64,000 nucleotides of DNA, taken from NCBI RefSeq assembly GCF_004765785.1, contig NZ_SBIT01000008.1, positions 186,001 to 250,000 of the forward strand. The letters run 5' to 3'. The notes under the pieces are model-generated. The model was not told the DNA's origin. It did not search any database and saw only the letters and a list, made by a program, of their open reading frames with translations. Positions 1-64,000 of the stretch are shown in pieces. Position 1 is the stretch's first letter; each line of letters opens with the position of its first letter. A program made the position numbers and the translations under genes. This stretch comes from Halorussus ruber (GTDB lineage: Archaea > Halobacteriota > Halobacteria > Halobacteriales > Haladaptataceae).

Positions 1-342
1 CTCCTCGGGATTCCGGAGTTCGTCGTGGGCCTGCTGACCGGTCTCGGTACGACCGCGCCGGAAATCGCGGTGGCCGTCGTCGCGGCCAGAGGGGGCCGCG
101 AGGGCATCTCGGTCGGGTCGCTGCTGGGGAGCAACATCACCGACCCCGTCTTCTCGCTGGGCGTCGGCGCGCTGGTCGCCGACGTAGTGGTCACGGACTT
201 CGGGTCGGTGATGGCCTCGACGACCTACATGCTCGCGGTCTCGCTGGTGGTGCTTGGCCTGCTCTACTGGCGGCGGGGATTGGACCGGGTCGGGGGCGTG
301 GTGTGTCTCCTGCTGTATCTGCCGTCGTTCGCGCTGTACTGA
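1..342 (+). CDS. Sodium/calcium exchanger family membrane protein, C-terminal part
   Basis: The gene is open at the left edge, so only about the last 113 codons are visible. The fragment contains the alpha-repeat signature of CaCA-family exchangers (GLGTTAPEIAVAVVAA, then GSLLGSNITDPVFSLG), in which the acidic and polar residues line the cation path. At least three hydrophobic segments follow, and the protein ends in a membrane helix. The family exchanges Ca2+ for Na+ or H+ across the cytoplasmic membrane. The substrate cannot be told from this half. It runs in the same direction as paaK, 88 bases away, and shows no functional link to it. Confidence 0.85.
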   Translation, partial: LLGIPEFVVGLLTGLGTTAPEIAVAVVAARGGREGISVGSLLGSNITDPVFSLGVGALVADVVVTDFGSVMASTTYMLAVSLVVLGLLYWRRGLDRVGGVVCLLLYLPSFALY

Positions 343-429
343 CCGATTCGCTGCTCTCGACAATCGCCGAGACGATACTTCGCCGCTGACCAAAGGATTT
401 AGACCCCCTCTTGCGAATTGTTACCTGAC

Positions 430-1725
430 ATGGCCTATAGTGATATCGAGACGGCCTCCCGAGACGAGATTCGGGACTTACAGAACGAGCGACTCGCCGA
501 GACGGTAGAGTACGCCTACGAGAACGTCGATTTCTACCGCGAGGCGCTTGACGAGGCGGGGGTTTCGCCCGAGGACGTCGAATCGGTCGAGGACATCACG
601 AAGCTTCCGTTCACGACGAAAGAAGACTTCCGCGACGAGTACCCGGACGGCCTCTTCGCGGTCGACCACGACGATATTTGCCGGATTCACGCCTCCTCCG
701 GAACCACCGGCAAGCCGAAAATCGTGAGTTACACCGACGAGGACCTCGGCGTCTGGCGCGAGGTCATGGCCCGGTCGCTGTACGCCGCGGGCGTCCGGCC
801 CGACCACGTCGTCCAGAACGCCTACGGCTACGGGCTGTTCACCGGGGGTCTGGGCTTCCACGACGGCGTCGAAGAACTAGGAGCCTGCGTCATCCCGACC
901 GGCGGCGGGAACACGGCCCGCCAGCTCGACATGTTGCAGGACCTCGAAAGCGACGTGCTGGCCTGCACGCCATCCTACTGCCTCTACCTCGCGGAGGCCG
1001 CCGAGGAGCGCGGCATCGACCCGAGAGACCTCCCGCTCTCGACGGTCGTCATCGGCGCGGAACCGTTCACCGACCCGATGCGCGAGGAAATCGAGGAGGC
1101 GCTGGACGTGACCGCGGTGGACATCTACGGCCTCTCGGAGATCATCGGGCCGGGCGTCTCCATCGAGTGCGAGGAGGCCCAGAACGGCCTGCACCTCTGG
1201 GAAGACCACTTCTACCCCGAAGTCGTGGACCCACAGACCGGCGAACCCCTGCCCGAGGGCGAAGAGGGCGAACTCGTCATCACCTCGCTCACGAAGCAGG
1301 CCCTGCCCGTCTTCCGGTACCGGACCGGCGACATGACCTCGCTGCACTACGAGGAGTGCGACTGCGGCCGGACCGTCGTCCGGATGGACAACGTCACCGG
1401 GCGCACCGACGACCTCATCATCGTCCGCGGGGTCAACGTCTACCCGAGCCAAATCGAGGAGGTCATGGTGGACATCGAACACGTCGCGCCTCACTATCGC
1501 ATCGACCTCTACCGGAAGGGTAACCTCGACACGATGGAACTCACCGTGGAGTACGCCGAGGACTACGAGGGCACTCACGAGGAACTGGAGCGAGACATCC
1601 GGACCAAGTTGGAGGAGACCCTGGAGGTCAAGCCCGACGAAATCGAAGTCGTCGGTCCGGGCGTCGTCGACCGCACCGAAGTCGGGAAGGTCAAGCGCGT
1701 CTTCGACCACCGCGACGAGGAGTAG
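430..1725 (+). CDS. paaK: Phenylacetate-CoA ligase
   Basis: Activates phenylacetate to phenylacetyl-CoA with ATP and CoA, the entry step of the aerobic phenylacetate pathway. The 431-residue protein has the adenylate-forming P-loop SSGTTGKP at about residues 89-96, a downstream YGLSEIIGPG motif, the RTGDM motif and a C-terminal GRTDDLIIVRGVNVYPSQIE segment typical of PaaK. The ATG at 430 is preferred over an in-frame TTG at 418; a TATA-like GGATTTAG lies about 35 bases upstream, suggesting a nearly leaderless mRNA. The paaABCD epoxidase genes about 11 kb downstream would use its product. Length agrees with the family. Confidence 0.93.
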   Translation: MAYSDIETASRDEIRDLQNERLAETVEYAYENVDFYREALDEAGVSPEDVESVEDITKLPFTTKEDFRDEYPDGLFAVDHDDICRIHASSGTTGKPKIVSYTDEDLGVWREVMARSLYAAGVRPDHVVQNAYGYGLFTGGLGFHDGVEELGACVIPTGGGNTARQLDMLQDLESDVLACTPSYCLYLAEAAEERGIDPRDLPLSTVVIGAEPFTDPMREEIEEALDVTAVDIYGLSEIIGPGVSIECEEAQNGLHLWEDHFYPEVVDPQTGEPLPEGEEGELVITSLTKQALPVFRYRTGDMTSLHYEECDCGRTVVRMDNVTGRTDDLIIVRGVNVYPSQIEEVMVDIEHVAPHYRIDLYRKGNLDTMELTVEYAEDYEGTHEELERDIRTKLEETLEVKPDEIEVVGPGVVDRTEVGKVKRVFDHRDEE

Positions 1726-1740
1726 CTTCGGGATTCGAAG

Positions 1741-1752
1741 ACTGCTTTTTTT
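1741..1752 (+). terminator. T-tract terminator after paaK
   Basis: A run of seven T (1746-1752) after a GC-rich stretch, 16 bases past the paaK stop. Oligo-T is the usual archaeal termination signal. No strong hairpin is needed or seen. Confidence 0.45.
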
Positions 1753-1808
1753 GGAGTCGGAAATACCGAGGTTCCGGTCGAAAGCTACAGAATAGCGTCT
1801 GTTTTGGT

Positions 1809-1935
1809 TTCGAAAGCCCCCGGCCGGGCGCGGTCGCTGAACGACATATCCGACGGACGTGGTTGCGTCGGATAGGGGTCGTTCAGACGACCACGGGTCT
1901 CCGACCCGCGCCCGCCCGGCCCCTTTCAGTCCACC
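1809..1935 (+). repeat. Structured intergenic repeat, copy 1 (forward)
   Basis: First of eight copies of a palindromic element. The left arm TTTCGAAAGCCCCCGG pairs through GAAAG with CTTTC of the right arm GGCCCCTTTCAGTCCACC. Inside is a hairpin whose lower stem TGAACGAC pairs with GTCGTTCA and whose upper stem ATCCGAC pairs with GTCGGAT, separated by an asymmetric internal loop AT/AGGG. A second hairpin CGGGTCTCCGACCCG follows. It sits between convergent genes (paaK and the LiaF-like gene). The 1726-2009 interval has no gene of its own. Confidence 0.8.
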
Positions 1936-2009
1936 CGGACTGGTGGATTTTCCACCGAGCGCAATCCGCCCGAGAGCGGACCACGTCCGACTTCGCGGCG
2001 AGAGTCCGG

Positions 2010-2711
2010 TCAGTCCGTCACGCTGATTTCGCCGAACGCGACGAACCCGGTCACCACGAGGTCCACCTCGTCGCGTTCCTCCTCGCGGCGCGGTCGGTCG
2101 TCCTCGGCCGCGCCGAAGACCGGAATCACGTCCACTCGGACGTTCCAGTCGCGCGGAACCACCACGTCCACGCCGCCGAACAGCGCGGTGGCCGAGACCT
2201 GCGCTGGCGAGTCGGCGACCGCGGCGTCCCGCAGGTCGAGTTCCGCGCCGCCGAAGACGGCCGTGAGGTCGGCACCCGCGAACGACTTCGAGGTGGTGCG
2301 CTTCTCGCTCCCGCCGAAGAACGCGACCGCCGAGACGTACTCGTCGGGGACCGTGTGGACCCGAGCGCGGTAGCGCGCCAGCACGACCGAGAGGCCGAAG
2401 ACGATGACGAACACCGGCCAGAGGGGTGCGAGGTCGGCGAATTCGAGGACCCCGAGCGCGACGAGTTGGCTCCCGCCCGCCAGCAGGACGATGACCAGCG
2501 GCCCCGCGAGGTTGCGGAACCCGCTCGCAATCATCGCGTAGAGCGCCACGAGGACGAACAGCGACGGGACGTAGGTCAGCAGGAAGTCGGTGTCCGCGAT
2601 ACCGGTCGTGTCCAGCAGGAGGACGATGCCGAGGAGGACGACGAGCGCGCCGAAGACGGTCTGGCTGGTCGGCCTGCGCGCCGCTCGTCCGGATTGGGTT
2701 TCCGTTGCCAT
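2010..2711 (-). CDS. LiaF-like membrane protein
   Basis: A 233-residue protein with about four hydrophobic segments in residues 18-110, followed by a soluble C-terminal domain containing repeated AFFGG/VFGGAELDL/ALFGGVDVVVP motifs. These glycine-rich beta repeats are characteristic of the LiaF / cell-wall-active antibiotic response C-terminal domain. In bacteria LiaF restrains an envelope-stress sensor kinase; the role of haloarchaeal homologues is unknown. The start is the ATG just after an AT-rich stretch (TTTGTATGG). There is no adjacent sensor kinase, so function is inferred from fold only. Confidence 0.75.
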   Translation of the reverse strand: MATETQSGRAARRPTSQTVFGALVVLLGIVLLLDTTGIADTDFLLTYVPSLFVLVALYAMIASGFRNLAGPLVIVLLAGGSQLVALGVLEFADLAPLWPVFVIVFGLSVVLARYRARVHTVPDEYVSAVAFFGGSEKRTTSKSFAGADLTAVFGGAELDLRDAAVADSPAQVSATALFGGVDVVVPRDWNVRVDVIPVFGAAEDDRPRREEERDEVDLVVTGFVAFGEISVTD

Positions 2712-2843
2712 ACAAATAGTACGATAGGTTTGAATATAACCCTACTTGCAGATTCTCGCCGAGAGAGAATCAGTCTCGTCGCTTCGAAATGCTGACACCG
2801 GGGCGGACCGGCCGGAGTCTGGCGACCCGATTCGGACGAACCT

Positions 2844-4172
2844 CTACGCGACAGAGAAGGTGACGCGGTACCGAACTGTCGAACTCCCGGCATCGTCGCC
2901 CTTCGAAGCCCTCGCCACGCCGAGCGACCCCTCGACGGCGTACTCGCCGGGCGGCAGGTCGGGGACTGCGTAGGTCTCGGCGACAGATTCGCCGGGCGCG
3001 AGCGTCGAGACCAGCGCCACGTCGCTCGCCAGTTCGACCTCGCGGCCCTCGGTCCGGACGCGGTCGCTCTCGGCGTAGGCGTCGGTCCAGAGCAGGTGGG
3101 GGTCGCGCAAGCGAGAGTCGCGGTCCGGGTTGCCCGCTGGCTCCCCGGTCGTCTCGGTCGCGCGACACCGCACCACGCCGAAGGGCCGAGGAGCGCCGCT
3201 CGAAAGTCGGCGGGCGCTGTCGCCCCGGTTGCGGGCCGCGAGCCGGAGTCGCCCGTCGCGGAACTCGGCCGCGACGGAAATCGGGGGCGACCCGCGGGAT
3301 TCGACGTAACTGGTGTAGAACGTCCCGTCGAGGAGGACGTACTCGTGGGACTGGAGGGCGTCGAGGAGGCCCGAGGGCGCGCGGTCGAATCCGTGTGCAC
3401 CCCGCACGCTTCCCGCCCGGCGGACGAGCGAGCGAGCTTTCTGCGAGGCCGAGTCGGCCCGCCAGACTGCGCCCCCGGCGGCCTCCGAAACGGGCACCTC
3501 GGTCGCCGAGAGTCGGAAGGGCGGTCCCGCGTCCTCGACTTCGACCGAGAAATCGAGGACCTCGCCGTGGTACCGCGCGGCGTCGAACTTCCGGAAGAAA
3601 GCCCGGAGCGCGGGCCAGACGTAGTCGAGTTCGATGCCCTCCCGGCGGGCGACGCGGAGCAGGCCGCTCATCACGTAGTCTTCTCGGGTGACGGCGCGCT
3701 CGTACTCCTCGTAGGTCGCAACCGGCCCCTCGACCTGCCCCTCGGGGACCGCCTCGGCGGTGACGCGGTGGGTCGGGAAGGTGTCGTCGAGTCGGTAGTA
3801 AGTCCCGTTGCGCTCGACGAACGGGGTCGCGCTGGCGAACGCCGCCAGCCACTCCGGCGGGTCGTCGGTCTCGTAGGCCCCGCCGATGGCGGTCGTGACG
3901 ACCTCGCTCTCGCGGTCGCTCAGGTCCGAGAACGCGGTGATGCCGCCTCGCGGGTCGTCGCCGAGGTCGTTGAGTCGGACGACGTGGTCGAAGGTCTCGG
4001 CCCGGCGGACCGACAGCCTCCGGGCGTCGGTCGCGGCCATCCGGGTCGCGTCCGAGGAGTCGTCCCGAAACGCCTCCTCGGACCCTGAACCGCCGAAGAC
4101 GCCGAGATAGCCGCCGGTCGCCGCGGCCGCCGTACCGACGACCGCAGCGTGGAGGAACGGGCGGCGCTTCAT
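2844..4172 (-). CDS. Tat-exported hypothetical protein
   Basis: About 442 residues starting MKRRPFLHAAVVGTAAAATGG, a twin-arginine signal followed by a hydrophobic stretch and then an acidic mature protein. A GTG five codons upstream (4187) is in frame, but the ATG puts the RR at the usual place. The N-terminal half, roughly residues 60-130, has repeated phrases (RLNDLGDDPR, VTTAIGGAYETDD) seen in haloarchaeal surface proteins, and the C-terminal third looks like a beta-rich domain. I do not recognise the family. It is likely cell-surface or extracellular. It diverges from the lipoprotein gene at 4658, with a repeat element between them. Confidence 0.7.
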   Translation of the reverse strand: MKRRPFLHAAVVGTAAAATGGYLGVFGGSGSEEAFRDDSSDATRMAATDARRLSVRRAETFDHVVRLNDLGDDPRGGITAFSDLSDRESEVVTTAIGGAYETDDPPEWLAAFASATPFVERNGTYYRLDDTFPTHRVTAEAVPEGQVEGPVATYEEYERAVTREDYVMSGLLRVARREGIELDYVWPALRAFFRKFDAARYHGEVLDFSVEVEDAGPPFRLSATEVPVSEAAGGAVWRADSASQKARSLVRRAGSVRGAHGFDRAPSGLLDALQSHEYVLLDGTFYTSYVESRGSPPISVAAEFRDGRLRLAARNRGDSARRLSSGAPRPFGVVRCRATETTGEPAGNPDRDSRLRDPHLLWTDAYAESDRVRTEGREVELASDVALVSTLAPGESVAETYAVPDLPPGEYAVEGSLGVARASKGDDAGSSTVRYRVTFSVA

Positions 4173-4239
4173 ACTGGACGATGACACTCGGGGTTCAAAA
4201 AGACACAGGAATTTATTTCCTTAGTGGCAACTGATGCGG

Positions 4240-4373
4240 TCGCTGGCCGACCAACCGCCAGCGAACGCTCGACTGAGCAAGCGACGAGCAGACGCTCACC
4301 GAACAAACCACCGGCAAACGCTCGGCTGAACAAACCACCGGCAGACGCTTGGCCGAACGACCATCGTGGGCGG
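4240..4373 (-). repeat. Degenerate 27-bp tandem repeats, tail of repeat copy 2
   Basis: About five imperfect units of the type TCGGCTGAACAAACCACCGG followed by CAAACGC (27 bases) lie directly beside the structured repeat at 4371-4550. Read in the element's orientation the unit is GGTGGTTTGTTCAGCCGAGC plus GTTTGCC. Similar units flank copies 5, 6, 7 and 8 on the same side. The frame is open by chance, but no product is likely. Confidence 0.65.
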
Positions 4374-4550
4374 GATGAAGGGGCCGCCCGGTCGCGTCCA
4401 CTTTAGTCGCTGTGGCGGCCCTATTCGCGGCGGGCGTTGCGGAGAGCCGCGAATATCCGCCACAGCGACCGCCGGAGGACAAACCGCGTCCTCCGAGGTC
4501 ACGTTCGCTTCGCTCACGTGACCGCGAGCGGGTGGGGGCTTCAAGAAACG
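4371..4550 (-). repeat. Structured intergenic repeat, copy 2 (reverse)
   Basis: On the minus strand the copy begins ACGTTTCTTGAAGCCCCC and ends GGCCCCTTCATCCCGCC, the TGAAG/CTTCA closing stem of subfamily I. The inner hairpin pairs GTGGCGG with CCGCCAC below, and ATTCGCGGC with GCCGCGAAT above, the AT/AGGG internal loop. An extra hairpin GGAGGAC-GCGGTTT-GTCCTCC is inserted at 4472-4495. It lies between divergent genes; 4188-4657 holds only this element and its 27-bp tail. Confidence 0.8.
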
Positions 4551-4657
4551 TTCACCATCCTGATGTTGCTCACGAAATCTGTGTCGGTGTTCCGACGCTA
4601 ACGCAAATCAAGAGCAGACCGAAACAGCAATCACCCGACAGTTCGACTGCCGAATCC

Positions 4658-5071
4658 ATGGAGCGCCGTCAGTTCCTCCGGGTCGGCCCACTCGTCGCCT
4701 CGACCGCCGTGGTGGGCACGGCGGGGTGCGTCTCGAAACTCTCCTCCCGGACGCGAGGAGCGACTGGCATCGAGGTCCACGAGTTCGAGGTCTGGAACGA
4801 GGACGACGTGGCCCACACCTTCGACGTGTCAGTATCCGTCGCTGGCGAGGAGTCGGCCTTCGAGCGCACGGTCGAACTCGGCGCTTCCTCGGAGTCCACG
4901 TTCACCCGCGAGGAGCTGTCTGGTGCGCCGGACTCCTCGGTCACAGAAGTCGAAATGGTGGTCGGCGACCAGCGCGCCCGAAAGGACCTGACGCAGTACG
5001 GCGATTCGGTCGCCACCGTGAGCTTTCGGTGCAGTCGGGAGGGCGAACTTGCGGTTATGGTCTATCCGTGA
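4658..5071 (+). CDS. Tat lipoprotein, hypothetical
   Basis: 137 residues. The N-terminus MERRQFLRVGPLVASTAVVG is a Tat signal, and TAGC at about residues 21-24 forms a lipobox, so the protein is probably exported folded and anchored by a lipid on the outer face of the membrane. The mature part reads as a small beta-sandwich (HEFEVWNEDDVAHTFDVSVS), a pattern common in haloarchaeal lipoproteins with an Ig-like fold. The ATG at 4658 is chosen because an upstream reading frame lacks a signal. No specific function can be given. Confidence 0.75.
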   Translation: MERRQFLRVGPLVASTAVVGTAGCVSKLSSRTRGATGIEVHEFEVWNEDDVAHTFDVSVSVAGEESAFERTVELGASSESTFTREELSGAPDSSVTEVEMVVGDQRARKDLTQYGDSVATVSFRCSREGELAVMVYP

Positions 5072-5095
5072 GAAGCGGGGCGGCCCCAGTTTCGC

Positions 5096-5494
5096 TCACC
5101 CGGGGAGGTACACCCGGCCCCGGAAGGCGGCGATTTCGTCGCCGCGCTCGTCGGTGACGGTGACCCGGTAGGAGGCGGTCCGGCCGCGCTGGTGGACGCG
5201 CTCGGCGTCGGCGGAGAGCGTCTCGCCGACCTCGACGGCCTCGAAGTAGGAGATGTTGGTCTCCAGCGCCAGCGCGGCGTCGCCCTCGGCGTTCGAGGCG
5301 GCGGCGAACGCGGCGTCCGCCAGCGAGTAAATCGCCCCGCCGTGGGGCGTCCCGTGGAAGTTCAGCAAGTCGTCGGTGACGGTCAGTTCGGTCGTCGCGG
5401 TACCCGGTCCGAGGTCGGTCAACTCGACGCCCAGTTTCTCGCAGAAGGGGTCGGACTCGATGACCTCGCGCTGCTCGTCGGAGAGTTCGTCCAT
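5096..5494 (-). CDS. paaI: PaaI-family hotdog thioesterase
   Basis: 132-residue single hotdog domain. The motif NFHGTPHGGAIYSLADAAFA, with the HGG turn and the helix acidic residue, is diagnostic of PaaI thioesterases. In the phenylacetate pathway PaaI hydrolyses ring-hydroxylated phenylacetyl-CoA intermediates and rescues stalled CoA. The setting within a paa region supports this, although haloarchaea have several paralogues and a second one lies at 9521. It is convergent with the lipoprotein gene at 4658. Confidence 0.82.
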   Translation of the reverse strand: MDELSDEQREVIESDPFCEKLGVELTDLGPGTATTELTVTDDLLNFHGTPHGGAIYSLADAAFAAASNAEGDAALALETNISYFEAVEVGETLSADAERVHQRGRTASYRVTVTDERGDEIAAFRGRVYLPG

Positions 5495-5758
5495 GCCGGT
5501 CGTTGGCGCGACGGGTACTTATAGTCTGGATTCAGCCAGCAGATTGATTTTTAGACAATTGTTTCTGATGTCTTAATATATGTTTCGTTGTCTTTAACCG
5601 GGAGATGGCGGTGAAACGGTGTCGAGGCGACGACGATGAGATACCAGCGAGGAGTGTGACAACGCGGAGGCGATGGCGAGGAGACGCGACGTTCTGCCTA
5701 CCAGTCCCAGACGTTAAATTTGGATTATCTTTATTACCTTACTGGTAGTGGCAGTCCC

Positions 5759-5971
5759 ATGGCAGAACCAACCGACTGGAAGTCGTGGCTCGCCGCCTTG
5801 CTCCTCGGCGGAATCGGTATCGTCGCCATCGCCGTCCCGCTCGTGCAGGGGCTTCACTCACTCTGGGTCGGGTTCGGTCTCACCGTGGGTGCGCTGTTCG
5901 TAGCGGGCGCGATTGGTCTCCTCTCGCCGACGCTGTCCGGCGAGTTCCCGCCGCTCCGTCGCGGCGGGTGA
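5759..5971 (+). CDS. Small two-helix membrane protein
   Basis: 70 residues with hydrophobic segments at about 11-28 and 35-52, joined by a short loop containing QGLHSLW, and a basic tail (PPLRRGG). The start ATG at 5759 follows an AT-rich promoter region (TTAAATTTGGATTATC). I do not recognise a family. The preceding 264 bases are AT-rich and show no gene. Confidence 0.6.
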   Translation: MAEPTDWKSWLAALLLGGIGIVAIAVPLVQGLHSLWVGFGLTVGALFVAGAIGLLSPTLSGEFPPLRRGG

Positions 5972-6092
5972 CCCGGGGTCGAAGACGAGACTTCCGCGTC
6001 GAAGACAGAACCCCCGTCGAGGAGGAACCGATGGCGGCAACCTCGCCGGAGATACCATAGAATTTTATCGCCGACGAGCGAAGCCTCGAAAT

Positions 6093-6563
6093 ATGCCGTA
6101 CAGCTACACGCCCCACCACTTCGAGGACTTCGAAGAGGGACAGACCTTCGAGAGCGTCGGTCGCACCGTCACCGAGTACGACTTCGTGATGCACTCGGCG
6201 TTCTCGGGCGACTGGACCGAACTCCACACCAACAAGGAGTACGCCGACGACGAGTACTTCGGCGAGCGCGTGGCCCACGGCCCGATGACGTTCGTCCTCG
6301 CCACCGGGTTCGTCTACCGCACCGGCATTCTGGAGCGCACCGTGCTGGCCTTCCTCGGGATGAACTACATGGACATCCCGAACCCGGTCCACATGGACGA
6401 CACCATCAGCCTCGACATGGAAGTCGTGGAGACGAAGGACATTTCGAGTCGGGACGACGCCGGACTCGTCGTCATCGACACCACGATGACGAATCAGGAG
6501 GACACCGTCGTCTTCGAAGGGGACATGAAGTTCCTCATCAAGAAGGAAGAAGCGAGCGAGTAA
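6093..6563 (+). CDS. MaoC-like acyl-CoA dehydratase
   Basis: 156 residues forming a single MaoC-type hotdog domain. The hydratase signature is seen as FSGDWTELHTNKEYA followed by ERVAHGPMTF, where D and H match the catalytic pair of R-specific enoyl-CoA hydratases. In a phenylacetate setting a MaoC domain could act on ring-opened or oxepin-CoA intermediates, as the hydratase part of PaaZ does, but no aldehyde dehydrogenase domain is attached. The start is set by the ATG just upstream of PYSYTPHHFEDF. Confidence 0.8.
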   Translation: MPYSYTPHHFEDFEEGQTFESVGRTVTEYDFVMHSAFSGDWTELHTNKEYADDEYFGERVAHGPMTFVLATGFVYRTGILERTVLAFLGMNYMDIPNPVHMDDTISLDMEVVETKDISSRDDAGLVVIDTTMTNQEDTVVFEGDMKFLIKKEEASE

Positions 6564-6691
6564 TCCGGTCGTAATCTCTTCCGGCTGTTTTTCGGGGGAC
6601 TCGTCGGCTGAGGGGTCGTAATTCGCGTCTCGGTCCCCTCGGATAATCCCTCTTCGCACGATTTTTCACCGTACTCCCCGAAAGCCTCTCC

Positions 6692-7573
6692 ATGGTAAAA
6701 CTCGACGTCGTGAGAGACCACCCCGACGACTACCCCATCATCGACACCCACTGCCACCAGCCGACCGAGGAGTTCCTCGAGAAGGCGGGCGGCCAGATGA
6801 TGAAGGACGCCGCCAACAAGTTCGGCGCGAAGATGGAGTCCGACACCTACGACAACCTCGTCGAGGAGTACCACGAGGCCGGAATCGGCAAGGCCGTCCT
6901 GCTGGGGTGGAACGCCGAGACCAACACCGGCAACCCGCCGGTGCCCAACGACTACGTGGCCGAGGTCCGCGACCAGTACGACGACTTCTTCGTCGGGTTC
7001 GCCAGCGTGGACCCGCTGAAGGACGACTGCGCGCAGGAGGCCGAGCGCGCCGTGAAGGACCTCGGTCTCTCCGGGTTCAAGTTCCAGCAAATCGCGCAGG
7101 GCTTCGACCCGAGCGACCCCGAACACGACGAACTGTGGGCCACCATCGAGGACCTCGGCGTGCCGGTGGTCTTCCACGGCGGGAACTCCACTCTCGGCGC
7201 TGGCGCGCCCGGCGGACGCGGCCTCAAAATCAAGTACGGGAATCCGATGCTCATCGACGACGTGGCGGCGGAGTATCCCGACCTCCAGATTCTCCTCGCG
7301 CACCCGGCCTTCCCGTGGGAGAAAGAGCAACTCGCCATCTGCCAGCAGAAGGGTAACGTCTACATGGACCTCTCCGGTTGGATGCCCCGGTACATCGACG
7401 ACCAGGTGCTTCACTACGCCAAGACGCTCCTGAAGGACAAGGTCATGTTCGGCACGGACTACCCGATGATCGACCCTGCGCCGTGGCTGGAGCAGTTCGA
7501 GGAACTCGACTTCCCCGAGGAGGTCCAGCGCAAGATTCTCTGGGAGAACGCAGAGGAGTTCCTCGGCCTGTAA
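6692..7573 (+). CDS. Amidohydrolase (metal-dependent TIM-barrel hydrolase)
   Basis: 293 residues of the amidohydrolase_2 type. PIIDTHCHQP near residue 15 gives the first HxH metal pair, later histidines occur in VVFHGGNS and LLAHPAFPW, and FGTDYPMIDP near residue 255 supplies the C-terminal aspartate. The family hydrolyses or decarboxylates small cyclic or aromatic acids. It directly follows the MaoC gene (128 bases) in the same direction, so a part in aromatic breakdown is plausible, but the substrate is unknown. Confidence 0.82.
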   Translation: MVKLDVVRDHPDDYPIIDTHCHQPTEEFLEKAGGQMMKDAANKFGAKMESDTYDNLVEEYHEAGIGKAVLLGWNAETNTGNPPVPNDYVAEVRDQYDDFFVGFASVDPLKDDCAQEAERAVKDLGLSGFKFQQIAQGFDPSDPEHDELWATIEDLGVPVVFHGGNSTLGAGAPGGRGLKIKYGNPMLIDDVAAEYPDLQILLAHPAFPWEKEQLAICQQKGNVYMDLSGWMPRYIDDQVLHYAKTLLKDKVMFGTDYPMIDPAPWLEQFEELDFPEEVQRKILWENAEEFLGL

Positions 7574-7688
7574 TCGCGGCGACGGAGAAGCGACCTCTAG
7601 CGCCTCACCGATTACCCGTTGCGCTTGGTCTGGCGCGCCGGTTTCGCGCGATTTCGAAAAGAATTACCGGTCGAGAGCGACTGGCGGA

Positions 7689-8051
7689 TTACTCTTCGCA
7701 GACGGGGTCGGTCAGGCCGCAGTCGTCCTGCGTGCCCACGCTCGCCGTAATCGGACCGTCGGCGGTAATCGGACCCTTGGCCGTGATGGGCGCGTCGGCC
7801 GTAATCGGGCCGTCAGTCGTAATCGGTCCATCGGCCGTGATGGGACCGTCCGCAGTTATCGGGTCTTCCGCCCACGGCGAGACCATCTGCGTGCCCTCTC
7901 CGACGTCTTCACACCAACCGGACGTGCCGATGGCGTTGGTCGAACCGTCGTCGGAACAGGCCGCCGCGGGCGAAGCGGCGAACCCGAGTGCCAGTGCGAA
8001 CATCGTACCTACCAGAAGGAATTGCGTCGTGCGTCTCATGGATTGTTTCAC
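7689..8051 (-). CDS. Secreted protein with PITADG hexapeptide repeats
   Basis: 120 residues. The N-terminus has a basic start (KQSMRRTTQF), a hydrophobic core (LLVGTMFALALGFA) and an AAA-C cleavage region, so it is probably Sec-exported. The C-terminal half is seven tandem hexapeptides, DPITADG / GPITTDG / DAPITAKG and similar, ending in SVGTQDDCGLTDPVCEE. Four cysteines in the mature part could form disulfides. An internal ATG at 8039 is an alternative start. The AT-rich stretch at 8085-8105 contains a TATA-like element for this gene. The family is not recognised. Confidence 0.65.
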   Translation of the reverse strand: MKQSMRRTTQFLLVGTMFALALGFAASPAAACSDDGSTNAIGTSGWCEDVGEGTQMVSPWAEDPITADGPITADGPITTDGPITADAPITAKGPITADGPITASVGTQDDCGLTDPVCEE

Positions 8052-8196
8052 GCGTGCTAGCTTTTAGCACGCAGCTTTCTATTGAATTAATATATAAATA
8101 AACCTTATTGCAGAACGGATAAATACGGGAACCGACGCGGAGACAATTCGGCTCTCGCCGGGAGCGGCGGGCGGCCCGGAAAAGAAAACCGTTCGA

Positions 8197-8583
8197 CTAC
8201 TCCGGTTCGACGACGGTCGTCTCGTCGCCCCGCGCGTGGCGAATCTCGACTTCGTGGCGCGTGTGGCGGGCGTGGGTCTCGGCCCACCGGGTCGCGGCGT
8301 CGCTGGCGAGTCGCTCGGCCTCTTCCGGGCAGTTGCGGCACTTCGCGCGCCACGTCCGGATTTCGTCCGGGAAGTGGCCGGTGTGGCGCTCGTGGTCGAG
8401 CGCGAACTGTTCGACCGCGTGGCTGCCGACGCCCAAGTTCTCGAACTCGCGGGCGAGGTCCCACGTCTGGTCGCACCGCTGGCAGGTGACTGTCGGGGCC
8501 TCCTCGGGGTCGAACTCCTCGGTCGGAAAGCCGTCGCCGGTCGAAAAATCGTCGGTCGGAGAGTCGTCGTCTGGGTCGGACAC
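8197..8583 (-). CDS. Zinc-finger-like haloarchaeal protein
   Basis: About 128 residues from a GTG start (VSDPDDDSPTDD); an upstream GTG at 8643 is also possible. After an acidic, low-complexity N-terminus there is a CQRC motif and, about 50 residues later, CRNC, which together could bind one zinc. Between and after these are histidine-rich stretches (DHERHTGHF, THARHTRHEVEI). The pattern suggests a small conserved haloarchaeal protein of unknown role. It follows the enoyl-CoA hydratase gene in the same direction. Confidence 0.65.
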   Translation of the reverse strand: MSDPDDDSPTDDFSTGDGFPTEEFDPEEAPTVTCQRCDQTWDLAREFENLGVGSHAVEQFALDHERHTGHFPDEIRTWRAKCRNCPEEAERLASDAATRWAETHARHTRHEVEIRHARGDETTVVEPE

Positions 8584-8644
8584 GCCGGTTCGTAGCGCGC
8601 CCGTCGTCTTGAGTCTGTCACTTGGACGGGGCGAGACTTCCACC

Positions 8645-9409
8645 TCACTCGAACTCGGGGTCTCGACCCTCCAAGAAGGCCGCGACGCCCTCTTTGTGTT
8701 CGGGGGTGTCGTAGGCCAGCGACTGGACGTGGTTCTCGTAATCGAGGCCGTCGCGCCACCCCTGACCCATGTTCTGATGGATGGCGCGCTTGGCGAGACC
8801 GATGGTCTTGGTCGGGCGCTTTCGCAGGGTGTCCAGCAGGTCCGAGACGGCCGAATCGAGTTCGTCCTCGGGGTGGACCTCGTTTATCAGTCCCATCTCG
8901 GCGGCTTCCGCCGCGCCGAAGAATTCCCCGGTGAACGCGAGGCGCTTGGCGGTCCGGAGGCCGACGAGACGGGGCAGGAGGACCGACCCGCCGGTGTCGG
9001 GAATCAGGCCGACCCGGACGAACGCGCAACTGAACGTCGCCGTCTCGGCGGCGTAGGCGAAGTCGCTGACCGCGGTGACCGCCAGCCCCGCGCCGACCGC
9101 GTCGCCGTTGACCTTGGCCACGATTGGCACGTCCGAGGCGAGGGCTTCCTCCACGAGTTTGCCGAAGGTCTCGGTGACGCGCTCGTAGGCCTGCTCGGTG
9201 TTCTCCTCGCGCTCGGCCATCGACTGGATGTCCCCGCCCGCGCTGAAGGCGTCGCCCTCGCCCGTCAGGACGATTGCGTCGTGTTCTTTGGGGTCGGCCT
9301 CGGCGAAGACCTCGGCCAGTTCCGCGGCGAGTTCCGGCGTGAACGCGTTCATGACCTCGGGGCGGTCGAACGTGACGGTGCGAACGCCGTCGTCGTCGGT
9401 GATTTCCAT
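8645..9409 (-). CDS. Enoyl-CoA hydratase/isomerase
   Basis: 254 residues with the crotonase fold: FDRPEVMNAFTPELAAEL at the N-terminus, the oxyanion-hole segment GEGDAFSAGGDIQSM near 55-65, and KVNGDAVGAGLAVTAVSDFA near 100-120. It catalyses hydration or isomerisation of 2-enoyl-CoA esters. In a paa region it could be the PaaF- or PaaG-type step, but sequence inspection cannot separate hydratase from isomerase. The second motif carries VGAGL, where many hydratases have a glutamate, so an isomerase or another crotonase activity is possible. It diverges from the thioesterase gene at 9521. Confidence 0.85.
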   Translation of the reverse strand: MEITDDDGVRTVTFDRPEVMNAFTPELAAELAEVFAEADPKEHDAIVLTGEGDAFSAGGDIQSMAEREENTEQAYERVTETFGKLVEEALASDVPIVAKVNGDAVGAGLAVTAVSDFAYAAETATFSCAFVRVGLIPDTGGSVLLPRLVGLRTAKRLAFTGEFFGAAEAAEMGLINEVHPEDELDSAVSDLLDTLRKRPTKTIGLAKRAIHQNMGQGWRDGLDYENHVQSLAYDTPEHKEGVAAFLEGRDPEFE

Positions 9410-9520
9410 ACGCCCACGGTTTCGGGCTATCGGGATAAGACTACCTGACTGGTCGAACTACCGGGCACGTCGCTCCCCGAAGAAGTATCCTTAAGCCGCT
9501 TCCCGCCACAAATCCCGGGC

Positions 9521-9904
9521 ATGGACGTAGAGAACTTCTTCGAGGAGATGCCGTTCGCCGACCTGCTCGGCGTGGAAGTGACCGAAGTCGAGGACGGCCA
9601 CGCCGAGGGCGAGTTGGAGATGCGCGAGGAGCTATCGTGGAACGCCGACCACATGATGGCCCACGGCGGGGTCACGTTCACCCTCGCGGACACGGTCGGC
9701 GGCGCGGCGCTGGTCTCGCTGGTAGACCAGCCGGTCCCGACCATCGACATGCGAATCGACTACCTCGAAGCCGGGACCGGCGACCTGCGCGCGGAGGCCG
9801 ACGTAGTCCGGTGCGGGAGCGACGTGGGCGTCGTGGACGTGGACGTGTTCGCGGAGGACGGCACGCAAGTCGCCGACGCTCGCGGCGTTTACAAGACGGG
9901 ATAG
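9521..9904 (+). CDS. PaaI-family hotdog thioesterase (second copy)
   Basis: 127 residues. The motif NADHMMAHGGVTFTLADTVGG carries the HGG turn of the PaaI family, and the acidic helix residue is present. It is the second hotdog thioesterase in 5 kb and only about a third of its residues match the copy at 5096, so the two probably hydrolyse different acyl-CoA substrates. It is divergently arranged with the enoyl-CoA hydratase gene, sharing a 111-base promoter region. Confidence 0.8.
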   Translation: MDVENFFEEMPFADLLGVEVTEVEDGHAEGELEMREELSWNADHMMAHGGVTFTLADTVGGAALVSLVDQPVPTIDMRIDYLEAGTGDLRAEADVVRCGSDVGVVDVDVFAEDGTQVADARGVYKTG

Positions 9905-9923
9905 TTCGCTTCGCGGAGCGCGT

Positions 9924-10112
9924 TTACCCTTCGAGCGCCCGCGAGACGACGTTTCCGACCAGCAGGAGTATCGCGGCACCGCCAGCGACGAAGCCGACGG
10001 TTCCCTGACCGAGCGCGACCACCGCCAGCAGGAGAGCGATGAGTTCGAGCGTCTGGTGGATGTAGGTGAGTCGGCGAGCAATCTCTGAATCGGTCGTGTC
10101 GAGGTCGGTCAC
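9924..10112 (-). CDS. Small membrane protein coupled to the lipoprotein gene
   Basis: 62 residues from a GTG start that overlaps the stop of the preceding gene (GTGA). A short polar N-terminus (TDSEIARRLTYIHQTLELI) is followed by two hydrophobic segments at about 20-36 and 39-55. Translational coupling with the lipoprotein gene suggests that the two products act together. The family is not recognised. Confidence 0.6.
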   Translation of the reverse strand: MTDLDTTDSEIARRLTYIHQTLELIALLLAVVALGQGTVGFVAGGAAILLLVGNVVSRALEG

Positions 10113-10654
10113 GATTCGGCCTCCGTCGTCTCGCTCGGCGGTCCCTCGTTCAAATCGCCGATTCGTCGGTCGCCCGCGGCCTGCGGTCGGTTGCCACCGC
10201 CGCCGAAACCGCCGAACTCGGTCCCGCACTCGGTGTGGGAGAACTCCAGCAGGGGGTCGCTGACCCGAATCGTGCCGGTCCAGTAGCCGTCGTCGTTGGG
10301 ATGGTCGCCCTCGGCACAGCTTCGGGGCTTCCACGTCCACGACTGCCACTGCTCGTAGGCCGGGTCGTCGTGGTGGAGTTTGGCCCAGATTTCGTAGGTG
10401 CCCCACGCGAAGCCGTCATCGAGGTGGACCGCGGTGCTGGTCGGAACCCGGAACCGGCCGCCGCGGACCCGCCCGCCGTCGTGGGTCACCGCGAGCGAGA
10501 CGACGCGCTCGGTGCCGGAGTGAGGAGCGAGGGCCAGAAAGTCGCGCTTCGTGTCGTCTCTCCCGCGGTCGTTGCCGCCGAGACAGCCAGCGGAGCCGAC
10601 GACCGCGAGGCCCGCGGCCGAGCGGAGGACGCTTCGTCGTGTCGGAGCGGTCAT
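10109..10654 (-). CDS. Tat lipoprotein, hypothetical
   Basis: 181 residues. The signal TRRSVLRSAAGLAVVG with lipobox SAGC (about residues 21-24) predicts a lipid-anchored exported protein. The mature part contains an immunoglobulin-like beta pattern (VVSLAVTHDGGRV...DDGFAWGTYEIWAKLHH), two cysteines (SCAEG and TECGTEF) that could form a disulfide, and a glycine-rich stretch. It forms a two-gene unit with the small membrane protein downstream. No function can be named. Confidence 0.7.
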   Translation of the reverse strand: MTAPTRRSVLRSAAGLAVVGSAGCLGGNDRGRDDTKRDFLALAPHSGTERVVSLAVTHDGGRVRGGRFRVPTSTAVHLDDGFAWGTYEIWAKLHHDDPAYEQWQSWTWKPRSCAEGDHPNDDGYWTGTIRVSDPLLEFSHTECGTEFGGFGGGGNRPQAAGDRRIGDLNEGPPSETTEAES

Positions 10655-10880
10655 ATTTTAGCGGATTTCGAGCCACGGGTATCTGTTTTTGGGTTCGGTG
10701 AGTTCGTTCTCCGGGAGGCACTCGACAATCCGAGCCTTACTTAGGAATGTTTAGAAATCATTTCTATTTTCTTAGAATAGGTATTTATTTCTTTCGTGAC
10801 TCGTTGTTTCCGGAACCTACTTTCGGTCGCCCCGACACGACTCGCGCACGGACGACGCCCTCCAGAAACGCCTCGACGCG

Positions 10881-11066
10881 GTGGTCGGACTGCTCGCGGT
10901 CATCGCGGTTCTCCTCGTCGTCATCGTCGTCCGCCTCGGCGGCGGCGAACTGTTGCCGAAGGTACTGATAGTCGGACTGCTCCTCGGATTGGTGGTGCAG
11001 GCCATACGCTGGACCGACCCCGACCGAGTGGCCGACGACCAGTCGAGCGACCGCGGACCGAACTGA
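10881..11066 (+). CDS. Small membrane protein, start uncertain
   Basis: 61 residues from a GTG. There are two hydrophobic segments (GLLAVIAVLLVVIVV and LIVGLLLGLVVQAI) and an acidic/basic tail (TDPDRVADDQSSDRGPN). Codon use typical of the genome continues upstream in frame for about 17 codons (DSRTDDALQKRLDA), but no ATG, GTG or TTG is available before the stop at 10797. The true start may be non-standard or the 5' end may be damaged. It is convergent with the HTH regulator at 11101. Confidence 0.5.
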   Translation: MVGLLAVIAVLLVVIVVRLGGGELLPKVLIVGLLLGLVVQAIRWTDPDRVADDQSSDRGPN

Positions 11067-11100
11067 TAGCGCTTTTCCCGAACAGAACCGACCGCTGTTC

Positions 11101-11742
11101 TCACCCGAACACCTGCGCGAACAGCGTGGCCTGCCCACGGTGCAAGCGTTCCAGAAACGCCGACTTGCTGATTCCCAGCTCGTCCGCGACCTCCGAGGCG
11201 GTCGCGCCTCGCGGGACCGCGAAGTACCCCATCTCCAGCGCGGTCCGGAGCGCGACCTCCTGGGCGGGGGTCACGTCCCACCGCTGGGCGACCGCCTCGT
11301 CGTCCTCGCTCCCGAGCGGGAACACCCGCTCCAGCGACACGCCGACGGTCTCGGCCGCGGCGGCGAGGACGCCCTGTAACACGTCGTGGCCGACCACCGC
11401 TCCGGTGTAGCGCTCGACGCCCTTCCGGTACTGGAGCGTCTCGGCCATGAACCCCGCGTCGGTCAGTTCGTGGACCACGCAGGGGTGTTTCGACAGGCAC
11501 CGGAAGTTGGTCCTGTTGTCGGTCCGCGAGACGTGGAGGTAGCGAATCCGGTCGTCGGAATCGAGGAGCCTCGCAATTTCACCGGCCTCCTCGCCCGCGG
11601 AGAACCGCAGGAGCGCGTTGTCGTCCGAGCGGAGTTGCGGGGGTCGGGCGTCGATGGTCGCGCCGGTCTCGCGGGAGACCTCGGCGAGCGGGCAGTCGTC
11701 GCCCGTGACGCTGAACTCCACGACGAGGCATTCGTCTATCAT
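11101..11742 (-). CDS. Bat-type HTH transcriptional regulator
   Basis: 213 residues ending in the HTH_10 domain typical of bacterio-opsin-activator-like regulators: LTALRTALEMGYF-like spacing is seen as VALRTALEMGYFAVPRGATA, followed by the recognition region ELGISKSAFLERLHRGQATL. The N-terminal 150 residues form a sensory region with several cysteines (CPLAEV, CLSKHPCVV) that could bind a ligand or metal. It is divergent from the paaABCD operon 450 bases away and so is the best candidate for its regulator. Confidence 0.82.
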   Translation of the reverse strand: MIDECLVVEFSVTGDDCPLAEVSRETGATIDARPPQLRSDDNALLRFSAGEEAGEIARLLDSDDRIRYLHVSRTDNRTNFRCLSKHPCVVHELTDAGFMAETLQYRKGVERYTGAVVGHDVLQGVLAAAAETVGVSLERVFPLGSEDDEAVAQRWDVTPAQEVALRTALEMGYFAVPRGATASEVADELGISKSAFLERLHRGQATLFAQVFG

Positions 11743-11807
11743 GAGTTCGTTTCGTCCTCTGAGTCAGTCGTTGAGTCCGAACTGCTGGGATTTCCGCGAA
11801 GAAGGGT

Positions 11808-11934
11808 TAGAAAGCCCCCGCCGAGTCGCGGTCGCTCCGCCGGATATTCCGCGCGCAGAACTGCGCGCGGAATAGGGCCGCCGGAGACGACTGAAGCGAA
11901 CGCGACTCGGCGGCCCCTTTCATTCCACCCAGAC
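11808..11934 (+). repeat. Structured intergenic repeat, copy 3 (forward)
   Basis: Left arm TTAGAAAGCCCCCGCCGAG and right arm CTCGGCGGCCCCTTTCATTC form the outer stem (CCGAGTCGCG pairs with CGCGACTCGG). The inner hairpin is a perfect 13-bp stem ATTCCGCGCGCAG / CTGCGCGCGGAAT with only AA as loop, above the AT/AGGG internal loop. Copies 1, 3 and 4 share the GAAAG/CTTTC closing stem. It lies in the 450-base divergent space between the HTH regulator and paaA; 11935-12090 holds a degenerate tail rich in CAGTCGG repeats. Confidence 0.78.
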
Positions 11935-12132
11935 ATGACGGGTGTTGCACCGGGCTTTCGCGGTGGTTTGGTGAGTTCTCGCAGAACTGTTCGACAGTCG
12001 GCGGGGCTTTCAGTCGGACTGTCGGCGCGGCGTTTCGGCGAACAGTCGGGGTCGCTCGTCGGGGGACGGTCGGCCGGGCCTCGGCGAGCGGATTTCGGCC
12101 TGTCGGGCATGCTAGAGAGTTGGTCTTGATGG

Positions 12133-12140
12133 TATTTAAA
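12133..12140 (+). promoter_or_regulatory. TATA box of the paa operon
   Basis: TATTTAAA, 54 bases before the paaA ATG, in an otherwise GC-rich region; transcription would begin near 12160-12165. GGGAG just before the ATG is a weak candidate ribosome site. Confidence 0.5.
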
Positions 12141-12193
12141 CCCCGTCTATGAACGGGTTAATGGGTTTGGTGGTCGGGGTCTAGAATGGGAGT

Positions 12194-13135
12194 ATGGACA
12201 TCGAAGAGGTCAAACAGCGCGCCGGACCGCGCGAGTTCAGTCCGAAGGACGACCTTCCGGAGAAGTACCGGAAGGCCGCCACCCGGATGATACAGTTCCA
12301 CGCCAACAGCGAAATCATGGGGGCGTACCTCGAACGTCCCTTCATCCGAGAGGCCCCCAGCCTCGACCGAAAGCTGGCGTTCTCCGCGAAGGTGCAGGAC
12401 GAAATCGGCCACGGGCAACTGCTGTACCGGGCCGCCGAGTCGCTCGGCATCAAGGACCGCGAGCAGATGCTCGACGAGCTCGCCAACGGCGAAGGCAAGT
12501 TCCTCAACTGCTTCCACTACCCGATGGACTCGTGGGTCGAGACGCCGATGATCGCATTCTTCGTGGACGGCGCGGCGATGCGCCGACAGGCCACGCTCAA
12601 GCAGTCCAGTTGGGAACCCTACGCCCACGCGATGGACAAGGTCTGTTTCGAGGAGGGCTTCCACGTCAAGCACGGCGAGGCCATCCTCTACGAACTCATG
12701 ACCGGCTCGAAGAGCGAACAGGAGCGCACCCAAGCGGCCTTCGAGAAGTGGTGGCCCCGAATCATCCAGTTCTTCGGGCCGACCGACGACAAGTCCACCC
12801 ACCACGACTTCTCGGCGGACGTGGGTCTGAAGACGATGACCAACGACGAACTCCGCAACGCCTTCCTCAACGCCTACATCCCGAAGGCCGAGAAGTACGG
12901 CCTCGAAATCCCCGACACGCCGCGCATCCGCGAGAACGACGACGGCACCTACGAGGTCGAGGAGGACGACCTCGACTGGGACGAGTTCTTCACCATCGCC
13001 AAGAACGACGCGCCAGGGAGCCACGAGCAAATCGGCAAGCGCAACCGCACTCAGGAGGCGGTCGAGTGGGTTCGCAACAGCATGGACGGCTGGGAATCGA
13101 AGAGCGCGGGCAAGACCCCACAGGCGGCTGACTAA
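12194..13135 (+). CDS. paaA: 1,2-phenylacetyl-CoA epoxidase, catalytic subunit PaaA
   Basis: Diiron oxygenase subunit that converts phenylacetyl-CoA to the ring-1,2-epoxide with O2. It has 313 residues, close to the bacterial length. Iron ligands are visible as E40, the ExxH pair in DEIGHGQ (70-73), and EEGFH (154-157) with HGEAIL following. Tight spacing of 2 bases to paaB and then paaC shows an operon. Electrons would normally come from PaaE, which is missing from this cluster. Confidence 0.95.
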   Translation: MDIEEVKQRAGPREFSPKDDLPEKYRKAATRMIQFHANSEIMGAYLERPFIREAPSLDRKLAFSAKVQDEIGHGQLLYRAAESLGIKDREQMLDELANGEGKFLNCFHYPMDSWVETPMIAFFVDGAAMRRQATLKQSSWEPYAHAMDKVCFEEGFHVKHGEAILYELMTGSKSEQERTQAAFEKWWPRIIQFFGPTDDKSTHHDFSADVGLKTMTNDELRNAFLNAYIPKAEKYGLEIPDTPRIRENDDGTYEVEEDDLDWDEFFTIAKNDAPGSHEQIGKRNRTQEAVEWVRNSMDGWESKSAGKTPQAAD

Positions 13136-13137
13136 CC

Positions 13138-13458
13138 ATGATTTGGGAAGTATTCCGGCAGGAGCAGGCGGGAGACTACCACACCCACTGCGGCAACGTT
13201 CACGCACCGGACCGCGAGATGGCGCTGCTGTTCGCCGAGATTCAGCACGGGCGGCGCAAGCCGACCAACAGCCTCTGGGTCGCGCCCCAGGAGGAAATCG
13301 GCGAAGTAGACACCGAGGACGCCGAGTTCGGCGGCACGACCGACAAGTCCTACCGGTGGGCACAGACCTACAGCTTCGAGGCCGCGGCCGAGGAGGTCGC
13401 CGAGTCCGAGAACGAGCAGGTGCAGGCAGAGGCCGAGCGCCAGCGAGGTGACGACTGA
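13138..13458 (+). CDS. paaB: 1,2-phenylacetyl-CoA epoxidase, subunit PaaB
   Basis: 106-residue small subunit of the PaaABCE complex; PaaB bridges catalytic pairs. The family core is visible as IWEVFRQEQAGDYHTHCGNV then HAPDREMALLFAEIQHGRR and NSLWVAP. It lies 2 bases after paaA and overlaps the paaC start by one base (TGATG). The C-terminus is acidic and haloarchaea-like. Confidence 0.93.
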   Translation: MIWEVFRQEQAGDYHTHCGNVHAPDREMALLFAEIQHGRRKPTNSLWVAPQEEIGEVDTEDAEFGGTTDKSYRWAQTYSFEAAAEEVAESENEQVQAEAERQRGDD

Positions 13459-14330
13459 TGGCGAGCGCAGAGCAACTCGCCGGACCCGACGAACTCTCCG
13501 AGGAGGAGCAGGAGGCCGTCGAGACCCTGCTGTTCCGCCTCGCCGACGACGAGTTCGTCGTCGCCGAGCGCTACACCGAGTGGCAGGTCCGCGCGCCGAC
13601 CCTCGAATCCGACCTCGCGCTGGCGAATATCGCGCAGGACGAACTCGGTCACGCACGCCTCTGGTACGACCTGCTTCAGGACTTCGGGCCGGACGAACCG
13701 GACCTCATCTGGGAGCGCCCCGCGGGCGAGTGGCGTCACAGCACGCTCACCGAACTCCCCTTCGACGAGGGCGACTGGGCCGACCCCATCCTGCGGTCGT
13801 ACCTCTACGACGTCGCCGAGGAGATTCGCTTGGAGGCGCTCGTGGATTCGTCGTACGCCCGGATTCGGGACCGCGTCGGCAAGATTCAGGGCGAGGAGGA
13901 CTACCACCGCGAACACGCCGAGAACTGGCTCGAACGACTCACCGACGACGACGAGGGCACGCGGCGCGTCCAGCAGGCGCTCGACAAGCTCCTGCCCTAC
14001 GCGCTGACCATCTTCGCCCCCGCCGACGAGGAAATCGAGGCGCGAATCGACGAGTTGGGTCTCCGGACGATGTCGCTGGCCGACATGCGCGAGGAGTGGC
14101 TCGACACCGTCGTCCCGTACCTCGAAGGACTCGGCCTCTCGGTGGACGAGGCCGAACTGCCCGAGCAGTACGACACTCACCACGAGGGTCTCGAACTGCC
14201 CGACGAACTCGGCCGCGACCAGAGCCACACCGACGACTGGGACGACCTCTACGACGAGTTCACCAACACGTACCGCGACCTCGACCGGTCCGAGGCGACC
14301 CGCATCATGAAAGACCCCGACGAGGAGTAA
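13458..14330 (+). CDS. paaC: 1,2-phenylacetyl-CoA epoxidase, structural subunit PaaC
   Basis: 290 residues, paralogous to PaaA and needed for complex stability and substrate binding. The ferritin-like fold is recognised by LALANIAQDELGHARLWYDL and EEDYHREHAENWLERL. The stop of paaB and the start of paaC overlap (TGATG). Longer than bacterial PaaC by about 40 residues, mostly through acidic insertions. Confidence 0.92.
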   Translation: MASAEQLAGPDELSEEEQEAVETLLFRLADDEFVVAERYTEWQVRAPTLESDLALANIAQDELGHARLWYDLLQDFGPDEPDLIWERPAGEWRHSTLTELPFDEGDWADPILRSYLYDVAEEIRLEALVDSSYARIRDRVGKIQGEEDYHREHAENWLERLTDDDEGTRRVQQALDKLLPYALTIFAPADEEIEARIDELGLRTMSLADMREEWLDTVVPYLEGLGLSVDEAELPEQYDTHHEGLELPDELGRDQSHTDDWDDLYDEFTNTYRDLDRSEATRIMKDPDEE

Positions 14331-14340
14331 CTGAACCCTA

Positions 14341-14868
14341 ATGTCAAGTGAACTGCCCTACGACCCCGAGATTCCGGACCTCCGCGAGAAAGACCCCGAG
14401 GACCTGTCCCCCGAGGAGATTCCGGGGACCGGCCCAATCCCCGGTCTGGACGACGACTGCGACGACCCGGCGCTCTGCGCGTACACCGAGTACGTCGAGG
14501 GCGAGGAAGTCGAGGACATGCCCGCGACCGGCGAGGGTGCGGAGGGCATCGAGGCCGACGTGTGGGACGCCCTCTACGGCGTCGAGGACCCCGAGATGCC
14601 CGTCTCCATCGTGGACCTCGGTCTCATCTACGGCGTCGAAGTGACCGAGAGAGTGGACGAGGGCCACCACGCCGAGGTGCTGATGACGCTGACCTACTCG
14701 GGGTGTCCCGCCCGCGACATGCTGACCGACGAGGTCGAGCGCGAAGTCGCGGGCGTCGAGGGCATCGAGTCGGTGGACCTGCGACTCGTCTGGAGTCCCG
14801 AGTGGTCCATCGAGATGGTGACCGAGCAGGGCAGAGAAGACCTGAACGACTTCGGACTGAGTGTCTGA
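14341..14868 (+). CDS. paaD: PaaD-type iron-sulfur assembly protein, MIP18 domain only
   Basis: 175 residues. After a proline- and acid-rich N-terminus of about 75 residues comes a DUF59/MIP18 domain: VEDPEMPVSIVDLGLIYGVE and TYSGCPARDML with its conserved cysteine. PaaD matures the iron-sulfur and diiron centres of the epoxidase. Bacterial PaaD also carries a C-terminal zinc ribbon; here that ribbon is missing and is encoded by the next gene 2 bases downstream. Confidence 0.9.
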   Translation: MSSELPYDPEIPDLREKDPEDLSPEEIPGTGPIPGLDDDCDDPALCAYTEYVEGEEVEDMPATGEGAEGIEADVWDALYGVEDPEMPVSIVDLGLIYGVEVTERVDEGHHAEVLMTLTYSGCPARDMLTDEVEREVAGVEGIESVDLRLVWSPEWSIEMVTEQGREDLNDFGLSV

Positions 14869-14870
14869 CC

Positions 14871-15041
14871 ATGAACCGACGACCAGACCCCAGCGTCGAG
14901 ACCTCGGGCGACGACAGCGGGGCCGAGTGCCCCTACTGCGGTTCGACCGAGACCGAGCGCGAGCATCCGAAGGGGCCGTCGCTCTGCCGGTCGATGCACT
15001 ACTGCAACGACTGCGAGCAACCCTTCGAGAAGTTCGAGTAG
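14871..15041 (+). CDS. Stand-alone PaaD zinc ribbon protein
   Basis: 56 residues with CPYCG at 20-24 and CNDCE at 45-49, followed by QPFEKFE. This matches the C-terminal zinc ribbon of bacterial PaaD (CPYC ... C..C..PF..F). The ATG follows the PaaD stop by 2 bases, so the two halves are expressed together. It is probably the split-off second domain of PaaD. Confidence 0.85.
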   Translation: MNRRPDPSVETSGDDSGAECPYCGSTETEREHPKGPSLCRSMHYCNDCEQPFEKFE

Positions 15042-15236
15042 TCGTCGCGCGGTCGTTCGCTGAGACCGCGGCACGGTCCGACCGACTCTCGATTTCGAGT
15101 CGAGCGGTGCGAAGAGCGGACAAATAACAACGTTTTTTAGATAACGAATTTCCTATTCTTCAGAACGAGATAAGATTCCATTATCGGCGAAATGGCCGGG
15201 ATAACAGCGCCGCGGAATCCACTAGATTTCGGTAAT

Positions 15237-15289
15237 TCTACAGGCGGAGCAGGCCGAGTGCCTCGGGGCTTGACCCCGAGGCGGTTCAC
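15237..15289 (+). mobile_element. Solo IS200/IS605-like right end, copy 1
   Basis: A 53-base sequence running TCTACAGGCG ... GGTTCAC with a perfect 8-bp stem GCCTCGGG/CCCGAGGC and small loop. It matches the copy at 16912 at 51 of 53 positions. From memory of haloarchaeal IS1341-type elements this resembles the 3' end of tnpB with its subterminal palindrome; no transposase gene remains. The surrounding 15042-15528 holds no convincing gene. Confidence 0.55.
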
Positions 15290-15528
15290 CAGTCTAGTAG
15301 CGTCAAACGGGTGACCTTCGAAAGGAGGGAATGGAACTCGATGGCATCGGTACCGCGTTGGATGGCAGGAACGCGGGTCACGGATGACAGGCGGGTGGGC
15401 GGCACGGTCATGGGCCATGTCGCGGCGCAACCGGACGCAACCGCAGTTAACTCATTTAGTAGTACCTAGTTAGTTGTTATGGCCGTAATCCGAGAGATTA
15501 AGCCCGTCTGAGCGGGGCCACCACCCTC

Positions 15529-15742
15529 TTGTCCGACTCTCCGCTAGTCGCGTCCGTGTCCGGCAACCGACCCTCGGAAGACCAACTCCGGCGCGGCATG
15601 ACCGTCGAAATCGACCAGTCGAACGCCGACAACGACGAACTGATCCGCGGCGACATCAGGCAGGTCCTCGACGAGGACGAAACGCCCCAAGGCGTGAAAG
15701 TCGGGCGCGACCGGCTACGTCGAGCGCGTCGTCGCCGACTGA
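15529..15742 (+). pseudogene. Frameshifted YwbE/DUF2196-like gene
   Basis: The first part, from a TTG, reads LRRGMTVEIDQSNADNDELI and IRQVLDEDETPQGVKV, the start of a YwbE-like beta domain. The expected ending GATGYVERVVAD-stop is present but in the +1 frame (15703-15742), and about four residues between VKV and GATGY are lost. This looks like a deletion of about 11 bases. The 3' end overlaps the end of ogt by 28 bases on the opposite strand, which may be how the damage occurred. Confidence 0.6.
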
Positions 15743-16143
15743 CCGCGACTCGACGTCGCTACCGCACCTTCGAGTTCCAGCAACTCCCTTTTGAGCGCCG
15801 TTCCGTCGCCCGCCGAGTAGCCGCCCAGCGAGTCCGCGCCGACGACGCGGTGGCAGGGCACGACCAGCGGGACCGGATTCTCGCCGCAGGCCCGCCCGAC
15901 CGCGACCGGCGCGGTGTCGAGCGCGGCCGCAATCTCGCCGTAGGTCCGCGTCTCGCCGTAGGGAATCTTCTGCATCTCGGCCATGACCTCGCCAGCGAAC
16001 CCCTCGACGGGGTCCACCGGCAAGTCGAACGCTCGGCGCTCGCCCGCGACGTACTCGGCGACCTGCTCACGGATTTCCGCCTCCGAGGCCGCGACGTGGC
16101 TGGCGTCGAGTTCGACTGTCCGCCCGAAGACTTCGACGTTCAT
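15715..16143 (-). CDS. ogt: Methylated-DNA-protein cysteine methyltransferase
   Basis: 142 residues. The active-site motif VPCHRVV (C97 accepts the alkyl group from O6-alkylguanine) and the DNA-binding wing KIPYGETRTYGEIA are intact. It is a suicide repair protein. The N-terminal half is short, like other archaeal Ogt. The C-terminus (VATSSRGQSATTRST) lies over the broken gene at 15529 on the other strand and may have been extended by that rearrangement. Confidence 0.9.
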   Translation of the reverse strand: MNVEVFGRTVELDASHVAASEAEIREQVAEYVAGERRAFDLPVDPVEGFAGEVMAEMQKIPYGETRTYGEIAAALDTAPVAVGRACGENPVPLVVPCHRVVGADSLGGYSAGDGTALKRELLELEGAVATSSRGQSATTRST

Positions 16144-16249
16144 CGCGCGGAGAGAGGTAAGGCAGGTGCTTCTACGTTCGGGTTAGGGTATCTAGATTAG
16201 CACTCCTCCAACTGGTTTCGCCGAGTGGGGCAATCCACGTTCCTCGGCG

Positions 16250-16375
16250 GACTGAAAGGGCGAGCGGGGTTCGCGTACAATCAGTCGCCTGCGCGGCCCC
16301 TATCCGACGCGCGCAGTTCTGCGCACGTCGGATATGTCTCGCTAGCGACCGTGAACCGCGCGAGGGCTTTCGAAG
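16250..16375 (-). repeat. Structured intergenic repeat, copy 4 (reverse, degenerate)
   Basis: On the minus strand it reads CTTCGAAAGCCCTCGCGCGG at the left, GACATATCCGACGTG ... GCGTCGGATAGGGGCC in the middle and GCCCTTTCAGTCCGCC at the right. The middle hairpin stem and the AT/AGGG internal loop are kept, while the outer stem has several mismatches. It belongs with copies 1 and 3 by its GAAAG/CTTTC ends and sits between ogt and hsp20. Confidence 0.7.
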
Positions 16376-16428
16376 CCTCTATCGCTGTTTTCGTGGTCCA
16401 ACTAAGCACTCTCTAAACATGCACCGGC

Positions 16429-16782
16429 CTACTTCACCTCGACCGACCGGTGGCGCTCGTACTTCGGCAGGGTAACGCGAAGTTGCCCGTTCAGGTACTC
16501 GGCGTCGATGCGCTTCTCGTTCACTCGCTCGGGCAGTCGAATCGTCCGGCTGATGGGACCGTGTTCGCGCGCTCTTCGGACGAAACTCCCCGGTTCCCCC
16601 TCGACTCCGTCGGGGTCCACGACGATTTGAACGCGACTCTTGCGCACTCGCAGGTCGATGTCCTGCTTGCGGACGCCGGGCAGGTCGGCGGTCACGACGT
16701 ACTCGTCGTGTCGGTCGGCAACGTCCACCGGGATGGTGGGCTTCGGTCGAGTGTCGCTTGGCCGTCGTTTTTTGGGTGCCAT
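16429..16782 (-). CDS. Hsp20/alpha-crystallin small heat-shock protein
   Basis: 117 residues. After a short basic N-terminus (APKKRRPSDTRPKPT), the alpha-crystallin domain runs from DRHDEYVVTADLPGVRKQD to the edge strand LNGQLRVTLPKYE. The IxI-like C-terminal tail common in large sHsps is absent (ends RHRSVEVK), so oligomerisation may differ. sHsps hold unfolding proteins in a refoldable state. Confidence 0.88.
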   Translation of the reverse strand: MAPKKRRPSDTRPKPTIPVDVADRHDEYVVTADLPGVRKQDIDLRVRKSRVQIVVDPDGVEGEPGSFVRRAREHGPISRTIRLPERVNEKRIDAEYLNGQLRVTLPKYERHRSVEVK

Positions 16783-16911
16783 TCGGTGTCTCCCCCGTCA
16801 CTCTGGGCGACGGCGAGTGGGTTAAACGCTCGGGCGAACTGGCCGAAGAACTCGACTGCACCGTCCTGCTGGTCCACTCGCGCGAACCGCGGCGACACAC
16901 CTCCTGCAGTA
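16783..16911 (+). pseudogene. Possible UspA-like gene fragment
   Basis: One frame reads DGEWVKRSGELAEELDCTVL then LVHSRE with strong haloarchaeal codon bias. This resembles the first helix and second strand of a universal stress protein. There is no start or remainder: hsp20 begins on the other strand at the left, and an IS200/IS605-like end follows directly at the right. It may be a gene destroyed by the insertion, but the match is short. Confidence 0.25.
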
Positions 16912-16964
16912 TCTACAGGCGAAACAGGCCGAGTGCCTCGGGGCTTGACCCCGAGGCGGTTCAC
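16912..16964 (+). mobile_element. Solo IS200/IS605-like right end, copy 2
   Basis: 53 bases, 51 identical to the copy at 15237 (only two G to A differences), in the same orientation and ending in the same GGTTCAC. The palindrome GCCTCGGG/CCCGAGGC is perfect. No tnpB or tnpA is present on either side. Confidence 0.55.
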
Positions 16965-16982
16965 TGGAGCGATTCGCGTTCT

Positions 16983-16995
16983 AAAACAAAAAAGC
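16983..16995 (-). terminator. T-tract terminator of the AdoMet synthetase gene
   Basis: On the minus strand, GCGCTTTTTTGTTTTAG lies about 20 bases after the stop of the 17011 gene, a typical archaeal oligo-T terminator. Confidence 0.5.
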
Positions 16996-17010
16996 GCCGT
17001 GCAGGCGATT

Positions 17011-18222
17011 TCAGAACGTCGTGAGTTCGCCGTCGATGACGCGCTGGGTGATAGAGGTCACGTCGGCGAGTTCGCGGTCCACGATTTCCGTCACGTCGTC
17101 CTCGATGTCCGAAATCTCGACGCCCTCCTCGGTGACGACCTGCGCGTCGGCGACGTGCGGTTGGTCGATGGGGCGACCGATTTGGGAGAGGACGCGAATC
17201 CGGAGGTCCCGAATCCCCTCGACCTCGGCGACGACTGACTCGGCGATTTCGGTGCCCAGCAGGTTGTAAATCTTCCCGATGTGGTTGACGGGGTTCTTGC
17301 CGGAGGTGGCCTCCATCGACATCGAGCGGTTGGGCGTGATGAGGCCGTTCGAGCGGTTGCCCCGGCCGACGGAGCCGTCGTCGCCCATCTCGGCGCTGGT
17401 GCCGGTGGTCGTGAGGTAGATGTTCTCCTCGGTCTCGCCATCGCCGTCGGCGGTGTTGACGTAGACGCTCACGTCGCGGTCGGTGTACTCGTGGGCCACG
17501 TCGCGGACGAACTCGCGGACGGCCTCGATGGTGTCGTCGTAGTCGGCGCGGTCCTCGATGTACTTGTCGATCATCGCGGCGGCGACCGTGATGTCGATGG
17601 AGTCGCCCTCGCGCTTGCCCATGATTTTCACGTCCTGTCCGAGGGCGGGGTTGTCGTCGGCGAACTCGCCGTTGAGTCGTCGCTCGGCGTTCAGGACGAT
17701 TTTCTCGGTCTCGGTCAGAGGAGCGTGACCGACGCCGAAACTCGTGTCGTTGGCCATCGGGACGGTGACGCCGTCCTCGCCGAAGACCTCCTTGAGGTCG
17801 CCGCTGCCTTCGCCCAGCTTCACGTCCACGATGATGTCGGTGCCGAAGTCGAGTTCGGGGAAGTGTTCGCCGAGGTACTCGCGGGCCGCCTTCAGCGCGA
17901 TTGTCTCGGTCGGAATCGTCTCGCCCTGATACTCCTTGGTCGCGCGCCCGACGATGAGCATGTAGATGGGTTCGACCATCTCGCCGCCGCCGAACTCGGG
18001 GTCCGCGCGCCCGGCGACGAGTTGTGTCTCGTCCGTGTTGTAGTGGAGTACTTTGCCGACGCGGTCGAGGTAGGCGTTGGCGAGCGCCTGCGAGACGCGC
18101 TCTGCGATGCCGTCGCAGATGGAGTCGGGGTGTCCGAGACCCTTTCGCTCGACGATTTCGATCTCCTGGTCTTCGACTGCGGGTCGGTGAATCGGCTCGA
18201 CTTGGATGTTCCGTTCGGTCAT
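17011..18222 (-). CDS. Archaeal S-adenosylmethionine synthetase
   Basis: 403 residues, the usual length of the archaeal MAT family, which is unrelated in sequence to bacterial MetK. It makes SAM from methionine and ATP. Motifs seen are [20 protein letters not shown] at about 23-42, [12 protein letters not shown] near 70 and the late [20 protein letters not shown]. It has an oligo-T terminator and probably its own promoter in the AT-rich space after 18223. Confidence 0.95.
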
Positions 18223-18375
18223 TACCCTGTCCTATCCGGTCACGGATTCTATAACTTGCGGAAACGAAATGCGGTATCGGCGATTACCTCCGGTTATCTT
18301 CTTTCCCGGAAGATTCGGCCGTTATTTCGGGTCTGTTCTATGAAAATAAATGCCGGTCTCCGGAGAAATCGGGGG

Positions 18376-18799
18376 TCACGACGACTCCTCGGCCAACACC
18401 TTCCGAAGCGAGATGGCCAACTCCTCGAAGCTCTGGATTTCCATGCTGTCGGTGGTCAGCAGGACGGTGGCCGTCCACGATGACGCGACTCACGAATCCG
18501 TCGGAGAACACCCGGATGGTGAACTCGTACTCGCCGATGTCGGGTTCGGCGTCGGCGGCCTCGTGGAGTTCGCGGTACGTCTCCTGGGAGTCGAAGCCGA
18601 GTCGCTCGTTGTCCACGAACCGGCCTTTGATTCCGCGAGTGCGCTCGGGGTCGCCGCCGTAGAGGTCCGACCGGGTGTAGAGGACGTCGAACTCCTCGGG
18701 CGTGAAGTAGACGACTGTTCGGAGCGTGTCGCCGAGCGCGGTCCGGGCGGTGCTGACGAGGCTGTCGCTGAGGGATTCAGAGATGGCTGTTTGGCTCAT
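18376..18799 (-). pseudogene. Frameshifted haloarchaeal small protein (DUF7522-like)
   Basis: Starts MSQTAISESLSDSLVSTART and reads normally to FSDGFVSRVIVDG. The sequence that should continue it, TVLLTTDSMEIQSFEELAIS followed by LRKVLAEESS-stop, lies one frame over from about 18471 down to 18376. One extra C in the run GGCCACC explains it. Without repair the protein runs on into unrelated sequence to 18338. The family name is from memory; its function is unknown. Confidence 0.6.
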
Positions 18800-18982
18800 A
18801 ATCGAGTACACTACGGTGCGACAGCGTATCAAGCTATCTGGCGGTTCGACGCCGAGAAAGCTGATTATATATAATTCTAAGAATTGTAATTATTGCTAAA
18901 GTGATTGTGTATGTTTCTTCATCGACCAAGCGAAGCTACGGCGGACCGGAGAACTATCTGCCAGCGCGTGGTACGCCTCCGC

Positions 18983-19441
18983 ATGGCAAGATTCACCGGC
19001 GCGTGGACCGAGGAGGAAGTCGAGGCCTACCTGCAGGACGCCGCGATTCCCATCCGCCTCGCGTGCCACCGGCCCGACGAGTCGCTCTGGATGGTCGCGC
19101 TCTGGTATCGCTACCGGAACGGCACCTTCGAGTGTTCGACGTGGGCCGAGGCCGACGTAGTGCGGTACCTCCGCAACGACTCGGAAATCGCCTTCGAAGT
19201 CTCGGCCAACCACCCGCCGTACCGCGGCGTGCGGGGCAACGGCTCGACCAGCCTCGCCGAGGACACCGACAAGGAGGTCCTGCGCGACTTGCTGGAGCGG
19301 TACCTCGGCGGGACCGACTCGGAACTCGCCCAGTGGCTCCTCTCGGAGGACCGCGAGGAGGTCCGCATCCGGGTCAACCCACGCAGAGTCTACAGTTGGG
19401 ACTACACCGACCGGATGCAGGAGGTCGCTACCGGGGAGTAG
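18983..19441 (+). CDS. Pyridoxamine 5'-phosphate oxidase-like flavin-binding protein
   Basis: 152 residues. The split-barrel pattern is seen in RPDESLWMVALWYRYRNGTF, then STWAEADVVRYLRND and EVSANHPPYRGVRGNG, with a C-terminal helix and VRIRVNPRRVYSWDY, the closing strand common in haloarchaeal members. These proteins bind FMN or F420. The in-frame sequence upstream is unlike coding sequence, so the ATG at 18983 is used. Confidence 0.75.
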   Translation: MARFTGAWTEEEVEAYLQDAAIPIRLACHRPDESLWMVALWYRYRNGTFECSTWAEADVVRYLRNDSEIAFEVSANHPPYRGVRGNGSTSLAEDTDKEVLRDLLERYLGGTDSELAQWLLSEDREEVRIRVNPRRVYSWDYTDRMQEVATGE

Positions 19442-19459
19442 GCCGCGGTCCGGAAAACG

Positions 19460-19545
19460 GGCGCTCGGTGGACCAACCGCCGAGGGTGCGCTCGACTGAG
19501 CAAACCACCGGCAAACGCCCGATTGAGCAACCGACGCGGGTGGTC
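19460..19545 (-). repeat. Degenerate 27-bp repeats, tail of copy 5
   Basis: About three units, e.g. GACTGAGCAAACCACCGGCA followed by AACGC, the same unit as at 4240-4373 and on the same side of the structured element. The 19442-20007 space has no gene. Confidence 0.6.
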
Positions 19546-19619
19546 CTCGTGAGCGAAGCGAACGAGGGCTCGGAAGTCGCAGTCCGCGCAGGCCGGAGGC
19601 CGAGCAGAACCGTCTTCCG

Positions 19620-19886
19620 GTGGATGAAGGGGCCGCCCGGTCGCGGTCACGCGAGCGGAGTCTCACCGAACGAAGTGAGGTGACGGCTCGGGAGACGCGG
19701 TTTGTCTCCCGGTGCGAGTGTGACCTCGGGAGACGCGGTTTGTCTCCCGGTGCGAGTGTGACCTCGGGAGACGCGGTTTGTCTCCCGGCGTCCACTTTAG
19801 TCGCTCGTCGGCCGCTATCCGTCGCAACCACGTCCGTCGGATATGCCGACGAGCGACCGCGACCGGGCGGGGGCTTCAAGAAGACA
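19620..19886 (-). repeat. Structured intergenic repeat, copy 5 (reverse, enlarged)
   Basis: On the minus strand it begins GTCTTCTTGAAGCCCCCGCC and ends GGCCCCTTCATCC. The outer stem CCCGGTCGCGG/CCGCGACCGGG is perfect. The inner hairpin pairs GCTCGTCGGC with GCCGACGAGC, with internal loop AT/AGCG. At 19687-19788 it is enlarged by 2.7 tandem copies of a 38-base unit, each with the hairpin GGGAGAC-GCGGTTT-GTCTCCC. Confidence 0.8.
19687..19788. repeat. 38-bp tandem hairpin repeats inside copy 5
   Basis: Three hairpins CTCGGGAGACGCGGTTTGTC + TCCCGG, the first two followed by TGCGAGTGTGAC, are perfect tandem copies. The same hairpin with a changed but still paired stem occurs singly in copies 2, 6 and 8. 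Confidence 0.8.
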
Positions 19887-20007
19887 TCACCACCTCTATT
19901 CTGCGATTCGCGGTTGCGGTCGAACTGACTCCCGCTACACTCGCCTGAAGACGTTCCCACCGAAAACACAATCCCGAAAACCCGACCACTCTAACCCCTA
20001 TCCAAGA

Positions 20008-20589
20008 ATGTACGAGGTCGAAGTCAAGGTCCCGGCCGACCACGAGGAGGTCCGCGACAGACTCGCCGAACTCGGGGGCGACCCCGTGAACGAGGTCACC
20101 CAAGAGGACACCTACTACGACGCGCCCCACCGCGAGTTCGCCGAGACCGACGAGGCCCTCCGCGTCCGGCGGGAGATAGTCCGGAGCGACAGCGACGGAG
20201 AAACCCCCACGGAGGACGAGGCGTTCGCCGAACTCACCTACAAAGGCCCGCTCGTGGAGGCCGAGTCGAAGACCCGCCGCGAGGTCGAAACCGTAGTCGA
20301 AGACGACGAGGCCGCCGCCGAACTCCTCGGGGCGCTCGGGTTCGACCCGGCCGCCACGGTCCGCAAGGAGCGCGAGCGGTTCGCGCTCGACGGCTACACC
20401 GTCACACTCGACGCGGTGGACGGACTGGGCGAGTTCGTGGAGGTCGAGACCGAAGTCGAGGGCGAGGCGGACGTCGAGTCGGCCCGCGAGGCGGCCTACG
20501 ACGTGCTTCGGGACCTCGGCCTCGACCCCGAGAATCAGATTCGGACCTCGTACCTCGGGTTACTGCTAGCGGAGGAAGACGAGGAGTAA
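20008..20589 (+). CDS. CYTH-domain protein (class IV adenylate cyclase / CyaB-like)
   Basis: 193 residues. The N-terminal EVEVKV signature of the CYTH tunnel fold is present, and charged strands line the tunnel: RVRREIV, ELTYKGP, KTRREVETVV, KERERFALDGYTVTLD and EFVEVETEVE. Members use triphosphate substrates with divalent metal, as thiamine-triphosphatases or adenylate cyclases. Which applies here is unknown. It lies 69 bases upstream of purD. Confidence 0.85.
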   Translation: MYEVEVKVPADHEEVRDRLAELGGDPVNEVTQEDTYYDAPHREFAETDEALRVRREIVRSDSDGETPTEDEAFAELTYKGPLVEAESKTRREVETVVEDDEAAAELLGALGFDPAATVRKERERFALDGYTVTLDAVDGLGEFVEVETEVEGEADVESAREAAYDVLRDLGLDPENQIRTSYLGLLLAEEDEE

Positions 20590-20658
20590 TCACTTTCTTG
20601 CATACTTCGGGCGGCGATAAGAGCAACCTTTACACTCCCGTGCCCACATTCTCCGGGC

Positions 20659-21948
20659 ATGAGCGAAACAGTCCTGTTGGTCGGTGGCGGCGGCCGCGAA
20701 CACGCGATTGCCCGGGCGCTGGGCGACAGCGACGCGGACCTCTACGCCTGCGCCGGAAACCGCAACCCCGGCATCGCGGCCATCGCCGACGGTTTCGAGA
20801 CGGTCGAGACTGAGAACCCCAAGGCGGTCGTCGCCTACGCCGAGGAGGTCGGCGCGACCCTCGCAGTCGTCGGCCCGGAGGGGCCCCTCGCCGCCGGAGT
20901 CGCCGACGCGCTGGACGAGGCCGGAATCTACGCCTTCGGTCCGAACGAGGCCGAGGCCCGCATCGAGACCGACAAGGCCTACCAGCGCCGGTTCATGCGC
21001 GAACACGACATTCCCGGCTGTCCGGACTTCGAGACCTTCGACGACATGGACGCCGCCTGCGAGTTCATCGACGACTACGACGGCGACTTGGCGGTCAAGC
21101 CCGCCGGACTCACGGGCGGCAAGGGCGTCCGCGTTATCGGCGACCAGGTCACCGCCGAGGAGGCCAAGGAGTACCTCCGGGATTCGGACTACGACCGCGT
21201 GGTCTTAGAAGAGCGCCTCGTCGGCGAGGAGTTCACCGTCCAAGCCTTCGTCGCCGACGGCGACCTCCGGGTCACCCCCGCCGTGCAGGACCACAAGCGC
21301 GCCTACGAGGGCGACGAGGGGCCGAACACCGGCGGCATGGGAAGCTACAGCGATTCGGGTCTCGCGCTTCCGTTCATGTCCGACGAGGACTACCACGAGG
21401 CCGTCTCGGTCCTCGAAGCCACCGTCGATGCCTTAGACGACTACAAGGGCGTCCTCTACGGCCAGTTCATGCTGACCGCCGAGGGCGTGAAGGTCGTGGA
21501 GTTCAACGCCCGGTTCGGCGACCCCGAGGCGATGAACACCCTGCCCGTCCTGAACACCGACTTCCTCGACGTGCTGACCGGCGCGCGAGACGGCGACCTG
21601 CCGGAACTATCCTTCGCCCCGAAGGCGACCGTCTGCAAGTACGCCGTCCCCGAGGGCTACCCGGAGAATCCGACCGCAGGCGCGAAAGTCGAAGTAGACG
21701 AAGAGAGCGCGGGCGACGCTATTCTCTTCTACGCCAGCGTCGACGAGCGCGACGACGGCATCTACACCACGACCTCCCGCGCGTTCGCTCTAGTCGGCGT
21801 CGCCGACACCATCGCCGAGGCCGAGGAGATTGCCGAGGACGCCCTCGCGGTCGCTGGCGAGGAGGGCCTAGACGTGCGCCACGACATCGGCAAGGCCGAC
21901 CTCGTCCAACAGCGCATCGACCACGTGGCGGAGCTTCGCGGCGAATAA
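20659..21948 (+). CDS. purD: Phosphoribosylamine-glycine ligase
   Basis: 429 residues, second step of purine synthesis (PRA + glycine + ATP to GAR). Motifs are VLLVGGGGREHAIARAL at the start, the ATP-grasp VKPAGLTGGKGVRVIG near 142, NTGGMGSYS near 225 and FNARFGDPEAMNTLPVL near 285. Length and order match archaeal PurD. It is transcribed with the CYTH gene or from its own TATA-like region at 20615-20635. Confidence 0.95.
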   Translation: MSETVLLVGGGGREHAIARALGDSDADLYACAGNRNPGIAAIADGFETVETENPKAVVAYAEEVGATLAVVGPEGPLAAGVADALDEAGIYAFGPNEAEARIETDKAYQRRFMREHDIPGCPDFETFDDMDAACEFIDDYDGDLAVKPAGLTGGKGVRVIGDQVTAEEAKEYLRDSDYDRVVLEERLVGEEFTVQAFVADGDLRVTPAVQDHKRAYEGDEGPNTGGMGSYSDSGLALPFMSDEDYHEAVSVLEATVDALDDYKGVLYGQFMLTAEGVKVVEFNARFGDPEAMNTLPVLNTDFLDVLTGARDGDLPELSFAPKATVCKYAVPEGYPENPTAGAKVEVDEESAGDAILFYASVDERDDGIYTTTSRAFALVGVADTIAEAEEIAEDALAVAGEEGLDVRHDIGKADLVQQRIDHVAELRGE

Positions 21949-22060
21949 CGCGACTCGCTCGACTTTCTTCCATCTACGCGACGCTTACCTCGTCTCAGGT
22001 GTCGCCTGCCGCTCCTGCAGGCGATTCATAACAAACTCCATTCTGGCCGTCTCGCCGTCC

Positions 22061-22429
22061 ATGTCTCTGAGCGACGCGCCCTCCGAGGACGCGCCCGACG
22101 ATTCGATGACGACCGACCAAGTGTTCGACCTGCTGGGCGACGGCCAGCGCCGCCGGGCCATCGCGGCGCTCCGGGCGCGAGACGGCGAGGCGGACTTGGA
22201 CGAGTTGGCCGAGGCGACCGCGGCCCGCGAGGAGGACGTCGAGCGCGAGCAAGTGGACGAAGACCAGCGGGAGCGAACCGCCGCGATGCTCCACCACGCC
22301 CACCTGCCGCGACTGGAGGACGCGAACGTCGCCGAGTACGACCCGATGGCCGGGGAAGTCGAGTTGACCGAAGTCGCGGAGGACTTGGACCCCTACTTCG
22401 AGGTCATCGAAAGCCACTCAGAGGTTTGA
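22061..22429 (+). CDS. Winged-helix protein, DUF7344-like
   Basis: 122 residues. Core pattern: TTDQVFDLLGDGQRRRAIAA, then a linker LDELAEATAAREEDVEREQV, then MLHHAHLPRLEDANVAEYDP. This arrangement (domain start, recognition helix, LxHxHLPxL) is the widespread haloarchaeal HTH family often found as transcription regulators. No target can be named; neighbours are unrelated. Confidence 0.75.
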   Translation: MSLSDAPSEDAPDDSMTTDQVFDLLGDGQRRRAIAALRARDGEADLDELAEATAAREEDVEREQVDEDQRERTAAMLHHAHLPRLEDANVAEYDPMAGEVELTEVAEDLDPYFEVIESHSEV

Positions 22430-22434
22430 CTGGT

Positions 22435-22755
22435 TTATGCGCCACCGCTGAGTAGCGCACCGATACCGACTGCCGCCAGGGCGGTATATTTTTTCGCGTC
22501 GGTCACGGCGTGACGGACTGGGTAGTCTTCCGGATGAAACCGGTCCTTCTGAAGGGTGTATTTATCATCGTACTCGCGGAGTTGAAGCGTGTCGGTTGCT
22601 TTGTCCTCTCGGTAGACCGCATTTGCACCGTCAGGAATTGAGAGTGGGGACTCCTCAAAGTTTTGAGGGAGTCCGACGACATGATTCTTCGGAACCGTGA
22701 TTTTCTCGCCGTATTCTGCGTTACGAGCTTGGTTGAGGTACGAGTACCAATTCAT
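22435..22755 (-). CDS. Hypothetical protein of low GC content
   Basis: 106 residues, MNWYSYLNQARNAEYG through to a C-terminal hydrophobic helix (YTALAAVGIGALLSGGA) that may anchor it in the membrane. A phrase HPEDYPVRHAVTDAKK resembles short haloarchaeal proteins I cannot name. The gene has many A/T-ending codons and lysines, clearly unlike its neighbours, and ends 5 bases from the convergent 22061 gene, so it may be a recent arrival. Confidence 0.55.
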   Translation of the reverse strand: MNWYSYLNQARNAEYGEKITVPKNHVVGLPQNFEESPLSIPDGANAVYREDKATDTLQLREYDDKYTLQKDRFHPEDYPVRHAVTDAKKYTALAAVGIGALLSGGA

Positions 22756-22816
22756 ATTACTCAGTTAACCTCCTATCAGTTTAAATGCCATCCTACCACG
22801 GTGAAAGTGAAAGTCG

Positions 22817-23458
22817 ATGACTGTTCTGGTACGACTAGCTACTTTCAAGGCCGAACCGGTCCAACCCGAGTTCGTGCCCGACGAAACGGACGACCCCGAC
22901 GAGCGAGACTCCGCTTCCGCCGAGGACCCCGACACCCCCAACGGAGAAGGCCCCGAACGACGCCACGACCGCATCGCGCGCCACGCCACGCCGGGACCGG
23001 GCAACTCCCTCCAGTCGTGGACGAGGGCCAAGAGTCCCCTCCGAGTCGCGCTGAACTACGTCGTCATCGTCCTCGCGCGCATCTCGCCGAGCCTGAAGCT
23101 GAAGAACCTCCTCCTGCGCTCTATCGGCGTGACGGTCGGCGAGGGCGTCTCGTGGGGGCTGGAATCGACGCCCGACGTGTTCTGGCCCGAACTCGTCACG
23201 GTCGAGGACCACGCCATCGTCGGCTACGACGCGACCATACTCTGCCACGAGTTCCTGCAGGACGAGTACCGGACCGGTGAGGTCAGAATCGGCGAGCGCG
23301 CGATGATAGGCGCGGGAGCCGTCATCCTGCCCGGCGTCGAAATCGGCGAGGGCGCGAGCGTGGCCGCCAACTCGCTGGTGACCCAAGACGTGCCGCCCGG
23401 CGAGACGGTCGCGGGAGTTCCCGCGAAACCGATGGGCGGGTCGGAGTCGCCGGAGTGA
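22817..23458 (+). CDS. Hexapeptide-repeat acyltransferase
   Basis: 213 residues. A disordered acidic N-terminus ([20 protein letters not shown]) leads to a short amphipathic region and a left-handed beta-helix with hexapeptide turns: [60 protein letters not shown], ending [10 protein letters not shown]. The last motif is typical of O-acetyltransferases for sugars or antibiotics. The acceptor is unknown. Confidence 0.8.
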
Positions 23459-23461
23459 CGG

Positions 23462-23974
23462 CTACTCCTCGCCGACGCCGAGCGCGACGCTTCTGACGAC
23501 GTACTCCGCGACTGCGCCGAGGCAGGTCAGGCCGACCAACAGCGGACCGAAGACGAGGACGTACAAGCCGAGGGGGTCGCTCTCGCCCCGGACGCTGAGA
23601 AACGGCGGGAGAATCAGCACCGTCACGGCGAACAGCGCCGCGAGTGGTGCGACGAGCCGCCAGCGCGCGACGCAGTAGTACGGAATCGCGGCCTGCGCGC
23701 CGAGGACGACCAGCGCGGCCGCCGACCAGCCGAGAAAGGTGCCCGCGTCTGCGGCCATCCCGGCGGCAAAAGCGTCGGTGGCGACCCTCGAACCGGCCCA
23801 CGCCGCCAAGCAGGTGAGTGCGTAGGCGAGGCCGCCGCCGAGTGCGAACCGCCGCGAATCGTCGAGGCGGTCCCTGAGAAGGTACGGAAGCGCGACGAAG
23901 AGGACCGCGACGAGCGTCGAGACGCCGACGTTCGCCGCATCGCTTCCGAGAATCGGGTCGGGCGAACCGGGCAT
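23462..23974 (-). CDS. Polytopic membrane protein in the dacZ-mscS unit
   Basis: 170 residues with four or five hydrophobic segments (near 17-32, 43-60, 82-98, 108-125, 137-155). I do not recognise a family. It starts immediately after the stop of the MscS gene, so it is the last gene of a three-gene set. Its role may be linked to osmotic response by context only. Confidence 0.6.
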   Translation of the reverse strand: MPGSPDPILGSDAANVGVSTLVAVLFVALPYLLRDRLDDSRRFALGGGLAYALTCLAAWAGSRVATDAFAAGMAADAGTFLGWSAAALVVLGAQAAIPYYCVARWRLVAPLAALFAVTVLILPPFLSVRGESDPLGLYVLVFGPLLVGLTCLGAVAEYVVRSVALGVGEE

Positions 23975-24760
23975 CTAGTTCCGAATCCGGACGACGCCTT
24001 GCTCGAACACCCGACTGTTCGGGATGATGTACTCCTCGCCGTCGTTCTCGATGCGCGTGACGAACACGTCCACCTCTTGGACGATGCCCCTGTCCTCGCC
24101 GACCCGGACCTCGTCGCCGATGCCGTAGGGCTGGTTGAGCAGGAGGTAGACCCCCGCCGCCGAAGAGCGCAGGAGGTCCCGGAGCGCCACCGCGCCGAAG
24201 AGGATGATGGCGAACGCGTAGGCCCCCAGCAGGATGAGGAGGGCCAAGACCGCGACGCCGAGTTGGCCCAGCGCGACCAGCGCGGCGAGATAGACGATGG
24301 TGTACTTGACGAGTCGCGGGATGACGCCGACCTCGGGGAGTTTGACCGACCGCAGGCGCTCGCCGACCACCAACTCGGCCTTGTCGGCCACGACGAACCC
24401 GACGATGAACACGAGGATGGCGATGAACAGGTCGGGGATGAACGTCAGCACGCCGTTCCAGAACAGGCGGGCGTTCAGCAGCTCCGCGACGTTCAGCGCG
24501 ATGAGGACCACCACGCCGTAGATGAACCACGAACTCAACCGCGAGACCAGCGAGACGGTATCGGTGCCCAGACTCTGAGCCGTGCGCTCGAAGGGGGTGC
24601 GCTCTACGGCCTCGGGGACACCCGCCGCGGTCAGGAGTCGCCGGTTGAGTCGCCCGATGACGTGACCGGCGACGCCGCCGACGACGAGGATGAGGAGGGC
24701 GAGGATGAACTGAAACTGGTCTCGCAGGAGGACCGAGAAATCGACCTGCAAGAGTCTCAT
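23975..24760 (-). CDS. Small-conductance mechanosensitive channel (MscS family)
   Basis: 261 residues. Four membrane segments (about 15-35, 80-95, 108-128, 150-190) lead into the MscS beta domain: AGVYLLLNQPYGIGDEVRVG then VQEVDVFVTRIENDGEEYIIPN. The pore-type helix LLILLGAYAFAIILFGAVAL is glycine/alanine rich. It opens on membrane tension to release solute. The start overlaps the dacZ stop by one base (TGATG), so translation is probably coupled. Confidence 0.87.
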   Translation of the reverse strand: MRLLQVDFSVLLRDQFQFILALLILVVGGVAGHVIGRLNRRLLTAAGVPEAVERTPFERTAQSLGTDTVSLVSRLSSWFIYGVVVLIALNVAELLNARLFWNGVLTFIPDLFIAILVFIVGFVVADKAELVVGERLRSVKLPEVGVIPRLVKYTIVYLAALVALGQLGVAVLALLILLGAYAFAIILFGAVALRDLLRSSAAGVYLLLNQPYGIGDEVRVGEDRGIVQEVDVFVTRIENDGEEYIIPNSRVFEQGVVRIRN

Positions 24761-25575
24761 CAGTACTCCTCCGGGTCGAGTTCCAGTACCAGTTCACCGC
24801 CCTTGAACGCCCGGACGAGGCCGTCGCTCTCCGAGAGGACGATGGCCGTGGCGTTCGTCTCTCGGGTGATGGCCCCGGCGGCCATGTGGCGCGCGCCGAG
24901 ACCCTTCGGGATGTCCACGCCCTCCGCGGAGGGTTCGAGGTAGCGATAGGCCGAGACGATTTTGCCCGCGTCGCTGATGACGAACGCGCCGTCGAGCCGC
25001 GAGAACTCCTTGAGCATCACGTTCACGATGGGGTCGCCGACGTGGACGTGGGACTTCTCGAAGGGGTTGTAGCTGAGCGGCCGGGACTTGTTCATCACCT
25101 TCCCGGCGTCGCCGACGACGAACAGCGCGCCGACCGGCTTGCCCTTCTGGCCCTTCTGGCCCAACTCGATGGCCACGTCGAACACGTCGCGGATGACGCC
25201 GGGGTCGGCCCGCGAGTTGGCGAACAGGTCGTAGACGCCCGAGTGCATCGAGTCGCTGGCCCTCGCTCTGGTCACGGTGTCGATGCTGTCCTCGAACATG
25301 CTGACCGCGCAGACGACCACGTCGCCGTCCTCGACCAGCCCCTGTTCCATCGCGCCCTCGATACCGAACCGGATGCGCTCGCGGACGTTGTCGAACTCCA
25401 GCGGGAGTTCGACGAACGTGTCGGCCCCGACCGAGTTCTCGGGGCCGACGACCACCAAGTCGAGGTCGGTGTCGAGATCCGCGTAGCGGTCGTAGTAGGA
25501 ACCGCTCGGGGAGAACAGAAAGACCGCGTCCGCGTCCTCGGTCACGTCCCCCAAGAGTTCGCTCACGTCAGCCAT
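24760..25575 (-). CDS. dacZ: Diadenylate cyclase DacZ
   Basis: 271 residues. It makes c-di-AMP from two ATP. The DisA_N domain is C-terminal: FSRLDGAFVISDAGKIVSAY gives the DGA motif, and KGLGARHMAAGAITRETNAT gives the GxRHxAA motif. The N-terminal half (about 1-135) is the archaeal extra domain. c-di-AMP is known in haloarchaea to be essential and tied to osmotic balance, which fits its overlap with the channel gene. Confidence 0.92.
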   Translation of the reverse strand: MADVSELLGDVTEDADAVFLFSPSGSYYDRYADLDTDLDLVVVGPENSVGADTFVELPLEFDNVRERIRFGIEGAMEQGLVEDGDVVVCAVSMFEDSIDTVTRARASDSMHSGVYDLFANSRADPGVIRDVFDVAIELGQKGQKGKPVGALFVVGDAGKVMNKSRPLSYNPFEKSHVHVGDPIVNVMLKEFSRLDGAFVISDAGKIVSAYRYLEPSAEGVDIPKGLGARHMAAGAITRETNATAIVLSESDGLVRAFKGGELVLELDPEEY

Positions 25576-25794
25576 TACCCAAAACGACTCAGCGACCGGA
25601 GAAAAGGTTTGTGGGGATATTTATCATCGAATCGGGTGGTCGCGTCGTCTCGATGTCCCGGCGATTGCTCGGAGTCGCGCCGCGGAGCGCCCCGGAGATG
25701 GCAATCTGTCGAAACATTCCGTCCCTTCCTCGGGGACGGAAATCGAGCGCGACGCGACCTGCGGCCTTCGACGCCGAGAAGAGCGACTACCTCG

Positions 25795-28530
25795 TCACTC
25801 GCTCACCGAGACGTTCGTCTCGTAGCCCAGCGCGTTCGACACCATCATCATGCCGAGGTGCGAGAGCAGGTAGTCGCTCATCCCGAACGGGTGGAGGTGG
25901 TCCTGCGTCGCCGGCGGCAACGCCCCGCCGAGGACGTGAATCCCGCCCTCCGAGTCCGAGCGAGTCAGCGTCCCGGCGGACACGCCCGGACCCGGTTCTA
26001 TCTCCTGATACTTCCCCGACGTGGTGGCGGCGACCGAACCGCCCGCCTCGCGGAAGGCCTCGGGGTCGACCAGCGTCATCGGGCAGTCCAACCCGAGGCT
26101 GTACCCCAGCGGGACCCACTTGCCGACCTCCAGTTGGCTGGGTTCGGTCCCCGCGAGTAGCGGATGGTCGTCGTTCCGGTCGCTGACGAACGAGGTGAAC
26201 AGCGTGTGGTCCCGGAGGTCCTCGTCCGATAGCTGTCCCGCGAGTTCGTTGTCCATCGCCCCTAAGAGGTGAACGCCGGTGTCGGTCAGGACGAGGTTCC
26301 CGCCGCTCGCCACGTACTCGTCGAGCGCCGAGACGTACGACTGGGACTCCATCCCGTTAGCGTGGATGAGGACCACGTTGTCGAACGCGGGACCGCCGTC
26401 GCTCGTCAGGGCTCCGTCCCGAACGTCTCGAGCGGTCAGCGCCGTCATCCCCCCGTCGTCGGTGACGAACTCCTGATACTCCCGGAAGAACGCGAACGGC
26501 GACACCTCGTAGTCGCGTTGCGAGAACCCGAGGACCTCTCTCGGGTCGGGGTTCCCCTCGTCGGACTGCAAGACGCCGACGGTCACGTCGATGGACCGGG
26601 CCTGCGCGCCGACGTTCTCGACGTTCACCCGCCACGTGCCGGCGGTCCTCGCGGTGGCCGTCACCGTCGGACGCGTGGCACCGAACCCGCCGGTCGTCCG
26701 GAACCGGCGCGTCTGGACGACGTCTCCCTCGGGAGCGACCACCTCGATTTCGAGACTGCCACCGCCGACCGCGTTCACGACGAGTTCGCGTCCCGCCGCC
26801 GACACGTCCACTTCCAGACGCTCTCGGCTACCGGGGTCGAGTTCGACCGTCGCGGACGTCGTGTCGTAGGTGGTCTGGCCCCCGTCGCCGTCGAACGACA
26901 GGTCCTCGGAGGACCGGACCAGTTCGTCGGCGGTCACGTACGCCGTCGAAGCGCCGTCGGTCTGCACGCCCGCCTCGACGTCCTTCACGACGTACTTCGC
27001 CGTCGCCCGGATGACCGTCGCGTTGGCGACGACCCACGACTCGACCAGACTCGGGATGAACTCGTCGATGGAGTAGACCGTCTCGGTGGCGAACGTCTTG
27101 ATGGTCCCGAGTCCGCCGTTCTCCTCGGCCCCCGACATCCAACTGATGGTGTCGCCCGTCGTCGAGTAGCCGAGGATGTCGAACAGCGTCCCGTACTTGA
27201 ATGTGTTCTCGGGGACGGGGAGGTCCGCATCCTCCTCGTCGTACTCCGTGGCTATCTCCTCGTTGAGTCGCTCGAAGACGCCGCGGAGCTCCTCGTCCTC
27301 GATGAGACTGCCGAGCCTCGACTCGTCCAGCGCAGTGTCGATGGACCGCTGGAGCGCGTAGAGGTCCTGCATGTCCTCGTAGTCGTAGTTGCCGTTGAGC
27401 GGGAAGCTCTCGAGGAACGTGTCCGACGCGCCGAACCCGTGGAGGTCGACACCGTACTCTAAGTTCTGGTAGTCGCGGGTCCGGAAGTACTCCGCGATAT
27501 CGAGTTCGCCCGGCACGTGTTCGGTGATGTAGTCGGGCACGTCGTCGTCGACTCCCGGCGCGTCGTCCTCTAAATCGGAACCGGCCGGTTCCGCCGGATA
27601 GTGCTCGGGGGTGATGTAGCCCGGCGTGGGGTACGACCGGTTCGGGTCGGCACCCGTCGGCAGGAGCGTCTTGTACTCGTTGACGCGAACTATCTCGTCC
27701 TCGGTGACCCGCTCGCCGCTGTAGTACTGGGTCTGCTTCGAGACCCACCCGTCGGGGTTGTTGACCACGAAGACGAAAGCCATCTCGTCGAGCAGGGGTT
27801 CGACCTCGGGTTCGTCACCCCGGAGCACGTCCTCGGCGAAGCGGAACATCCCCTCCGGGCCCTGCCGCTCGCTACTGTCCTGGTTGAACACCAGCAGTTT
27901 CTCCTTCTCGGCGAACGACTCGTCGTCGTTCACGTCGTTGGTCAACTCGAACAGCCAGATGTCGTTGGGTTCGATGTCGTGCGTGATGAGGTTGTACCGA
28001 CCGGCGCTCTCGCCGATGGACTCCATCGAGAGCCTGTCGGAGTGCTGTTCGGCGAGGTGCTGCATGCCTTGGACCATCTCCTCGAAGGAGATGAGCCCGG
28101 TACTCTCCCGCGGCGCGGTGAATACTCGGTCGTCGTAGTTCTCCAGCCGCCAGAAGGGGTTCGCTCCCGGAGAGAAGAGGACCTCCTGTACGGCACCGAC
28201 CTCGACGACGTCTCGCACCTGCTCGGGCGTCGGTTCGAGGTAGGCCGCCAGTTCCGGGTCGCGCGTGGTCCGGAGTTCGACGTCGAGTTCGCGGAGTTGG
28301 AAGACACCCGAGAGGCCGTCCAGTCGAACGAGGGTCTCGACCGACTCGGACGTCGGCGTGTGGTTGACGACGAACTCGTAGGTCTCGGAGAACTTCTCCG
28401 AGGTGATGTCCTCCTGGGCCGACGCCGCCCCGGGCACCAACAGCGTTCCGCTCGCGGCGGCAGACAACCGCAGAAACTGTCTTCTATCTATCGAGTACTC
28501 GTCCGTGATGCTCTGCTCGCGATTTGACAT
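25795..28530 (-). CDS. Large Tat-exported M14-like carboxypeptidase
   Basis: 911 residues. Tat signal DRRQFLRLSAAASGTLLVPG. The M14 fold is indicated by LVFNQDSSERQGPEGM (216-228), FVVNNPDGW (254-262), GADPNRSYPT (293-302) and GVDLHGFG (360-367). In M14 enzymes the first metal motif is HxxE; here it reads DSSE, so an aspartate stands in the place of the histidine. The late histidine (H364) is kept. About 500 residues follow, including a jelly-roll-like segment (about 570-650) and a C-terminal ThuA/GATase-like part. Probably an extracellular peptidase or a changed-activity relative. Confidence 0.75.
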   Translation of the reverse strand: MSNREQSITDEYSIDRRQFLRLSAAASGTLLVPGAASAQEDITSEKFSETYEFVVNHTPTSESVETLVRLDGLSGVFQLRELDVELRTTRDPELAAYLEPTPEQVRDVVEVGAVQEVLFSPGANPFWRLENYDDRVFTAPRESTGLISFEEMVQGMQHLAEQHSDRLSMESIGESAGRYNLITHDIEPNDIWLFELTNDVNDDESFAEKEKLLVFNQDSSERQGPEGMFRFAEDVLRGDEPEVEPLLDEMAFVFVVNNPDGWVSKQTQYYSGERVTEDEIVRVNEYKTLLPTGADPNRSYPTPGYITPEHYPAEPAGSDLEDDAPGVDDDVPDYITEHVPGELDIAEYFRTRDYQNLEYGVDLHGFGASDTFLESFPLNGNYDYEDMQDLYALQRSIDTALDESRLGSLIEDEELRGVFERLNEEIATEYDEEDADLPVPENTFKYGTLFDILGYSTTGDTISWMSGAEENGGLGTIKTFATETVYSIDEFIPSLVESWVVANATVIRATAKYVVKDVEAGVQTDGASTAYVTADELVRSSEDLSFDGDGGQTTYDTTSATVELDPGSRERLEVDVSAAGRELVVNAVGGGSLEIEVVAPEGDVVQTRRFRTTGGFGATRPTVTATARTAGTWRVNVENVGAQARSIDVTVGVLQSDEGNPDPREVLGFSQRDYEVSPFAFFREYQEFVTDDGGMTALTARDVRDGALTSDGGPAFDNVVLIHANGMESQSYVSALDEYVASGGNLVLTDTGVHLLGAMDNELAGQLSDEDLRDHTLFTSFVSDRNDDHPLLAGTEPSQLEVGKWVPLGYSLGLDCPMTLVDPEAFREAGGSVAATTSGKYQEIEPGPGVSAGTLTRSDSEGGIHVLGGALPPATQDHLHPFGMSDYLLSHLGMMMVSNALGYETNVSVSE

Positions 28531-28753
28531 TGTTCTCCTGCCCTGCTATTCGTTACCACAAGGCAATCAAACGACAGTTGCCCGAACAATAGTATTTATT
28601 ATACTTTCCATATAGTACAGCGCCTGTTATTGCTCGGTGACGAATCTCATTACTCGACGGGGGTTCTCCCGTGAAATCGTCATTCCGGTCTCTCGGAGTC
28701 GGTACTGTCGTTCGGGGTTCGGGACGGGAGAAAATGGGACTCGCTTTCAGTCG

Positions 28754-28982
28754 CGTCGAGAATGCGCGGGACCGGATTTGAACCGGAGCAAGACGGTCCG
28801 GGATGCTCGCTTCGCTGTCGTTCGAGAGAGCGAAGCTCTCTCGTGATGACGAAAATCTCCGATTTTCGAACCACGCTTCCGGGCGTGCGACTTGCAGGGT
28901 TCAACTCCTCGTCCGATTTTCGACGTTCACGGAGTGGCGAGCACACGCTACGCGGTGCTCGCCGAGTTGTTCACGTCGAAAA
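28754..28982 (-). repeat. tRNA-Leu 3'-end duplication and intervening element
   Basis: A 33-base stretch (28754-28786) repeats 28974-29006, the 3' end and T-arm of tRNA-Leu, with one mismatch. Between are several hairpins (e.g. GAGAGAGCTTCGCTCTCTC on the minus strand) and an inverted T-arm-like GGAGTTGAACC (minus strand, 28898-28908). It shares GGAGTTGAACCCTGC-AAGTC and TTGCTCCGGTTCAAATCC with the region after tRNA-Thr. The rest of 28531-28753 is AT-rich upstream sequence of the peptidase gene. Confidence 0.7.
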
Positions 28983-29067
28983 TGCGCGGGACCGGATTTG
29001 AACCGGCGGACCCCTACGGGATAGCGTCCTAAGCGCTACGCCGTTGGCCTGGCTTGGCAACCCGCGC
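28983..29067 (-). tRNA. tRNA-Leu (anticodon UAG)
   Basis: The minus strand begins GCGCGGGTTGCCAAGCCAGG and ends TCCGGTCCCGCGCA; the acceptor stem GCGCGGG/CCCGCGC is perfect. Anticodon loop CTTAGGA gives UAG, reading CUA. The long variable arm (CTATCCCGTAGGGGTCC) is that of a class II tRNA. CCA is not encoded. Length 85. Confidence 0.92.
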
Positions 29068-29287
29068 GCATCCTGCAATTCCGGCGAGGGCGATAAGAAA
29101 CTGTCGTTCTCTGCGAGGAGCGCGTCGAGTGGGCACGCGGCACGGTCGTACGCTACCGCGCCGACTAAAGCAATCAGAACAATTTCTTAGAAACTTATAT
29201 TATTTCTATACAATATATCTGTATTTGTCTAAGACGCGAGAGGGCTCCAACCACCGGAGCGCCCGGTCAACCAAACCGCCGTGGGTG

Positions 29288-29468
29288 GGGTGAAGGGGCC
29301 GCCCGGTCGCGTCCGGAGGACGTGGTCGTCTGAGCGGCCGCTATCGCGGGCCGGGCGGTGTCTCGCCGAACGAAGTGAGGCTCGGAAGACGCGGTTTGTC
29401 TTCCGGCGCGGAGAGCGCGCCGAATATCCTGCTCAACGACCGCGACCGGGCGGGGGCTTCAAGAAGAC
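29288..29468 (-). repeat. Structured intergenic repeat, copy 6 (reverse)
   Basis: On the minus strand it begins GTCTTCTTGAAGCCCCCGCC and ends GGCCCCTTCACCCCACC, with the outer stem CCCGGTCGCG/CGCGACCGGG. The central hairpin is degenerate but keeps the AT/AGCG loop, and a hairpin GGAAGAC-GCGGTTT-GTCTTCC is inserted at 29383-29405. A short 27-bp-type tail lies at 29240-29287. The 29068-29597 space has no gene. Confidence 0.75.
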
Positions 29469-29597
29469 AACATCCACGGAATCCTGCTGTCCGCGCTCGC
29501 TATCACGAGAAAACGAGGAGACTGACCACCGATTGATAAAATAGCTCCTCCAAGCGCCCCCGAGATACTTATGTAATCCCGGTCGTAACCAACCTCC

Positions 29598-29927
29598 GTG
29601 TATCGGGCACGCGACCACGTCGAAAACGAGCGATGGCTCGCCGAAATCGAGGAGTCCGCCGACCGTCTGGAACTCGGGACCGAGGCCCGTTCGCGGGCGA
29701 CCGACCTGTTCCTCTCGACCGTCTCGGAGTGGGACGACCCCAGCGACCGGGACGCCGACTCCCGGCGGGCCGTCGCGGCGGCCAGCCTCTACGCCGGGTC
29801 GCTCATCGAGGGCGACCAGCGCTCGCAGGGCGACGTTGCGGACGCTGTGGGGGTGGCGAGGCTGACGATTCAGCAACGCTGGAAGGACTTGCTTCGAGAG
29901 GCTGGTTTGGAACCGCCGTCTTGGTAA
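29598..29927 (+). CDS. TFB-like cyclin-fold protein
   Basis: 109 residues. One cyclin-like repeat similar to the C-terminal part of archaeal transcription factor B: RSRATDLFLSTVSEWDDPSD, ADSRRAVAAASLYAGSLIEG, RSQGDVADAVGVARLTIQQR. The zinc ribbon, B-finger and second repeat are missing, so it is not a complete initiation factor. Such single-repeat proteins occur in haloarchaea and may modulate transcription. The start is a GTG (CTCCGTGTATCGG). Confidence 0.72.
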   Translation: MYRARDHVENERWLAEIEESADRLELGTEARSRATDLFLSTVSEWDDPSDRDADSRRAVAAASLYAGSLIEGDQRSQGDVADAVGVARLTIQQRWKDLLREAGLEPPSW

Positions 29928-30032
29928 TGGGCTGGAACTTGCTGGTTCGAGTTTATCTGTTTGCTCGGTTTGGGTGAGACCGCAAACCGTAGAATCGCAT
30001 CGAGAGCTACCGCAGGAAACATCGGTGTGAAC

Positions 30033-30060
30033 GTTTCTTGAAGCCCCCGCTCGGTCGCTT
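30033..30060 (+). repeat. Isolated left arm of the structured repeat
   Basis: GAACGTTTCTTGAAGCCCCC then GCTCGGTCGC, the left arm of subfamily I, without the hairpin or right arm, 78 bases before full copy 7. It suggests a deleted or partly inserted extra copy. Confidence 0.6.
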
Positions 30061-30110
30061 CGTCGTGTTGGAACCGTGACCGCGGACAGCAGAATTACGT
30101 GGGTGTTATC

Positions 30111-30250
30111 CTCTTGAAGCCCCCGCCCGGTCGCGGTCGTCTGAGCGACATATCCGCGCCTCACCGCAACGCACCGCGTCGGCGCGGATAGGGGTCACTC
30201 AGACGACCACGGGCCTCCGGCCCGCGACCGGGCGGCCCCTTCATCCCACC
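30111..30250 (+). repeat. Structured intergenic repeat, copy 7 (forward, most regular)
   Basis: Left CTTGAAGCCCCCGCCCGG, right GGGCGGCCCCTTCATCCC. Outer stem CCCGGTCGCGG/CCGCGACCGGG. Inner hairpin ATCCGCGCC/GGCGCGGAT above the AT/AGGG loop, with CTGAGCGAC/GTCACTCAG below (one C-A mismatch). Second hairpin CGGGCC-TCC-GGCCCG. A tail with CCGAGCGCATCCCGGCGGTT units extends to about 30340. It lies between convergent genes. Confidence 0.82.
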
Positions 30251-30395
30251 CGTCAGTTGTTTCACCGAGCGCATCCCGGCGGTTGCCCGGCCGAGCGCGT
30301 CCTCGTGGTTCGTCGCACCGAGCGCCCGCGAGGAGCCCGCGGCTCCTCGATTTCGGTCGAAAAACACCGTCAGTCCGGGGAAAGCAGAACAGAAC

Positions 30396-30884
30396 TCAGC
30401 GTTCGGCGGTTCGGCCCTCTCGCTCGGGCGTCAGGTTGCCGTGTTGGTCGATTTCGCCCTTGACGATGCGCGTGCTGGAGATAATGTCGCCGTCCTCGGC
30501 CTCGACGTGGGGGACCACCTCGATTTGGAGCGGGTCGAGTCCGCGCTCGTCTCGAATCTCGTTGATTCGCTCGGCACCGTCTGTCGTCTCGGGCGAGACC
30601 ACTAGCGCATCGAACTGCGGTTCGGTGGCGATACCGGTCGGTTCGGTCAACTCGCGGACCTCGAACTCGCGGTCGTACTCGTCGGCGAACTCGGCGAGTA
30701 CGGCCTCCAAGTCGGCCTTGCGTTCGTCGAACGGGCGGACGTACCGGTCCTCGTGGCGCGTCTTCGGCGCGAGTTCGTCGCTGGTCAGTCCGACCGTCAC
30801 GTCGCCGACCTCGAAGGCGCGCTCGAACAGCGCGCGGTGGCCGTCGTGGACCGGGTCGAAGGTCCCGCCCAGGGCAACCCTCAT
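30396..30884 (-). CDS. coaD: Phosphopantetheine adenylyltransferase
   Basis: 162 residues, fourth step of CoA synthesis (4'-phosphopantetheine + ATP to dephospho-CoA). The nucleotidyltransferase signature VALGGTFDPVHDGHRALFER has the HxGH-type motif (HDGH), and the late ISSTRIVKG corresponds to ISSTxIR. It is the archaeal form, which is closer to eukaryotic than bacterial CoaD. It is preceded by the HTH gene at 30946. Confidence 0.9.
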   Translation of the reverse strand: MRVALGGTFDPVHDGHRALFERAFEVGDVTVGLTSDELAPKTRHEDRYVRPFDERKADLEAVLAEFADEYDREFEVRELTEPTGIATEPQFDALVVSPETTDGAERINEIRDERGLDPLQIEVVPHVEAEDGDIISSTRIVKGEIDQHGNLTPEREGRTAER

Positions 30885-30945
30885 ACCCCCGCGAAGGGTT
30901 CCCCGCGGCTTAGTGCCTTCGGAATAGCGCCCGATTCGCTGAATT

Positions 30946-31680
30946 TTACTCGTCGTCCGACTCGCCGGATTCGCCGGTTTCGTCGGAGTCCCCGGCCGAT
31001 TCGTCCGGTTCGTCCGATTCGCTCTCCTCGACGCGGATGCTGACCGGTTCGGTGGTCTCGGTCGTCTCCTCGTCCTCCTCGGGTTCGAGGTGGGTGTCCA
31101 AATTAAATACCGTGTTGAGTTCGTCTTGGACCTGCCCGACGATACCGCTGACCAGTTCGCTCGGCGCGATGGCGGTGTACTCGTAAGGGTTGTTTCCCGC
31201 CCCTTCGCTCTCTCGCTTGCGGCGCTGGACCTTCTCCTCGTCGTGGAGTTCGGCCAGCGACTCCCGGACAGTCGAGGGGTACAGGCCGGTCCCCTCGGCG
31301 ATTTCCTCGCTGGTGCTGTGGGGGTGCTGGCGCAGGTAGACGTAGATTCGCGCCCGAGTCTCGGTGTCCAGCACCCACGACAGCAGGTCCACGATGCCCT
31401 GGTCGAACTGGTCTACCGCTCGGTCGGCCTCCTCTTCGAGGCGCTCGCGGCCCTTCGAGATGCGGTCGCGCTCCGGGTCTTCGACCTCCTGCTCGACCGA
31501 CAGGGCCTCCTCGCCGGACACCTCGATTTTGACCTCCTCGGTCACGTCGCCGTCGTCGACCTCCAGTTCCTCTTCGACCGTCACGTCCTCGTCTACGTTC
31601 TCGATTTCTGACTCCTCGACGGTGTCGTCCTCGACGTTCACGTCGATCTCCTCGTCGTCGTCTGGATTTTCCCCGGACAT
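30946..31680 (-). CDS. Winged-helix transcription regulator with acidic tails
   Basis: 244 residues. A very acidic N-terminus (DVNVEDDTVEESEIENVDED) and C-terminus flank a winged helix at about 110-165: LLSWVLDTETRARIYVYLRQ, then STSEEIAEGTGLYPSTVRES and LAELHDEEKVQRRKRES. The family is ArsR/TrmB-like. Its close neighbour coaD, in the same direction, may be a chance association. Promoter and target are not visible. Confidence 0.8.
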   Translation of the reverse strand: MSGENPDDDEEIDVNVEDDTVEESEIENVDEDVTVEEELEVDDGDVTEEVKIEVSGEEALSVEQEVEDPERDRISKGRERLEEEADRAVDQFDQGIVDLLSWVLDTETRARIYVYLRQHPHSTSEEIAEGTGLYPSTVRESLAELHDEEKVQRRKRESEGAGNNPYEYTAIAPSELVSGIVGQVQDELNTVFNLDTHLEPEEDEETTETTEPVSIRVEESESDEPDESAGDSDETGESGESDDE

Positions 31681-31787
31681 GTCCTCTCTACGAGGACAAA
31701 AGCCGTGCGCGAGTAAAAACCTTGCTTACGGGCCGAGGAGGCCTACATTTCGGTTTCGGCCGATTCCGGAGTTGTTGCCCCGCTTCA

Positions 31788-32870
31788 CTATCGGCGTTCG
31801 AGGACCAGCGACTCGAAGAGGGCATGCACGCCCTCCTCGTCTCGAATCCGGCGCTGGCGAGTCGCGCCGCTGTCGGCCTCGTAGACGTTCCGAATCCCCG
31901 AAATTCCTAGTCGCTCGCACTCCCGGTCCACGACTTCGCCGAGGTCGATTTGCCCCTCGCGGTCCCGCCGGATGAACGAGGCGTCGTGGCCGTACCGAAT
32001 CGCGCGCCACTTGTTCTCGTCGAGCAGTTCCCGGCGGTGGCGATAGCCCTCCTCGCCGTCCTCGTAGCGTTCGGCCAGTTCCTCGACCAGCGCGTGGGTG
32101 TACTCCACGAACGCCATCACGCGGTCGGGGTCCGCCTGCCCGTCGGGGGTCCGGACCTCGACCGTGCCGTGGCCGGTGTGGGGTCGCACGTCGTACCAGA
32201 GTTCGCCCCGGTCGGCGATGGCGTCGGTGCGAATCATGGTCTCCTCGAAGGACGCGAAATCGTCGTAGGAGTCGAAGCAGGTCGGCATCCCGGTGTTGGG
32301 AAGCGCCTCGAAGATTTTGGCGCGGGCCGATTCCAAGCCGGTATCGAAGCCGTTCCAGTAGGGCGAGTTGGCCGACAGCGCGAGCATCACGGGGATGTGC
32401 CACCGAATCTCGTTGGCGATCCAGACCGCCTTGTCGGCGTCGTCCACGCCGACGTGGACGTGGAGGCCCGCGGTCGTGTTCCGGTGCTGGGGGTACTGAA
32501 TCCGGTCGAGTTGTGCGCGGTAGCGCTCCTTCTCGGCGTGTTCCAGTTCGCGCCACTTCGCGCCGGGATGCAGGCCCGCCGCCGCGATTCGGAACCCCGC
32601 CGCTTCGGCGTGGTCGATCAAGGCGTTCCGGACCGAGAGCAGGTTCTCGCGGGCGTCGCCCAGACGCTCGGTTTTCGGTGTCTGGGTCTCGATGACGCAC
32701 TTGAACAGTTCGTGGTCGAGTCGCTCGTCGAGTATCTCGGGCGGGTCGCGCTCGTAGACGAGTTCGTCGGTTCCCGCGGTCGGGACCCCGCGGTCGTCGA
32801 CCACGTAGAACTCCTCCTCGATGCCCAGCGTGCCCATCTCCTCGAAGCTTGCAGCCGAACCCGAGTCCAT
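31788..32870 (-). CDS. gshA: Glutamate-cysteine ligase
   Basis: 360 residues. It joins glutamate and cysteine with ATP to give gamma-glutamylcysteine, the main small thiol of haloarchaea. N-terminal [14 protein letters not shown] is the GCS2-type signature; [15 protein letters not shown] near 130-145 and [14 protein letters not shown] near 235 are active-site segments. No glutathione synthetase is near, in line with haloarchaea stopping at the dipeptide. Confidence 0.9.
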
Positions 32871-32940
32871 TTCCCGGAATTTCGAAATCCGGCGTATAAA
32901 TAGTTCCGAACCCGGCAGGGAGAGTCAGCAGAGCGATGGA

Positions 32941-33585
32941 TTACTTCGGCCGGGCGACCACGCCGAGGTGGTCGTCGTGATACGGTTCGAGGCGAGTCGT
33001 CTCCAGCACCTCGTAGGACTCGCGGAGGTCCGCCAAGGCCTCCTCGAACACGTTTTCGGGGTCTTGGGTCACGTCTTCGCTCCGGGCCTTGATGGCCGCG
33101 AGGAGCCTCCCATCTTCCCGGAGGAACCGGCTGTTCTCGACCGCGACGCGGGCCTGACCGCGGGTCGCCACGTCCTGCACGATGGCGTCGACCTCGGCCT
33201 CCACGACGTGCGCGTAGGTGTCGGGCTTTCGCGCGTCCTTCAGCAGGGGAAAGAGGTTCCGGCGGTCCTCGGCGACCCCGACCAAATCGCGGACCGGTCG
33301 GGGCGCGAACTCCACGGCGTAGGTCGGCCCGGCGAAGTCCGCGACGTGGCTCACGGTGGTCCCGCTGGCCGCGCCGAGGTAGAGGACCGTCTCGCCGCCC
33401 GCGAGGCCGGTGTCCACCCCGGACTCGACCATCGCCGCGAGTTTGGAGCGTCCGGCGTCCCAGCACCGCCAGCCCTCGTCGGTGGGTTCGCCGTAGACCG
33501 GTTCGCCGCGGGTCGCCAATCGGTCCTCGCCGTCGAAAGAGCGGCGCTCGACGCCCACGGGGAGGTCCTCGGACAGGTCGGTCAT
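32941..33585 (-). CDS. flpA: Fibrillarin-like rRNA/tRNA 2'-O-methyltransferase
   Basis: 214 residues, catalytic subunit of the C/D box RNP, which methylates ribose of rRNA and tRNA guided by sRNAs. SAM-binding motif VLYLGAASGTTVSHVADF near 67-84, VEFAPRPVRDL next, and the catalytic region AIVQDVATRGQA and IKARSEDVTQ. The ATG at 33585 overlaps the stop of nop5 by 4 bases (ATGA), so the pair is translationally coupled. Confidence 0.93.
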   Translation of the reverse strand: MTDLSEDLPVGVERRSFDGEDRLATRGEPVYGEPTDEGWRCWDAGRSKLAAMVESGVDTGLAGGETVLYLGAASGTTVSHVADFAGPTYAVEFAPRPVRDLVGVAEDRRNLFPLLKDARKPDTYAHVVEAEVDAIVQDVATRGQARVAVENSRFLREDGRLLAAIKARSEDVTQDPENVFEEALADLRESYEVLETTRLEPYHDDHLGVVARPK

Positions 33586-34466
33586 GCGCCACCTCCGGAT
33601 TCTGCCTCGCTGGCGTCGTGTCGCCCGCGAATCTGGTCCATCCGGCGCTGTAGCTCCTCGTCCAACTCGGGCTTTCGCTCGCCGGAGTAGTGGTCCACGC
33701 GCGCCGCGATGGTGAGTTTCCCGGCGAGGGTGCGGGCGGCCGACCCGCGCTCGTCGGGGTGGGTCCCCCGGACGAACTCGTGGGTGAAGATGACCCCGTG
33801 CTTGGGCGAGGGGGCGCGTCCCCGGAGGTGGGCGAACAGCGAGTCCTCCGCGCCGAGGACCTGCACGGTACCGGAGGGCATCTTGGCGAGCGAGTCGAGG
33901 CCGCCCGCCAGCGAGATGAGACGCGCCGCCAGCACGGGTCCGGCCATCGCGGCGAGGTTGGGCGCGACTTCGGGGGTCTCGCGCTCGATGAACTCCCGGA
34001 GCGCGTCGGACTCGTCGGCGAGGTCGGCCACGCGCTCGGCCAGCGAAATCAGTCGCTCGTCGGTCGGCGACTCGGGGTCGCGGGCCGCCAACTCGCGGGC
34101 GTAGTCCACGCCGGTTCCGGCGTCGGGGTACCGGCTTCCGGCCCACTCGGCGACGCGCTCGGCGAGTTCGTTGGCCTCAGAGGAGGCGTCGTCCATCGCC
34201 CGGACCGCGTGGACCAACTGCTGGTCGGTGGCGCGCTCTCGCTCGGCGGCGGCCTCTCTGGCGGCGGTGAGTGTCGCCTCCCGCAACGTGGCGTAGTAGT
34301 CGTCCTCGTCGTCGGCGAACCCGGCCGCGACCGCCCGCTCGGGCCAGTCGTCGGGCGCGTCGGCCCGGCCCTCTCGGATTCGGGCCGCGCCCGCCTCGGC
34401 GTCGCCGGGGGCGACTCCCTCGAACCACCCGGCGCTCTCCTCTGGGCGGATTGGGTCTTCGGTCAT
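33582..34466 (-). CDS. Nop5/Nop56-family C/D box RNP core protein
   Basis: 294 residues. It holds fibrillarin and L7Ae to the guide RNA. The Nop domain is C-terminal: TPEVAPNLAAMAGPVLAARL, ISLAGGLDSLAKMPSGTVQVLG (split across 182-203) and HLRGRAPSPKHGVIFTHEFV. Compared with the usual archaeal Nop5 (about 400 residues), the N-terminal domain is reduced, as in other haloarchaea. Coupled to flpA. Confidence 0.9.
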   Translation of the reverse strand: MTEDPIRPEESAGWFEGVAPGDAEAGAARIREGRADAPDDWPERAVAAGFADDEDDYYATLREATLTAAREAAAERERATDQQLVHAVRAMDDASSEANELAERVAEWAGSRYPDAGTGVDYARELAARDPESPTDERLISLAERVADLADESDALREFIERETPEVAPNLAAMAGPVLAARLISLAGGLDSLAKMPSGTVQVLGAEDSLFAHLRGRAPSPKHGVIFTHEFVRGTHPDERGSAARTLAGKLTIAARVDHYSGERKPELDEELQRRMDQIRGRHDASEAESGGGA

Positions 34467-34718
34467 GCCCGAGGGTTGCGCGTCTTCGCGTTTAAACCTG
34501 CGTTCTTCGGGGCGCGGCGCGACGGCCGGATTCGGGACCCCCGGCGCGACGACCGGACTCGAGACCCGCAGCGCGACGTGGTGAGTCGGAACCCGTGACG
34601 AGGCTGCCAGATAACTTCTTATTTCCTAAAGCAATAAAGACAATCTCTAAAGAATCATTTCGCGGTCTCTATCGGCGGGAATCCCGCCCGCGAAAAAACG
34701 GATTGTGAGCCGTCGCGC

Positions 34719-36095
34719 CTATCCGGAGGTCGTCGTCGTAGTCGTGCCGCCGCCACCGCCGCCGTTGCCGAGTCGGCCGCGGAAGAAGCTCCGCGGAATC
34801 GTCTCCAGCGCCTCGGTCGAACCGTCGTCCTGCACTTGCAGGATGGCGAACTGGTTGAGCGGTTCCAGCGCCTCGTTGAGGTTGACGGGACTCGACGCGC
34901 CCTGATAGTTGATGTCCTCGCCGTTCTCCAGCAGGTCCTTGGCCTTCTGGAACTCGCCGACCGTGACGATGTTGGCCTGCTGGCCGCCGCCTCCGCCACC
35001 GCCGTCCGCGGCGGTCGTTGCGGTCTCTTGGCTCGCGCCCTCCTCGGGCCGCGAGACCGACCGGATGTTTTCGGCGATGGTCTGCCCGGTGGCTTCGCCC
35101 CCGGCCTGTATGGCCAGCGCCTGCAGGAAGAGGCCGTCGTAGGCGTGGGGCGCGAACAGCGTCCCCGACTGCTCGCCCATCTTCTCCTCGAAGGCGGTCG
35201 CACCCTTCGTCTGCTCGGGGTTCGGCGAGGCCAGATACATCCCCGAGGTGATGTTGCTCAGACTGCTCAGGAACTCCGAGGAGTTCAGGCCCTCGCTGAG
35301 GACCCACTCGCCGCCGTAGCCCCCGTTGTTCCACTGGTTCAGGATGGTCCGACCGTTGCCGGGGTAGCCGACGAAACCGATGGCGTCGGGGTCGTTCTCG
35401 AACAGCGTGTCGAGCGTCGAGGTGTAGTCGCTAGCCCGCTGACTGTAACCGACCATGCCGACCGTCTCGCCCTGGAACTGCTCGCGCGCCCGCTCGGCCA
35501 ATCCCTGCCCGTAGGGGTTGTCCACGAAGAGGAAGGCCGCGCTGTCCGCACCGATATACTGGTCGTCGCTCAGGATGCGGCCCATCACGATACCCTGCTG
35601 GGCGTCGTTGGGCGCGGTCCGGCCGAAGTACTTGAGGCTCCCGTCCTCGTTGTAGCCGATTTCCGAGAGCGCGGGCGACGTGCTGGCGTTGCTCATCTGC
35701 ATCACCTGGTCGGCGGCGACGTTCTGCGCGAGCGGGACCGACACTCCGCTGGAGGCCGCGCCGACGAAGCCGATGATGTTCTGCTCGTTGACCAGCGTGT
35801 TGTACTGCTGGATGGCCCGCGAGGGCTGGGTCTGGCTGTCGGTGTTGCTCATGTTGATTTGCCGGCCCAGCGGTCCGCCCGCGTCGTTGACGTCCTGCAC
35901 CGCGAGATTGACCGCCTTCTGCATCCCGCTCCCGTAGGCGCTGAGGTTCCCCGTAATCGGGAGAATCGACCCCATCTGGATTGGACCGCCCTGTCGCGCA
36001 CCCGCCGACGCTGACAGTCCAGTCAACCCGGCCACCCCCGCGACCGTCGCGCCTTTCACGTAGTCTCGCCGCGTCGTTCGATATTTCTCTGACAT
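34719..36095 (-). CDS. LivK-type ABC transporter binding protein A
   Basis: 458 residues from MSEKYRTTRRDYVKGATVAG (Tat-type RR). No lipobox cysteine is seen, so it may be released or held otherwise. The periplasmic-binding type 1 fold is shown by MGSILPITGNLSAYGSGMQK, FVGAASSGVSVPLAQ and FAPHAYDGLFLQALAIQAGG. The linker SQETATTAADGGGGGGGQQA and the C-terminal GNGGGGGGTTTTTTSG are low-complexity additions. The family binds branched-chain amino acids or aromatic acids. It pairs with the paralogue at 36264. Confidence 0.82.
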   Translation of the reverse strand: MSEKYRTTRRDYVKGATVAGVAGLTGLSASAGARQGGPIQMGSILPITGNLSAYGSGMQKAVNLAVQDVNDAGGPLGRQINMSNTDSQTQPSRAIQQYNTLVNEQNIIGFVGAASSGVSVPLAQNVAADQVMQMSNASTSPALSEIGYNEDGSLKYFGRTAPNDAQQGIVMGRILSDDQYIGADSAAFLFVDNPYGQGLAERAREQFQGETVGMVGYSQRASDYTSTLDTLFENDPDAIGFVGYPGNGRTILNQWNNGGYGGEWVLSEGLNSSEFLSSLSNITSGMYLASPNPEQTKGATAFEEKMGEQSGTLFAPHAYDGLFLQALAIQAGGEATGQTIAENIRSVSRPEEGASQETATTAADGGGGGGGQQANIVTVGEFQKAKDLLENGEDINYQGASSPVNLNEALEPLNQFAILQVQDDGSTEALETIPRSFFRGRLGNGGGGGGTTTTTTSG

Positions 36096-36263
36096 CTCCG
36101 CCGTAGAACACGACGCGATACTAATAAACAATTGTGTATGTTTGTCGGCAAACACCTCGATAGTTCAAGCGCGTCCGGCGAGCGACGACAGAAAGAGCGC
36201 GTCGGCGGGCGATTCGAGCGTCCGGTCGGACGAAGCCGCCTCCGCCGAAAAGTGAGACAGAAT

Positions 36264-37616
36264 CTACAGTTTGCCCTCGAAGTAGCTCCGCGGAATCGTC
36301 TCCAACTCCTTGCGCTTGGCCTGCTTGACCTGCATGATGGCGAACCGGTTGAGCGGTTCGAGCGACTCGTTCATGTCCACCGGACTCGACGCGCCCTGAT
36401 AGTTGATGTCCTCGCCCTTGTCCAGCAGGTCCTTGGCCTTCTGGAACTCTCCGGCGTAGACTTTCGTGCCACCGCGAGAGACGGACCGAATGTTCTCGGC
36501 GATGGCCGCCCCGCTCGCCTCTCCGGCCTTGTGGATGGCCAGCGCCTGCAGGAAGAGGCCGTCGTAGGCGTGGGGCGCGAACAGCGTCCCCGACTGGCCG
36601 CCCATCTCCTTGTCGAACGTGTCGGCACTCTTGGTCGATTCCGGACTCGGCGAGGCCAGATACATCCCGTCGGTGATGGACTTGTTGTCCTCGAAGAATC
36701 CTTTGTCGTTCAGGCCCTCGCTGAGGACCCACTCGCCGCCGTAGCCCCCGTTCGACCACTGCTTGAGGATGGTCTTCCCGTTACCGGGGTAGCCCACGAA
36801 CCCGACCGCGTCGGGGTTGTTGCTGAACAGTTTGTCGAGCGTCGAGGTGTAGTCGCTGGACTTCTTGCTGTAGGGGACCATCCCGACCGTCTCGCCGTCG
36901 AAAGCCTCCTTCGCCCGCTTGGCCAACCCCTCGCCGTAGGGGTTGTCGACGTAGAGGAAGGCGGCTTTGTCCGCGCCGATGTACTCGTCGTCGTTCAGAA
37001 TCTGGCCCATCACGATGCCCTGCTGGCCGTCGTTGGGCGCGGTCCGACCGAAGTACTTGACCGACTCGTCGTCGTTGTAGCCGATTTCCGAGAGCGCGGG
37101 CGTCGTGCTGGCGTTGCTCACCTGCATCACTTGGTCGGAGGCGATTTGCTGGGCCAGCGGGACCGACACCCCGCTGGAGGCCGCGCCGACGAACCCGACG
37201 ATGCCCTCCTCGTTGACCAGCGACCGATACTTCTGGGTCGCCTTGGCCGGTTTGGTCTCGCTGTCTTTGTTCACCACCTTGATTTCGCGCCCGAGGGGGC
37301 CGCCCGCCTCGTTGATGTGCTCGGCCGCGAGGTTCACCGCTTTCTCCATCCCGCCACCGTAGGCGCTCAGACTCCCCGTAATCGGGAGAATCGACCCCAT
37401 CGTAATCGGGGCACCGCCTTGGCTCTGGTCGTCAGACTGACTGTCGTCCTCTCCGGAGGTCGTCCCGTCTGACATCCCCTCGGTCGTCTCCTCGGTCGTC
37501 GTTCCCCCGCTATCCGAAATACTGCCGATACAGCCCGAGAGACCGGTCAGGCCGGTTGCACCGAGCGCTCCGGTCGCTTTCAGATACGCGCGACGCGACT
37601 TGTTCTTGCGTGTCAT
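36264..37616 (-). CDS. LivK-type ABC transporter binding lipoprotein B
   Basis: 450 residues. Tat signal KSRRAYLKATGALGATGLTG with lipobox LSGC (about 26-29), so it is lipid-anchored. It is about 70 percent identical by eye to protein A through the binding domain (MGSILPITGSLSAYGGGMEK, FVGAASSGVSVPLAQQIASD). The first 60 residues are a Thr/Glu/Ser-rich tether. Neither gene is accompanied by permease or ATPase genes in the window, so partners are elsewhere. Confidence 0.85.
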   Translation of the reverse strand: MTRKNKSRRAYLKATGALGATGLTGLSGCIGSISDSGGTTTEETTEGMSDGTTSGEDDSQSDDQSQGGAPITMGSILPITGSLSAYGGGMEKAVNLAAEHINEAGGPLGREIKVVNKDSETKPAKATQKYRSLVNEEGIVGFVGAASSGVSVPLAQQIASDQVMQVSNASTTPALSEIGYNDDESVKYFGRTAPNDGQQGIVMGQILNDDEYIGADKAAFLYVDNPYGEGLAKRAKEAFDGETVGMVPYSKKSSDYTSTLDKLFSNNPDAVGFVGYPGNGKTILKQWSNGGYGGEWVLSEGLNDKGFFEDNKSITDGMYLASPSPESTKSADTFDKEMGGQSGTLFAPHAYDGLFLQALAIHKAGEASGAAIAENIRSVSRGGTKVYAGEFQKAKDLLDKGEDINYQGASSPVDMNESLEPLNRFAIMQVKQAKRKELETIPRSYFEGKL

Positions 37617-37731
37617 ACTCTACCAGCATGTCTCACACTCGCTATAAAAAAGTTTGCAATGTGTGAACCTAACGCATGCCTGCTGAAAGTTTACTCGGGG
37701 ACGAATTTTTATTTGTCAGCAACCCCGACAC

Positions 37732-37737
37732 ATATTT
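37732..37737 (+). promoter_or_regulatory. TATA box of pgk
   Basis: ATATTT centred about 28 bases before the ATG at 37763, consistent with a leaderless pgk transcript. Confidence 0.5.
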
Positions 37738-37762
37738 GACTCCCGCTGTTGGACACACGTAC

Positions 37763-38962
37763 ATGGCGATACAGACCCTGGACGACCTCGCCGTCCAAGG
37801 GACAACGCTGGGAGTGCGTATCGACATCAACAGTCCCCTCTCCGACGACGGGAGCCTCGCCGACGACGCTCGGCTGCAGGCCCACGTCGAGACCCTCTCG
37901 GAGCTGTTAGACCGGGGCGGTCGGGTGGCCCTCCTCGCCCATCAGGGCCGACCGGGCGGCGACGAGTTCAGGGACCTCCGACCCCACGCCGAGCGCTTAG
38001 ACGAGATGCTCGACGCGCCGGTCGAGTACTCGGACGCGACGTTCTCGGCCGACGCCCGCCGCGCGGTAGAGAACCTGGGTGACGGGGAGGCCGTCGTCCT
38101 CGAAAACACGCGCTTCTACAGCGAGGAGTACATGGAGTTCTCCCCCGAGCGCGCCGGACAGACCGAACTCGTGGACAAACTCGCGCCCGCCCTCGACGCC
38201 TACGTCAACGACGCCTTCGCAGCGGCCCACCGCTCACAGCCCTCCATCGTCGGCTTCCCCTCCCGCGTCCCGGGCTACGCCGGTCGCGTGATGGAGGCCG
38301 AAATCGAGGTGCTGGGCGACATCGAGAGTACGCCCGAACCCCGGACCTACGTCATCGGCGGCGCGAAGGTCCCCGACTCGATGGCCGTGGTCGAGAGCGT
38401 CCTCGAACGCGGACTGGCCGACCGAGTACTCACGACCGGCGTCGTCGCCAACGTCTTCTTGCTGGCCGACGAGACCGACCTCGGCGACGCCAGCGCCGAC
38501 TTCGTCTACGAGCAGGGCTACTGGGACGAAATCGACCGCGCGGCCGACCTGCTGGCGGAATACGGCGACCGCATCACGCTCCCGACCGACCTCGCGGTCG
38601 AGCGAGACGGCGAGCGCCACGAACTCGCGGTCGAGGACCTCCCGCCCGAGGAGGGCGAGGCCGCGATGGACATCGGCGCGGCGACGGTGCAGGCCTACGC
38701 CGAAGTCGTCCGCGACTCGGGCACCGTCATCCTCAACGGTCCGGCGGGCGTCTTCGAGGACGAGACGTTCGCCGACGGGACGCGCGACCTCTTCGAGACC
38801 GCGACCGAGGCCGAGTACAGCATCGTCGGCGGCGGCGATACCGCGGCCGCGATTCGGAAGTTCGACATCGAGGGCTTCGACCACGTCAGCACCGGCGGCG
38901 GCGCGGCGCTCAACATGCTGACCGGCGAGGAGTTGCCCGCGGTCGAGGCGCTCCGGGACTGA
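37763..38962 (+). CDS. pgk: Phosphoglycerate kinase
   Basis: 399 residues. It interconverts 1,3-bisphosphoglycerate + ADP and 3-phosphoglycerate + ATP. Substrate motifs: GVRIDINSPLSDDG near 18-31, RVALLAHQGRPGG near 55, VLENTRFYSEEYMEF near 112 and the late GGGDTAAAIRKF with HVSTGGGAALNMLTG. In-frame sequence upstream to 37676 lacks coding bias, and a TATA box sets the start at the ATG. Confidence 0.95.
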   Translation: MAIQTLDDLAVQGTTLGVRIDINSPLSDDGSLADDARLQAHVETLSELLDRGGRVALLAHQGRPGGDEFRDLRPHAERLDEMLDAPVEYSDATFSADARRAVENLGDGEAVVLENTRFYSEEYMEFSPERAGQTELVDKLAPALDAYVNDAFAAAHRSQPSIVGFPSRVPGYAGRVMEAEIEVLGDIESTPEPRTYVIGGAKVPDSMAVVESVLERGLADRVLTTGVVANVFLLADETDLGDASADFVYEQGYWDEIDRAADLLAEYGDRITLPTDLAVERDGERHELAVEDLPPEEGEAAMDIGAATVQAYAEVVRDSGTVILNGPAGVFEDETFADGTRDLFETATEAEYSIVGGGDTAAAIRKFDIEGFDHVSTGGGAALNMLTGEELPAVEALRD

Positions 38963-38994
38963 GTTTATCCGGCCCGAGCGAGTGGATTCGGACG

Positions 38995-39489
38995 ATGGTC
39001 GCCATCGAACGCGGAAACATCGGAGACGTCGACGCGGTGACCGACATGTGGGTCGACCTCGCCGAGGGCCAGCGCGAGTTCGGCTCGCACCTCTTCGCCG
39101 ACGGCAATCGCGCGACGGTCCGCGAGGCCATCGCCCGGAACGCGGTCGGCGACGGACTGCTGGTCGCTCGTGAGAAACGCGAGGACGACCGGACCGAAAT
39201 CGTCGGCTTCGTCACCTTCGGCGTCGAGTCGGACGGCTACGACCAAGACGTGACCCGCGGCGTCGTCCGGAACATCTACGTCGAACCCGACCGCCGCGGT
39301 GACGGCATCGGGTCGGCCCTCCTCGACGCGGCGGAGACTCGACTCGCCGAGCGGGGCGCAGACGCCGTCTCGCTCGACGTGATGGCCGACAACGAGGACG
39401 CCCGGCGGTTCTACCGACGCCACGGCTACGCTCCGCACCGCGTCGAGCTGGAAAAATCGGTCGAAAGCGATACGCTCACAAAGGAGTAG
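38995..39489 (+). CDS. GNAT-family acetyltransferase
   Basis: 164 residues. The GNAT acetyl-CoA binding signature is seen as VRNIYVEPDRRGDGIGSALL near 96-115, with the C-terminal LDVMADNEDARRFYRRHGYA. It follows pgk by 32 bases. The substrate (small amine or protein N-terminus) cannot be told. Confidence 0.85.
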   Translation: MVAIERGNIGDVDAVTDMWVDLAEGQREFGSHLFADGNRATVREAIARNAVGDGLLVAREKREDDRTEIVGFVTFGVESDGYDQDVTRGVVRNIYVEPDRRGDGIGSALLDAAETRLAERGADAVSLDVMADNEDARRFYRRHGYAPHRVELEKSVESDTLTKE

Positions 39490-39508
39490 CCAGAAGGTGG
39501 CGGTACGC

Positions 39509-39582
39509 GCCAGGGGAGCTTGGGCGGTTCAAGCACCCGACTTGTAATCGGGAGTTCGTGGGTTCAAATCCCACCCCTGGCT
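39509..39582 (+). tRNA. tRNA-Thr (anticodon UGU)
   Basis: Acceptor GCCAGGG/CCCTGGC is perfect. Anticodon stem CCCGA/TCGGG with loop CTTGTAA gives UGU. T-arm GTGGGTTCAAATCCCAC is standard. Discriminator T; no encoded CCA. It lies 19 bases after the GNAT stop. Confidence 0.93.
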
Positions 39583-39713
39583 TGGTGGTCGCGCCACTCC
39601 GGCGCGACCGATTCGCTTCTGTAGGATTTGAACCCTGCCAGTCGCAGGCTCGCGCAGGGAGTGAAACGACCGAGCAAGAACGTCTGGCTCCGGTTCAAAT
39701 CCACCCCTTGCTT
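39583..39713 (+). repeat. tRNA-Thr 3'-end duplication and intervening element
   Basis: 39692-39713 (GGTTCAAATCCACCCCTTGC + TT) repeats the T-arm and 3' end of tRNA-Thr with one deletion and one mismatch. An inverted T-arm GGATTTGAACC is at 39624-39634, giving an 11-bp inverted repeat with 39692-39702. The interior carries GTCGCAGGCTCGCGCAGGGA and CGACCGAGCAAGAACGTCT (39667-39685); the latter is identical to 63359-63377 beside the other tRNA-like gene. Confidence 0.75.
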
Positions 39714-39837
39714 CCTGTCGCGGTCATTTGTGACTCTTGCTTGTTCGACTTCGACCGAAGCCGAGTCGAACTGACCACTTAAAGCGAAACGGTTGCAACG
39801 CCGATGCGGATTTAAATATCTCTGCTATGAGAATCCG

Positions 39838-40035
39838 ATGGGCGGTCACGAACCGCCTGAGAGCCTGACCCGCGTGCCAGAGGCGCGTCGAACGCTTGCC
39901 CCGCTCGACGACTCCGGGCGACCGGACCTGCGACGCAACCGCGGTTCGACGCCGGGCGCACTCTCCTCGCTCGGCAACGCCGCGATTTTGGACTCGTCCG
40001 GTTCGAGTACTTCTCGCAGGGGGATAGACTTGTGA
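39838..40035 (+). other. Possible structured RNA or small leaderless ORF
   Basis: A strong TATA box TTTAAATA at 39810-39817 lies about 25 bases before ATG GGC GGT, so transcription from about 39838 is likely. The sequence opens with the hairpin GGCGGT-CACGA-ACCGCC and contains further GC-rich inverted repeats. An open frame of 65 codons exists, but its product (rich in R, S, G) is unlike the acidic haloarchaeal proteome. A non-coding RNA seems as likely as a protein. The rest of 39714-40152 shows nothing recognisable. Confidence 0.35.
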
Positions 40036-40152
40036 AAGGAAGCGATACAATCGGCATAAGATTGTACTTATTTCTAATGGGCGGCGGCCTTACGAACCAA
40101 ACACTATATTATAATAGCTTCGCACGCGAAAGCGAACAGCGGTAAGTAGCGA

Positions 40153-40365
40153 CTACTGGAACTTCCCGACGTTCGAGAAGTCGTCGTCCTCGCAGTTCGA
40201 ACACTCTTCGGGCTTGGAGATGAAGACGGACCCACACCCCGCGCACTCGTAGAGGTCGGGGCCGTCGTCACGGCCGTCGGCGTCGCCCCCTTCGTCGGGG
40301 CCGGACCCCGAGGAGCCGAACAGGCGCTTGAGTCGGTCGACGGCGGCGGAGAGCATTTGCTTCAA
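40153..40365 (-). CDS. Small zinc-ribbon protein
   Basis: 70 residues. A basic amphipathic N-terminus (MLSAAVDRLKRLFGS) and an acidic linker precede CAGCGSVFISKPEECSNCED, with two CxxC motifs about 13 residues apart that can hold one zinc. Such single-ribbon haloarchaeal proteins are common and mostly uncharacterised. ATG at 40356 is an alternative start. It lies downstream of the Rieske gene in the same direction. Confidence 0.75.
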   Translation of the reverse strand: MKQMLSAAVDRLKRLFGSSGSGPDEGGDADGRDDGPDLYECAGCGSVFISKPEECSNCEDDDFSNVGKFQ

Positions 40366-40460
40366 CGTTGGTGGATGCTAACTGGGGCTATAAAACGTTT
40401 GTTGCCACACGGGGAAATCGACGCGCGAACCCCGCGAAAGAAGCGGTGCGGGTGTCGCGT

Positions 40461-41315
40461 TTACTCCTCGCTGGGTCGCGGAAGCGCGACGAACGACACC
40501 TGCACGAGGCTGAACGGGTCGTACACCGACTGGTGGCACTGGCAGTAGATGTCGTCGGCCGCGCCGAACTTGCGGGCGTCTCGAAGCGACTTGAATCCGG
40601 GCACGCAACAGAAGTGCGTACACTTGTTCAGGTTTGCGACGAAGCCCTCCTGCGTGCTGGCCGACAGCCATTGGTCGCCTTGGTCGGCCGCCTGCTTGAT
40701 GCGCTCGCTCCGGATGATTTGGACCGGGAGGGTCCCGCTCGCTGGTACGTCCTGCGAGCGCCACGTCGCAAGTGCGGGCTTGCCGAGGCCGCTCTTGCCG
40801 ATGCCGTTGCCCCACGACTGGTAGTCCTCGAAGTCGTCGACGTGGACCTTCGCGCCCGCTTCGACCTCCTCGGACTGCCACTCGTAGGGCGGCGACGAGG
40901 CGTACCGCAGGAAATTGTCTTGGTCTGCGTCGGGTTCGACGCCGGGATACGTCTGGACGCCGCAGTACTGGAACCACTCGCTGGAGTAGGTGATACCACC
41001 TAACTGCGTCTCGGCGATAGTGATTTCTTGGCCTTGTTCGGTCACGGTCTCGGGTTCCGGCCAGAGTCCCTTGAGGAACCCCTCCGAGTCGATTTCGATG
41101 GGAACCTGCGGCATCGCCCGCGGCGCGGGTCCGGCGATGTTCTCGACGCCGTAGTACTGCGTAATCCCACCGCCTGCGCCGGTCGGCTGGGTCGCGGAGT
41201 TGATACTCGCGGCGGTCGCGGTACCCAGTCCCGCCAGCGAGGCGCTCCCGACGACGCCCTTCACGAAGCGACGACGACCCGACTCTGCCGGATACTTGTC
41301 GTCGTCTTCAGGCAC
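40461..41315 (-). CDS. Rieske [2Fe-2S] protein
   Basis: 284 residues. Tat-type N-terminus SGRRRFVKGVVGSASLAGLG with one hydrophobic segment, which would anchor it. Cluster ligands are in CTHFCC (about 231-236) and CQCHQS (about 257-262), i.e. CxH and CxxH. It is an electron-transfer subunit of a bc1-type or nitrate-reductase-linked quinol oxidase; the cytochrome b gene is not adjacent here, which is unusual. Confidence 0.85.
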   Translation of the reverse strand: MPEDDDKYPAESGRRRFVKGVVGSASLAGLGTATAASINSATQPTGAGGGITQYYGVENIAGPAPRAMPQVPIEIDSEGFLKGLWPEPETVTEQGQEITIAETQLGGITYSSEWFQYCGVQTYPGVEPDADQDNFLRYASSPPYEWQSEEVEAGAKVHVDDFEDYQSWGNGIGKSGLGKPALATWRSQDVPASGTLPVQIIRSERIKQAADQGDQWLSASTQEGFVANLNKCTHFCCVPGFKSLRDARKFGAADDIYCQCHQSVYDPFSLVQVSFVALPRPSEE

Positions 41316-41535
41316 GGCGTTCCCCCCTGCGTTTACGGATGCTATTTGTTACCATTCTACCCCCAACAGAGCCATAGAGGGCTTGCGCGACAAAAGCGTT
41401 GTCGGGGCCAGCGTCGTCGTGGTCGGTTGCGTTGCCGGGGCAGTCGAGTCGGCGGACCGCCGCCGTCGCGGCCGGTTCTCGGGTTGGCTGACAGTAGCCG
41501 TCGTCTTTTTACGCTTGCCGTGAGTCTCATCGGGT

Positions 41536-41640
41536 ATGACTCTCTCAGATGAGGAACGCGAACGCATCGAGCAGTTCGTAGCGACGCCTCGATACGAGCG
41601 CACGCCGGAGCAACTGTGTCCAGAAGAGGACGAGGAGTAG
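41536..41640 (+). CDS. 34-residue acidic protein
   Basis: MTLSDEERERIEQFVATPRY then ERTPEQLCPEEDEE. The coding bias is typical of the genome, and the ATG is well placed 25 bases after CTTTTTACGC, a plausible promoter element. The stop abuts, without overlap, the stop of the convergent HTH gene. It looks like a genuine microprotein with an N-terminal helix; the family is not named. Confidence 0.6.
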   Translation: MTLSDEERERIEQFVATPRYERTPEQLCPEEDEE

Positions 41641-41862
41641 TTACGCGACCGCGAACTGGCCGCCCTGTTTCTGCACCAATCCGCGCTCCCGAAGGGTACT
41701 CAGGATGCTGTACAGCGTGATTTTCTTGACTTCGAGGTCCGACTGCAAGTCGTCTATCGAGGCACCACCGCGCTGGAGGTAGAGGTAGACCAGCTTGGCC
41801 CGCGGCGAGTCGAGTTCGGTCGGCAGTTCTCTCGCAGTTGTCGTCGGTCGTTGAACACTCAT
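41641..41862 (-). CDS. Small winged-helix (MarR/TrmB-like) protein
   Basis: 73 residues. LDSPRAKLVYLYLQRGGASI, then DLQSDLEVKKITLYSILSTL and RERGLVQKQGGQFAVA, a complete helix-turn-helix with wing and no other domain. Start ATG at 41862 is preferred to an upstream in-frame ATG whose sequence is not haloarchaeal in style. Target unknown. Confidence 0.72.
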   Translation of the reverse strand: MSVQRPTTTARELPTELDSPRAKLVYLYLQRGGASIDDLQSDLEVKKITLYSILSTLRERGLVQKQGGQFAVA

Positions 41863-42130
41863 TTCGGTAGTGGAAGCCAGAAGTTCGACGATAATAAATC
41901 CCTGTTTCAACGATTGTCGAAAACTCGGGGTTCGTTCAGTCAACTGGCGCTCGCTGGCAAAAATTGTCGGCAATCTCTCGGTGCCAGAACGATGTCGTTG
42001 TCAATCGACCGGAATCACCGACAGTGTGAGCGAGCGCGAGGAGCGAAATCTACGGCCCGGCCGACCGACGCGGGGTTCGACCGCCACCTAGGCGGTGGGT
42101 TTATGTGAAATCGAACGGTACCGTCTCCCA

Positions 42131-42796
42131 ATGTGTCCGATGCCGGACGACGGGCGGGACCCAGACGACCGGGCGGCGCTGACGCCCGACGACACGGCGA
42201 GCGCCGACGAAGGCGGGGCGCTGTCGCCGGAGGAGCTCGACATCGAGGACGAGGAGAACGTCGTCTCGCTGGACAGCGGCCGCTACGTCATCGGCACCGA
42301 CGACCGCCCCGACGTGTCCGCGCCCGACCGCCGAGACGCGGGCGGGCAGTCCCGCGACGCCGACGCGCGGCCCGCCGAGGCCCCCGCAGACGCCCAGACG
42401 CCCGAACTCCAGTCGGACGACGCGGGCAACGTCAGCTCGGGCGCGGTCAAAGAGTGGCTGGAAGACGACCTCGACAGCACCAGCGCCCGCTACGGGTTCC
42501 ACGTCACGGCCAAGTCCGACGACGCCATCAGCCACCAGCAGATGTTCTCCGACGACGTGGGGACGGTCTTCGACAGCCTCCTGCGGTGGTACGCCCAGCA
42601 GTTGACGACCGAGACCGCGGTCGAGGACGTGCTGGGCATCCTCCTGACAGAGTCGAACGTCCGGGTGCGCTACTCGCCGTCGTGCCTGCAAGCGATTCTG
42701 GAGTCCTACGACTTGGGACCGGACGACTCCATCGCCGACCTGCTGGAGAAGGTGCAGGACGACCGCGGGATGGTGTTCCCGCCCGAGAACGTTTAG
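42131..42796 (+). CDS. Haloarchaeal protein upstream of the che operon
   Basis: 221 residues. Residues 1-105 are acidic and disordered; 112-221 are a folded domain: GAVKEWLEDDLDSTSARYGF, SHQQMFSDDVGTVFDSLLRW, QTLTTETAVEDVLGILL-like text seen as QLTTETAVEDVLGILLTESN. I recognise it as a conserved haloarchaeal family commonly annotated as hypothetical, with no known role. TTTATG at 42100-42105 places transcription near the ATG (leaderless). A further ATG lies 9 bases on. Confidence 0.65.
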   Translation: MCPMPDDGRDPDDRAALTPDDTASADEGGALSPEELDIEDEENVVSLDSGRYVIGTDDRPDVSAPDRRDAGGQSRDADARPAEAPADAQTPELQSDDAGNVSSGAVKEWLEDDLDSTSARYGFHVTAKSDDAISHQQMFSDDVGTVFDSLLRWYAQQLTTETAVEDVLGILLTESNVRVRYSPSCLQAILESYDLGPDDSIADLLEKVQDDRGMVFPPENV

Positions 42797-42916
42797 AGAA
42801 AGGTTTTTGTTTGTTAGAGGTGTGTAATCATTTTCTTTAGTAGTGTATAGTTATATCTTGGTGGTTTAGAACCGCGTTGTACCGAATCGGCATCGGCGAC
42901 AATCGTAGCAGTGAAC

Positions 42917-43104
42917 ACTTCTTGAGGCCCCCGCGCGGTGGCGGTCTCGTGAGCAGAGCGAACGAGACCTCGGAAGACGCGGGTTGTCTTCCGGCGGTCG
43001 CTGGCCGACATATCCGCGCTCTCAACACCGCCCGCGCGGATAGGGGTCGGCCAGACGACCACGGGCCTGCGGCCCGCCACCGCGCGGCCCCTTCCTCCTC
43101 CCGT
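42917..43104 (+). repeat. Structured intergenic repeat, copy 8 (forward)
   Basis: Left CACTTCTTGAGGCCCCCGCG, right GCGCGGCCCCTTCCTCCTC. The lower inner stem CTGGCCGAC/GTCGGCCAG and upper ATCCGCGC/GCGCGGAT flank the AT/AGGG loop; second hairpin CGGGCC-TGC-GGCCCG. A hairpin GGAAGAC-GCGGGTT-GTCTTCC is inserted at 42971-42993. A tail of 27-bp-type units (GGTAGTTTGTTCAGCCGGGC) extends to about 43220. The rest of 42797-43408 is AT-rich and without a gene. Confidence 0.8.
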
Positions 43105-43367
43105 GGTAGTTTGTTCAGCCGGGCTTCTGCTGCGGTTGGTCAGTCGAGCGCATCCCCGGTGGAAAGCCCGGCCGAGCGCCTGTCTCTTGTCAGCCGGGCG
43201 AGCGTCCGCGCGGGAGGAGCGTCGAACGACGCCGCGGCGGCGCTCGACCGGTCGGCGTCGTCCCGGGTCTCGGGGACGCTCGGCGGGAAATCCGTGCCGA
43301 AACGGTCGAACTTGCGGGGACCGGCGGCCGACTCGTCCAATTATCATCTCCGAGAGACGAGGGCGGG

Positions 43368-43375
43368 TTTTATAT
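43368..43375 (+). promoter_or_regulatory. TATA box of cheW
   Basis: TTTTATAT, 34 bases before the cheW ATG; transcription would begin near 43398-43402. Confidence 0.55.
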
Positions 43376-43408
43376 TCTGGGGTTCGATGTTTTCAACGAG
43401 AGACCAGT

Positions 43409-43942
43409 ATGGAGGTAGAGCAGACCGACGCCGACCCCGGTGACGGAACCGATTCGGCCGACTCGCCCGAGGTCCGCGACGTGGAGACCCGACAGGTCGT
43501 GGAGTTCCGCCTCGGCGAGGACTACTGCGCGGTCGAAATCGACGAGGTGGACAGCATCGTGGAAATTAAGAAGGTCACGCGAATCCCCCGGACGCCCGAC
43601 TCCATCGACGGCGTGATGGACCTGCGCGGGGAGACCACCGCCATCATCAACCCCCGGACGTTCCTCGGTATCGAGGGCGAACCGCCCGAGCGCGACGAGC
43701 AGAACGTCCTCGTCCTCGACCGGGCCGACGACAAGCAGAAAATCGGGATTCGGGTGGACGAGGTGCTGGAGGTCACGACTTACCCCGAGGACAAAATCGA
43801 CGACGAGGAGGACCTCTCGGACCTCGACACGCGCGGGATTCAGGAGAGCGTCTCGCGGGGCATCATCCGAAAGCCCAACGGCGAGGGCCTCGACCTCGTG
43901 GTCTGGATCGACATCGACGCGATTATCGACCAACTGAAATGA
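43409..43942 (+). CDS. cheW: Chemotaxis adaptor CheW
   Basis: 177 residues. After an acidic N-terminus of about 30 residues the CheW SH3-like fold: VVEFRLGEDYCAVEIDEVDS, TRIPRTPDSIDGVMDLRGET and the NPRTFLG region. It couples transducers to CheA. First gene of the chemotaxis cluster but 111 bases before cheY, so it has its own promoter. Confidence 0.93.
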   Translation: MEVEQTDADPGDGTDSADSPEVRDVETRQVVEFRLGEDYCAVEIDEVDSIVEIKKVTRIPRTPDSIDGVMDLRGETTAIINPRTFLGIEGEPPERDEQNVLVLDRADDKQKIGIRVDEVLEVTTYPEDKIDDEEDLSDLDTRGIQESVSRGIIRKPNGEGLDLVVWIDIDAIIDQLK

Positions 43943-44053
43943 CTGCGCTCACTCAGTCGAGTCTCGGCCGGTTCGCAACGAGTACCGCTCGTGATAAGTA
44001 TAGGGGAGAATTTATTTCACCCCGTTTCAAATCAACCGCTTGGTGACTATCGC

Positions 44054-44416
44054 ATGGCTAAGAACGTGCTAATCGTAGACGACTCGGAGTTTATGCGGAA
44101 TCTACTTCGTGAGATTCTCGAAGAGGAGTTCGAAATCGCGGGCGAGGCCGAGAACGGCGTCGAAGCGGTCGAACTCTACGAGGAACACGACCCCAATCTC
44201 GTGATGATGGACATCGTGATGCCGATTCGTGACGGCATCGAGGCCACCTCCGAAATCAAGGAGGCCGACTCGGACGCCAACATCATCATGTGTACGAGTA
44301 TCGGGCAGGAAGAGAAGATGAAGGCGGCCATCAAGGCCGGTGCGGACGGCTACATCACGAAGCCATTCCAGAAACCGAGCGTGATGGACGCTATCGAGGA
44401 CGTTATCTCAGCATGA
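44054..44416 (+). CDS. cheY: Chemotaxis response regulator CheY
   Basis: 120 residues, single receiver domain. Acidic pocket VDDSEF at 8-13, phospho-aspartate in LVMMDIVMP (D53), the T/S switch in MCTSIG and lysine in ITKPF. In haloarchaea CheY-P signals to the archaellum motor through CheF and ArlCE, both encoded in this window. A GGTGA sequence 8 bases before the ATG may be a ribosome site. Overlaps cheB by 4 bases. Confidence 0.94.
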   Translation: MAKNVLIVDDSEFMRNLLREILEEEFEIAGEAENGVEAVELYEEHDPNLVMMDIVMPIRDGIEATSEIKEADSDANIIMCTSIGQEEKMKAAIKAGADGYITKPFQKPSVMDAIEDVISA

Positions 44417-45450
44417 CGCGGGCAGTCGTCGTCGATGACTCTCACTTCATGCGGACGGTCATCTCCGACATCCTCGAAGACGGCGGCATCGAAGTCGTCG
44501 CGCAGGCCAACGACGGCGAGGAGGGTGTCGAGGCGGTCCGGACCCACGACCCCGACGTCGTGACGATGGACGTCGAGATGCCTCGCATGGACGGCATCGA
44601 GGCCGTCGAGGAGATAATGGCGACGAACCCGACTCCCGTGTTGATGCTGTCGGCCCACACCGAAGACGGCGCGGAAGCGACGTTCGAGGCCTTGGAGAAG
44701 GGCGCGGTCGATTTCCTCGCCAAGCCGGGCGGCGAGGTCTCGACCGAAATCTCGGCCCACGGCGACGCCTTGGTCGAGAAGGTCAAGTCGGCGACCCGAG
44801 CCGACCCCTCGTCGGTCGACGACGTGGACACCACGACCGACGCCATCGAGGCCGACCACGGCTACGTCGAGAATCCGACGTTGGTCATCGGGGCCTCGAC
44901 CGGCGGGCCTCGGGTGGTCGAGCGCGTCCTGTCGAGTCTGCCCGCCGAGGCGAACTTCCGCGTGCTGGTCGTCCAGCACATGCCCGACGGGTTCACCGGG
45001 CGGTTCGCCGAGCGACTCGACGGTCGGAGCGAGTACGACGTGCGCGAGGCCACCGACGGGATGCGAATCACGGGCGGCGACGCCGTCGTGGCGAAAGGCG
45101 ACTACCACATGGAGGTCGCGGGCTACGGCAACGGACGCATTCGCCTGCGCCTCCAGCAGGAGGAGGCCCTCCACGGCGTGCGCCCGGCAATCGACGTGAC
45201 CATGGAGACGGCCGCCGAGAAGATAGACGGTCCCCTCACGGGCGTCGTCCTCACCGGCATGGGTTCGGACGGTGCCGAGGGCATCGAAGCCATCAAGGGC
45301 GCTGGCGGGGCGACGCTCGCTCAGGACGAAGAGAGTTGTTCCGTCTTCGGTATTCCGGCCAGAGCCATCGAGACCGGGTGCGTGGACGAAGTGCATTCGG
45401 CCGACGAGATGGGCAAGGCGATTCTCGACACGATTCGAGACAACGGGTGA
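44413..45450 (+). CDS. cheB: Protein-glutamate methylesterase CheB
   Basis: 345 residues. Receiver domain 1-115 (VVDDSHF, VTMDVEMPRMDG with the phospho-aspartate) and methylesterase domain from about 150: VIGASTGGPRVVERVL holds the catalytic serine, VVQHMPDGFTGRFAERL the histidine, and VVLTGMGSDGAEG the aspartate. It demethylates transducers, countering CheR for adaptation. Confidence 0.94.
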   Translation: MTRAVVVDDSHFMRTVISDILEDGGIEVVAQANDGEEGVEAVRTHDPDVVTMDVEMPRMDGIEAVEEIMATNPTPVLMLSAHTEDGAEATFEALEKGAVDFLAKPGGEVSTEISAHGDALVEKVKSATRADPSSVDDVDTTTDAIEADHGYVENPTLVIGASTGGPRVVERVLSSLPAEANFRVLVVQHMPDGFTGRFAERLDGRSEYDVREATDGMRITGGDAVVAKGDYHMEVAGYGNGRIRLRLQQEEALHGVRPAIDVTMETAAEKIDGPLTGVVLTGMGSDGAEGIEAIKGAGGATLAQDEESCSVFGIPARAIETGCVDEVHSADEMGKAILDTIRDNG

Positions 45451-45456
45451 AAAGAC

Positions 45457-47757
45457 ATGGAAGATTACATACAGGACTTCATACGCGAGAGCGAAGAGAA
45501 CGTCACGGAGTTGAACAACTCGCTACTCGAACTCGAAGACGACCCCGGCGACGAGGCCGCGATGGACTCGATTTTCCGGACCGCCCACACGCTGAAGGGT
45601 AACTTCGGCGCGATGGGTTTTCAGGACGAGAGCGACCTCGCGCACGCCATCGAGGACCTGCTGGACGAGATTCGGCAGGGTCGCATGGAGGTCACGCCCG
45701 AAATCATGGACCTCGTGTTCGCTGGCGTGGACGAAATCGACCGGGCGCTGAGCCAAATCGAGGAGGACGGCGAGTCCGACATCGACCCCGAGGACATCAT
45801 CACCGAAATCCGGGGCGTCATCGAGAACGGCGGCGCGGGCGGCGAGGGCAACGCCGACGAGAGCGACGCCGCGGACGCGACCGCCGAGGACGCCGACGCG
45901 AACGCTGATTCCGGCGCAGACCTCGACGCGGTGCCGGTAGACGACTTCTCGGACCCCGCCGCGCTGGCGAACGCCGACGGCGAGGTGTTCCACGTCGCGG
46001 TGGACATGGGCGACCCTCAGATGAAGGGCGTGGACGCGATGTTCGCGCTCGAAGGACTGGAGGAGAATCTGGACCTCCTCGGCACAGTCCCGGAGGTCGA
46101 CGCCATCAACGACGGCGAGTACGAGGACGGCTTCGACGCCTTCGTCGCGGCCAGCGGGGCCGACGAAGTCGAGTCGGTCGTCGCCGCGGTCGGCAAAATC
46201 GACGGCGGCGTCGTCACCGCGCTCGACGCGGACGCCATCGAGGCGACCGGCGCAGGCGCGAGTGGCACGACAGACGAGGCAGACGAAACGGCCGCGGCGT
46301 CCGAATCGGACGCCGCGGAGGCCGTAGACGGCGCAGACGGCGCGGACGCCGAGGAAACGGCGGACGCGACCGAGGACTCCTCGGCGGAGGCCGACGCGGG
46401 CGGCGACTCGACCGCGGAGAGCGACGACTTCACCGACGCCGACGTGGTGGACGCCGACGACCAGTCGGACGACGGTGCGACCGACTCCGGTAGCGCCAGC
46501 AGTTCCGGCAGTTCGAGTAGCTCCAGCAGTTCGAGTAGCTCCGGCAGTTCCAGTAGCTCCAGCAGTTCCAGCGACTCCGACGGGTCGGGTGACTCCGGCG
46601 GCGCGACCACCGACGGCGTCGAGGAGATTCAGTCGGTGCGCGTGGACGTCGACCAGCTAGACGACCTGCACGGACAGGTCGAGCAGTTGGTCACGAGCCG
46701 AATCAAGCTCCGGCGGTCGGTCGAGCAGGCCCAACTCGACAGCGCCGAGGACCACCTCGACGAGCTGGACAAGATTACCTCCAGTCTTCAGGACACCGTG
46801 ATGGACATGCGGCTGGTGCCCTTGAAGAAGGTGGTCAACAAGTTCCCGCGGTTAGTTCGTGACCTCGCGCGCGAGCAGGAGAAGAAGATAGACTTCGAGA
46901 TGGAGGGCACCGACATCGAGTTGGACCGCACCATCTTGGACGAAATCAGCGACCCGCTGATGCATCTGCTCCGGAACGCGGTGGACCACGGCATCGAACC
47001 GCCCGAGGAGCGCGAAGCGGCGGGCAAGCCCCGCGAGGGGTCGATTCGGCTTCGCGGCTTCCGAGAGCGCGACCGCGTGACCATCGAGGTCGAGGACGAC
47101 GGCGGGGGCATCGACCCCGACGCCATCCGGACGAAGGCGGTCGAGAAGGGCGTCATGACCCGCGAGGAGGCCGAGAAACTCAGCACCGAGGAGGCCCAGA
47201 AGCTCATCTTCCACGCCGGGTTCTCGACAAACGACCAAGTGACCGACGTGAGCGGTCGGGGCGTCGGGATGGACGTGGTCCAGGACACCGTCTCGCGTCT
47301 CGACGGGGAAATCGGCATCGACAGCACGCCCGGCGAGGGCACGACGATCAGCCTCTCGCTGCCGGTCACGGTCGCCATCGTCAAGGTGCTGTTCGTCCAG
47401 TCCGGCGACGAGGAGTACGGCATCCCCATCAAGAACGTGGACGAGATTCGCCGGATGGAGGACGTCCAGACCGTCGAGGGCGAGGAAGTCGTCACCCACG
47501 ACGACACGGTCTACCCCCTCGTGCGCCTCGGCGACGCGCTGAACGTCCCCGGCGAGACTCGGAACGGCGACGGCATGCTGGTCCGGGTCAAGGAGTCCGA
47601 GCGCAAGGTGGCGATTCACTGCGACGCGGTCAGCCGCCAGGAAGAGGTCGTCGTCAAGCCGTTCGAGGGCATTCTGTCGGGCATCCCCGGTCTCTCGGGT
47701 GCCGCGGTCCTCGGCGAGGGCGACGTGGTGACGATTCTCGACGTGGAGACCCTGTAA
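45457..47757 (+). CDS. cheA: Chemotaxis histidine kinase CheA
   Basis: 766 residues. P1 (Hpt) with AHTLKGNF (H44); an acidic/Ala region; a predicted P2-like segment (about 175-270); then a Ser/Gly linker of about 30 residues at 348-376; dimerisation and HATPase domains with HLLRNAVDHGIEPPEER, EDDGGGIDPDAI and GRGVGMDVV; and a C-terminal CheW-like domain. The poly-serine linker is unusually long. It phosphorylates CheY and CheB. Confidence 0.95.
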   Translation: MEDYIQDFIRESEENVTELNNSLLELEDDPGDEAAMDSIFRTAHTLKGNFGAMGFQDESDLAHAIEDLLDEIRQGRMEVTPEIMDLVFAGVDEIDRALSQIEEDGESDIDPEDIITEIRGVIENGGAGGEGNADESDAADATAEDADANADSGADLDAVPVDDFSDPAALANADGEVFHVAVDMGDPQMKGVDAMFALEGLEENLDLLGTVPEVDAINDGEYEDGFDAFVAASGADEVESVVAAVGKIDGGVVTALDADAIEATGAGASGTTDEADETAAASESDAAEAVDGADGADAEETADATEDSSAEADAGGDSTAESDDFTDADVVDADDQSDDGATDSGSASSSGSSSSSSSSSSSGSSSSSSSSSDSDGSGDSGGATTDGVEEIQSVRVDVDQLDDLHGQVEQLVTSRIKLRRSVEQAQLDSAEDHLDELDKITSSLQDTVMDMRLVPLKKVVNKFPRLVRDLAREQEKKIDFEMEGTDIELDRTILDEISDPLMHLLRNAVDHGIEPPEEREAAGKPREGSIRLRGFRERDRVTIEVEDDGGGIDPDAIRTKAVEKGVMTREEAEKLSTEEAQKLIFHAGFSTNDQVTDVSGRGVGMDVVQDTVSRLDGEIGIDSTPGEGTTISLSLPVTVAIVKVLFVQSGDEEYGIPIKNVDEIRRMEDVQTVEGEEVVTHDDTVYPLVRLGDALNVPGETRNGDGMLVRVKESERKVAIHCDAVSRQEEVVVKPFEGILSGIPGLSGAAVLGEGDVVTILDVETL

Positions 47758-47759
47758 CT

Positions 47760-48374
47760 ATGAGCCGAGGTGACGATAGAAACTTGCACGTTGACATTCG
47801 AAAGCTGAACCTGTTCAACCAAATGGCCAAGGAGGGAGCCAACACGGTCGCCAGCCATCTCAACCAGATGACTGGGATGGAGACCGAGATGGAGATTACC
47901 AAAATCAACTTCCTCGAAATCGACGACATCAAGACCCACGTCGGCCACGAGAAGCAGGTCGGCACGCACATCGAACTCGTCGAACCGCCCCACGGCTACA
48001 TCCTGTTCCTGTTCAGCGCGAGCAGCGCGAAGAAACTCGCCCAAGGGATGCTCCCCGGTAGCGCAGACCCCTCCTCGAAGGGATTCAGCGACATGGAACG
48101 GTCCGCCGTCCAGGAGATCGGCAACATCATGACGAGTGGCTTCATCGACGGCTGGGCCAACGTCCTGAACACGACCATCGACATCTCGACGCCGAAGTTC
48201 ACCTACGGCGCGGGGTCGAAGATGGTGGACAACCTCGTCGGCAGTCGGCGCGACGACATGGCGCTCGTGTTCGACTCTCGCGTCCACGCGCGCGAGGCCG
48301 ACGTGGAGGTCAAAGTCTACACCTTCCCCGAACTGGAGGAACTCGTCTCGCTGATGAAGCAGATAGAGATGTGA
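47760..48374 (+). CDS. cheC: CheC-family CheY-P phosphatase
   Basis: 204 residues, one CheC domain. The phosphatase motif (E...N) is present once as DMERSAVQEIGNIMTSGF (about 110-128). Later parts (GWANVLNTTIDISTPKF) match the family. Starts 2 bases after the CheA stop. It removes phosphate from CheY-P. Confidence 0.9.
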   Translation: MSRGDDRNLHVDIRKLNLFNQMAKEGANTVASHLNQMTGMETEMEITKINFLEIDDIKTHVGHEKQVGTHIELVEPPHGYILFLFSASSAKKLAQGMLPGSADPSSKGFSDMERSAVQEIGNIMTSGFIDGWANVLNTTIDISTPKFTYGAGSKMVDNLVGSRRDDMALVFDSRVHAREADVEVKVYTFPELEELVSLMKQIEM

Positions 48375-48753
48375 CACCCTCACCCACCGTAAACGGCGGG
48401 GCTTCCTGCACAGCAGGAACGTCCTACAGCGGAGGTTTCGGAACCAGACTCCTCGGACCTCAAGCGGGTGGTTCTCACCCTCGAATCCGAGGCGTTCCGC
48501 GGCCCTGTCACGGGGGCACCCATCTCCGGCCGAGTCATCGACACACGGTTTCTCGGTGTGGCTCTCTCCGCCGAAGTCACCCGGCGAGGAACCGGGCGAA
48601 GATGGCTTCATGTCGTGTCGCGCGACACAGTACAACCGTGCCATCTATCGATATGTCAACAATGAACTTCAGCCTACCGATTCACACGATAGCACAGATC
48701 GTCAAGCGCATTCCTCCCTGCCGTAAACGGCTGGGTTTCCTGCTTACAGCAGC
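48375..48753 (+). mobile_element. Small insertion (PATE/MITE-like) within the che operon
   Basis: 379 bases without gene between cheC and the next gene, while neighbouring che genes are nearly touching. Both ends carry a related palindromic unit: CCGTAAACGG then CGGGGCTTCCTGCACAGCAG at 48387-48416, and CCGTAAACGG then CTGGGTTTCCTGCTTACAGC at 48721-48750. Such subterminal palindromes resemble IS200/IS605-derived miniature elements of haloarchaea. It ends 3 bases before the downstream ATG. Confidence 0.6.
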
Positions 48754-49926
48754 ATGAACGTGGACATCGAATCGCTGGGAACCTTCAGTCGAACCGCACA
48801 GGAGGGTGCCGAGCGGGCCGCCGAGAACCTCACCGGGATGACCGGTATCGATGCGTCGGTGGACGTGACCGAGGTGACGCTGGCGTCGGCCGACGACCTC
48901 GCTCGCGCCGACGAGCGCGTCGGCATCGCCATCGACTTCGAGGGCGGCATCGACGGCACGAGCCTGCTGACCTTCTCCTACGAGAGCGAGGAGACCCTCC
49001 TGGACACCCTGCTTCCCGGCGAGGGGTTGGACGAGAGCGCGGTCGCCGAAGTCGGCAACGTCGTCACCAGCGGGTTCATCGGCGGGTGGGCCGACCACCT
49101 CGAGACGACCATCGACATCACGCCGCCCGAGTACGTCGAGGGGACCGGCGAGGAGCTCCTCGATTCGGTCGGGTTCGAGCGCGAGCGAGCCTTCGTCTTC
49201 CGGAGCGAGGTCAGCGCGGTCGGCGAGGAGTTGGACGTGGAGTTTCACATGTTCCCCGACGACGACTCGATGCGCGAGATGCTGACCGGCGGCGAGGAAC
49301 AAATCCCTATCGAGAAGCTGACGACCCTCCGCGAGATGGCCGGGGCCGGTGCCAGGACCGCCTCCGAGAGCGTCTCGGCGATGACGGGCATCGACACCGG
49401 GGTCGACATCACGCAGTTGAGTTTCGTCCCGGTCGAGACCGTGCCCGGCGAGTTGGCCGACCGGAAACACGTCGGGGTCGTCCTCGAATTCGAGGGCGTC
49501 CTCGGGGGCTACATCCTCATCCTGTTCGACGAGGCGTCGGCCCGCGAGGTCGTCACCGCGCTCGTGCCCGGCACCGACGAGGTCGAATCGTTCGAGGGCC
49601 GAGAGCGCTCGGCGATGAAGGAAATCGGCAACGTGATGACCAGCAGTTTCATCGACGGCTGGGCGAACGTCTTGGACACGACCATCGACATCTCGCCGCC
49701 CCAGTTCGTCCACGACATGGGCCGGGCGGTCGCGGAGTCGGTCGTCGCGCGCCTCGGCCAGCGACAGGCGTTCGCCTTCCTGTTCGACGCGACCCTCCGG
49801 GCGGACGACCGGGAGTTCGACTGCGAGATCTACGCCATCCCGGACAAGAGCGGCCTGCAAGCCGCGCTCGAAGACTTGGACCCCGACGCGACTGCCGAAC
49901 GAACAACGAAAGCAGGGTCGCTATGA
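48754..49926 (+). CDS. CheC-family protein with two tandem domains
   Basis: 390 residues: two CheC domains in tandem (about 1-185 and 195-375). Motif 1 is ESAVAEVGNVVTSGF and motif 2 is ERSAMKEIGNVMTSSF, both with the catalytic E and N. It is a second CheY-P phosphatase or a CheD partner. The start lies directly after the insertion, so its original leader has been replaced. Overlaps cheD by 4 bases. Confidence 0.88.
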   Translation: MNVDIESLGTFSRTAQEGAERAAENLTGMTGIDASVDVTEVTLASADDLARADERVGIAIDFEGGIDGTSLLTFSYESEETLLDTLLPGEGLDESAVAEVGNVVTSGFIGGWADHLETTIDITPPEYVEGTGEELLDSVGFERERAFVFRSEVSAVGEELDVEFHMFPDDDSMREMLTGGEEQIPIEKLTTLREMAGAGARTASESVSAMTGIDTGVDITQLSFVPVETVPGELADRKHVGVVLEFEGVLGGYILILFDEASAREVVTALVPGTDEVESFEGRERSAMKEIGNVMTSSFIDGWANVLDTTIDISPPQFVHDMGRAVAESVVARLGQRQAFAFLFDATLRADDREFDCEIYAIPDKSGLQAALEDLDPDATAERTTKAGSL

Positions 49927-50474
49927 GCATGACGACTGAACACCAACCCCCGACCGAAGATACCTCTCCGGCCGAAGATGCCGATTCGAACGAAGACACC
50001 CCCGGCAGGGTGCGGGTCGGGGTCGCGGAGCTCGCGGTCGCAACCGGCGATACGCGACTCACGACCAGCGGTCTCGGCTCCTGCGTCGGGGTTGCGGTCG
50101 CGGACCCGCCCGCCGGAATCGCCGGACTGGCCCACGTCATGCTCCCCGAACCGACCTCCGGGACCGAGGCCAAGCCCGCCAGGTCGATGGCCCGCGGCGT
50201 CGAGCGACTGGTCGACGCGGTCGAAGACGCTGGCGGACACCCCGACCGCTTGGAGGCCAAAATCGCTGGCGGAAGCCGGATGCTGGACTTCTCGGGCGTC
50301 AGCGAGGGCGTCGGCGAGCGCAACGTCGAGTCGGCCCGCGAGGCGCTTTCCGACCACGGCGTGGCGATAGTCGCCGAGGACGTCGGCGGCGGCCACGGGC
50401 GGTCGCTGGAGGTCGTCCCCGAGACCTGGACCCTGACCGTGACGAGCGCCCACGAGGGGGTCGAGGACCTGTGA
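49923..50474 (+). CDS. cheD: Receptor glutamine deamidase CheD
   Basis: 183 residues. After an acidic N-terminus, [15 protein letters not shown] and [15 protein letters not shown] give the catalytic cysteine (C54), GLAHVMLPE the histidine, and [11 protein letters not shown] the later conserved loop. It deamidates transducer glutamines and binds CheC. Start overlaps the stop of the preceding gene (ATGA). Confidence 0.92.
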
Positions 50475-51295
50475 CGCCCGACGACGAGGCGTTCGACCGA
50501 CTCCTCGACTACGTCGAGACGGACCTCGGGTTCGCCACGAGTTACTACGACGACTCGTACCTCGACCGGCGGGTCTCCTCGCGGATGCGCCGGACCGACG
50601 CCGAGGGGTACGCCGAGTACCACGAACTGCTCCGAGAGGACGAGCGCGAGCAGGAGGCGCTGCTGGACGCCTTCTCGGTCAACGTCACCAGTTTCTTCCG
50701 AAATCCCGAGGTCTGGGAGGAGGTCCGCGAGGTTCTGCGGACGCTCTCGGCCGAGCGCGACCGACTGCGGCTCTGGAGCGCGGCGTGTTCTGACGGTCGG
50801 GAACCCTACTCGCTGTCGATGCTCGCGCTGGACGACCCCGAGGTCGACGACGCCAGCATCGAGATTACCGCGACCGACATCGACGAGGAGATTCTGGCGG
50901 CCGCCCGGCAGGGCGTCTACGAGAACACGCGCACGACCGACATCGGCGAGCAGCTCGCGCCCCTCGAAGAGTACGAACGCTACGTCGAGCGCGAGGGCGA
51001 CCAGTTCGCGGTCGCCGACGCCGTCAAGGAGTTGGTCTCCTTCGAGCGCCACGACCTCATCAACGGCGACCCCAAGTCGAACTTCGACCTCGTGGTGTGT
51101 CGCAACCTGTTCATCTACATCGACGCCGAACACAAGCTTCCGATTCTGGAGACCGTCTCGAAGTCCCTCGCGGAGGGCGGCTATCTCGTCATCGGCAAGA
51201 CCGAGACGCTCCCCGACACGCTCAAACCGGCCTTCGACCCGGTCGCCCGCAGGCTCCGTATATACCGGAAATCTGATAGTATATCAATCCAGTAG
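50471..51295 (+). CDS. cheR: Chemotaxis methyltransferase CheR
   Basis: 274 residues from a GTG overlapping the cheD stop (GTGA). N-terminal helical domain with SSRMRRTD, then the SAM-dependent fold: [39 protein letters not shown] and [14 protein letters not shown]. It methylates glutamates of transducers with SAM. Confidence 0.94.
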
Positions 51296-51417
51296 TTCGA
51301 GGCATGAAAGCGGTTTCAGAAGCTCTCTGTGGGTATTTGACGGTCGTCTGACGGGCAGTATCAGAGTTGATAACTCAGGGGGAAGATTAATGTGCTGGAA
51401 GTTCGCTGTTGTCGATA

Positions 51418-52881
51418 ATGAAACTTATCGGTCTCAGCGACCAGTTCGTTTACCTCCTCGGGACGGGCATGGTCGGCATGGGAATCATGGATTTCATGGA
51501 CGAAGAGGAGGGTGAGAGCGCCGACGCCGAAGGCAACGGTGGCGGTGGCGATGACGACCTCTTCGGCGACGGTATGGGCGGCGACGGTATGGGCGGCGAC
51601 GGTATGGGCGGCGACATGGGCGGCGAGATGGACGACGATTTCGGCGGGATGGACGACGGAATGGGGATGGACGACGGGATGGACGACTGGGCCGACGGCG
51701 GCGACGACGAGTTCGCCATGGGCGGCGAAGGGGGTTCGGGACCGACCCAAGAGCTAGAGAACCGAATCGACGAACTCGAAAACGAAGTCGCCGAAATCTC
51801 CTCGACGGTCGGCACGGTCCGGAGCGAGAACGAGCAGATCAGCTCCAAAGTGGACGAGACCGAGGAGAACGTCCGCAAACTGCTGGAAATCTACGAGATG
51901 GTCACCCGCGGCGTCAACCCGTTCGTGGACGACGTCCAGCAGGGCGGCATGGGTGGTGGCGGCGGAGCCTTCGGCGGGGGCGAGGCCGGCGGCGACGGTG
52001 GCTTCGGCCTGTTCGACGAGGACGACGAGGAAGAAGAGGAAGAAGACCTCAACGAGGACATCGCCGACGCCGAGGCCGAGAGCTTCTTCGACGACGACTT
52101 CGACGAGGAAGAAGAGGAGTTCGAAGACGAAGACGACGAGATGGGCGAGATGGACGACGAGTTCGCGGACGACGACTTCGAGGACGACGACTTCGAGGAC
52201 GAGGCGGCCGACGGACTCGGCTTCGACTCGCCCGACGAAGGGATGGGCGACGACCTCGAGATGGACGCCGACGACGACGCGGACGACGACGGCGGGCAGG
52301 CCGGTGGCTCGACGTTCGCGGAACTCAAAGAGGAGTACGAGTCCGGCGAGGCCGACTGGGCCGAAGAAGAGGAGGGCGCACCCGAGGACGCCCAACCCGA
52401 ACCAGACCCGGAGCCGGAACCGACGCTCGAGACCGAACCCGAGGAACCGGCAGACGGCGACTTCGAGTTCGAGGAGCCGGCCGATACCCAGCCCGCGAAG
52501 TCCGCCGCGTCGAACGGTCGGGGCGGCAATCCGTACCTCGCGGAGCTACCGGACGGCTACGTCTCGGACCTCGTGGTGATGGAGTGGCTGGAGTTCCTCG
52601 TCGAGGAGTTCGGTCCCGAGGACGCGGTGCGCTCCATCGAGTACTACGGCGACATCGGATGGATCAGCGAGTCGGTCGAGGAGGAGCTTCTGGCGTTCGT
52701 GAGCGGATTCGCAGACGTGGATTCGGTCGATACCGAGGAGACCGGACCTGCGTCACTCGAAATCGACGACCACATCCAGAGCCTCACCTTCCTGAGCCAG
52801 CTGACCGGCGACGCTGTGCAGCGGAAAATCGTCCAACACTGTGCGCAGATTCGAGGTGGGCGTGATGGGATTCAGCGTTAG
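51418..52881 (+). CDS. Archaellum protein ArlCE (fused FlaC/FlaE)
   Basis: 487 residues. N-terminal hydrophobic patch (LSDQFVYLLGTGMVGMGIMD), a Gly/Met/Asp repeat region (five-residue GDGMG units), coiled coil (NRIDELENEVAEISSTVGTV), a long acidic region, and the C-terminal FlaD/E domain (LAELPDGYVSDLVVMEWLEF ... ISESVEEELLAFV). ArlCE receives the CheY-CheF signal at the motor. No separate ArlD follows. ATG at 51418 is chosen over TTG at 51409. Confidence 0.9.
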   Translation: MKLIGLSDQFVYLLGTGMVGMGIMDFMDEEEGESADAEGNGGGGDDDLFGDGMGGDGMGGDGMGGDMGGEMDDDFGGMDDGMGMDDGMDDWADGGDDEFAMGGEGGSGPTQELENRIDELENEVAEISSTVGTVRSENEQISSKVDETEENVRKLLEIYEMVTRGVNPFVDDVQQGGMGGGGGAFGGGEAGGDGGFGLFDEDDEEEEEEDLNEDIADAEAESFFDDDFDEEEEEFEDEDDEMGEMDDEFADDDFEDDDFEDEAADGLGFDSPDEGMGDDLEMDADDDADDDGGQAGGSTFAELKEEYESGEADWAEEEEGAPEDAQPEPDPEPEPTLETEPEEPADGDFEFEEPADTQPAKSAASNGRGGNPYLAELPDGYVSDLVVMEWLEFLVEEFGPEDAVRSIEYYGDIGWISESVEEELLAFVSGFADVDSVDTEETGPASLEIDDHIQSLTFLSQLTGDAVQRKIVQHCAQIRGGRDGIQR

Positions 52882-53314
52882 CGGCGCGACTGCAATCCTG
52901 TTCCTCGGGATGTTCATCAGCTTCGGCGTCGCGTACACCGCGGCGAGCAACGGGTTCGAGCAGGTTCACGGAGCCTACGAACAGAACGTCGACGAGGAGC
53001 TGACCCGCCAGAACACGGCAATCTCGTTCAACCACACGAAGGTCGCAAACGAGGGCAACCAGTTGTACCTGAACCTGACTGTCAACAACACGGGGTCGGA
53101 ACCCCTGTCGGTTGATGACACCGACATTCTTATAGATGGAAATTACATCAGTCCCACGAGCAGTAAAATGGTGACGTCGGAAGTGGACGGAAACAGCACT
53201 ACTAACCTTTGGCTCCCCGGCGAGACGTTCCGCGTCGAAGTCGAGGTCGAGACCGAACCCGGGCGGGTGAAGGTCGTGACCGGACCGGGCGTCTCCGCGA
53301 CGGAGGTGGTGTGA
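52865..53314 (+). CDS. flaF: Archaellum stator protein ArlF
   Basis: 149 residues. One N-terminal membrane helix (ATAILFLGMFISFGVAYTAA), then an extracellular Ig-like beta domain (GNQLYLNLTVNNTGSEPLSV). With ArlG it forms a complex that meets the S-layer and lets the motor push. Overlaps the arlCE stop by 17 bases. Confidence 0.9.
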   Translation: MGFSVSGATAILFLGMFISFGVAYTAASNGFEQVHGAYEQNVDEELTRQNTAISFNHTKVANEGNQLYLNLTVNNTGSEPLSVDDTDILIDGNYISPTSSKMVTSEVDGNSTTNLWLPGETFRVEVEVETEPGRVKVVTGPGVSATEVV

Positions 53315-53761
53315 GTGGCGAGCGTCTCCAGTTCGCATCTCATCCTGTTCATCGCCAGCCTCATCGTCGCCGCCAGCGTCGCCGGGACGTTCACGCAGGG
53401 CGTCCAGCGGCTCTCCTCGGCGTTGGGCGAACGGAGCGTGGACGTGAGCGGAGACATCAGAACCGACATCCGAATCATCAGCGACTCAGGAAGTGGCGCT
53501 ATCTACGACGATGGCGACGGGATGATTACGGTCCTGGTGAAGAACACGGGGTCACGGACGCTCGATGCGTCGAGTGACCACATTGAAGTATTGGTAGACG
53601 GGAGATATCAGACAGGCGTGACCGTCTCAGTCGTAGACGGCTCGGCGTGGGCAGACGGTAATGTCGCAAAGATAGAAATACCGCAATCGCTCAACGGCGG
53701 CGACCACCGCGTGAAAATCATCGTGAACGGCGACAGCGACGTGCTGCGGTTCAGAACCTAA
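53315..53761 (+). CDS. flaG: Archaellum stator protein ArlG
   Basis: 148 residues from GTG, directly after the arlF stop. N-terminal membrane helix ([19 protein letters not shown]) followed by a beta domain ([20 protein letters not shown]). Works with ArlF as the stator. Confidence 0.9.
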
Positions 53762-53763
53762 CC

Positions 53764-54525
53764 ATGAGTCAGGATAATCTCTACTCGCTCGGCCTGGAAG
53801 ACCACGACAGACTGAATCACGAACTCGGGGGCGGCATCCCCCGGGGGTCCATCGTCCTCATCGAGGGCGACTACGGGGCCGGGAAGTCCGCCATGAGCCA
53901 GCGGTTCAGTTACGGCCTCTGCGAGACGGGCCACTCGGTCACCCTCCTCTCGACCGAACTGACCGTCAGCGGGTTCATCGACCAGATGCACTCGCTGTCC
54001 TACAGCATCGAGGAGCATCTGCTGGACGAACGACTGCTGTTCCTCCACGCAGACGTGGACACCGGCGGCGGCCGGTTGACCACGGCCGAAGACGACGAGG
54101 GCAACCGGAAGGAACTGCTCAACCGGTTGATGAACGCCGAGGCGATGTGGCAGGCCGACGTCATCGTCATCGACACGTTCGACGCCATCCTCCGCAACGA
54201 CCCCAAGTTCGAGGCGCTGATTCGCCAGAACGAGGAGCGACAGGCCGCCCTCGAAATCATCTCGTTCTTCCGCGATTTGGTCTCGCAGGGACAGGTCATC
54301 GTCCTCACGGTCGACCCCTCGACCGTGGACGAGGAAGCAATCGGGCCGTTCCGGGCCATCGCCGACGTGTTCATGGAGTTGCAGATGGTCGAGGTCGGCA
54401 ACGACGTGCGCCGGAACATCTCGGTCAAGCGATTCGCCGGCATGGGCGAACAGGTCGGCGACACCATCGGGTTCTCGGTGCGGGCCGACGCCGGAATCGT
54501 CATCGAAAGCCGTAGCGTCGCCTAA
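53764..54525 (+). CDS. flaH: Archaellum motor ATPase-like protein ArlH
   Basis: 253 residues, RecA/KaiC-like. Walker [13 protein letters not shown] (35-46), Walker B region [11 protein letters not shown] (near 130-140). It binds ATP and regulates ArlI. Starts 2 bases after arlG. Confidence 0.93.
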
Positions 54526-54538
54526 CTGAGCCTCCACC

Positions 54539-56332
54539 ATGACAGAGCACGGGACCGCACAGATTCAGGACGACCTTCGGGAAGTGGCGATGCGACGACC
54601 ACATCTCCGGGACTACCTGAAGCGGTTCAAGCAGTTCACCGGGGAGTTCCCACGGCTCATCGACGAGCCCAGCGACGAGTGGGAGGCCGAGAAGCCCAAC
54701 GTCATCTACCCGGTGGGCGGTCCCATCTACTGTCACATCTACGGCGACGTGGGCCAAGACACCGAGTACTACGCGGTCGAACCCGAGCTCTCGGGGACCG
54801 AGCAGGAACTGTTCGGCAAGGTCCGCGGCGAGATTCTCGAAAAGAGCGTCAAGAAGCCCGCGCCACAGGACGAGGGCGAGTACGACGACCGAATCGAGGA
54901 GTTGCTCGACGACACCGTGCTGGTCAACGACAACGACGGCGGCGGCGGTCGCGGCGGCCGCGCGAACCTCCAGAACCTCTCGGCTCAGCAGATTCTGGAG
55001 TGGATAAAGAACGTCTCGTACAACGACTTCAAGCACAACGTCCGGACGTTCTCGACCGACGACATCGTGCGGGTCGTCAAGGACTTCACCAACATCGGTA
55101 CCTACGAGGTCTCCGAGCAGACCTACGAGAACATCCGGTACCGGCTGAACCGCGACATCGTCGGGTTCGGCCCGCTGGAACCCATCATGCGCGACCCGGC
55201 GAACGAGGACATTCACGTCATCGGTCCCCACGAGACGTACGTGGACCACGGCACCTTCGGCATGCTCGGGACCAGCGTGGACTTCGGGTCGCCCGACCGC
55301 TTCGACAACTGGCTGCGAAACATGGGCGAGCGAATCGGCGACCCGGTGTCCGACTCCGACCCCATCGTGGACTCGACGCTGCCCGACGGCTCTCGTATCA
55401 ACATCATCTACTCCGACGACGTGAGCCTGAAGGGGCCGAGCCTCACCATCCGTCAGGGCGAGGGGACGCCCCTCTCCGTGGCGCAGATTACCAAGTGGGG
55501 GACGCTGTCGCCCAAACTGGCCGCGTACCTCTGGCTCTGTCTCGAAAACGAGCAGACCGTCTTCGTGGTCGGGGAGACGGCGTCCGGGAAGACGACGACG
55601 CTGAACTGTATCATGTCGTTCATCCCGCGGGACTCGAAGATTTACACCGCGGAGGACACCGCCGAGGTCCTGCCGCCTCACGACACGTGGCAGCAACTGC
55701 TGACTCGTGAGGGCGGCGGGGAAGACTCCTCTGACGTGGACATGTTCGACCTCGTCGCGGCCGCACTGCGTTCGCGCCCGGACTACATCATCGTGGGTGA
55801 GGTTCGTGGCGAAGAGGGTCGGATGGCCTTCCAGGCGGCCCAGACCGGCCACCCCGTGATGCTGACTTTCCACGCGTCCGACATCGTCTCGATGATTCAG
55901 CGTTTCACCGGGGACCCCATCAACATCCCCGAGACGTTCATGGACAACGCCGACGTGGCGCTGTTCCAGAACCGAGTCAAGCAGGGCGACGACGTGCTTC
56001 GTCGCGTGACCTCGGTTCAAGAAATCGAGGGCTACTCTAAGGAGATGGGTGGCGTCGTGACCCGCCAGTCGTTCTACTGGGACCCCGTCGAGGACGAAAT
56101 CGTCTTCCAAGGCATGAACAACTCCTACGTGCTGGAAGAGCAGATTGCGACCCTGCTGGGGTACGAGAACACCCGCGACATCTACAACGAACTCGACTTC
56201 CGCGCCGAACTCATGGAGCGGATGATAGAGGAGAACATTCTGGGCTACCACGAGGTCAACGAGACCATCGAGGCCTTCCAGCGCGGCGGCGTGGACGAAC
56301 TCCCCTTCGACATTCACCGGTCCATCGACTAA
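54539..56332 (+). CDS. flaI: Archaellum assembly and rotation ATPase ArlI
   Basis: 597 residues, secretion superfamily GspE-like ATPase. Walker A VVGETASGKTTTLN (near 340-355), Asp and His boxes (IYTAEDTAEVLPPHDTW and TGHPVMLTFHASD) and Walker B PDYIIVGEVRGEEGRMA. It drives both archaellin assembly and rotation. The N-terminus carries a haloarchaeal Gly-rich insert (NDGGGGRGGRAN). Confidence 0.95.
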   Translation: MTEHGTAQIQDDLREVAMRRPHLRDYLKRFKQFTGEFPRLIDEPSDEWEAEKPNVIYPVGGPIYCHIYGDVGQDTEYYAVEPELSGTEQELFGKVRGEILEKSVKKPAPQDEGEYDDRIEELLDDTVLVNDNDGGGGRGGRANLQNLSAQQILEWIKNVSYNDFKHNVRTFSTDDIVRVVKDFTNIGTYEVSEQTYENIRYRLNRDIVGFGPLEPIMRDPANEDIHVIGPHETYVDHGTFGMLGTSVDFGSPDRFDNWLRNMGERIGDPVSDSDPIVDSTLPDGSRINIIYSDDVSLKGPSLTIRQGEGTPLSVAQITKWGTLSPKLAAYLWLCLENEQTVFVVGETASGKTTTLNCIMSFIPRDSKIYTAEDTAEVLPPHDTWQQLLTREGGGEDSSDVDMFDLVAAALRSRPDYIIVGEVRGEEGRMAFQAAQTGHPVMLTFHASDIVSMIQRFTGDPINIPETFMDNADVALFQNRVKQGDDVLRRVTSVQEIEGYSKEMGGVVTRQSFYWDPVEDEIVFQGMNNSYVLEEQIATLLGYENTRDIYNELDFRAELMERMIEENILGYHEVNETIEAFQRGGVDELPFDIHRSID

Positions 56333-56336
56333 GCTG

Positions 56337-56352
56337 GCGAGCGTCTGCTCGC
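56337..56352 (+). terminator. Hairpin after arlI
   Basis: GCGAGC-GTCT-GCTCGC, just past the arlI stop. Followed by A/T rather than oligo-T, so it may be a processing or partial termination site. Confidence 0.3.
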
Positions 56353-56404
56353 GAAATGGTTCCCTGCTCTCCACCGCCCGAGGAGAACTATCTCCCGTCA
56401 AACA

Positions 56405-56410
56405 TTTATA
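56405..56410 (+). promoter_or_regulatory. TATA box of the small gene between arlI and arlJ
   Basis: TTTATA 25-30 bases before ATG at 56435, consistent with a leaderless transcript of its own. Confidence 0.5.
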
Positions 56411-56434
56411 CGTCACCTCGGAGAAACGTCGCAT

Positions 56435-56632
56435 ATGGCCGAAACCCGCCGCGCCCACTACGGGGCGCTCGTCGGTGTCGCGCTCGTCGTCGCCGCGTTG
56501 GTCGTGACCGTCGCAGGTCGGTGGCCCGTCGTGCAGTCTCTCCTCGGTGTCGTGATGGTGGTCTGCTCCGTTCTGCTTGTTCTCAAGGCTGTTTCCGTCG
56601 CGCTAGGGGTCGTCCTCCGAAGCGGCCGCTGA
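56435..56632 (+). CDS. Small two-helix membrane protein between arlI and arlJ
   Basis: 65 residues: a basic start (AETRRAHYG), helix at about 9-28 (ALVGVALVVAALVVTVAG), helix at 34-58 (SLLGVVMVVCSVLLVLKAVS). It has its own TATA box. Not a known Arl component. The following 56633-56842 is AT-rich and has no gene, but likely holds the arlJ promoter (AATATTTC at 56775). Confidence 0.6.
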   Translation: MAETRRAHYGALVGVALVVAALVVTVAGRWPVVQSLLGVVMVVCSVLLVLKAVSVALGVVLRSGR

Positions 56633-56842
56633 AATACAATCATATTGCTTAGAAAAATACGTAGCTATTCTAAGTAAATGAGAATATCTGTCTGAGGTCC
56701 TCGTCGTCGTACATTCGAGTCGGTACGTCACCCAAATTTGATAGAACATTGATGATTTACCGTTCGGGAGTCCAATATTTCAAGGGGAAAGAGGGATGAT
56801 GGTGGGACGTAAACCGGCGAACACCAGCGGACTCTGAGGAAC

Positions 56843-58579
56843 ATGGCGACCCAAGAAGAACACGCAGAGAACGCGACGGACGTGAAGGACCTCGTGTCGG
56901 GGTTCGCAAACTCGACAATCGAGTCCTACCGCCACATGGAGACGCCAGTCTCCCGGTACCTCGCGCTCGTCGTCCTGCCGTCCATCGTGTTCTTCCTGCT
57001 GACGGTCGTCGTCTACGTCGTCACCGACTTCCCGTTGCTCATCTCCGCGCCGATTCCGCTACTGGGCCTGCTGTCGCTCGGGGTCGCGGTCATCTATCCC
57101 AAAATCCTGCGCGACCAGAAGCGCAAGGAGATCGAGGACCGCCTCCACCTGTTCATCACCCACATGACCATCCTCTCGACCGCGAACATCGACCGCGTCG
57201 AGGTGTTCCGAACCCTCGGCGAGGAGGAAGAGTACGGCGCGCTGGCCGAGGAGATGCGCCGCATCACTCAACTGGTGGACACGTGGAACCAGAGTTTGGA
57301 CGACGCCCTGCGCATCCGGGCGAACAAGTCGCCGAGCAAGCCGTTCGCTGACTTCCTCGACCGGTTGGCCTACACCATCAACGCCGGACAGGAGATTCAG
57401 GACTTCCTGCTGTCCGAACAGGACGTGGTGATTCAGAACTACGTCACGATTTACGAGGGGTCGCTGCAGAACCTCGAAGTGATGAAGGACCTCTACCTCT
57501 CGATGGTCCTGTCCGTGACGTTCGCGCTCGTGTTCGCAACCGTCCTGCCGATTCTGACTGGGACCAACCCGACGATGACGGTCAGCGCCGTCGTCGTGAT
57601 GTTCGCGTTCGTCCAGACCGGGTTCCTCGTGATGATTCGCAACACCGCGCCCTACGACCCGGTGTGGTACCACCCCGAGGACACGACCACCGACGCCGAG
57701 TGGCGAATCCGCATCGCAATCGCGGCCGGGTTCCTGCTCACCATCGTCACGATGGTCGCCTGCCTGCTGGTGCTGATGGGCCAGACCAGCATCGACCCCG
57801 ACTCGATTCCGCTACCGTTCTACGCCGCGATTCCGACGACGCCCCTGCTGATTCCGGGCATGGTCGTCCGGAGCGAGGAGGAACACATCAAGGAGCGCGA
57901 CGAGGAGTTCACCAGTTTCATCCGGGCGCTCGGCGCGACCGAGACCGCAAAGCAGAGTACCACGACCAAGGTCCTCGAAAGCCTGCGCGGCAAGGACTTC
58001 GGCGCGCTGACCGACAACGTCGACGACCTCTACAAGCGTCTCAACATGCGCATCGAACCCTCGATGGCGTGGCGACACTTCACCGCCGACTCGCGGTCGT
58101 ACCTCATCCAGAAGTTCTCCGAGATGTTCCTCGTCGGCCGTCAGATGGGCGGCGACCCCAAGCAGTTGGGCGAACTCATCTCCAGCAACATGAACGAGGT
58201 CCTCCAACTGCGCGAGCGCCGCGCTCAGTCGACCGTCACCCTCATCGGCGTCCTCTACGGGATTACGGCCGCCTCGACGTTCGCGTTCTTCATCGGCCTC
58301 GAAATCGTTCAGGTGCTGTCGAGCATGTCCATCGGCCTCGACAGCAGCCAACTCGACATCACGACCATCATTCACACTGACGTCTACGACATCCCGACCA
58401 TCGAGTACCTGCTGGTCATCATCATCCTGCTCAACTCCGTGCTGTCGTCGCTGATGGTCCGCATCGCCGACGGGGGACACAAGGTCAACGCCTACATGCA
58501 CTTCGTCCTGCTGACGTGGACATCCAGCAGTATCGCGGTGTTCACCCGCATCGTCGTCGGGTCGTTCCTGAACGTCTGA
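56843..58579 (+). CDS. flaJ: Archaellum membrane platform ArlJ
   Basis: 578 residues. Two GspF-like halves, each with cytoplasmic helical bundles and membrane segments (about 50-90, 215-265, 290-330 and 470-565). It anchors ArlI at the membrane. Unusually it is 510 bases from arlI with another gene between. Weak GAGGAAC ahead of the ATG. Confidence 0.92.
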   Translation: MATQEEHAENATDVKDLVSGFANSTIESYRHMETPVSRYLALVVLPSIVFFLLTVVVYVVTDFPLLISAPIPLLGLLSLGVAVIYPKILRDQKRKEIEDRLHLFITHMTILSTANIDRVEVFRTLGEEEEYGALAEEMRRITQLVDTWNQSLDDALRIRANKSPSKPFADFLDRLAYTINAGQEIQDFLLSEQDVVIQNYVTIYEGSLQNLEVMKDLYLSMVLSVTFALVFATVLPILTGTNPTMTVSAVVVMFAFVQTGFLVMIRNTAPYDPVWYHPEDTTTDAEWRIRIAIAAGFLLTIVTMVACLLVLMGQTSIDPDSIPLPFYAAIPTTPLLIPGMVVRSEEEHIKERDEEFTSFIRALGATETAKQSTTTKVLESLRGKDFGALTDNVDDLYKRLNMRIEPSMAWRHFTADSRSYLIQKFSEMFLVGRQMGGDPKQLGELISSNMNEVLQLRERRAQSTVTLIGVLYGITAASTFAFFIGLEIVQVLSSMSIGLDSSQLDITTIIHTDVYDIPTIEYLLVIIILLNSVLSSLMVRIADGGHKVNAYMHFVLLTWTSSSIAVFTRIVVGSFLNV

Positions 58580-58605
58580 GAGTTCGATTTCGTCGGGTCA
58601 GTCCC

Positions 58606-59634
58606 CTACGACCGGTGGATGACGAAGAACGCCGCGACACCGCCGAGTGCGAGCGCGAACCAGTAGCTCGCAACGCGGTAGACCAGCGCCGTGCTGGCGG
58701 CGATATCTGCTTGGAGCGTCGTCAACGCGATGAGCAGTCCCACGAGGGCAAACTCGACGCCGCCGACGCCGCCCGGCGTGGGGACGATGCCAGCGAGCGA
58801 ACTCGCCGGGACGACGAACAGGACTAACACGGGCGAGAGTTGGTCGCCGACGCCGAGGGTCAGCCCAGCCAGATAGAGCGGCGCGGCGAAAAACAGCCAG
58901 CCGAGATAGGCGAACACCAGCGTGTAGGCCAGACGCTTGCGGTTGGTCGCAATCCTGTCGATTAAGCCGTAGAACTCGTCGATGCGGTCTCGCAGGCCCT
59001 CGGGGTCGATTCGGTCCACGTACTTCGAGACGGGCGAGAGGAGCTTCACGACGAGCGATTCCACGAGGTTTCGCTTGCGATACGAGCCGTAGATGAGTAC
59101 CGGAATCAGGACGGCGAGCGCGCCGAGGCCCCCGACCAGAACCTCGGCCTGTCTGGGGACCTCGCCCTGTATCAGGAGTGCGAGGGTACCCAGTCCCGCG
59201 AAGGTGAAAAAAGGGAGGAGGTTGAGCAGGTCGGCGGTCACGACGCTGGCGAGGCTGTCCTGATAGTTGGCCTCGGTGTCGGCCGCCAGCACGTAGGCGA
59301 TGAACGGCCCGCCGCCCGCCTTCCCGAACGGGGTGGCGTAGTCGGCGAAGGTGGCCGCGAAGTAGGTCACGACGATTTTCTGAAAGGGGACCTCGACGTC
59401 CACGGTTTCGAGAATCACGTCCCACGACTTGGCCCAGACGACGAGCGAGACCACCGTCGAGAGGCAGGCCAGTCCGAGCCAGAGCGGTCGCGCGCCGCTT
59501 AGCGTCGCCGCGATTTCGCCCCACCCGATGACGCGCCCGAAGAAGTACAACAGCAGGCCCGCCACCAAGAACCCGGCGACTGCTTTGACCGTCGTGCGCC
59601 GGTCGAACATCTCGCCGGACGTTTCGGTGGACAT
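58606..59634 (-). CDS. Lysylphosphatidylglycerol synthase/flippase-like membrane protein
   Basis: 342 residues with about eight membrane segments. UPF0104 family pattern: FAATFADYATPFGKAGGGPF near 92-111, and late SLAGIVPTPGGVGGVEFAL near 275-293. Bacterial relatives flip or carry lipids; archaeal relatives are often neighbours of glycan genes. Opposite strand to its neighbours. Substrate unknown. Confidence 0.8.
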   Translation of the reverse strand: MSTETSGEMFDRRTTVKAVAGFLVAGLLLYFFGRVIGWGEIAATLSGARPLWLGLACLSTVVSLVVWAKSWDVILETVDVEVPFQKIVVTYFAATFADYATPFGKAGGGPFIAYVLAADTEANYQDSLASVVTADLLNLLPFFTFAGLGTLALLIQGEVPRQAEVLVGGLGALAVLIPVLIYGSYRKRNLVESLVVKLLSPVSKYVDRIDPEGLRDRIDEFYGLIDRIATNRKRLAYTLVFAYLGWLFFAAPLYLAGLTLGVGDQLSPVLVLFVVPASSLAGIVPTPGGVGGVEFALVGLLIALTTLQADIAASTALVYRVASYWFALALGGVAAFFVIHRS

Positions 59635-59772
59635 CTACACCAAGTCACGGCCGAGAGACAGTTAGGTTTCGTGGCTCGCAGGGCGTACCGAGTACCGAAA
59701 AAATATTTACCCCTACTGAGAATTGGCGATTAGAGAGAGACGCGCCGACAGCGGGCGTCGCTCGCCAAACCC

Positions 59773-60627
59773 ATGTCCGAAAAGGTCATCGCAGACTTCG
59801 TCGCACGCTTCAGCCTCGACACGTTCGATTCGCCCGAACCCGTCAAGGGGCGAATCGTCCTCAGCCGGAAGCGACTGGTGTTGGCGACCACCGACTCGAA
59901 GACGACTGTCCCGCTCTCGGCCATCTTCGACATCAACGTGGGCCACGTCCCCGGCGAGTTGGAGTCGTTCTTCCAAGACACCATCACTATCGCCTACCGG
60001 GAGGACGACCGCCGCCGGGTCGCGGTCGTGGAGGCCGGGAGCGAGGAGGTCGCGCGGTTCAAGACCGTCCTGTTCAAGGCCGCACTCAGCGGAACCAAGG
60101 CGAAGGTCAAACACCCCGCCCGGGTCGGTGGTCGAGTGACAGGTTCGAACTTCCGGACGGCGAAACTCAAGATACGACCGGGCGAAGTGGGCTTCGCCTG
60201 CTCGGACCCCGTAACCGTGAACCTCGCTAACGTCACCCACTTCCAGAAGGCAAAGCGCGAGGTCGGCCCGGTGCTGGTCGTCCGCCACGCCGACGAGGGC
60301 CAGTCGGTGACCTCGGAGTTCGCCATCGACTCCGACCGGAAACTCAACCTGCTCGGGCGCTACCTCCGACTGGAGTACTCCGAACTCGCCCAAGAGGCCG
60401 AGGACATCGACACCTCCGAGGACGAGATGGAGGCGCTGGTCGCCATCTACTCGGGCGCTCGGAGCGGCGACCTCGCCGGGACGCTCGGCGTGGATTCGAG
60501 TCGCGTCACGATGATTCTGAACGACCTGCGGGAGAAGGGTCTCGTAGACGAGGGCGAGAAGGGCCTCTCGCTGACGGCACGCGGGCAACTCGTCGTCAGC
60601 GACCGCATCGAGTCGGTCAATACCTGA
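59773..60627 (+). CDS. cheF: Archaeal chemotaxis protein CheF
   Basis: 284 residues (DUF439). CheF links CheY-P with ArlCE in haloarchaea. Recognised by VIADFVARFSLDTFDSPEPV, KGRIVLSRKRLVLATTDSKT, a middle domain (KIRPGEVGFACSDPVTVNLA) and a C-terminal winged helix (GTLGVDSSRVTMILNDLREK). Separate from the main che cluster by the arl genes and the flippase-like gene. Confidence 0.9.
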   Translation: MSEKVIADFVARFSLDTFDSPEPVKGRIVLSRKRLVLATTDSKTTVPLSAIFDINVGHVPGELESFFQDTITIAYREDDRRRVAVVEAGSEEVARFKTVLFKAALSGTKAKVKHPARVGGRVTGSNFRTAKLKIRPGEVGFACSDPVTVNLANVTHFQKAKREVGPVLVVRHADEGQSVTSEFAIDSDRKLNLLGRYLRLEYSELAQEAEDIDTSEDEMEALVAIYSGARSGDLAGTLGVDSSRVTMILNDLREKGLVDEGEKGLSLTARGQLVVSDRIESVNT

Positions 60628-60769
60628 TTCGAGTGGGTCGACACCTGACTTGTCATGGTCGCCCGGACGGACCGAGGCGATTCGGCGCTCCGGCGATTTT
60701 TACATCATATTTATTAACGAAATCCTCCTATGGATTTTTATACACTCGATTGGTAACAAGCTTCATACT

Positions 60770-63058
60770 ATGGGGAACGCCATCCGCGTCCTGCTGGTGG
60801 ACGACGACTCGGACATCGCGGACCTGACCGCGACGTACCTGGAGCGCGCGAGCGACCGCATCGAGACGGTGGTCGAGACGGTCCCGGAGGAGGCCCTCGA
60901 CCGGGTCGCCGACGAGACCGTGGACTGCGTGGTCAGCGACTACGAGATGCCCGAGATGGACGGGTTGGAGTTCCTCGACGAGGTCCGGGCGATTGCGCCG
61001 TATCTCCCCTTCGTCTTGTTCACCGGCCGCGGGAGCGAGGAGATCGCCTCCGAGGCGATTTCGGCGGGCGTGACCGACTACCTCCAGAAGGGGACCGGAA
61101 CCGACCAGTACGAGGTGCTGGCGAATCGCGTCGAGAACGCGGTGGCCCAGTATCGAGCCGAGCGCGAGGCCGAGGAGGCCGACGAGCAGATTCGCCGCAT
61201 CTTCGAGCGCATCACGGACGCCTTCTTCGCGCTCGACGACGACTGGCGGTTCACGCACGTCAACGAGCGCGCGGCCGACTTCTTCGACTGCGAGTCGGAC
61301 GATTTGCTGGGCGAGGACATCCGCGAGGCGTTCGCCGTGGACGACGACAGCGAGTTTCTCGCGGCCTACCGGAAGGCCTTCGAGACCCAAGAGCCGGTGA
61401 CCCTCGAAGCCGAGTCGGGGTTTCGACCGGGCACGTGGCTAGAGGTCCGCATCTATCCCGCCGAAGACGGTCTCTCGGTCTACTTTCGAGACATCACCGA
61501 GCGCCGCGAGGCACAGGTGGAACTGCGCGACACCAAGCAGAAAATCGAGGCGCTGCACGACGTTGCCGCCCGCGCCGTCGCCTGCACGACCGAGCAGGAG
61601 ATTTACGACCTCGCGGTCGAGACCGCCGAGGAGATTCTGGCGTTCGACCTCTGCACGGTCGACGCGGTCGAGGGCGACGACTTGGTGACGCGGGCCGTCT
61701 CGAAAGTCGTCTCGACCGACGGCTACTACGAGCGCACGCCCATCGACACCGAGGGCAACCTCGCGGCGCGGGCCTACCGAGAGGGCGAGTCCTCGCTCGT
61801 CGAGAACCTCCACGAGACCGACGTGGTGCCCGCCGAGAGCGAGTATCGGTCGGCGCTCACCGTCCCGCTCGGCGAGTTCGCTGTGTTTCAGGCGGTCTCG
61901 AAGGACGTCGGCGGGTTCGACCGCGGCGACCGCGAACTCGCCGAACTGCTGGCGGCGCACGTCTCGGAGGCGCTGGCCCGCATCCGGACCGAGACCGAAC
62001 TCCGGGCCGAGCGCGACCGGTTCGCCGCGCTGTTCGAGAACCTGCCCAACGCCGTCGTGCGCTACGACATCGAGGACGGCGAGGCCATCGGCAAGTCGGC
62101 GAACCCGGCGTTCGAGGACGTGTTCGGGTGGACCGCGGACGAAATCGTGGGCGAATCGCTGGACGACTACATCCTGCCCGACGACCGCAAGGCTGAGGGC
62201 GAGTCGCTCAACGAGCAGGTGAGTCGGGGCTACCGCATCGAGGGCGAGGAGGTCCACCGCCGGACGCGCGACGGCGAGCAGGATTTCCTGCTCCACACCG
62301 CGCCCGCCGGAAACGGCGGCACCGAGGCGTTCGCCATCTACGTCGACATCAGCGAGCAGAAGGCCCGCGAGCGAAAGTTGGCTCGCCAGAACGAGCGATT
62401 AGAGGAGTTCGCCAGCGTGGTCAGCCACGACCTGCGCAACCCGCTCAACGTCGCGCTCGGCCGGTTCGACATCGTGGACGGGGAGTGCGACAGCGAACAC
62501 CTCCCGCCCATCGGTCGGTCGCTCGAACGGATGGACGCGCTGGTCGAGGACCTGCTGGCGCTCGCTCGACAGGGGCAGGTCGTGGACGAGACCGAACCGG
62601 TCGCGCTCTCGGCCGCCGCCGCGGAAGCGTGGGAGACCGTCGATACGAAGGAGGCGACGCTCGAACTCGCCGACGACGTGACGGTCGAGGCCGACGACGC
62701 CAGATTCAGGGAACTGCTCGAAAACCTGTTCCGCAATTCGGTGGAACACGGCGAGGAGGCCGCGGGCGACGACGCCGACCCGATGCGCGTCGAAGTCGGG
62801 GAACTCGACGACCGCGAGGGGTTCTACGTGGCCGACGACGGGCCGGGCATCCCCGAGGACCTCCGCGAGCAGATATTCGACCACGGGTTTACGACCGACG
62901 AGGACGGCACCGGGTTCGGCCTCGCCATCGTGGCCTCTATCGCCGACGCGCACGGCTGGGAGGTCGATGCCTGCTGTACCAGCGAGGAGGCGGCCTGCGA
63001 GGGCGCGCGCTTCGAGTTCTCGCGGGTGACGGTCCGCGACGGCGCGGCGCAACGTTGA
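60770..63058 (+). CDS. Receiver-PAS-GAF-PAS-histidine kinase
   Basis: 762 residues. REC at 1-120 (LLVDDDSDIADL, phospho-aspartate D57), PAS at about 145-250, GAF at about 265-415, second PAS at about 430-550, HisKA with VVSHDLRNPLNVALGRFD, then HATPase with NLFRNSVEHG, VADDGPGIPE and GTGFGLAIVASI. An in-frame upstream extension to 60650 is AT-rich and not coding-like, so the ATG at 60770 is used. Signal unknown. Confidence 0.9.
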   Translation: MGNAIRVLLVDDDSDIADLTATYLERASDRIETVVETVPEEALDRVADETVDCVVSDYEMPEMDGLEFLDEVRAIAPYLPFVLFTGRGSEEIASEAISAGVTDYLQKGTGTDQYEVLANRVENAVAQYRAEREAEEADEQIRRIFERITDAFFALDDDWRFTHVNERAADFFDCESDDLLGEDIREAFAVDDDSEFLAAYRKAFETQEPVTLEAESGFRPGTWLEVRIYPAEDGLSVYFRDITERREAQVELRDTKQKIEALHDVAARAVACTTEQEIYDLAVETAEEILAFDLCTVDAVEGDDLVTRAVSKVVSTDGYYERTPIDTEGNLAARAYREGESSLVENLHETDVVPAESEYRSALTVPLGEFAVFQAVSKDVGGFDRGDRELAELLAAHVSEALARIRTETELRAERDRFAALFENLPNAVVRYDIEDGEAIGKSANPAFEDVFGWTADEIVGESLDDYILPDDRKAEGESLNEQVSRGYRIEGEEVHRRTRDGEQDFLLHTAPAGNGGTEAFAIYVDISEQKARERKLARQNERLEEFASVVSHDLRNPLNVALGRFDIVDGECDSEHLPPIGRSLERMDALVEDLLALARQGQVVDETEPVALSAAAAEAWETVDTKEATLELADDVTVEADDARFRELLENLFRNSVEHGEEAAGDDADPMRVEVGELDDREGFYVADDGPGIPEDLREQIFDHGFTTDEDGTGFGLAIVASIADAHGWEVDACCTSEEAACEGARFEFSRVTVRDGAAQR

Positions 63059-63138
63059 CGGTTCCGCGCTCGAAAGAGTAGACGACGGCGGTTCAGGCGG
63101 TCCATAACGAAGGGAGACCGCCTCGGACTGTGTGCCGT

Positions 63139-63226
63139 GGAAGGGTAGCTCAGTGGTAGAGCTCCATCGGTGCGTCCGATGGTATAGCCTTACAGGCTTC
63201 GCGTGGTTCGACTCCCGCCCCTTCCG
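63139..63226 (+). tRNA. tRNA-like gene, isotype unclear
   Basis: Acceptor GGAAGGG/CCCTTCC is perfect, and D-arm TAGCTCAGTGGTAGAGC is standard. After it comes a 7-bp stem CCATCGG/CCGATGG with loop TGCGT, then an extra hairpin AGCC-TTACA-GGCT. The T-loop TTCGACT is normal, but its stem pairs only if one T in GCGTGG is bulged. It could be an intron-containing gene, a divergent tRNA or a decaying copy. Anticodon not assigned. Confidence 0.5.
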
Positions 63227-63456
63227 CTCGCGCCGTTTTTCAGCGAGGCGTTTCATCGCCGAGCGATAGCTACGGCGCGAGCGGAAGATAGCGCGGAGTC
63301 GAGCAGACGAGTCGCACGCTCGCGCAGGGAGCAAGCGAGCGGCGAAGCCGCGAGCGAGCGACCGAGCAAGAACGTCTCGGCGGTCGCAGGTGAGCAGAGC
63401 GAACCTGCGAGCAGGGAGGAGCTTTGCTCCGACTGCGAGTTCGACTCCCGCCCCGC
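63227..63456 (+). repeat. tRNA 3'-end duplication and intervening element (third locus)
   Basis: 63439-63454 (GTTCGACTCCCGCCCC) is an exact copy of 63206-63221 in the tRNA-like gene. An inverted T-arm GGAGTCGAGC lies at 63295-63304. The interior shares AGTCGCACGCTCGCGCAGGG (63310-63329) and CGACCGAGCAAGAACGTCT (63359-63377) with the tRNA-Thr locus. It also holds long GCGAGCG-type palindromes. 63457-63666 is AT-rich promoter sequence without a gene. Confidence 0.75.
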
Positions 63457-63666
63457 AACAACCACGCTCCTCGCTCCAAAGCAACCAAATAATTTCCTAT
63501 AGAAATAATATCATTCCCTAAACATAACTTGATATTTCCTCGGAGGTCTGACAGCCACCCCGCGACGACCGGTATTCCCTCGCGCTTGCCCCGCGCCCGC
63601 TGGCCTTCCGCCCCGAGGAGCCTTACAAAGATATATACTCCCTCGCAGGAATCCTGCGAACGTAAA

Positions 63667-64000
63667 ATGGCACGCGGCGACGACATCGGGGGCGCGGAGG
63701 TCCGGAGCGCCGCCGACCTCGAAGACCAGACGGTGGTGTTCGCCGGGCGACTCGCGGAGGTCACGCGGAGCGAAGTCACCGAACTGGTCGAGGAGTGCGG
63801 CGCGCGGGTCACGACCAGCATCTCGGACGAGAGCGACCTCCTCGTGGTGGGCGACGAACCCGGCGACGAGAAACTGACTTTCTTTGCGAATCACGACCTC
63901 CCGTCGCTGACCGAGGCCGAGTTTTACGCGCTCTTTCCCGAGCGATTCGGCCACGTCGATGGCGTGCCGGAGGCGTCCGCCGACGGCGGGCCGGACGTGG
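63667..64000 (+). CDS. BRCT-domain protein, N-terminal part
   Basis: The first 111 codons of a gene cut by the right edge. The BRCT fold begins at about residue 20: LEDQTVVFAGRLAEVTRSEV, then LVEECGARVTTSISDESDLL, GDEPGDEKLTFFANHDLPSL and TEAEFYALF. BRCT domains bind partners in DNA repair and replication; this is not the NAD-ligase context. The ATG follows TACAAAGATATATACT, a TATA-like stretch 35-45 bases upstream. Confidence 0.75.
   Translation, partial: MARGDDIGGAEVRSAADLEDQTVVFAGRLAEVTRSEVTELVEECGARVTTSISDESDLLVVGDEPGDEKLTFFANHDLPSLTEAEFYALFPERFGHVDGVPEASADGGPDV

Follow-up and report, generated by a model that had tools for sequence, protein, structure and literature searches.

In Halorussus ruber and related haloarchaea, short repeated units lie 3' of many tRNA genes, and we interpret them, with moderate confidence and from sequence comparison, as non-coding hairpins at the DNA level: small non-autonomous repeats that would copy the ends of the tRNAs at which they sit and recombine through those copies. 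They resemble small DNA elements that are mobile or spread in tandem, rather than a working RNA. Three units lie in the window, by which we mean the whole 64,000-nucleotide stretch analysed (contig NZ_SBIT01000008.1, positions 186,001 to 250,000). Their parts, together with a further core copy, are as follows.

39509-39582 (+): tRNA-Thr(TGT), owner of the first unit (ARAGORN; Rfam RF00005, 59.5 bits)
39583-39623 (+): trailer with a hairpin (GGTCGCGCC...GGCGCGACC), the spacer between tRNA-Thr and its unit (fold z -2.95)
39624-39634 (+): inverted T-arm GGATTTGAACC, which matches the reverse complement of the T-arm of tRNA-Thr (GGTTCAAATCC) exactly
39635-39691 (+): conserved core hairpin of the Thr unit with a CCAG/CTGG stem (match to core model R1, 56.7 bits; covariation)
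39692-39713 (+): direct copy of the 3' end of tRNA-Thr, with T-loop plus acceptor strand (sequence comparison)
28983-29067 (-): tRNA-Leu(TAG), owner of the second unit (ARAGORN)
28898-28908 (-): Leu inverted T-arm GGAGTTGAACC, one mismatch
28785-28897 (-): Leu core hairpin, enlarged by nested hairpins (R1 match in L047; fold z -3.86)
28763-28784 (-): copy of the 3' end of tRNA-Leu, exact over 22 nt (sequence comparison)
63139-63227 (+): tRNA-Arg(GCG), owner of the third unit (boundaries per ARAGORN)
63295-63304 (+): Arg inverted T-arm GGAGTCGAGC, one mismatch
63305-63438 (+): Arg core hairpin with the shared 19-mer at 63359-63377 and extra nested hairpins
63439-63454 (+): exact 16-nt copy of the tRNA-Arg 3' end GTTCGACTCCCGCCCC, its acceptor end decayed
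19571-19619 (+): tRNA-distant copy of the core hairpin without T-arm flanks (G000:C6:205571-205619, 38.3 bits)

The interval 39583-39713 is made up of trailer, inverted arm, core and copy, and the same order recurs across the genome: tRNA, hairpin trailer, inverted T-arm, core hairpin, copy of the T-arm and acceptor strand, and a further trailer. A sequence-only reading of this interval had taken the right-hand GGTTCAAATCC... for part of a shared interior, which proved mistaken; a direct copy of the whole tRNA 3' end, comprising T-loop, 3' T-stem and acceptor strand, begins there. At tRNA-Thr this copy is slightly decayed, with one C deleted and one G changed to T, and the orthologous tRNA-Thr of the relative G006 has it exact. 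At tRNA-Leu the direct repeat runs 9 nt further into the trailer, with one mismatch there. The same reading had correctly noticed the 19-mer CGACCGAGCAAGAACGTCT common to the Thr (39667-39685) and Arg (63359-63377) loci, which has no third site anywhere in the window when up to 3 mismatches are allowed and exceeds chance (shuffle mean 0.07, no shuffle with two sites). The AGTCGCA-n-GCTCGCGCAGGGAG block is likewise real, common to both loci and beyond chance. That reading was right in the main, though incomplete, and some letters it quoted need correction: the Thr locus reads TTTGAACCCTGC and not GTTGAACCCTGC, and GGCTCCGGTTCAAATCC and not TTGCTCCGG....

Beside these features, the window core at 19571-19619 (+) (CGGAAGTCGCAGTCCGCGC...CCGTCTTCCG) sits among other short hairpins and has seven near-identical copies genome-wide, whose surroundings are, at a guess, PATE- or omega-RNA-like repeats. 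A 164-aa ORF (window 38995-39489, +) ends 20 bases 5' of tRNA-Thr and is, judged by reading its translation, a putative GNAT acetyltransferase.

Inverted T-arms are present 3' of all three window tRNAs, as had been proposed, and are exact only at Thr; those of Leu and Arg each deviate by one base from their own tRNA's reverse complement, and the three window loci are thus insufficient to establish that the arm follows its tRNA. We therefore draw on more units. Among 85 candidates in four genomes, a set that includes some noise and in which both arms are clear in 50, the 14-nt inverted arm matched its own tRNA at 10.0 on average against 9.09 for permuted tRNAs (sd 0.09, maximum 9.47 over 5000 permutations). 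Tracking also appeared in a genome of another family (G052; 11.3 versus 9.8, P 0.0002) and in one of another genus (G020; 9.6 versus 9.1, P 0.04). With these tests in the four congeners and in G052 and G020, the claim of tRNA-matched inverted ends holds, carried by 50-odd units in four genomes and by the genome from another family; arms that fail to follow their tRNA had been sought in other genomes, and tracking was seen instead.

The units are non-coding and mostly 100-240 bp in size. In inverted form the tRNA 3' end is copied over about 11-22 nt, less than in the direct copy, and in most units the span from inverted arm to T-arm copy is ~80-100 nt with complementary ends; a metagenome-assembled genome (L279) carries a complete 22-nt inverted tRNA 3' end, CGGGCACGATGGGATTTGAACC, left of the core. 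The direct copy is exact over at least 22 nt at many tRNAs. Its left boundary clusters at the T-loop edge (positions 50-53; -24 to -21 relative to the tRNA end), and its right boundary is variable, lying between 0, where the tRNA ends, and +45 or beyond. Two-unit tandems are common, the orthologous tRNA-Leu of Halorussus amylolyticus YC93 (L278) carries two units, and tRNA-Arg of G006 is followed by five tandem units with trailer types in the order A B B A' C, each closed by the identical exact 3' end. Tandem near-identical units, with a short N run in the assembly, also occur at a tRNA-Pro(CGG) (L067 and L068; G000:C10, about 203600-203840), a gene not picked up by the Rfam tRNA search.

Direct 3'-end copies, called at a score of at least 13 with arm and copy thresholds that are simple match counts, follow 18 of the 46 tRNA genes of H. 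ruber and, in three congeners, 16/45, 14/44 and 9/47; when the downstream sequence was reversed, none of the four genomes gave a copy. Among 30 tRNAs sampled per genome, copies were called at 16 in G052 and 15 in G020, which belong to two other genera, counts that include at least one non-unit each (a repeat inside a trailer; another complete tRNA gene), and at none of the 30 in a relative that lacks the core (G037). The core model R1 has 34 matches in the H. ruber genome, most at tRNAs and ~10 elsewhere without T-arm flanks, and matches in 48 of 59 relatives. Within the genus the units differ in presence at orthologous tRNAs: the orthologous tRNA-Thr carries a unit in G000 (H. ruber), G002, G006 and G007, but not in most other congeners. 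Downstream of tRNA-Phe, the unit of G002 has trailer TTTTCCTGCG, and its copy is succeeded by trailer TGATTTTGCG; in G000 it is TGATTTTGCG that directly follows the tRNA itself. The simplest reading of this difference is that one unit was lost exactly through recombination between the copies.

Core and ends appear to have separate histories. For 39 of 51 cores the nearest neighbour lies at a different tRNA, whereas trailers follow their locus (25/51 versus 1.8 expected). Because cores are common to different tRNAs while trailers are locus-bound, core and ends are decoupled, so the ends would have to be rewritten at each new tRNA. We also considered spread mainly within one genome and rejected it, since same-genome nearest cores were not enriched (12 versus 13.3 expected). 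The entry point can be placed at the T-loop by tRNA-Leu remnants in G002 (L267) and G006 (L265) that keep the 5' T-stem strand and are split by a hairpin at the T-loop. Both remnants are longer than usual, starting from the anticodon stem, and each is probably an attR remnant invaded later.

We thus propose a scheme in which a small non-autonomous hairpin repeat would enter a tRNA, or a copy of its 3' end, at the T-loop. DNA synthesis with the tRNA as template, through template switching or strand invasion, could then leave direct and inverted copies on the two ends of the repeat. Recombination between exact copies of 22-24 bp would multiply, exchange or remove units and leave the tRNA intact. 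The unit would probably have no RNA function, and the lack of a scar on the tRNA may be what allows it to persist. For copies away from tRNAs, examined for insertion into palindromes, pairing of a copy's own flanks exceeded cross-pairing marginally (7.04 versus 6.47, P 0.035) in a set that included two tRNA-linked loci. We found no mobilising enzyme, no excised circle and no exact empty site in a very closely related genome. The core pattern was absent from the viral contigs searched, and the unit had no match among plasmid and phage records. A shorter left-end pattern gave three matches in viral contigs, which were set aside as chance-like on inspection.

The nearest described system is the SMR-A class of small (short) mobile repeats in Haloquadratum walsbyi (HqIRS42, 43 and 55), which are ~110 bp, non-coding and have prominent inverted terminal repeats (PMC3119063). 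They occur in several copies per genome in hairpin-forming DNA, their mobiliser is enigmatic, and their insertion sites are palindromes near the ends of PATE and IS605-type elements, with no target duplication (PMC3119063). The likeness is one of description, and covers non-coding character, several copies per haloarchaeal genome, size and inverted ends (about 80-100 nt from arm to copy, with complementary ends). The units differ in lying at tRNA T-arms and in duplicating their target, since the tRNA 3' end is present in both direct and inverted form. As SMR-A cause no target duplication, we do not file the tRNA units among them.

The explanation that survives best beside our own, although we consider it unlikely, is by analogy that a tRNA-targeting tyrosine recombinase acts in trans on the T-arm, with the folded hairpin of arm and T-arm as an attC-like attachment site. 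The left boundary is fixed at the T-loop, in the usual type of archaeal attB region, the arrays are cassette-like, tandem and of mixed order, and either DNA strand is predicted to fold, when single, into a stable hairpin. Haloarchaeal islands that carry an integrase are flanked by tRNA 3'-end duplications (PMC3119063), and attL/attR sites of archaeal tyrosine integrases resemble our units in the direct 3'-end copy downstream of an intact tRNA gene (PMC8371274; PMC3119063). The units, however, are too short for an integrase gene and contain none, and they add the inverted T-arm, shared core and tandem arrays. Against such a recombinase, the core occurs also at sites without a T-arm, and each tRNA sequence would require a separate att specificity.

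A more specific form, which we regard as quite unlikely, would be a haloarchaeal integron-like system with T-arms as entry sites, in which a recombinase working on a folded single strand adds, shuffles and removes cassettes that bear tRNA 3' ends, always restoring the tRNA, and in which the core is re-used by copying the end of each new tRNA. The units share with the attC arrays of archaeal integrons tandem cassettes, imperfect palindromic ends around a variable centre and one fixed site (PMC9668308), but unit cassettes are gene-free, and the integron integrase (TIGR02249) scored above cut-off in 0 of 21 genomes, where other tyrosine recombinases score weakly. Among bacteria, the rtT repeats of the Escherichia coli tyrT locus lie downstream of a tRNA and contain part of its 3' end; they are known from one locus and are not known to have an inverted T-arm.

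An improbable reading is that the unit is a selected RNA element, in which a readthrough transcript folds a second T-arm that insulates the tRNA, stops transcription or yields a small RNA. The large hairpin that had been proposed is indeed predicted, as RNA at Thr (-36.2 kcal/mol, z -4.1) and Leu (z about -3.9), so this rival has a stable fold (z about -4) on its side; as DNA the unit also folds at z about -4, with both strands alike. The core stems contain 105 double changes in 826 cells and are 98.9% paired, a covariation that no shuffle equalled and that far exceeds slid controls, figures that rest on an alignment fitted to the structure. Such strong covariation could mean selection on structure. 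Units also always lie on the sense strand of the tRNA, as the search was built to find them. Against RNA function, the core stems are nearly free of G-U pairs, with about 2/817 compared with 47/1211 in the acceptor and T stems of tRNAs (P = 7e-9, uncorrected for relatedness). Where the right copy is mutated in the outer arms, the left arm is tRNA-like in 15 cells and copy-like in 5; in 100 cells it is the left arm alone that diverges from the tRNA. Maintained RNA pairing would predict the opposite, so this three-way comparison of tRNA, left arm and right copy gives no support to arms kept paired by selection; both look like drifting tRNA copies that decay independently.

Large nested insertions are also tolerated in the Leu and Arg units of the window, and most tRNAs, as well as many orthologues of filled ones, have no unit. 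The processing decoy and terminator suggested earlier from the single locus were accordingly dropped once most tRNAs proved empty; in addition, the copy lacks the 5' acceptor strand, and arm mutations are mostly uncompensated. The third suggestion, an integration intermediate, fared better, insofar as an origin related to recombination or integration is plausible given T-loop-bounded copies, tandem arrays and presence/absence polymorphism. Rfam 15, searched under strict and permissive settings, gave a match at gathering score for tRNA-Thr only, the rest being tRNA-like chance hits, so the unit itself has no match.

The core-stem pattern of double changes with almost no G-U pairs can be given by template switching during replication, which makes inverted copies and double changes in one step (PMC8794818). 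Both this process and quasipalindrome mutagenesis (PMC7202029) resemble what we see in their reverse-complement copies and one-step compensatory changes. Template switching is, however, a mutational mechanism and not a repeat family, and would not by itself explain the shared core.

Ordinary attR remnants of lost integrated viruses or plasmids are very improbable as an explanation. Direct tRNA 3'-end repeats and some longer ordinary remnants (L136; tRNA-Leu of G002 and G006) exist, but such remnants would leave unexplained the inverted T-arm, the shared core, the tandem arrays and the short regular sizes seen at as many as half of the tRNAs. L136 itself, at tRNA-Thr of G050, repeats the 3' half of the tRNA directly over a greater length and abuts the gene, as from a lost integrated element.

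We found no earlier description of these units in the open-access literature searched, although in some haloarchaeal genomes as many as half of the tRNA genes sampled carry them. For annotation, this means that copies of tRNA 3' ends in these genomes need not signal lost proviruses. If our preferred reading of tRNA-end-copying DNA repeats is true, the units would be a natural record of a small DNA hairpin that copies its target on both ends while an essential gene stays unharmed. They would then bear on how small mobile repeats without a transposase move, and on whether covarying stems must imply a functional RNA.

A second type of hairpin (ACCCTCGC...GCTCRG) was observed at L283, L287, L288, L297 and L306 in G052, and in the second copy of L010 in G000. 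It lies at the 3' edge of the T-loop, immediately 5' of TCCC and the acceptor-strand copy (boundary -14).
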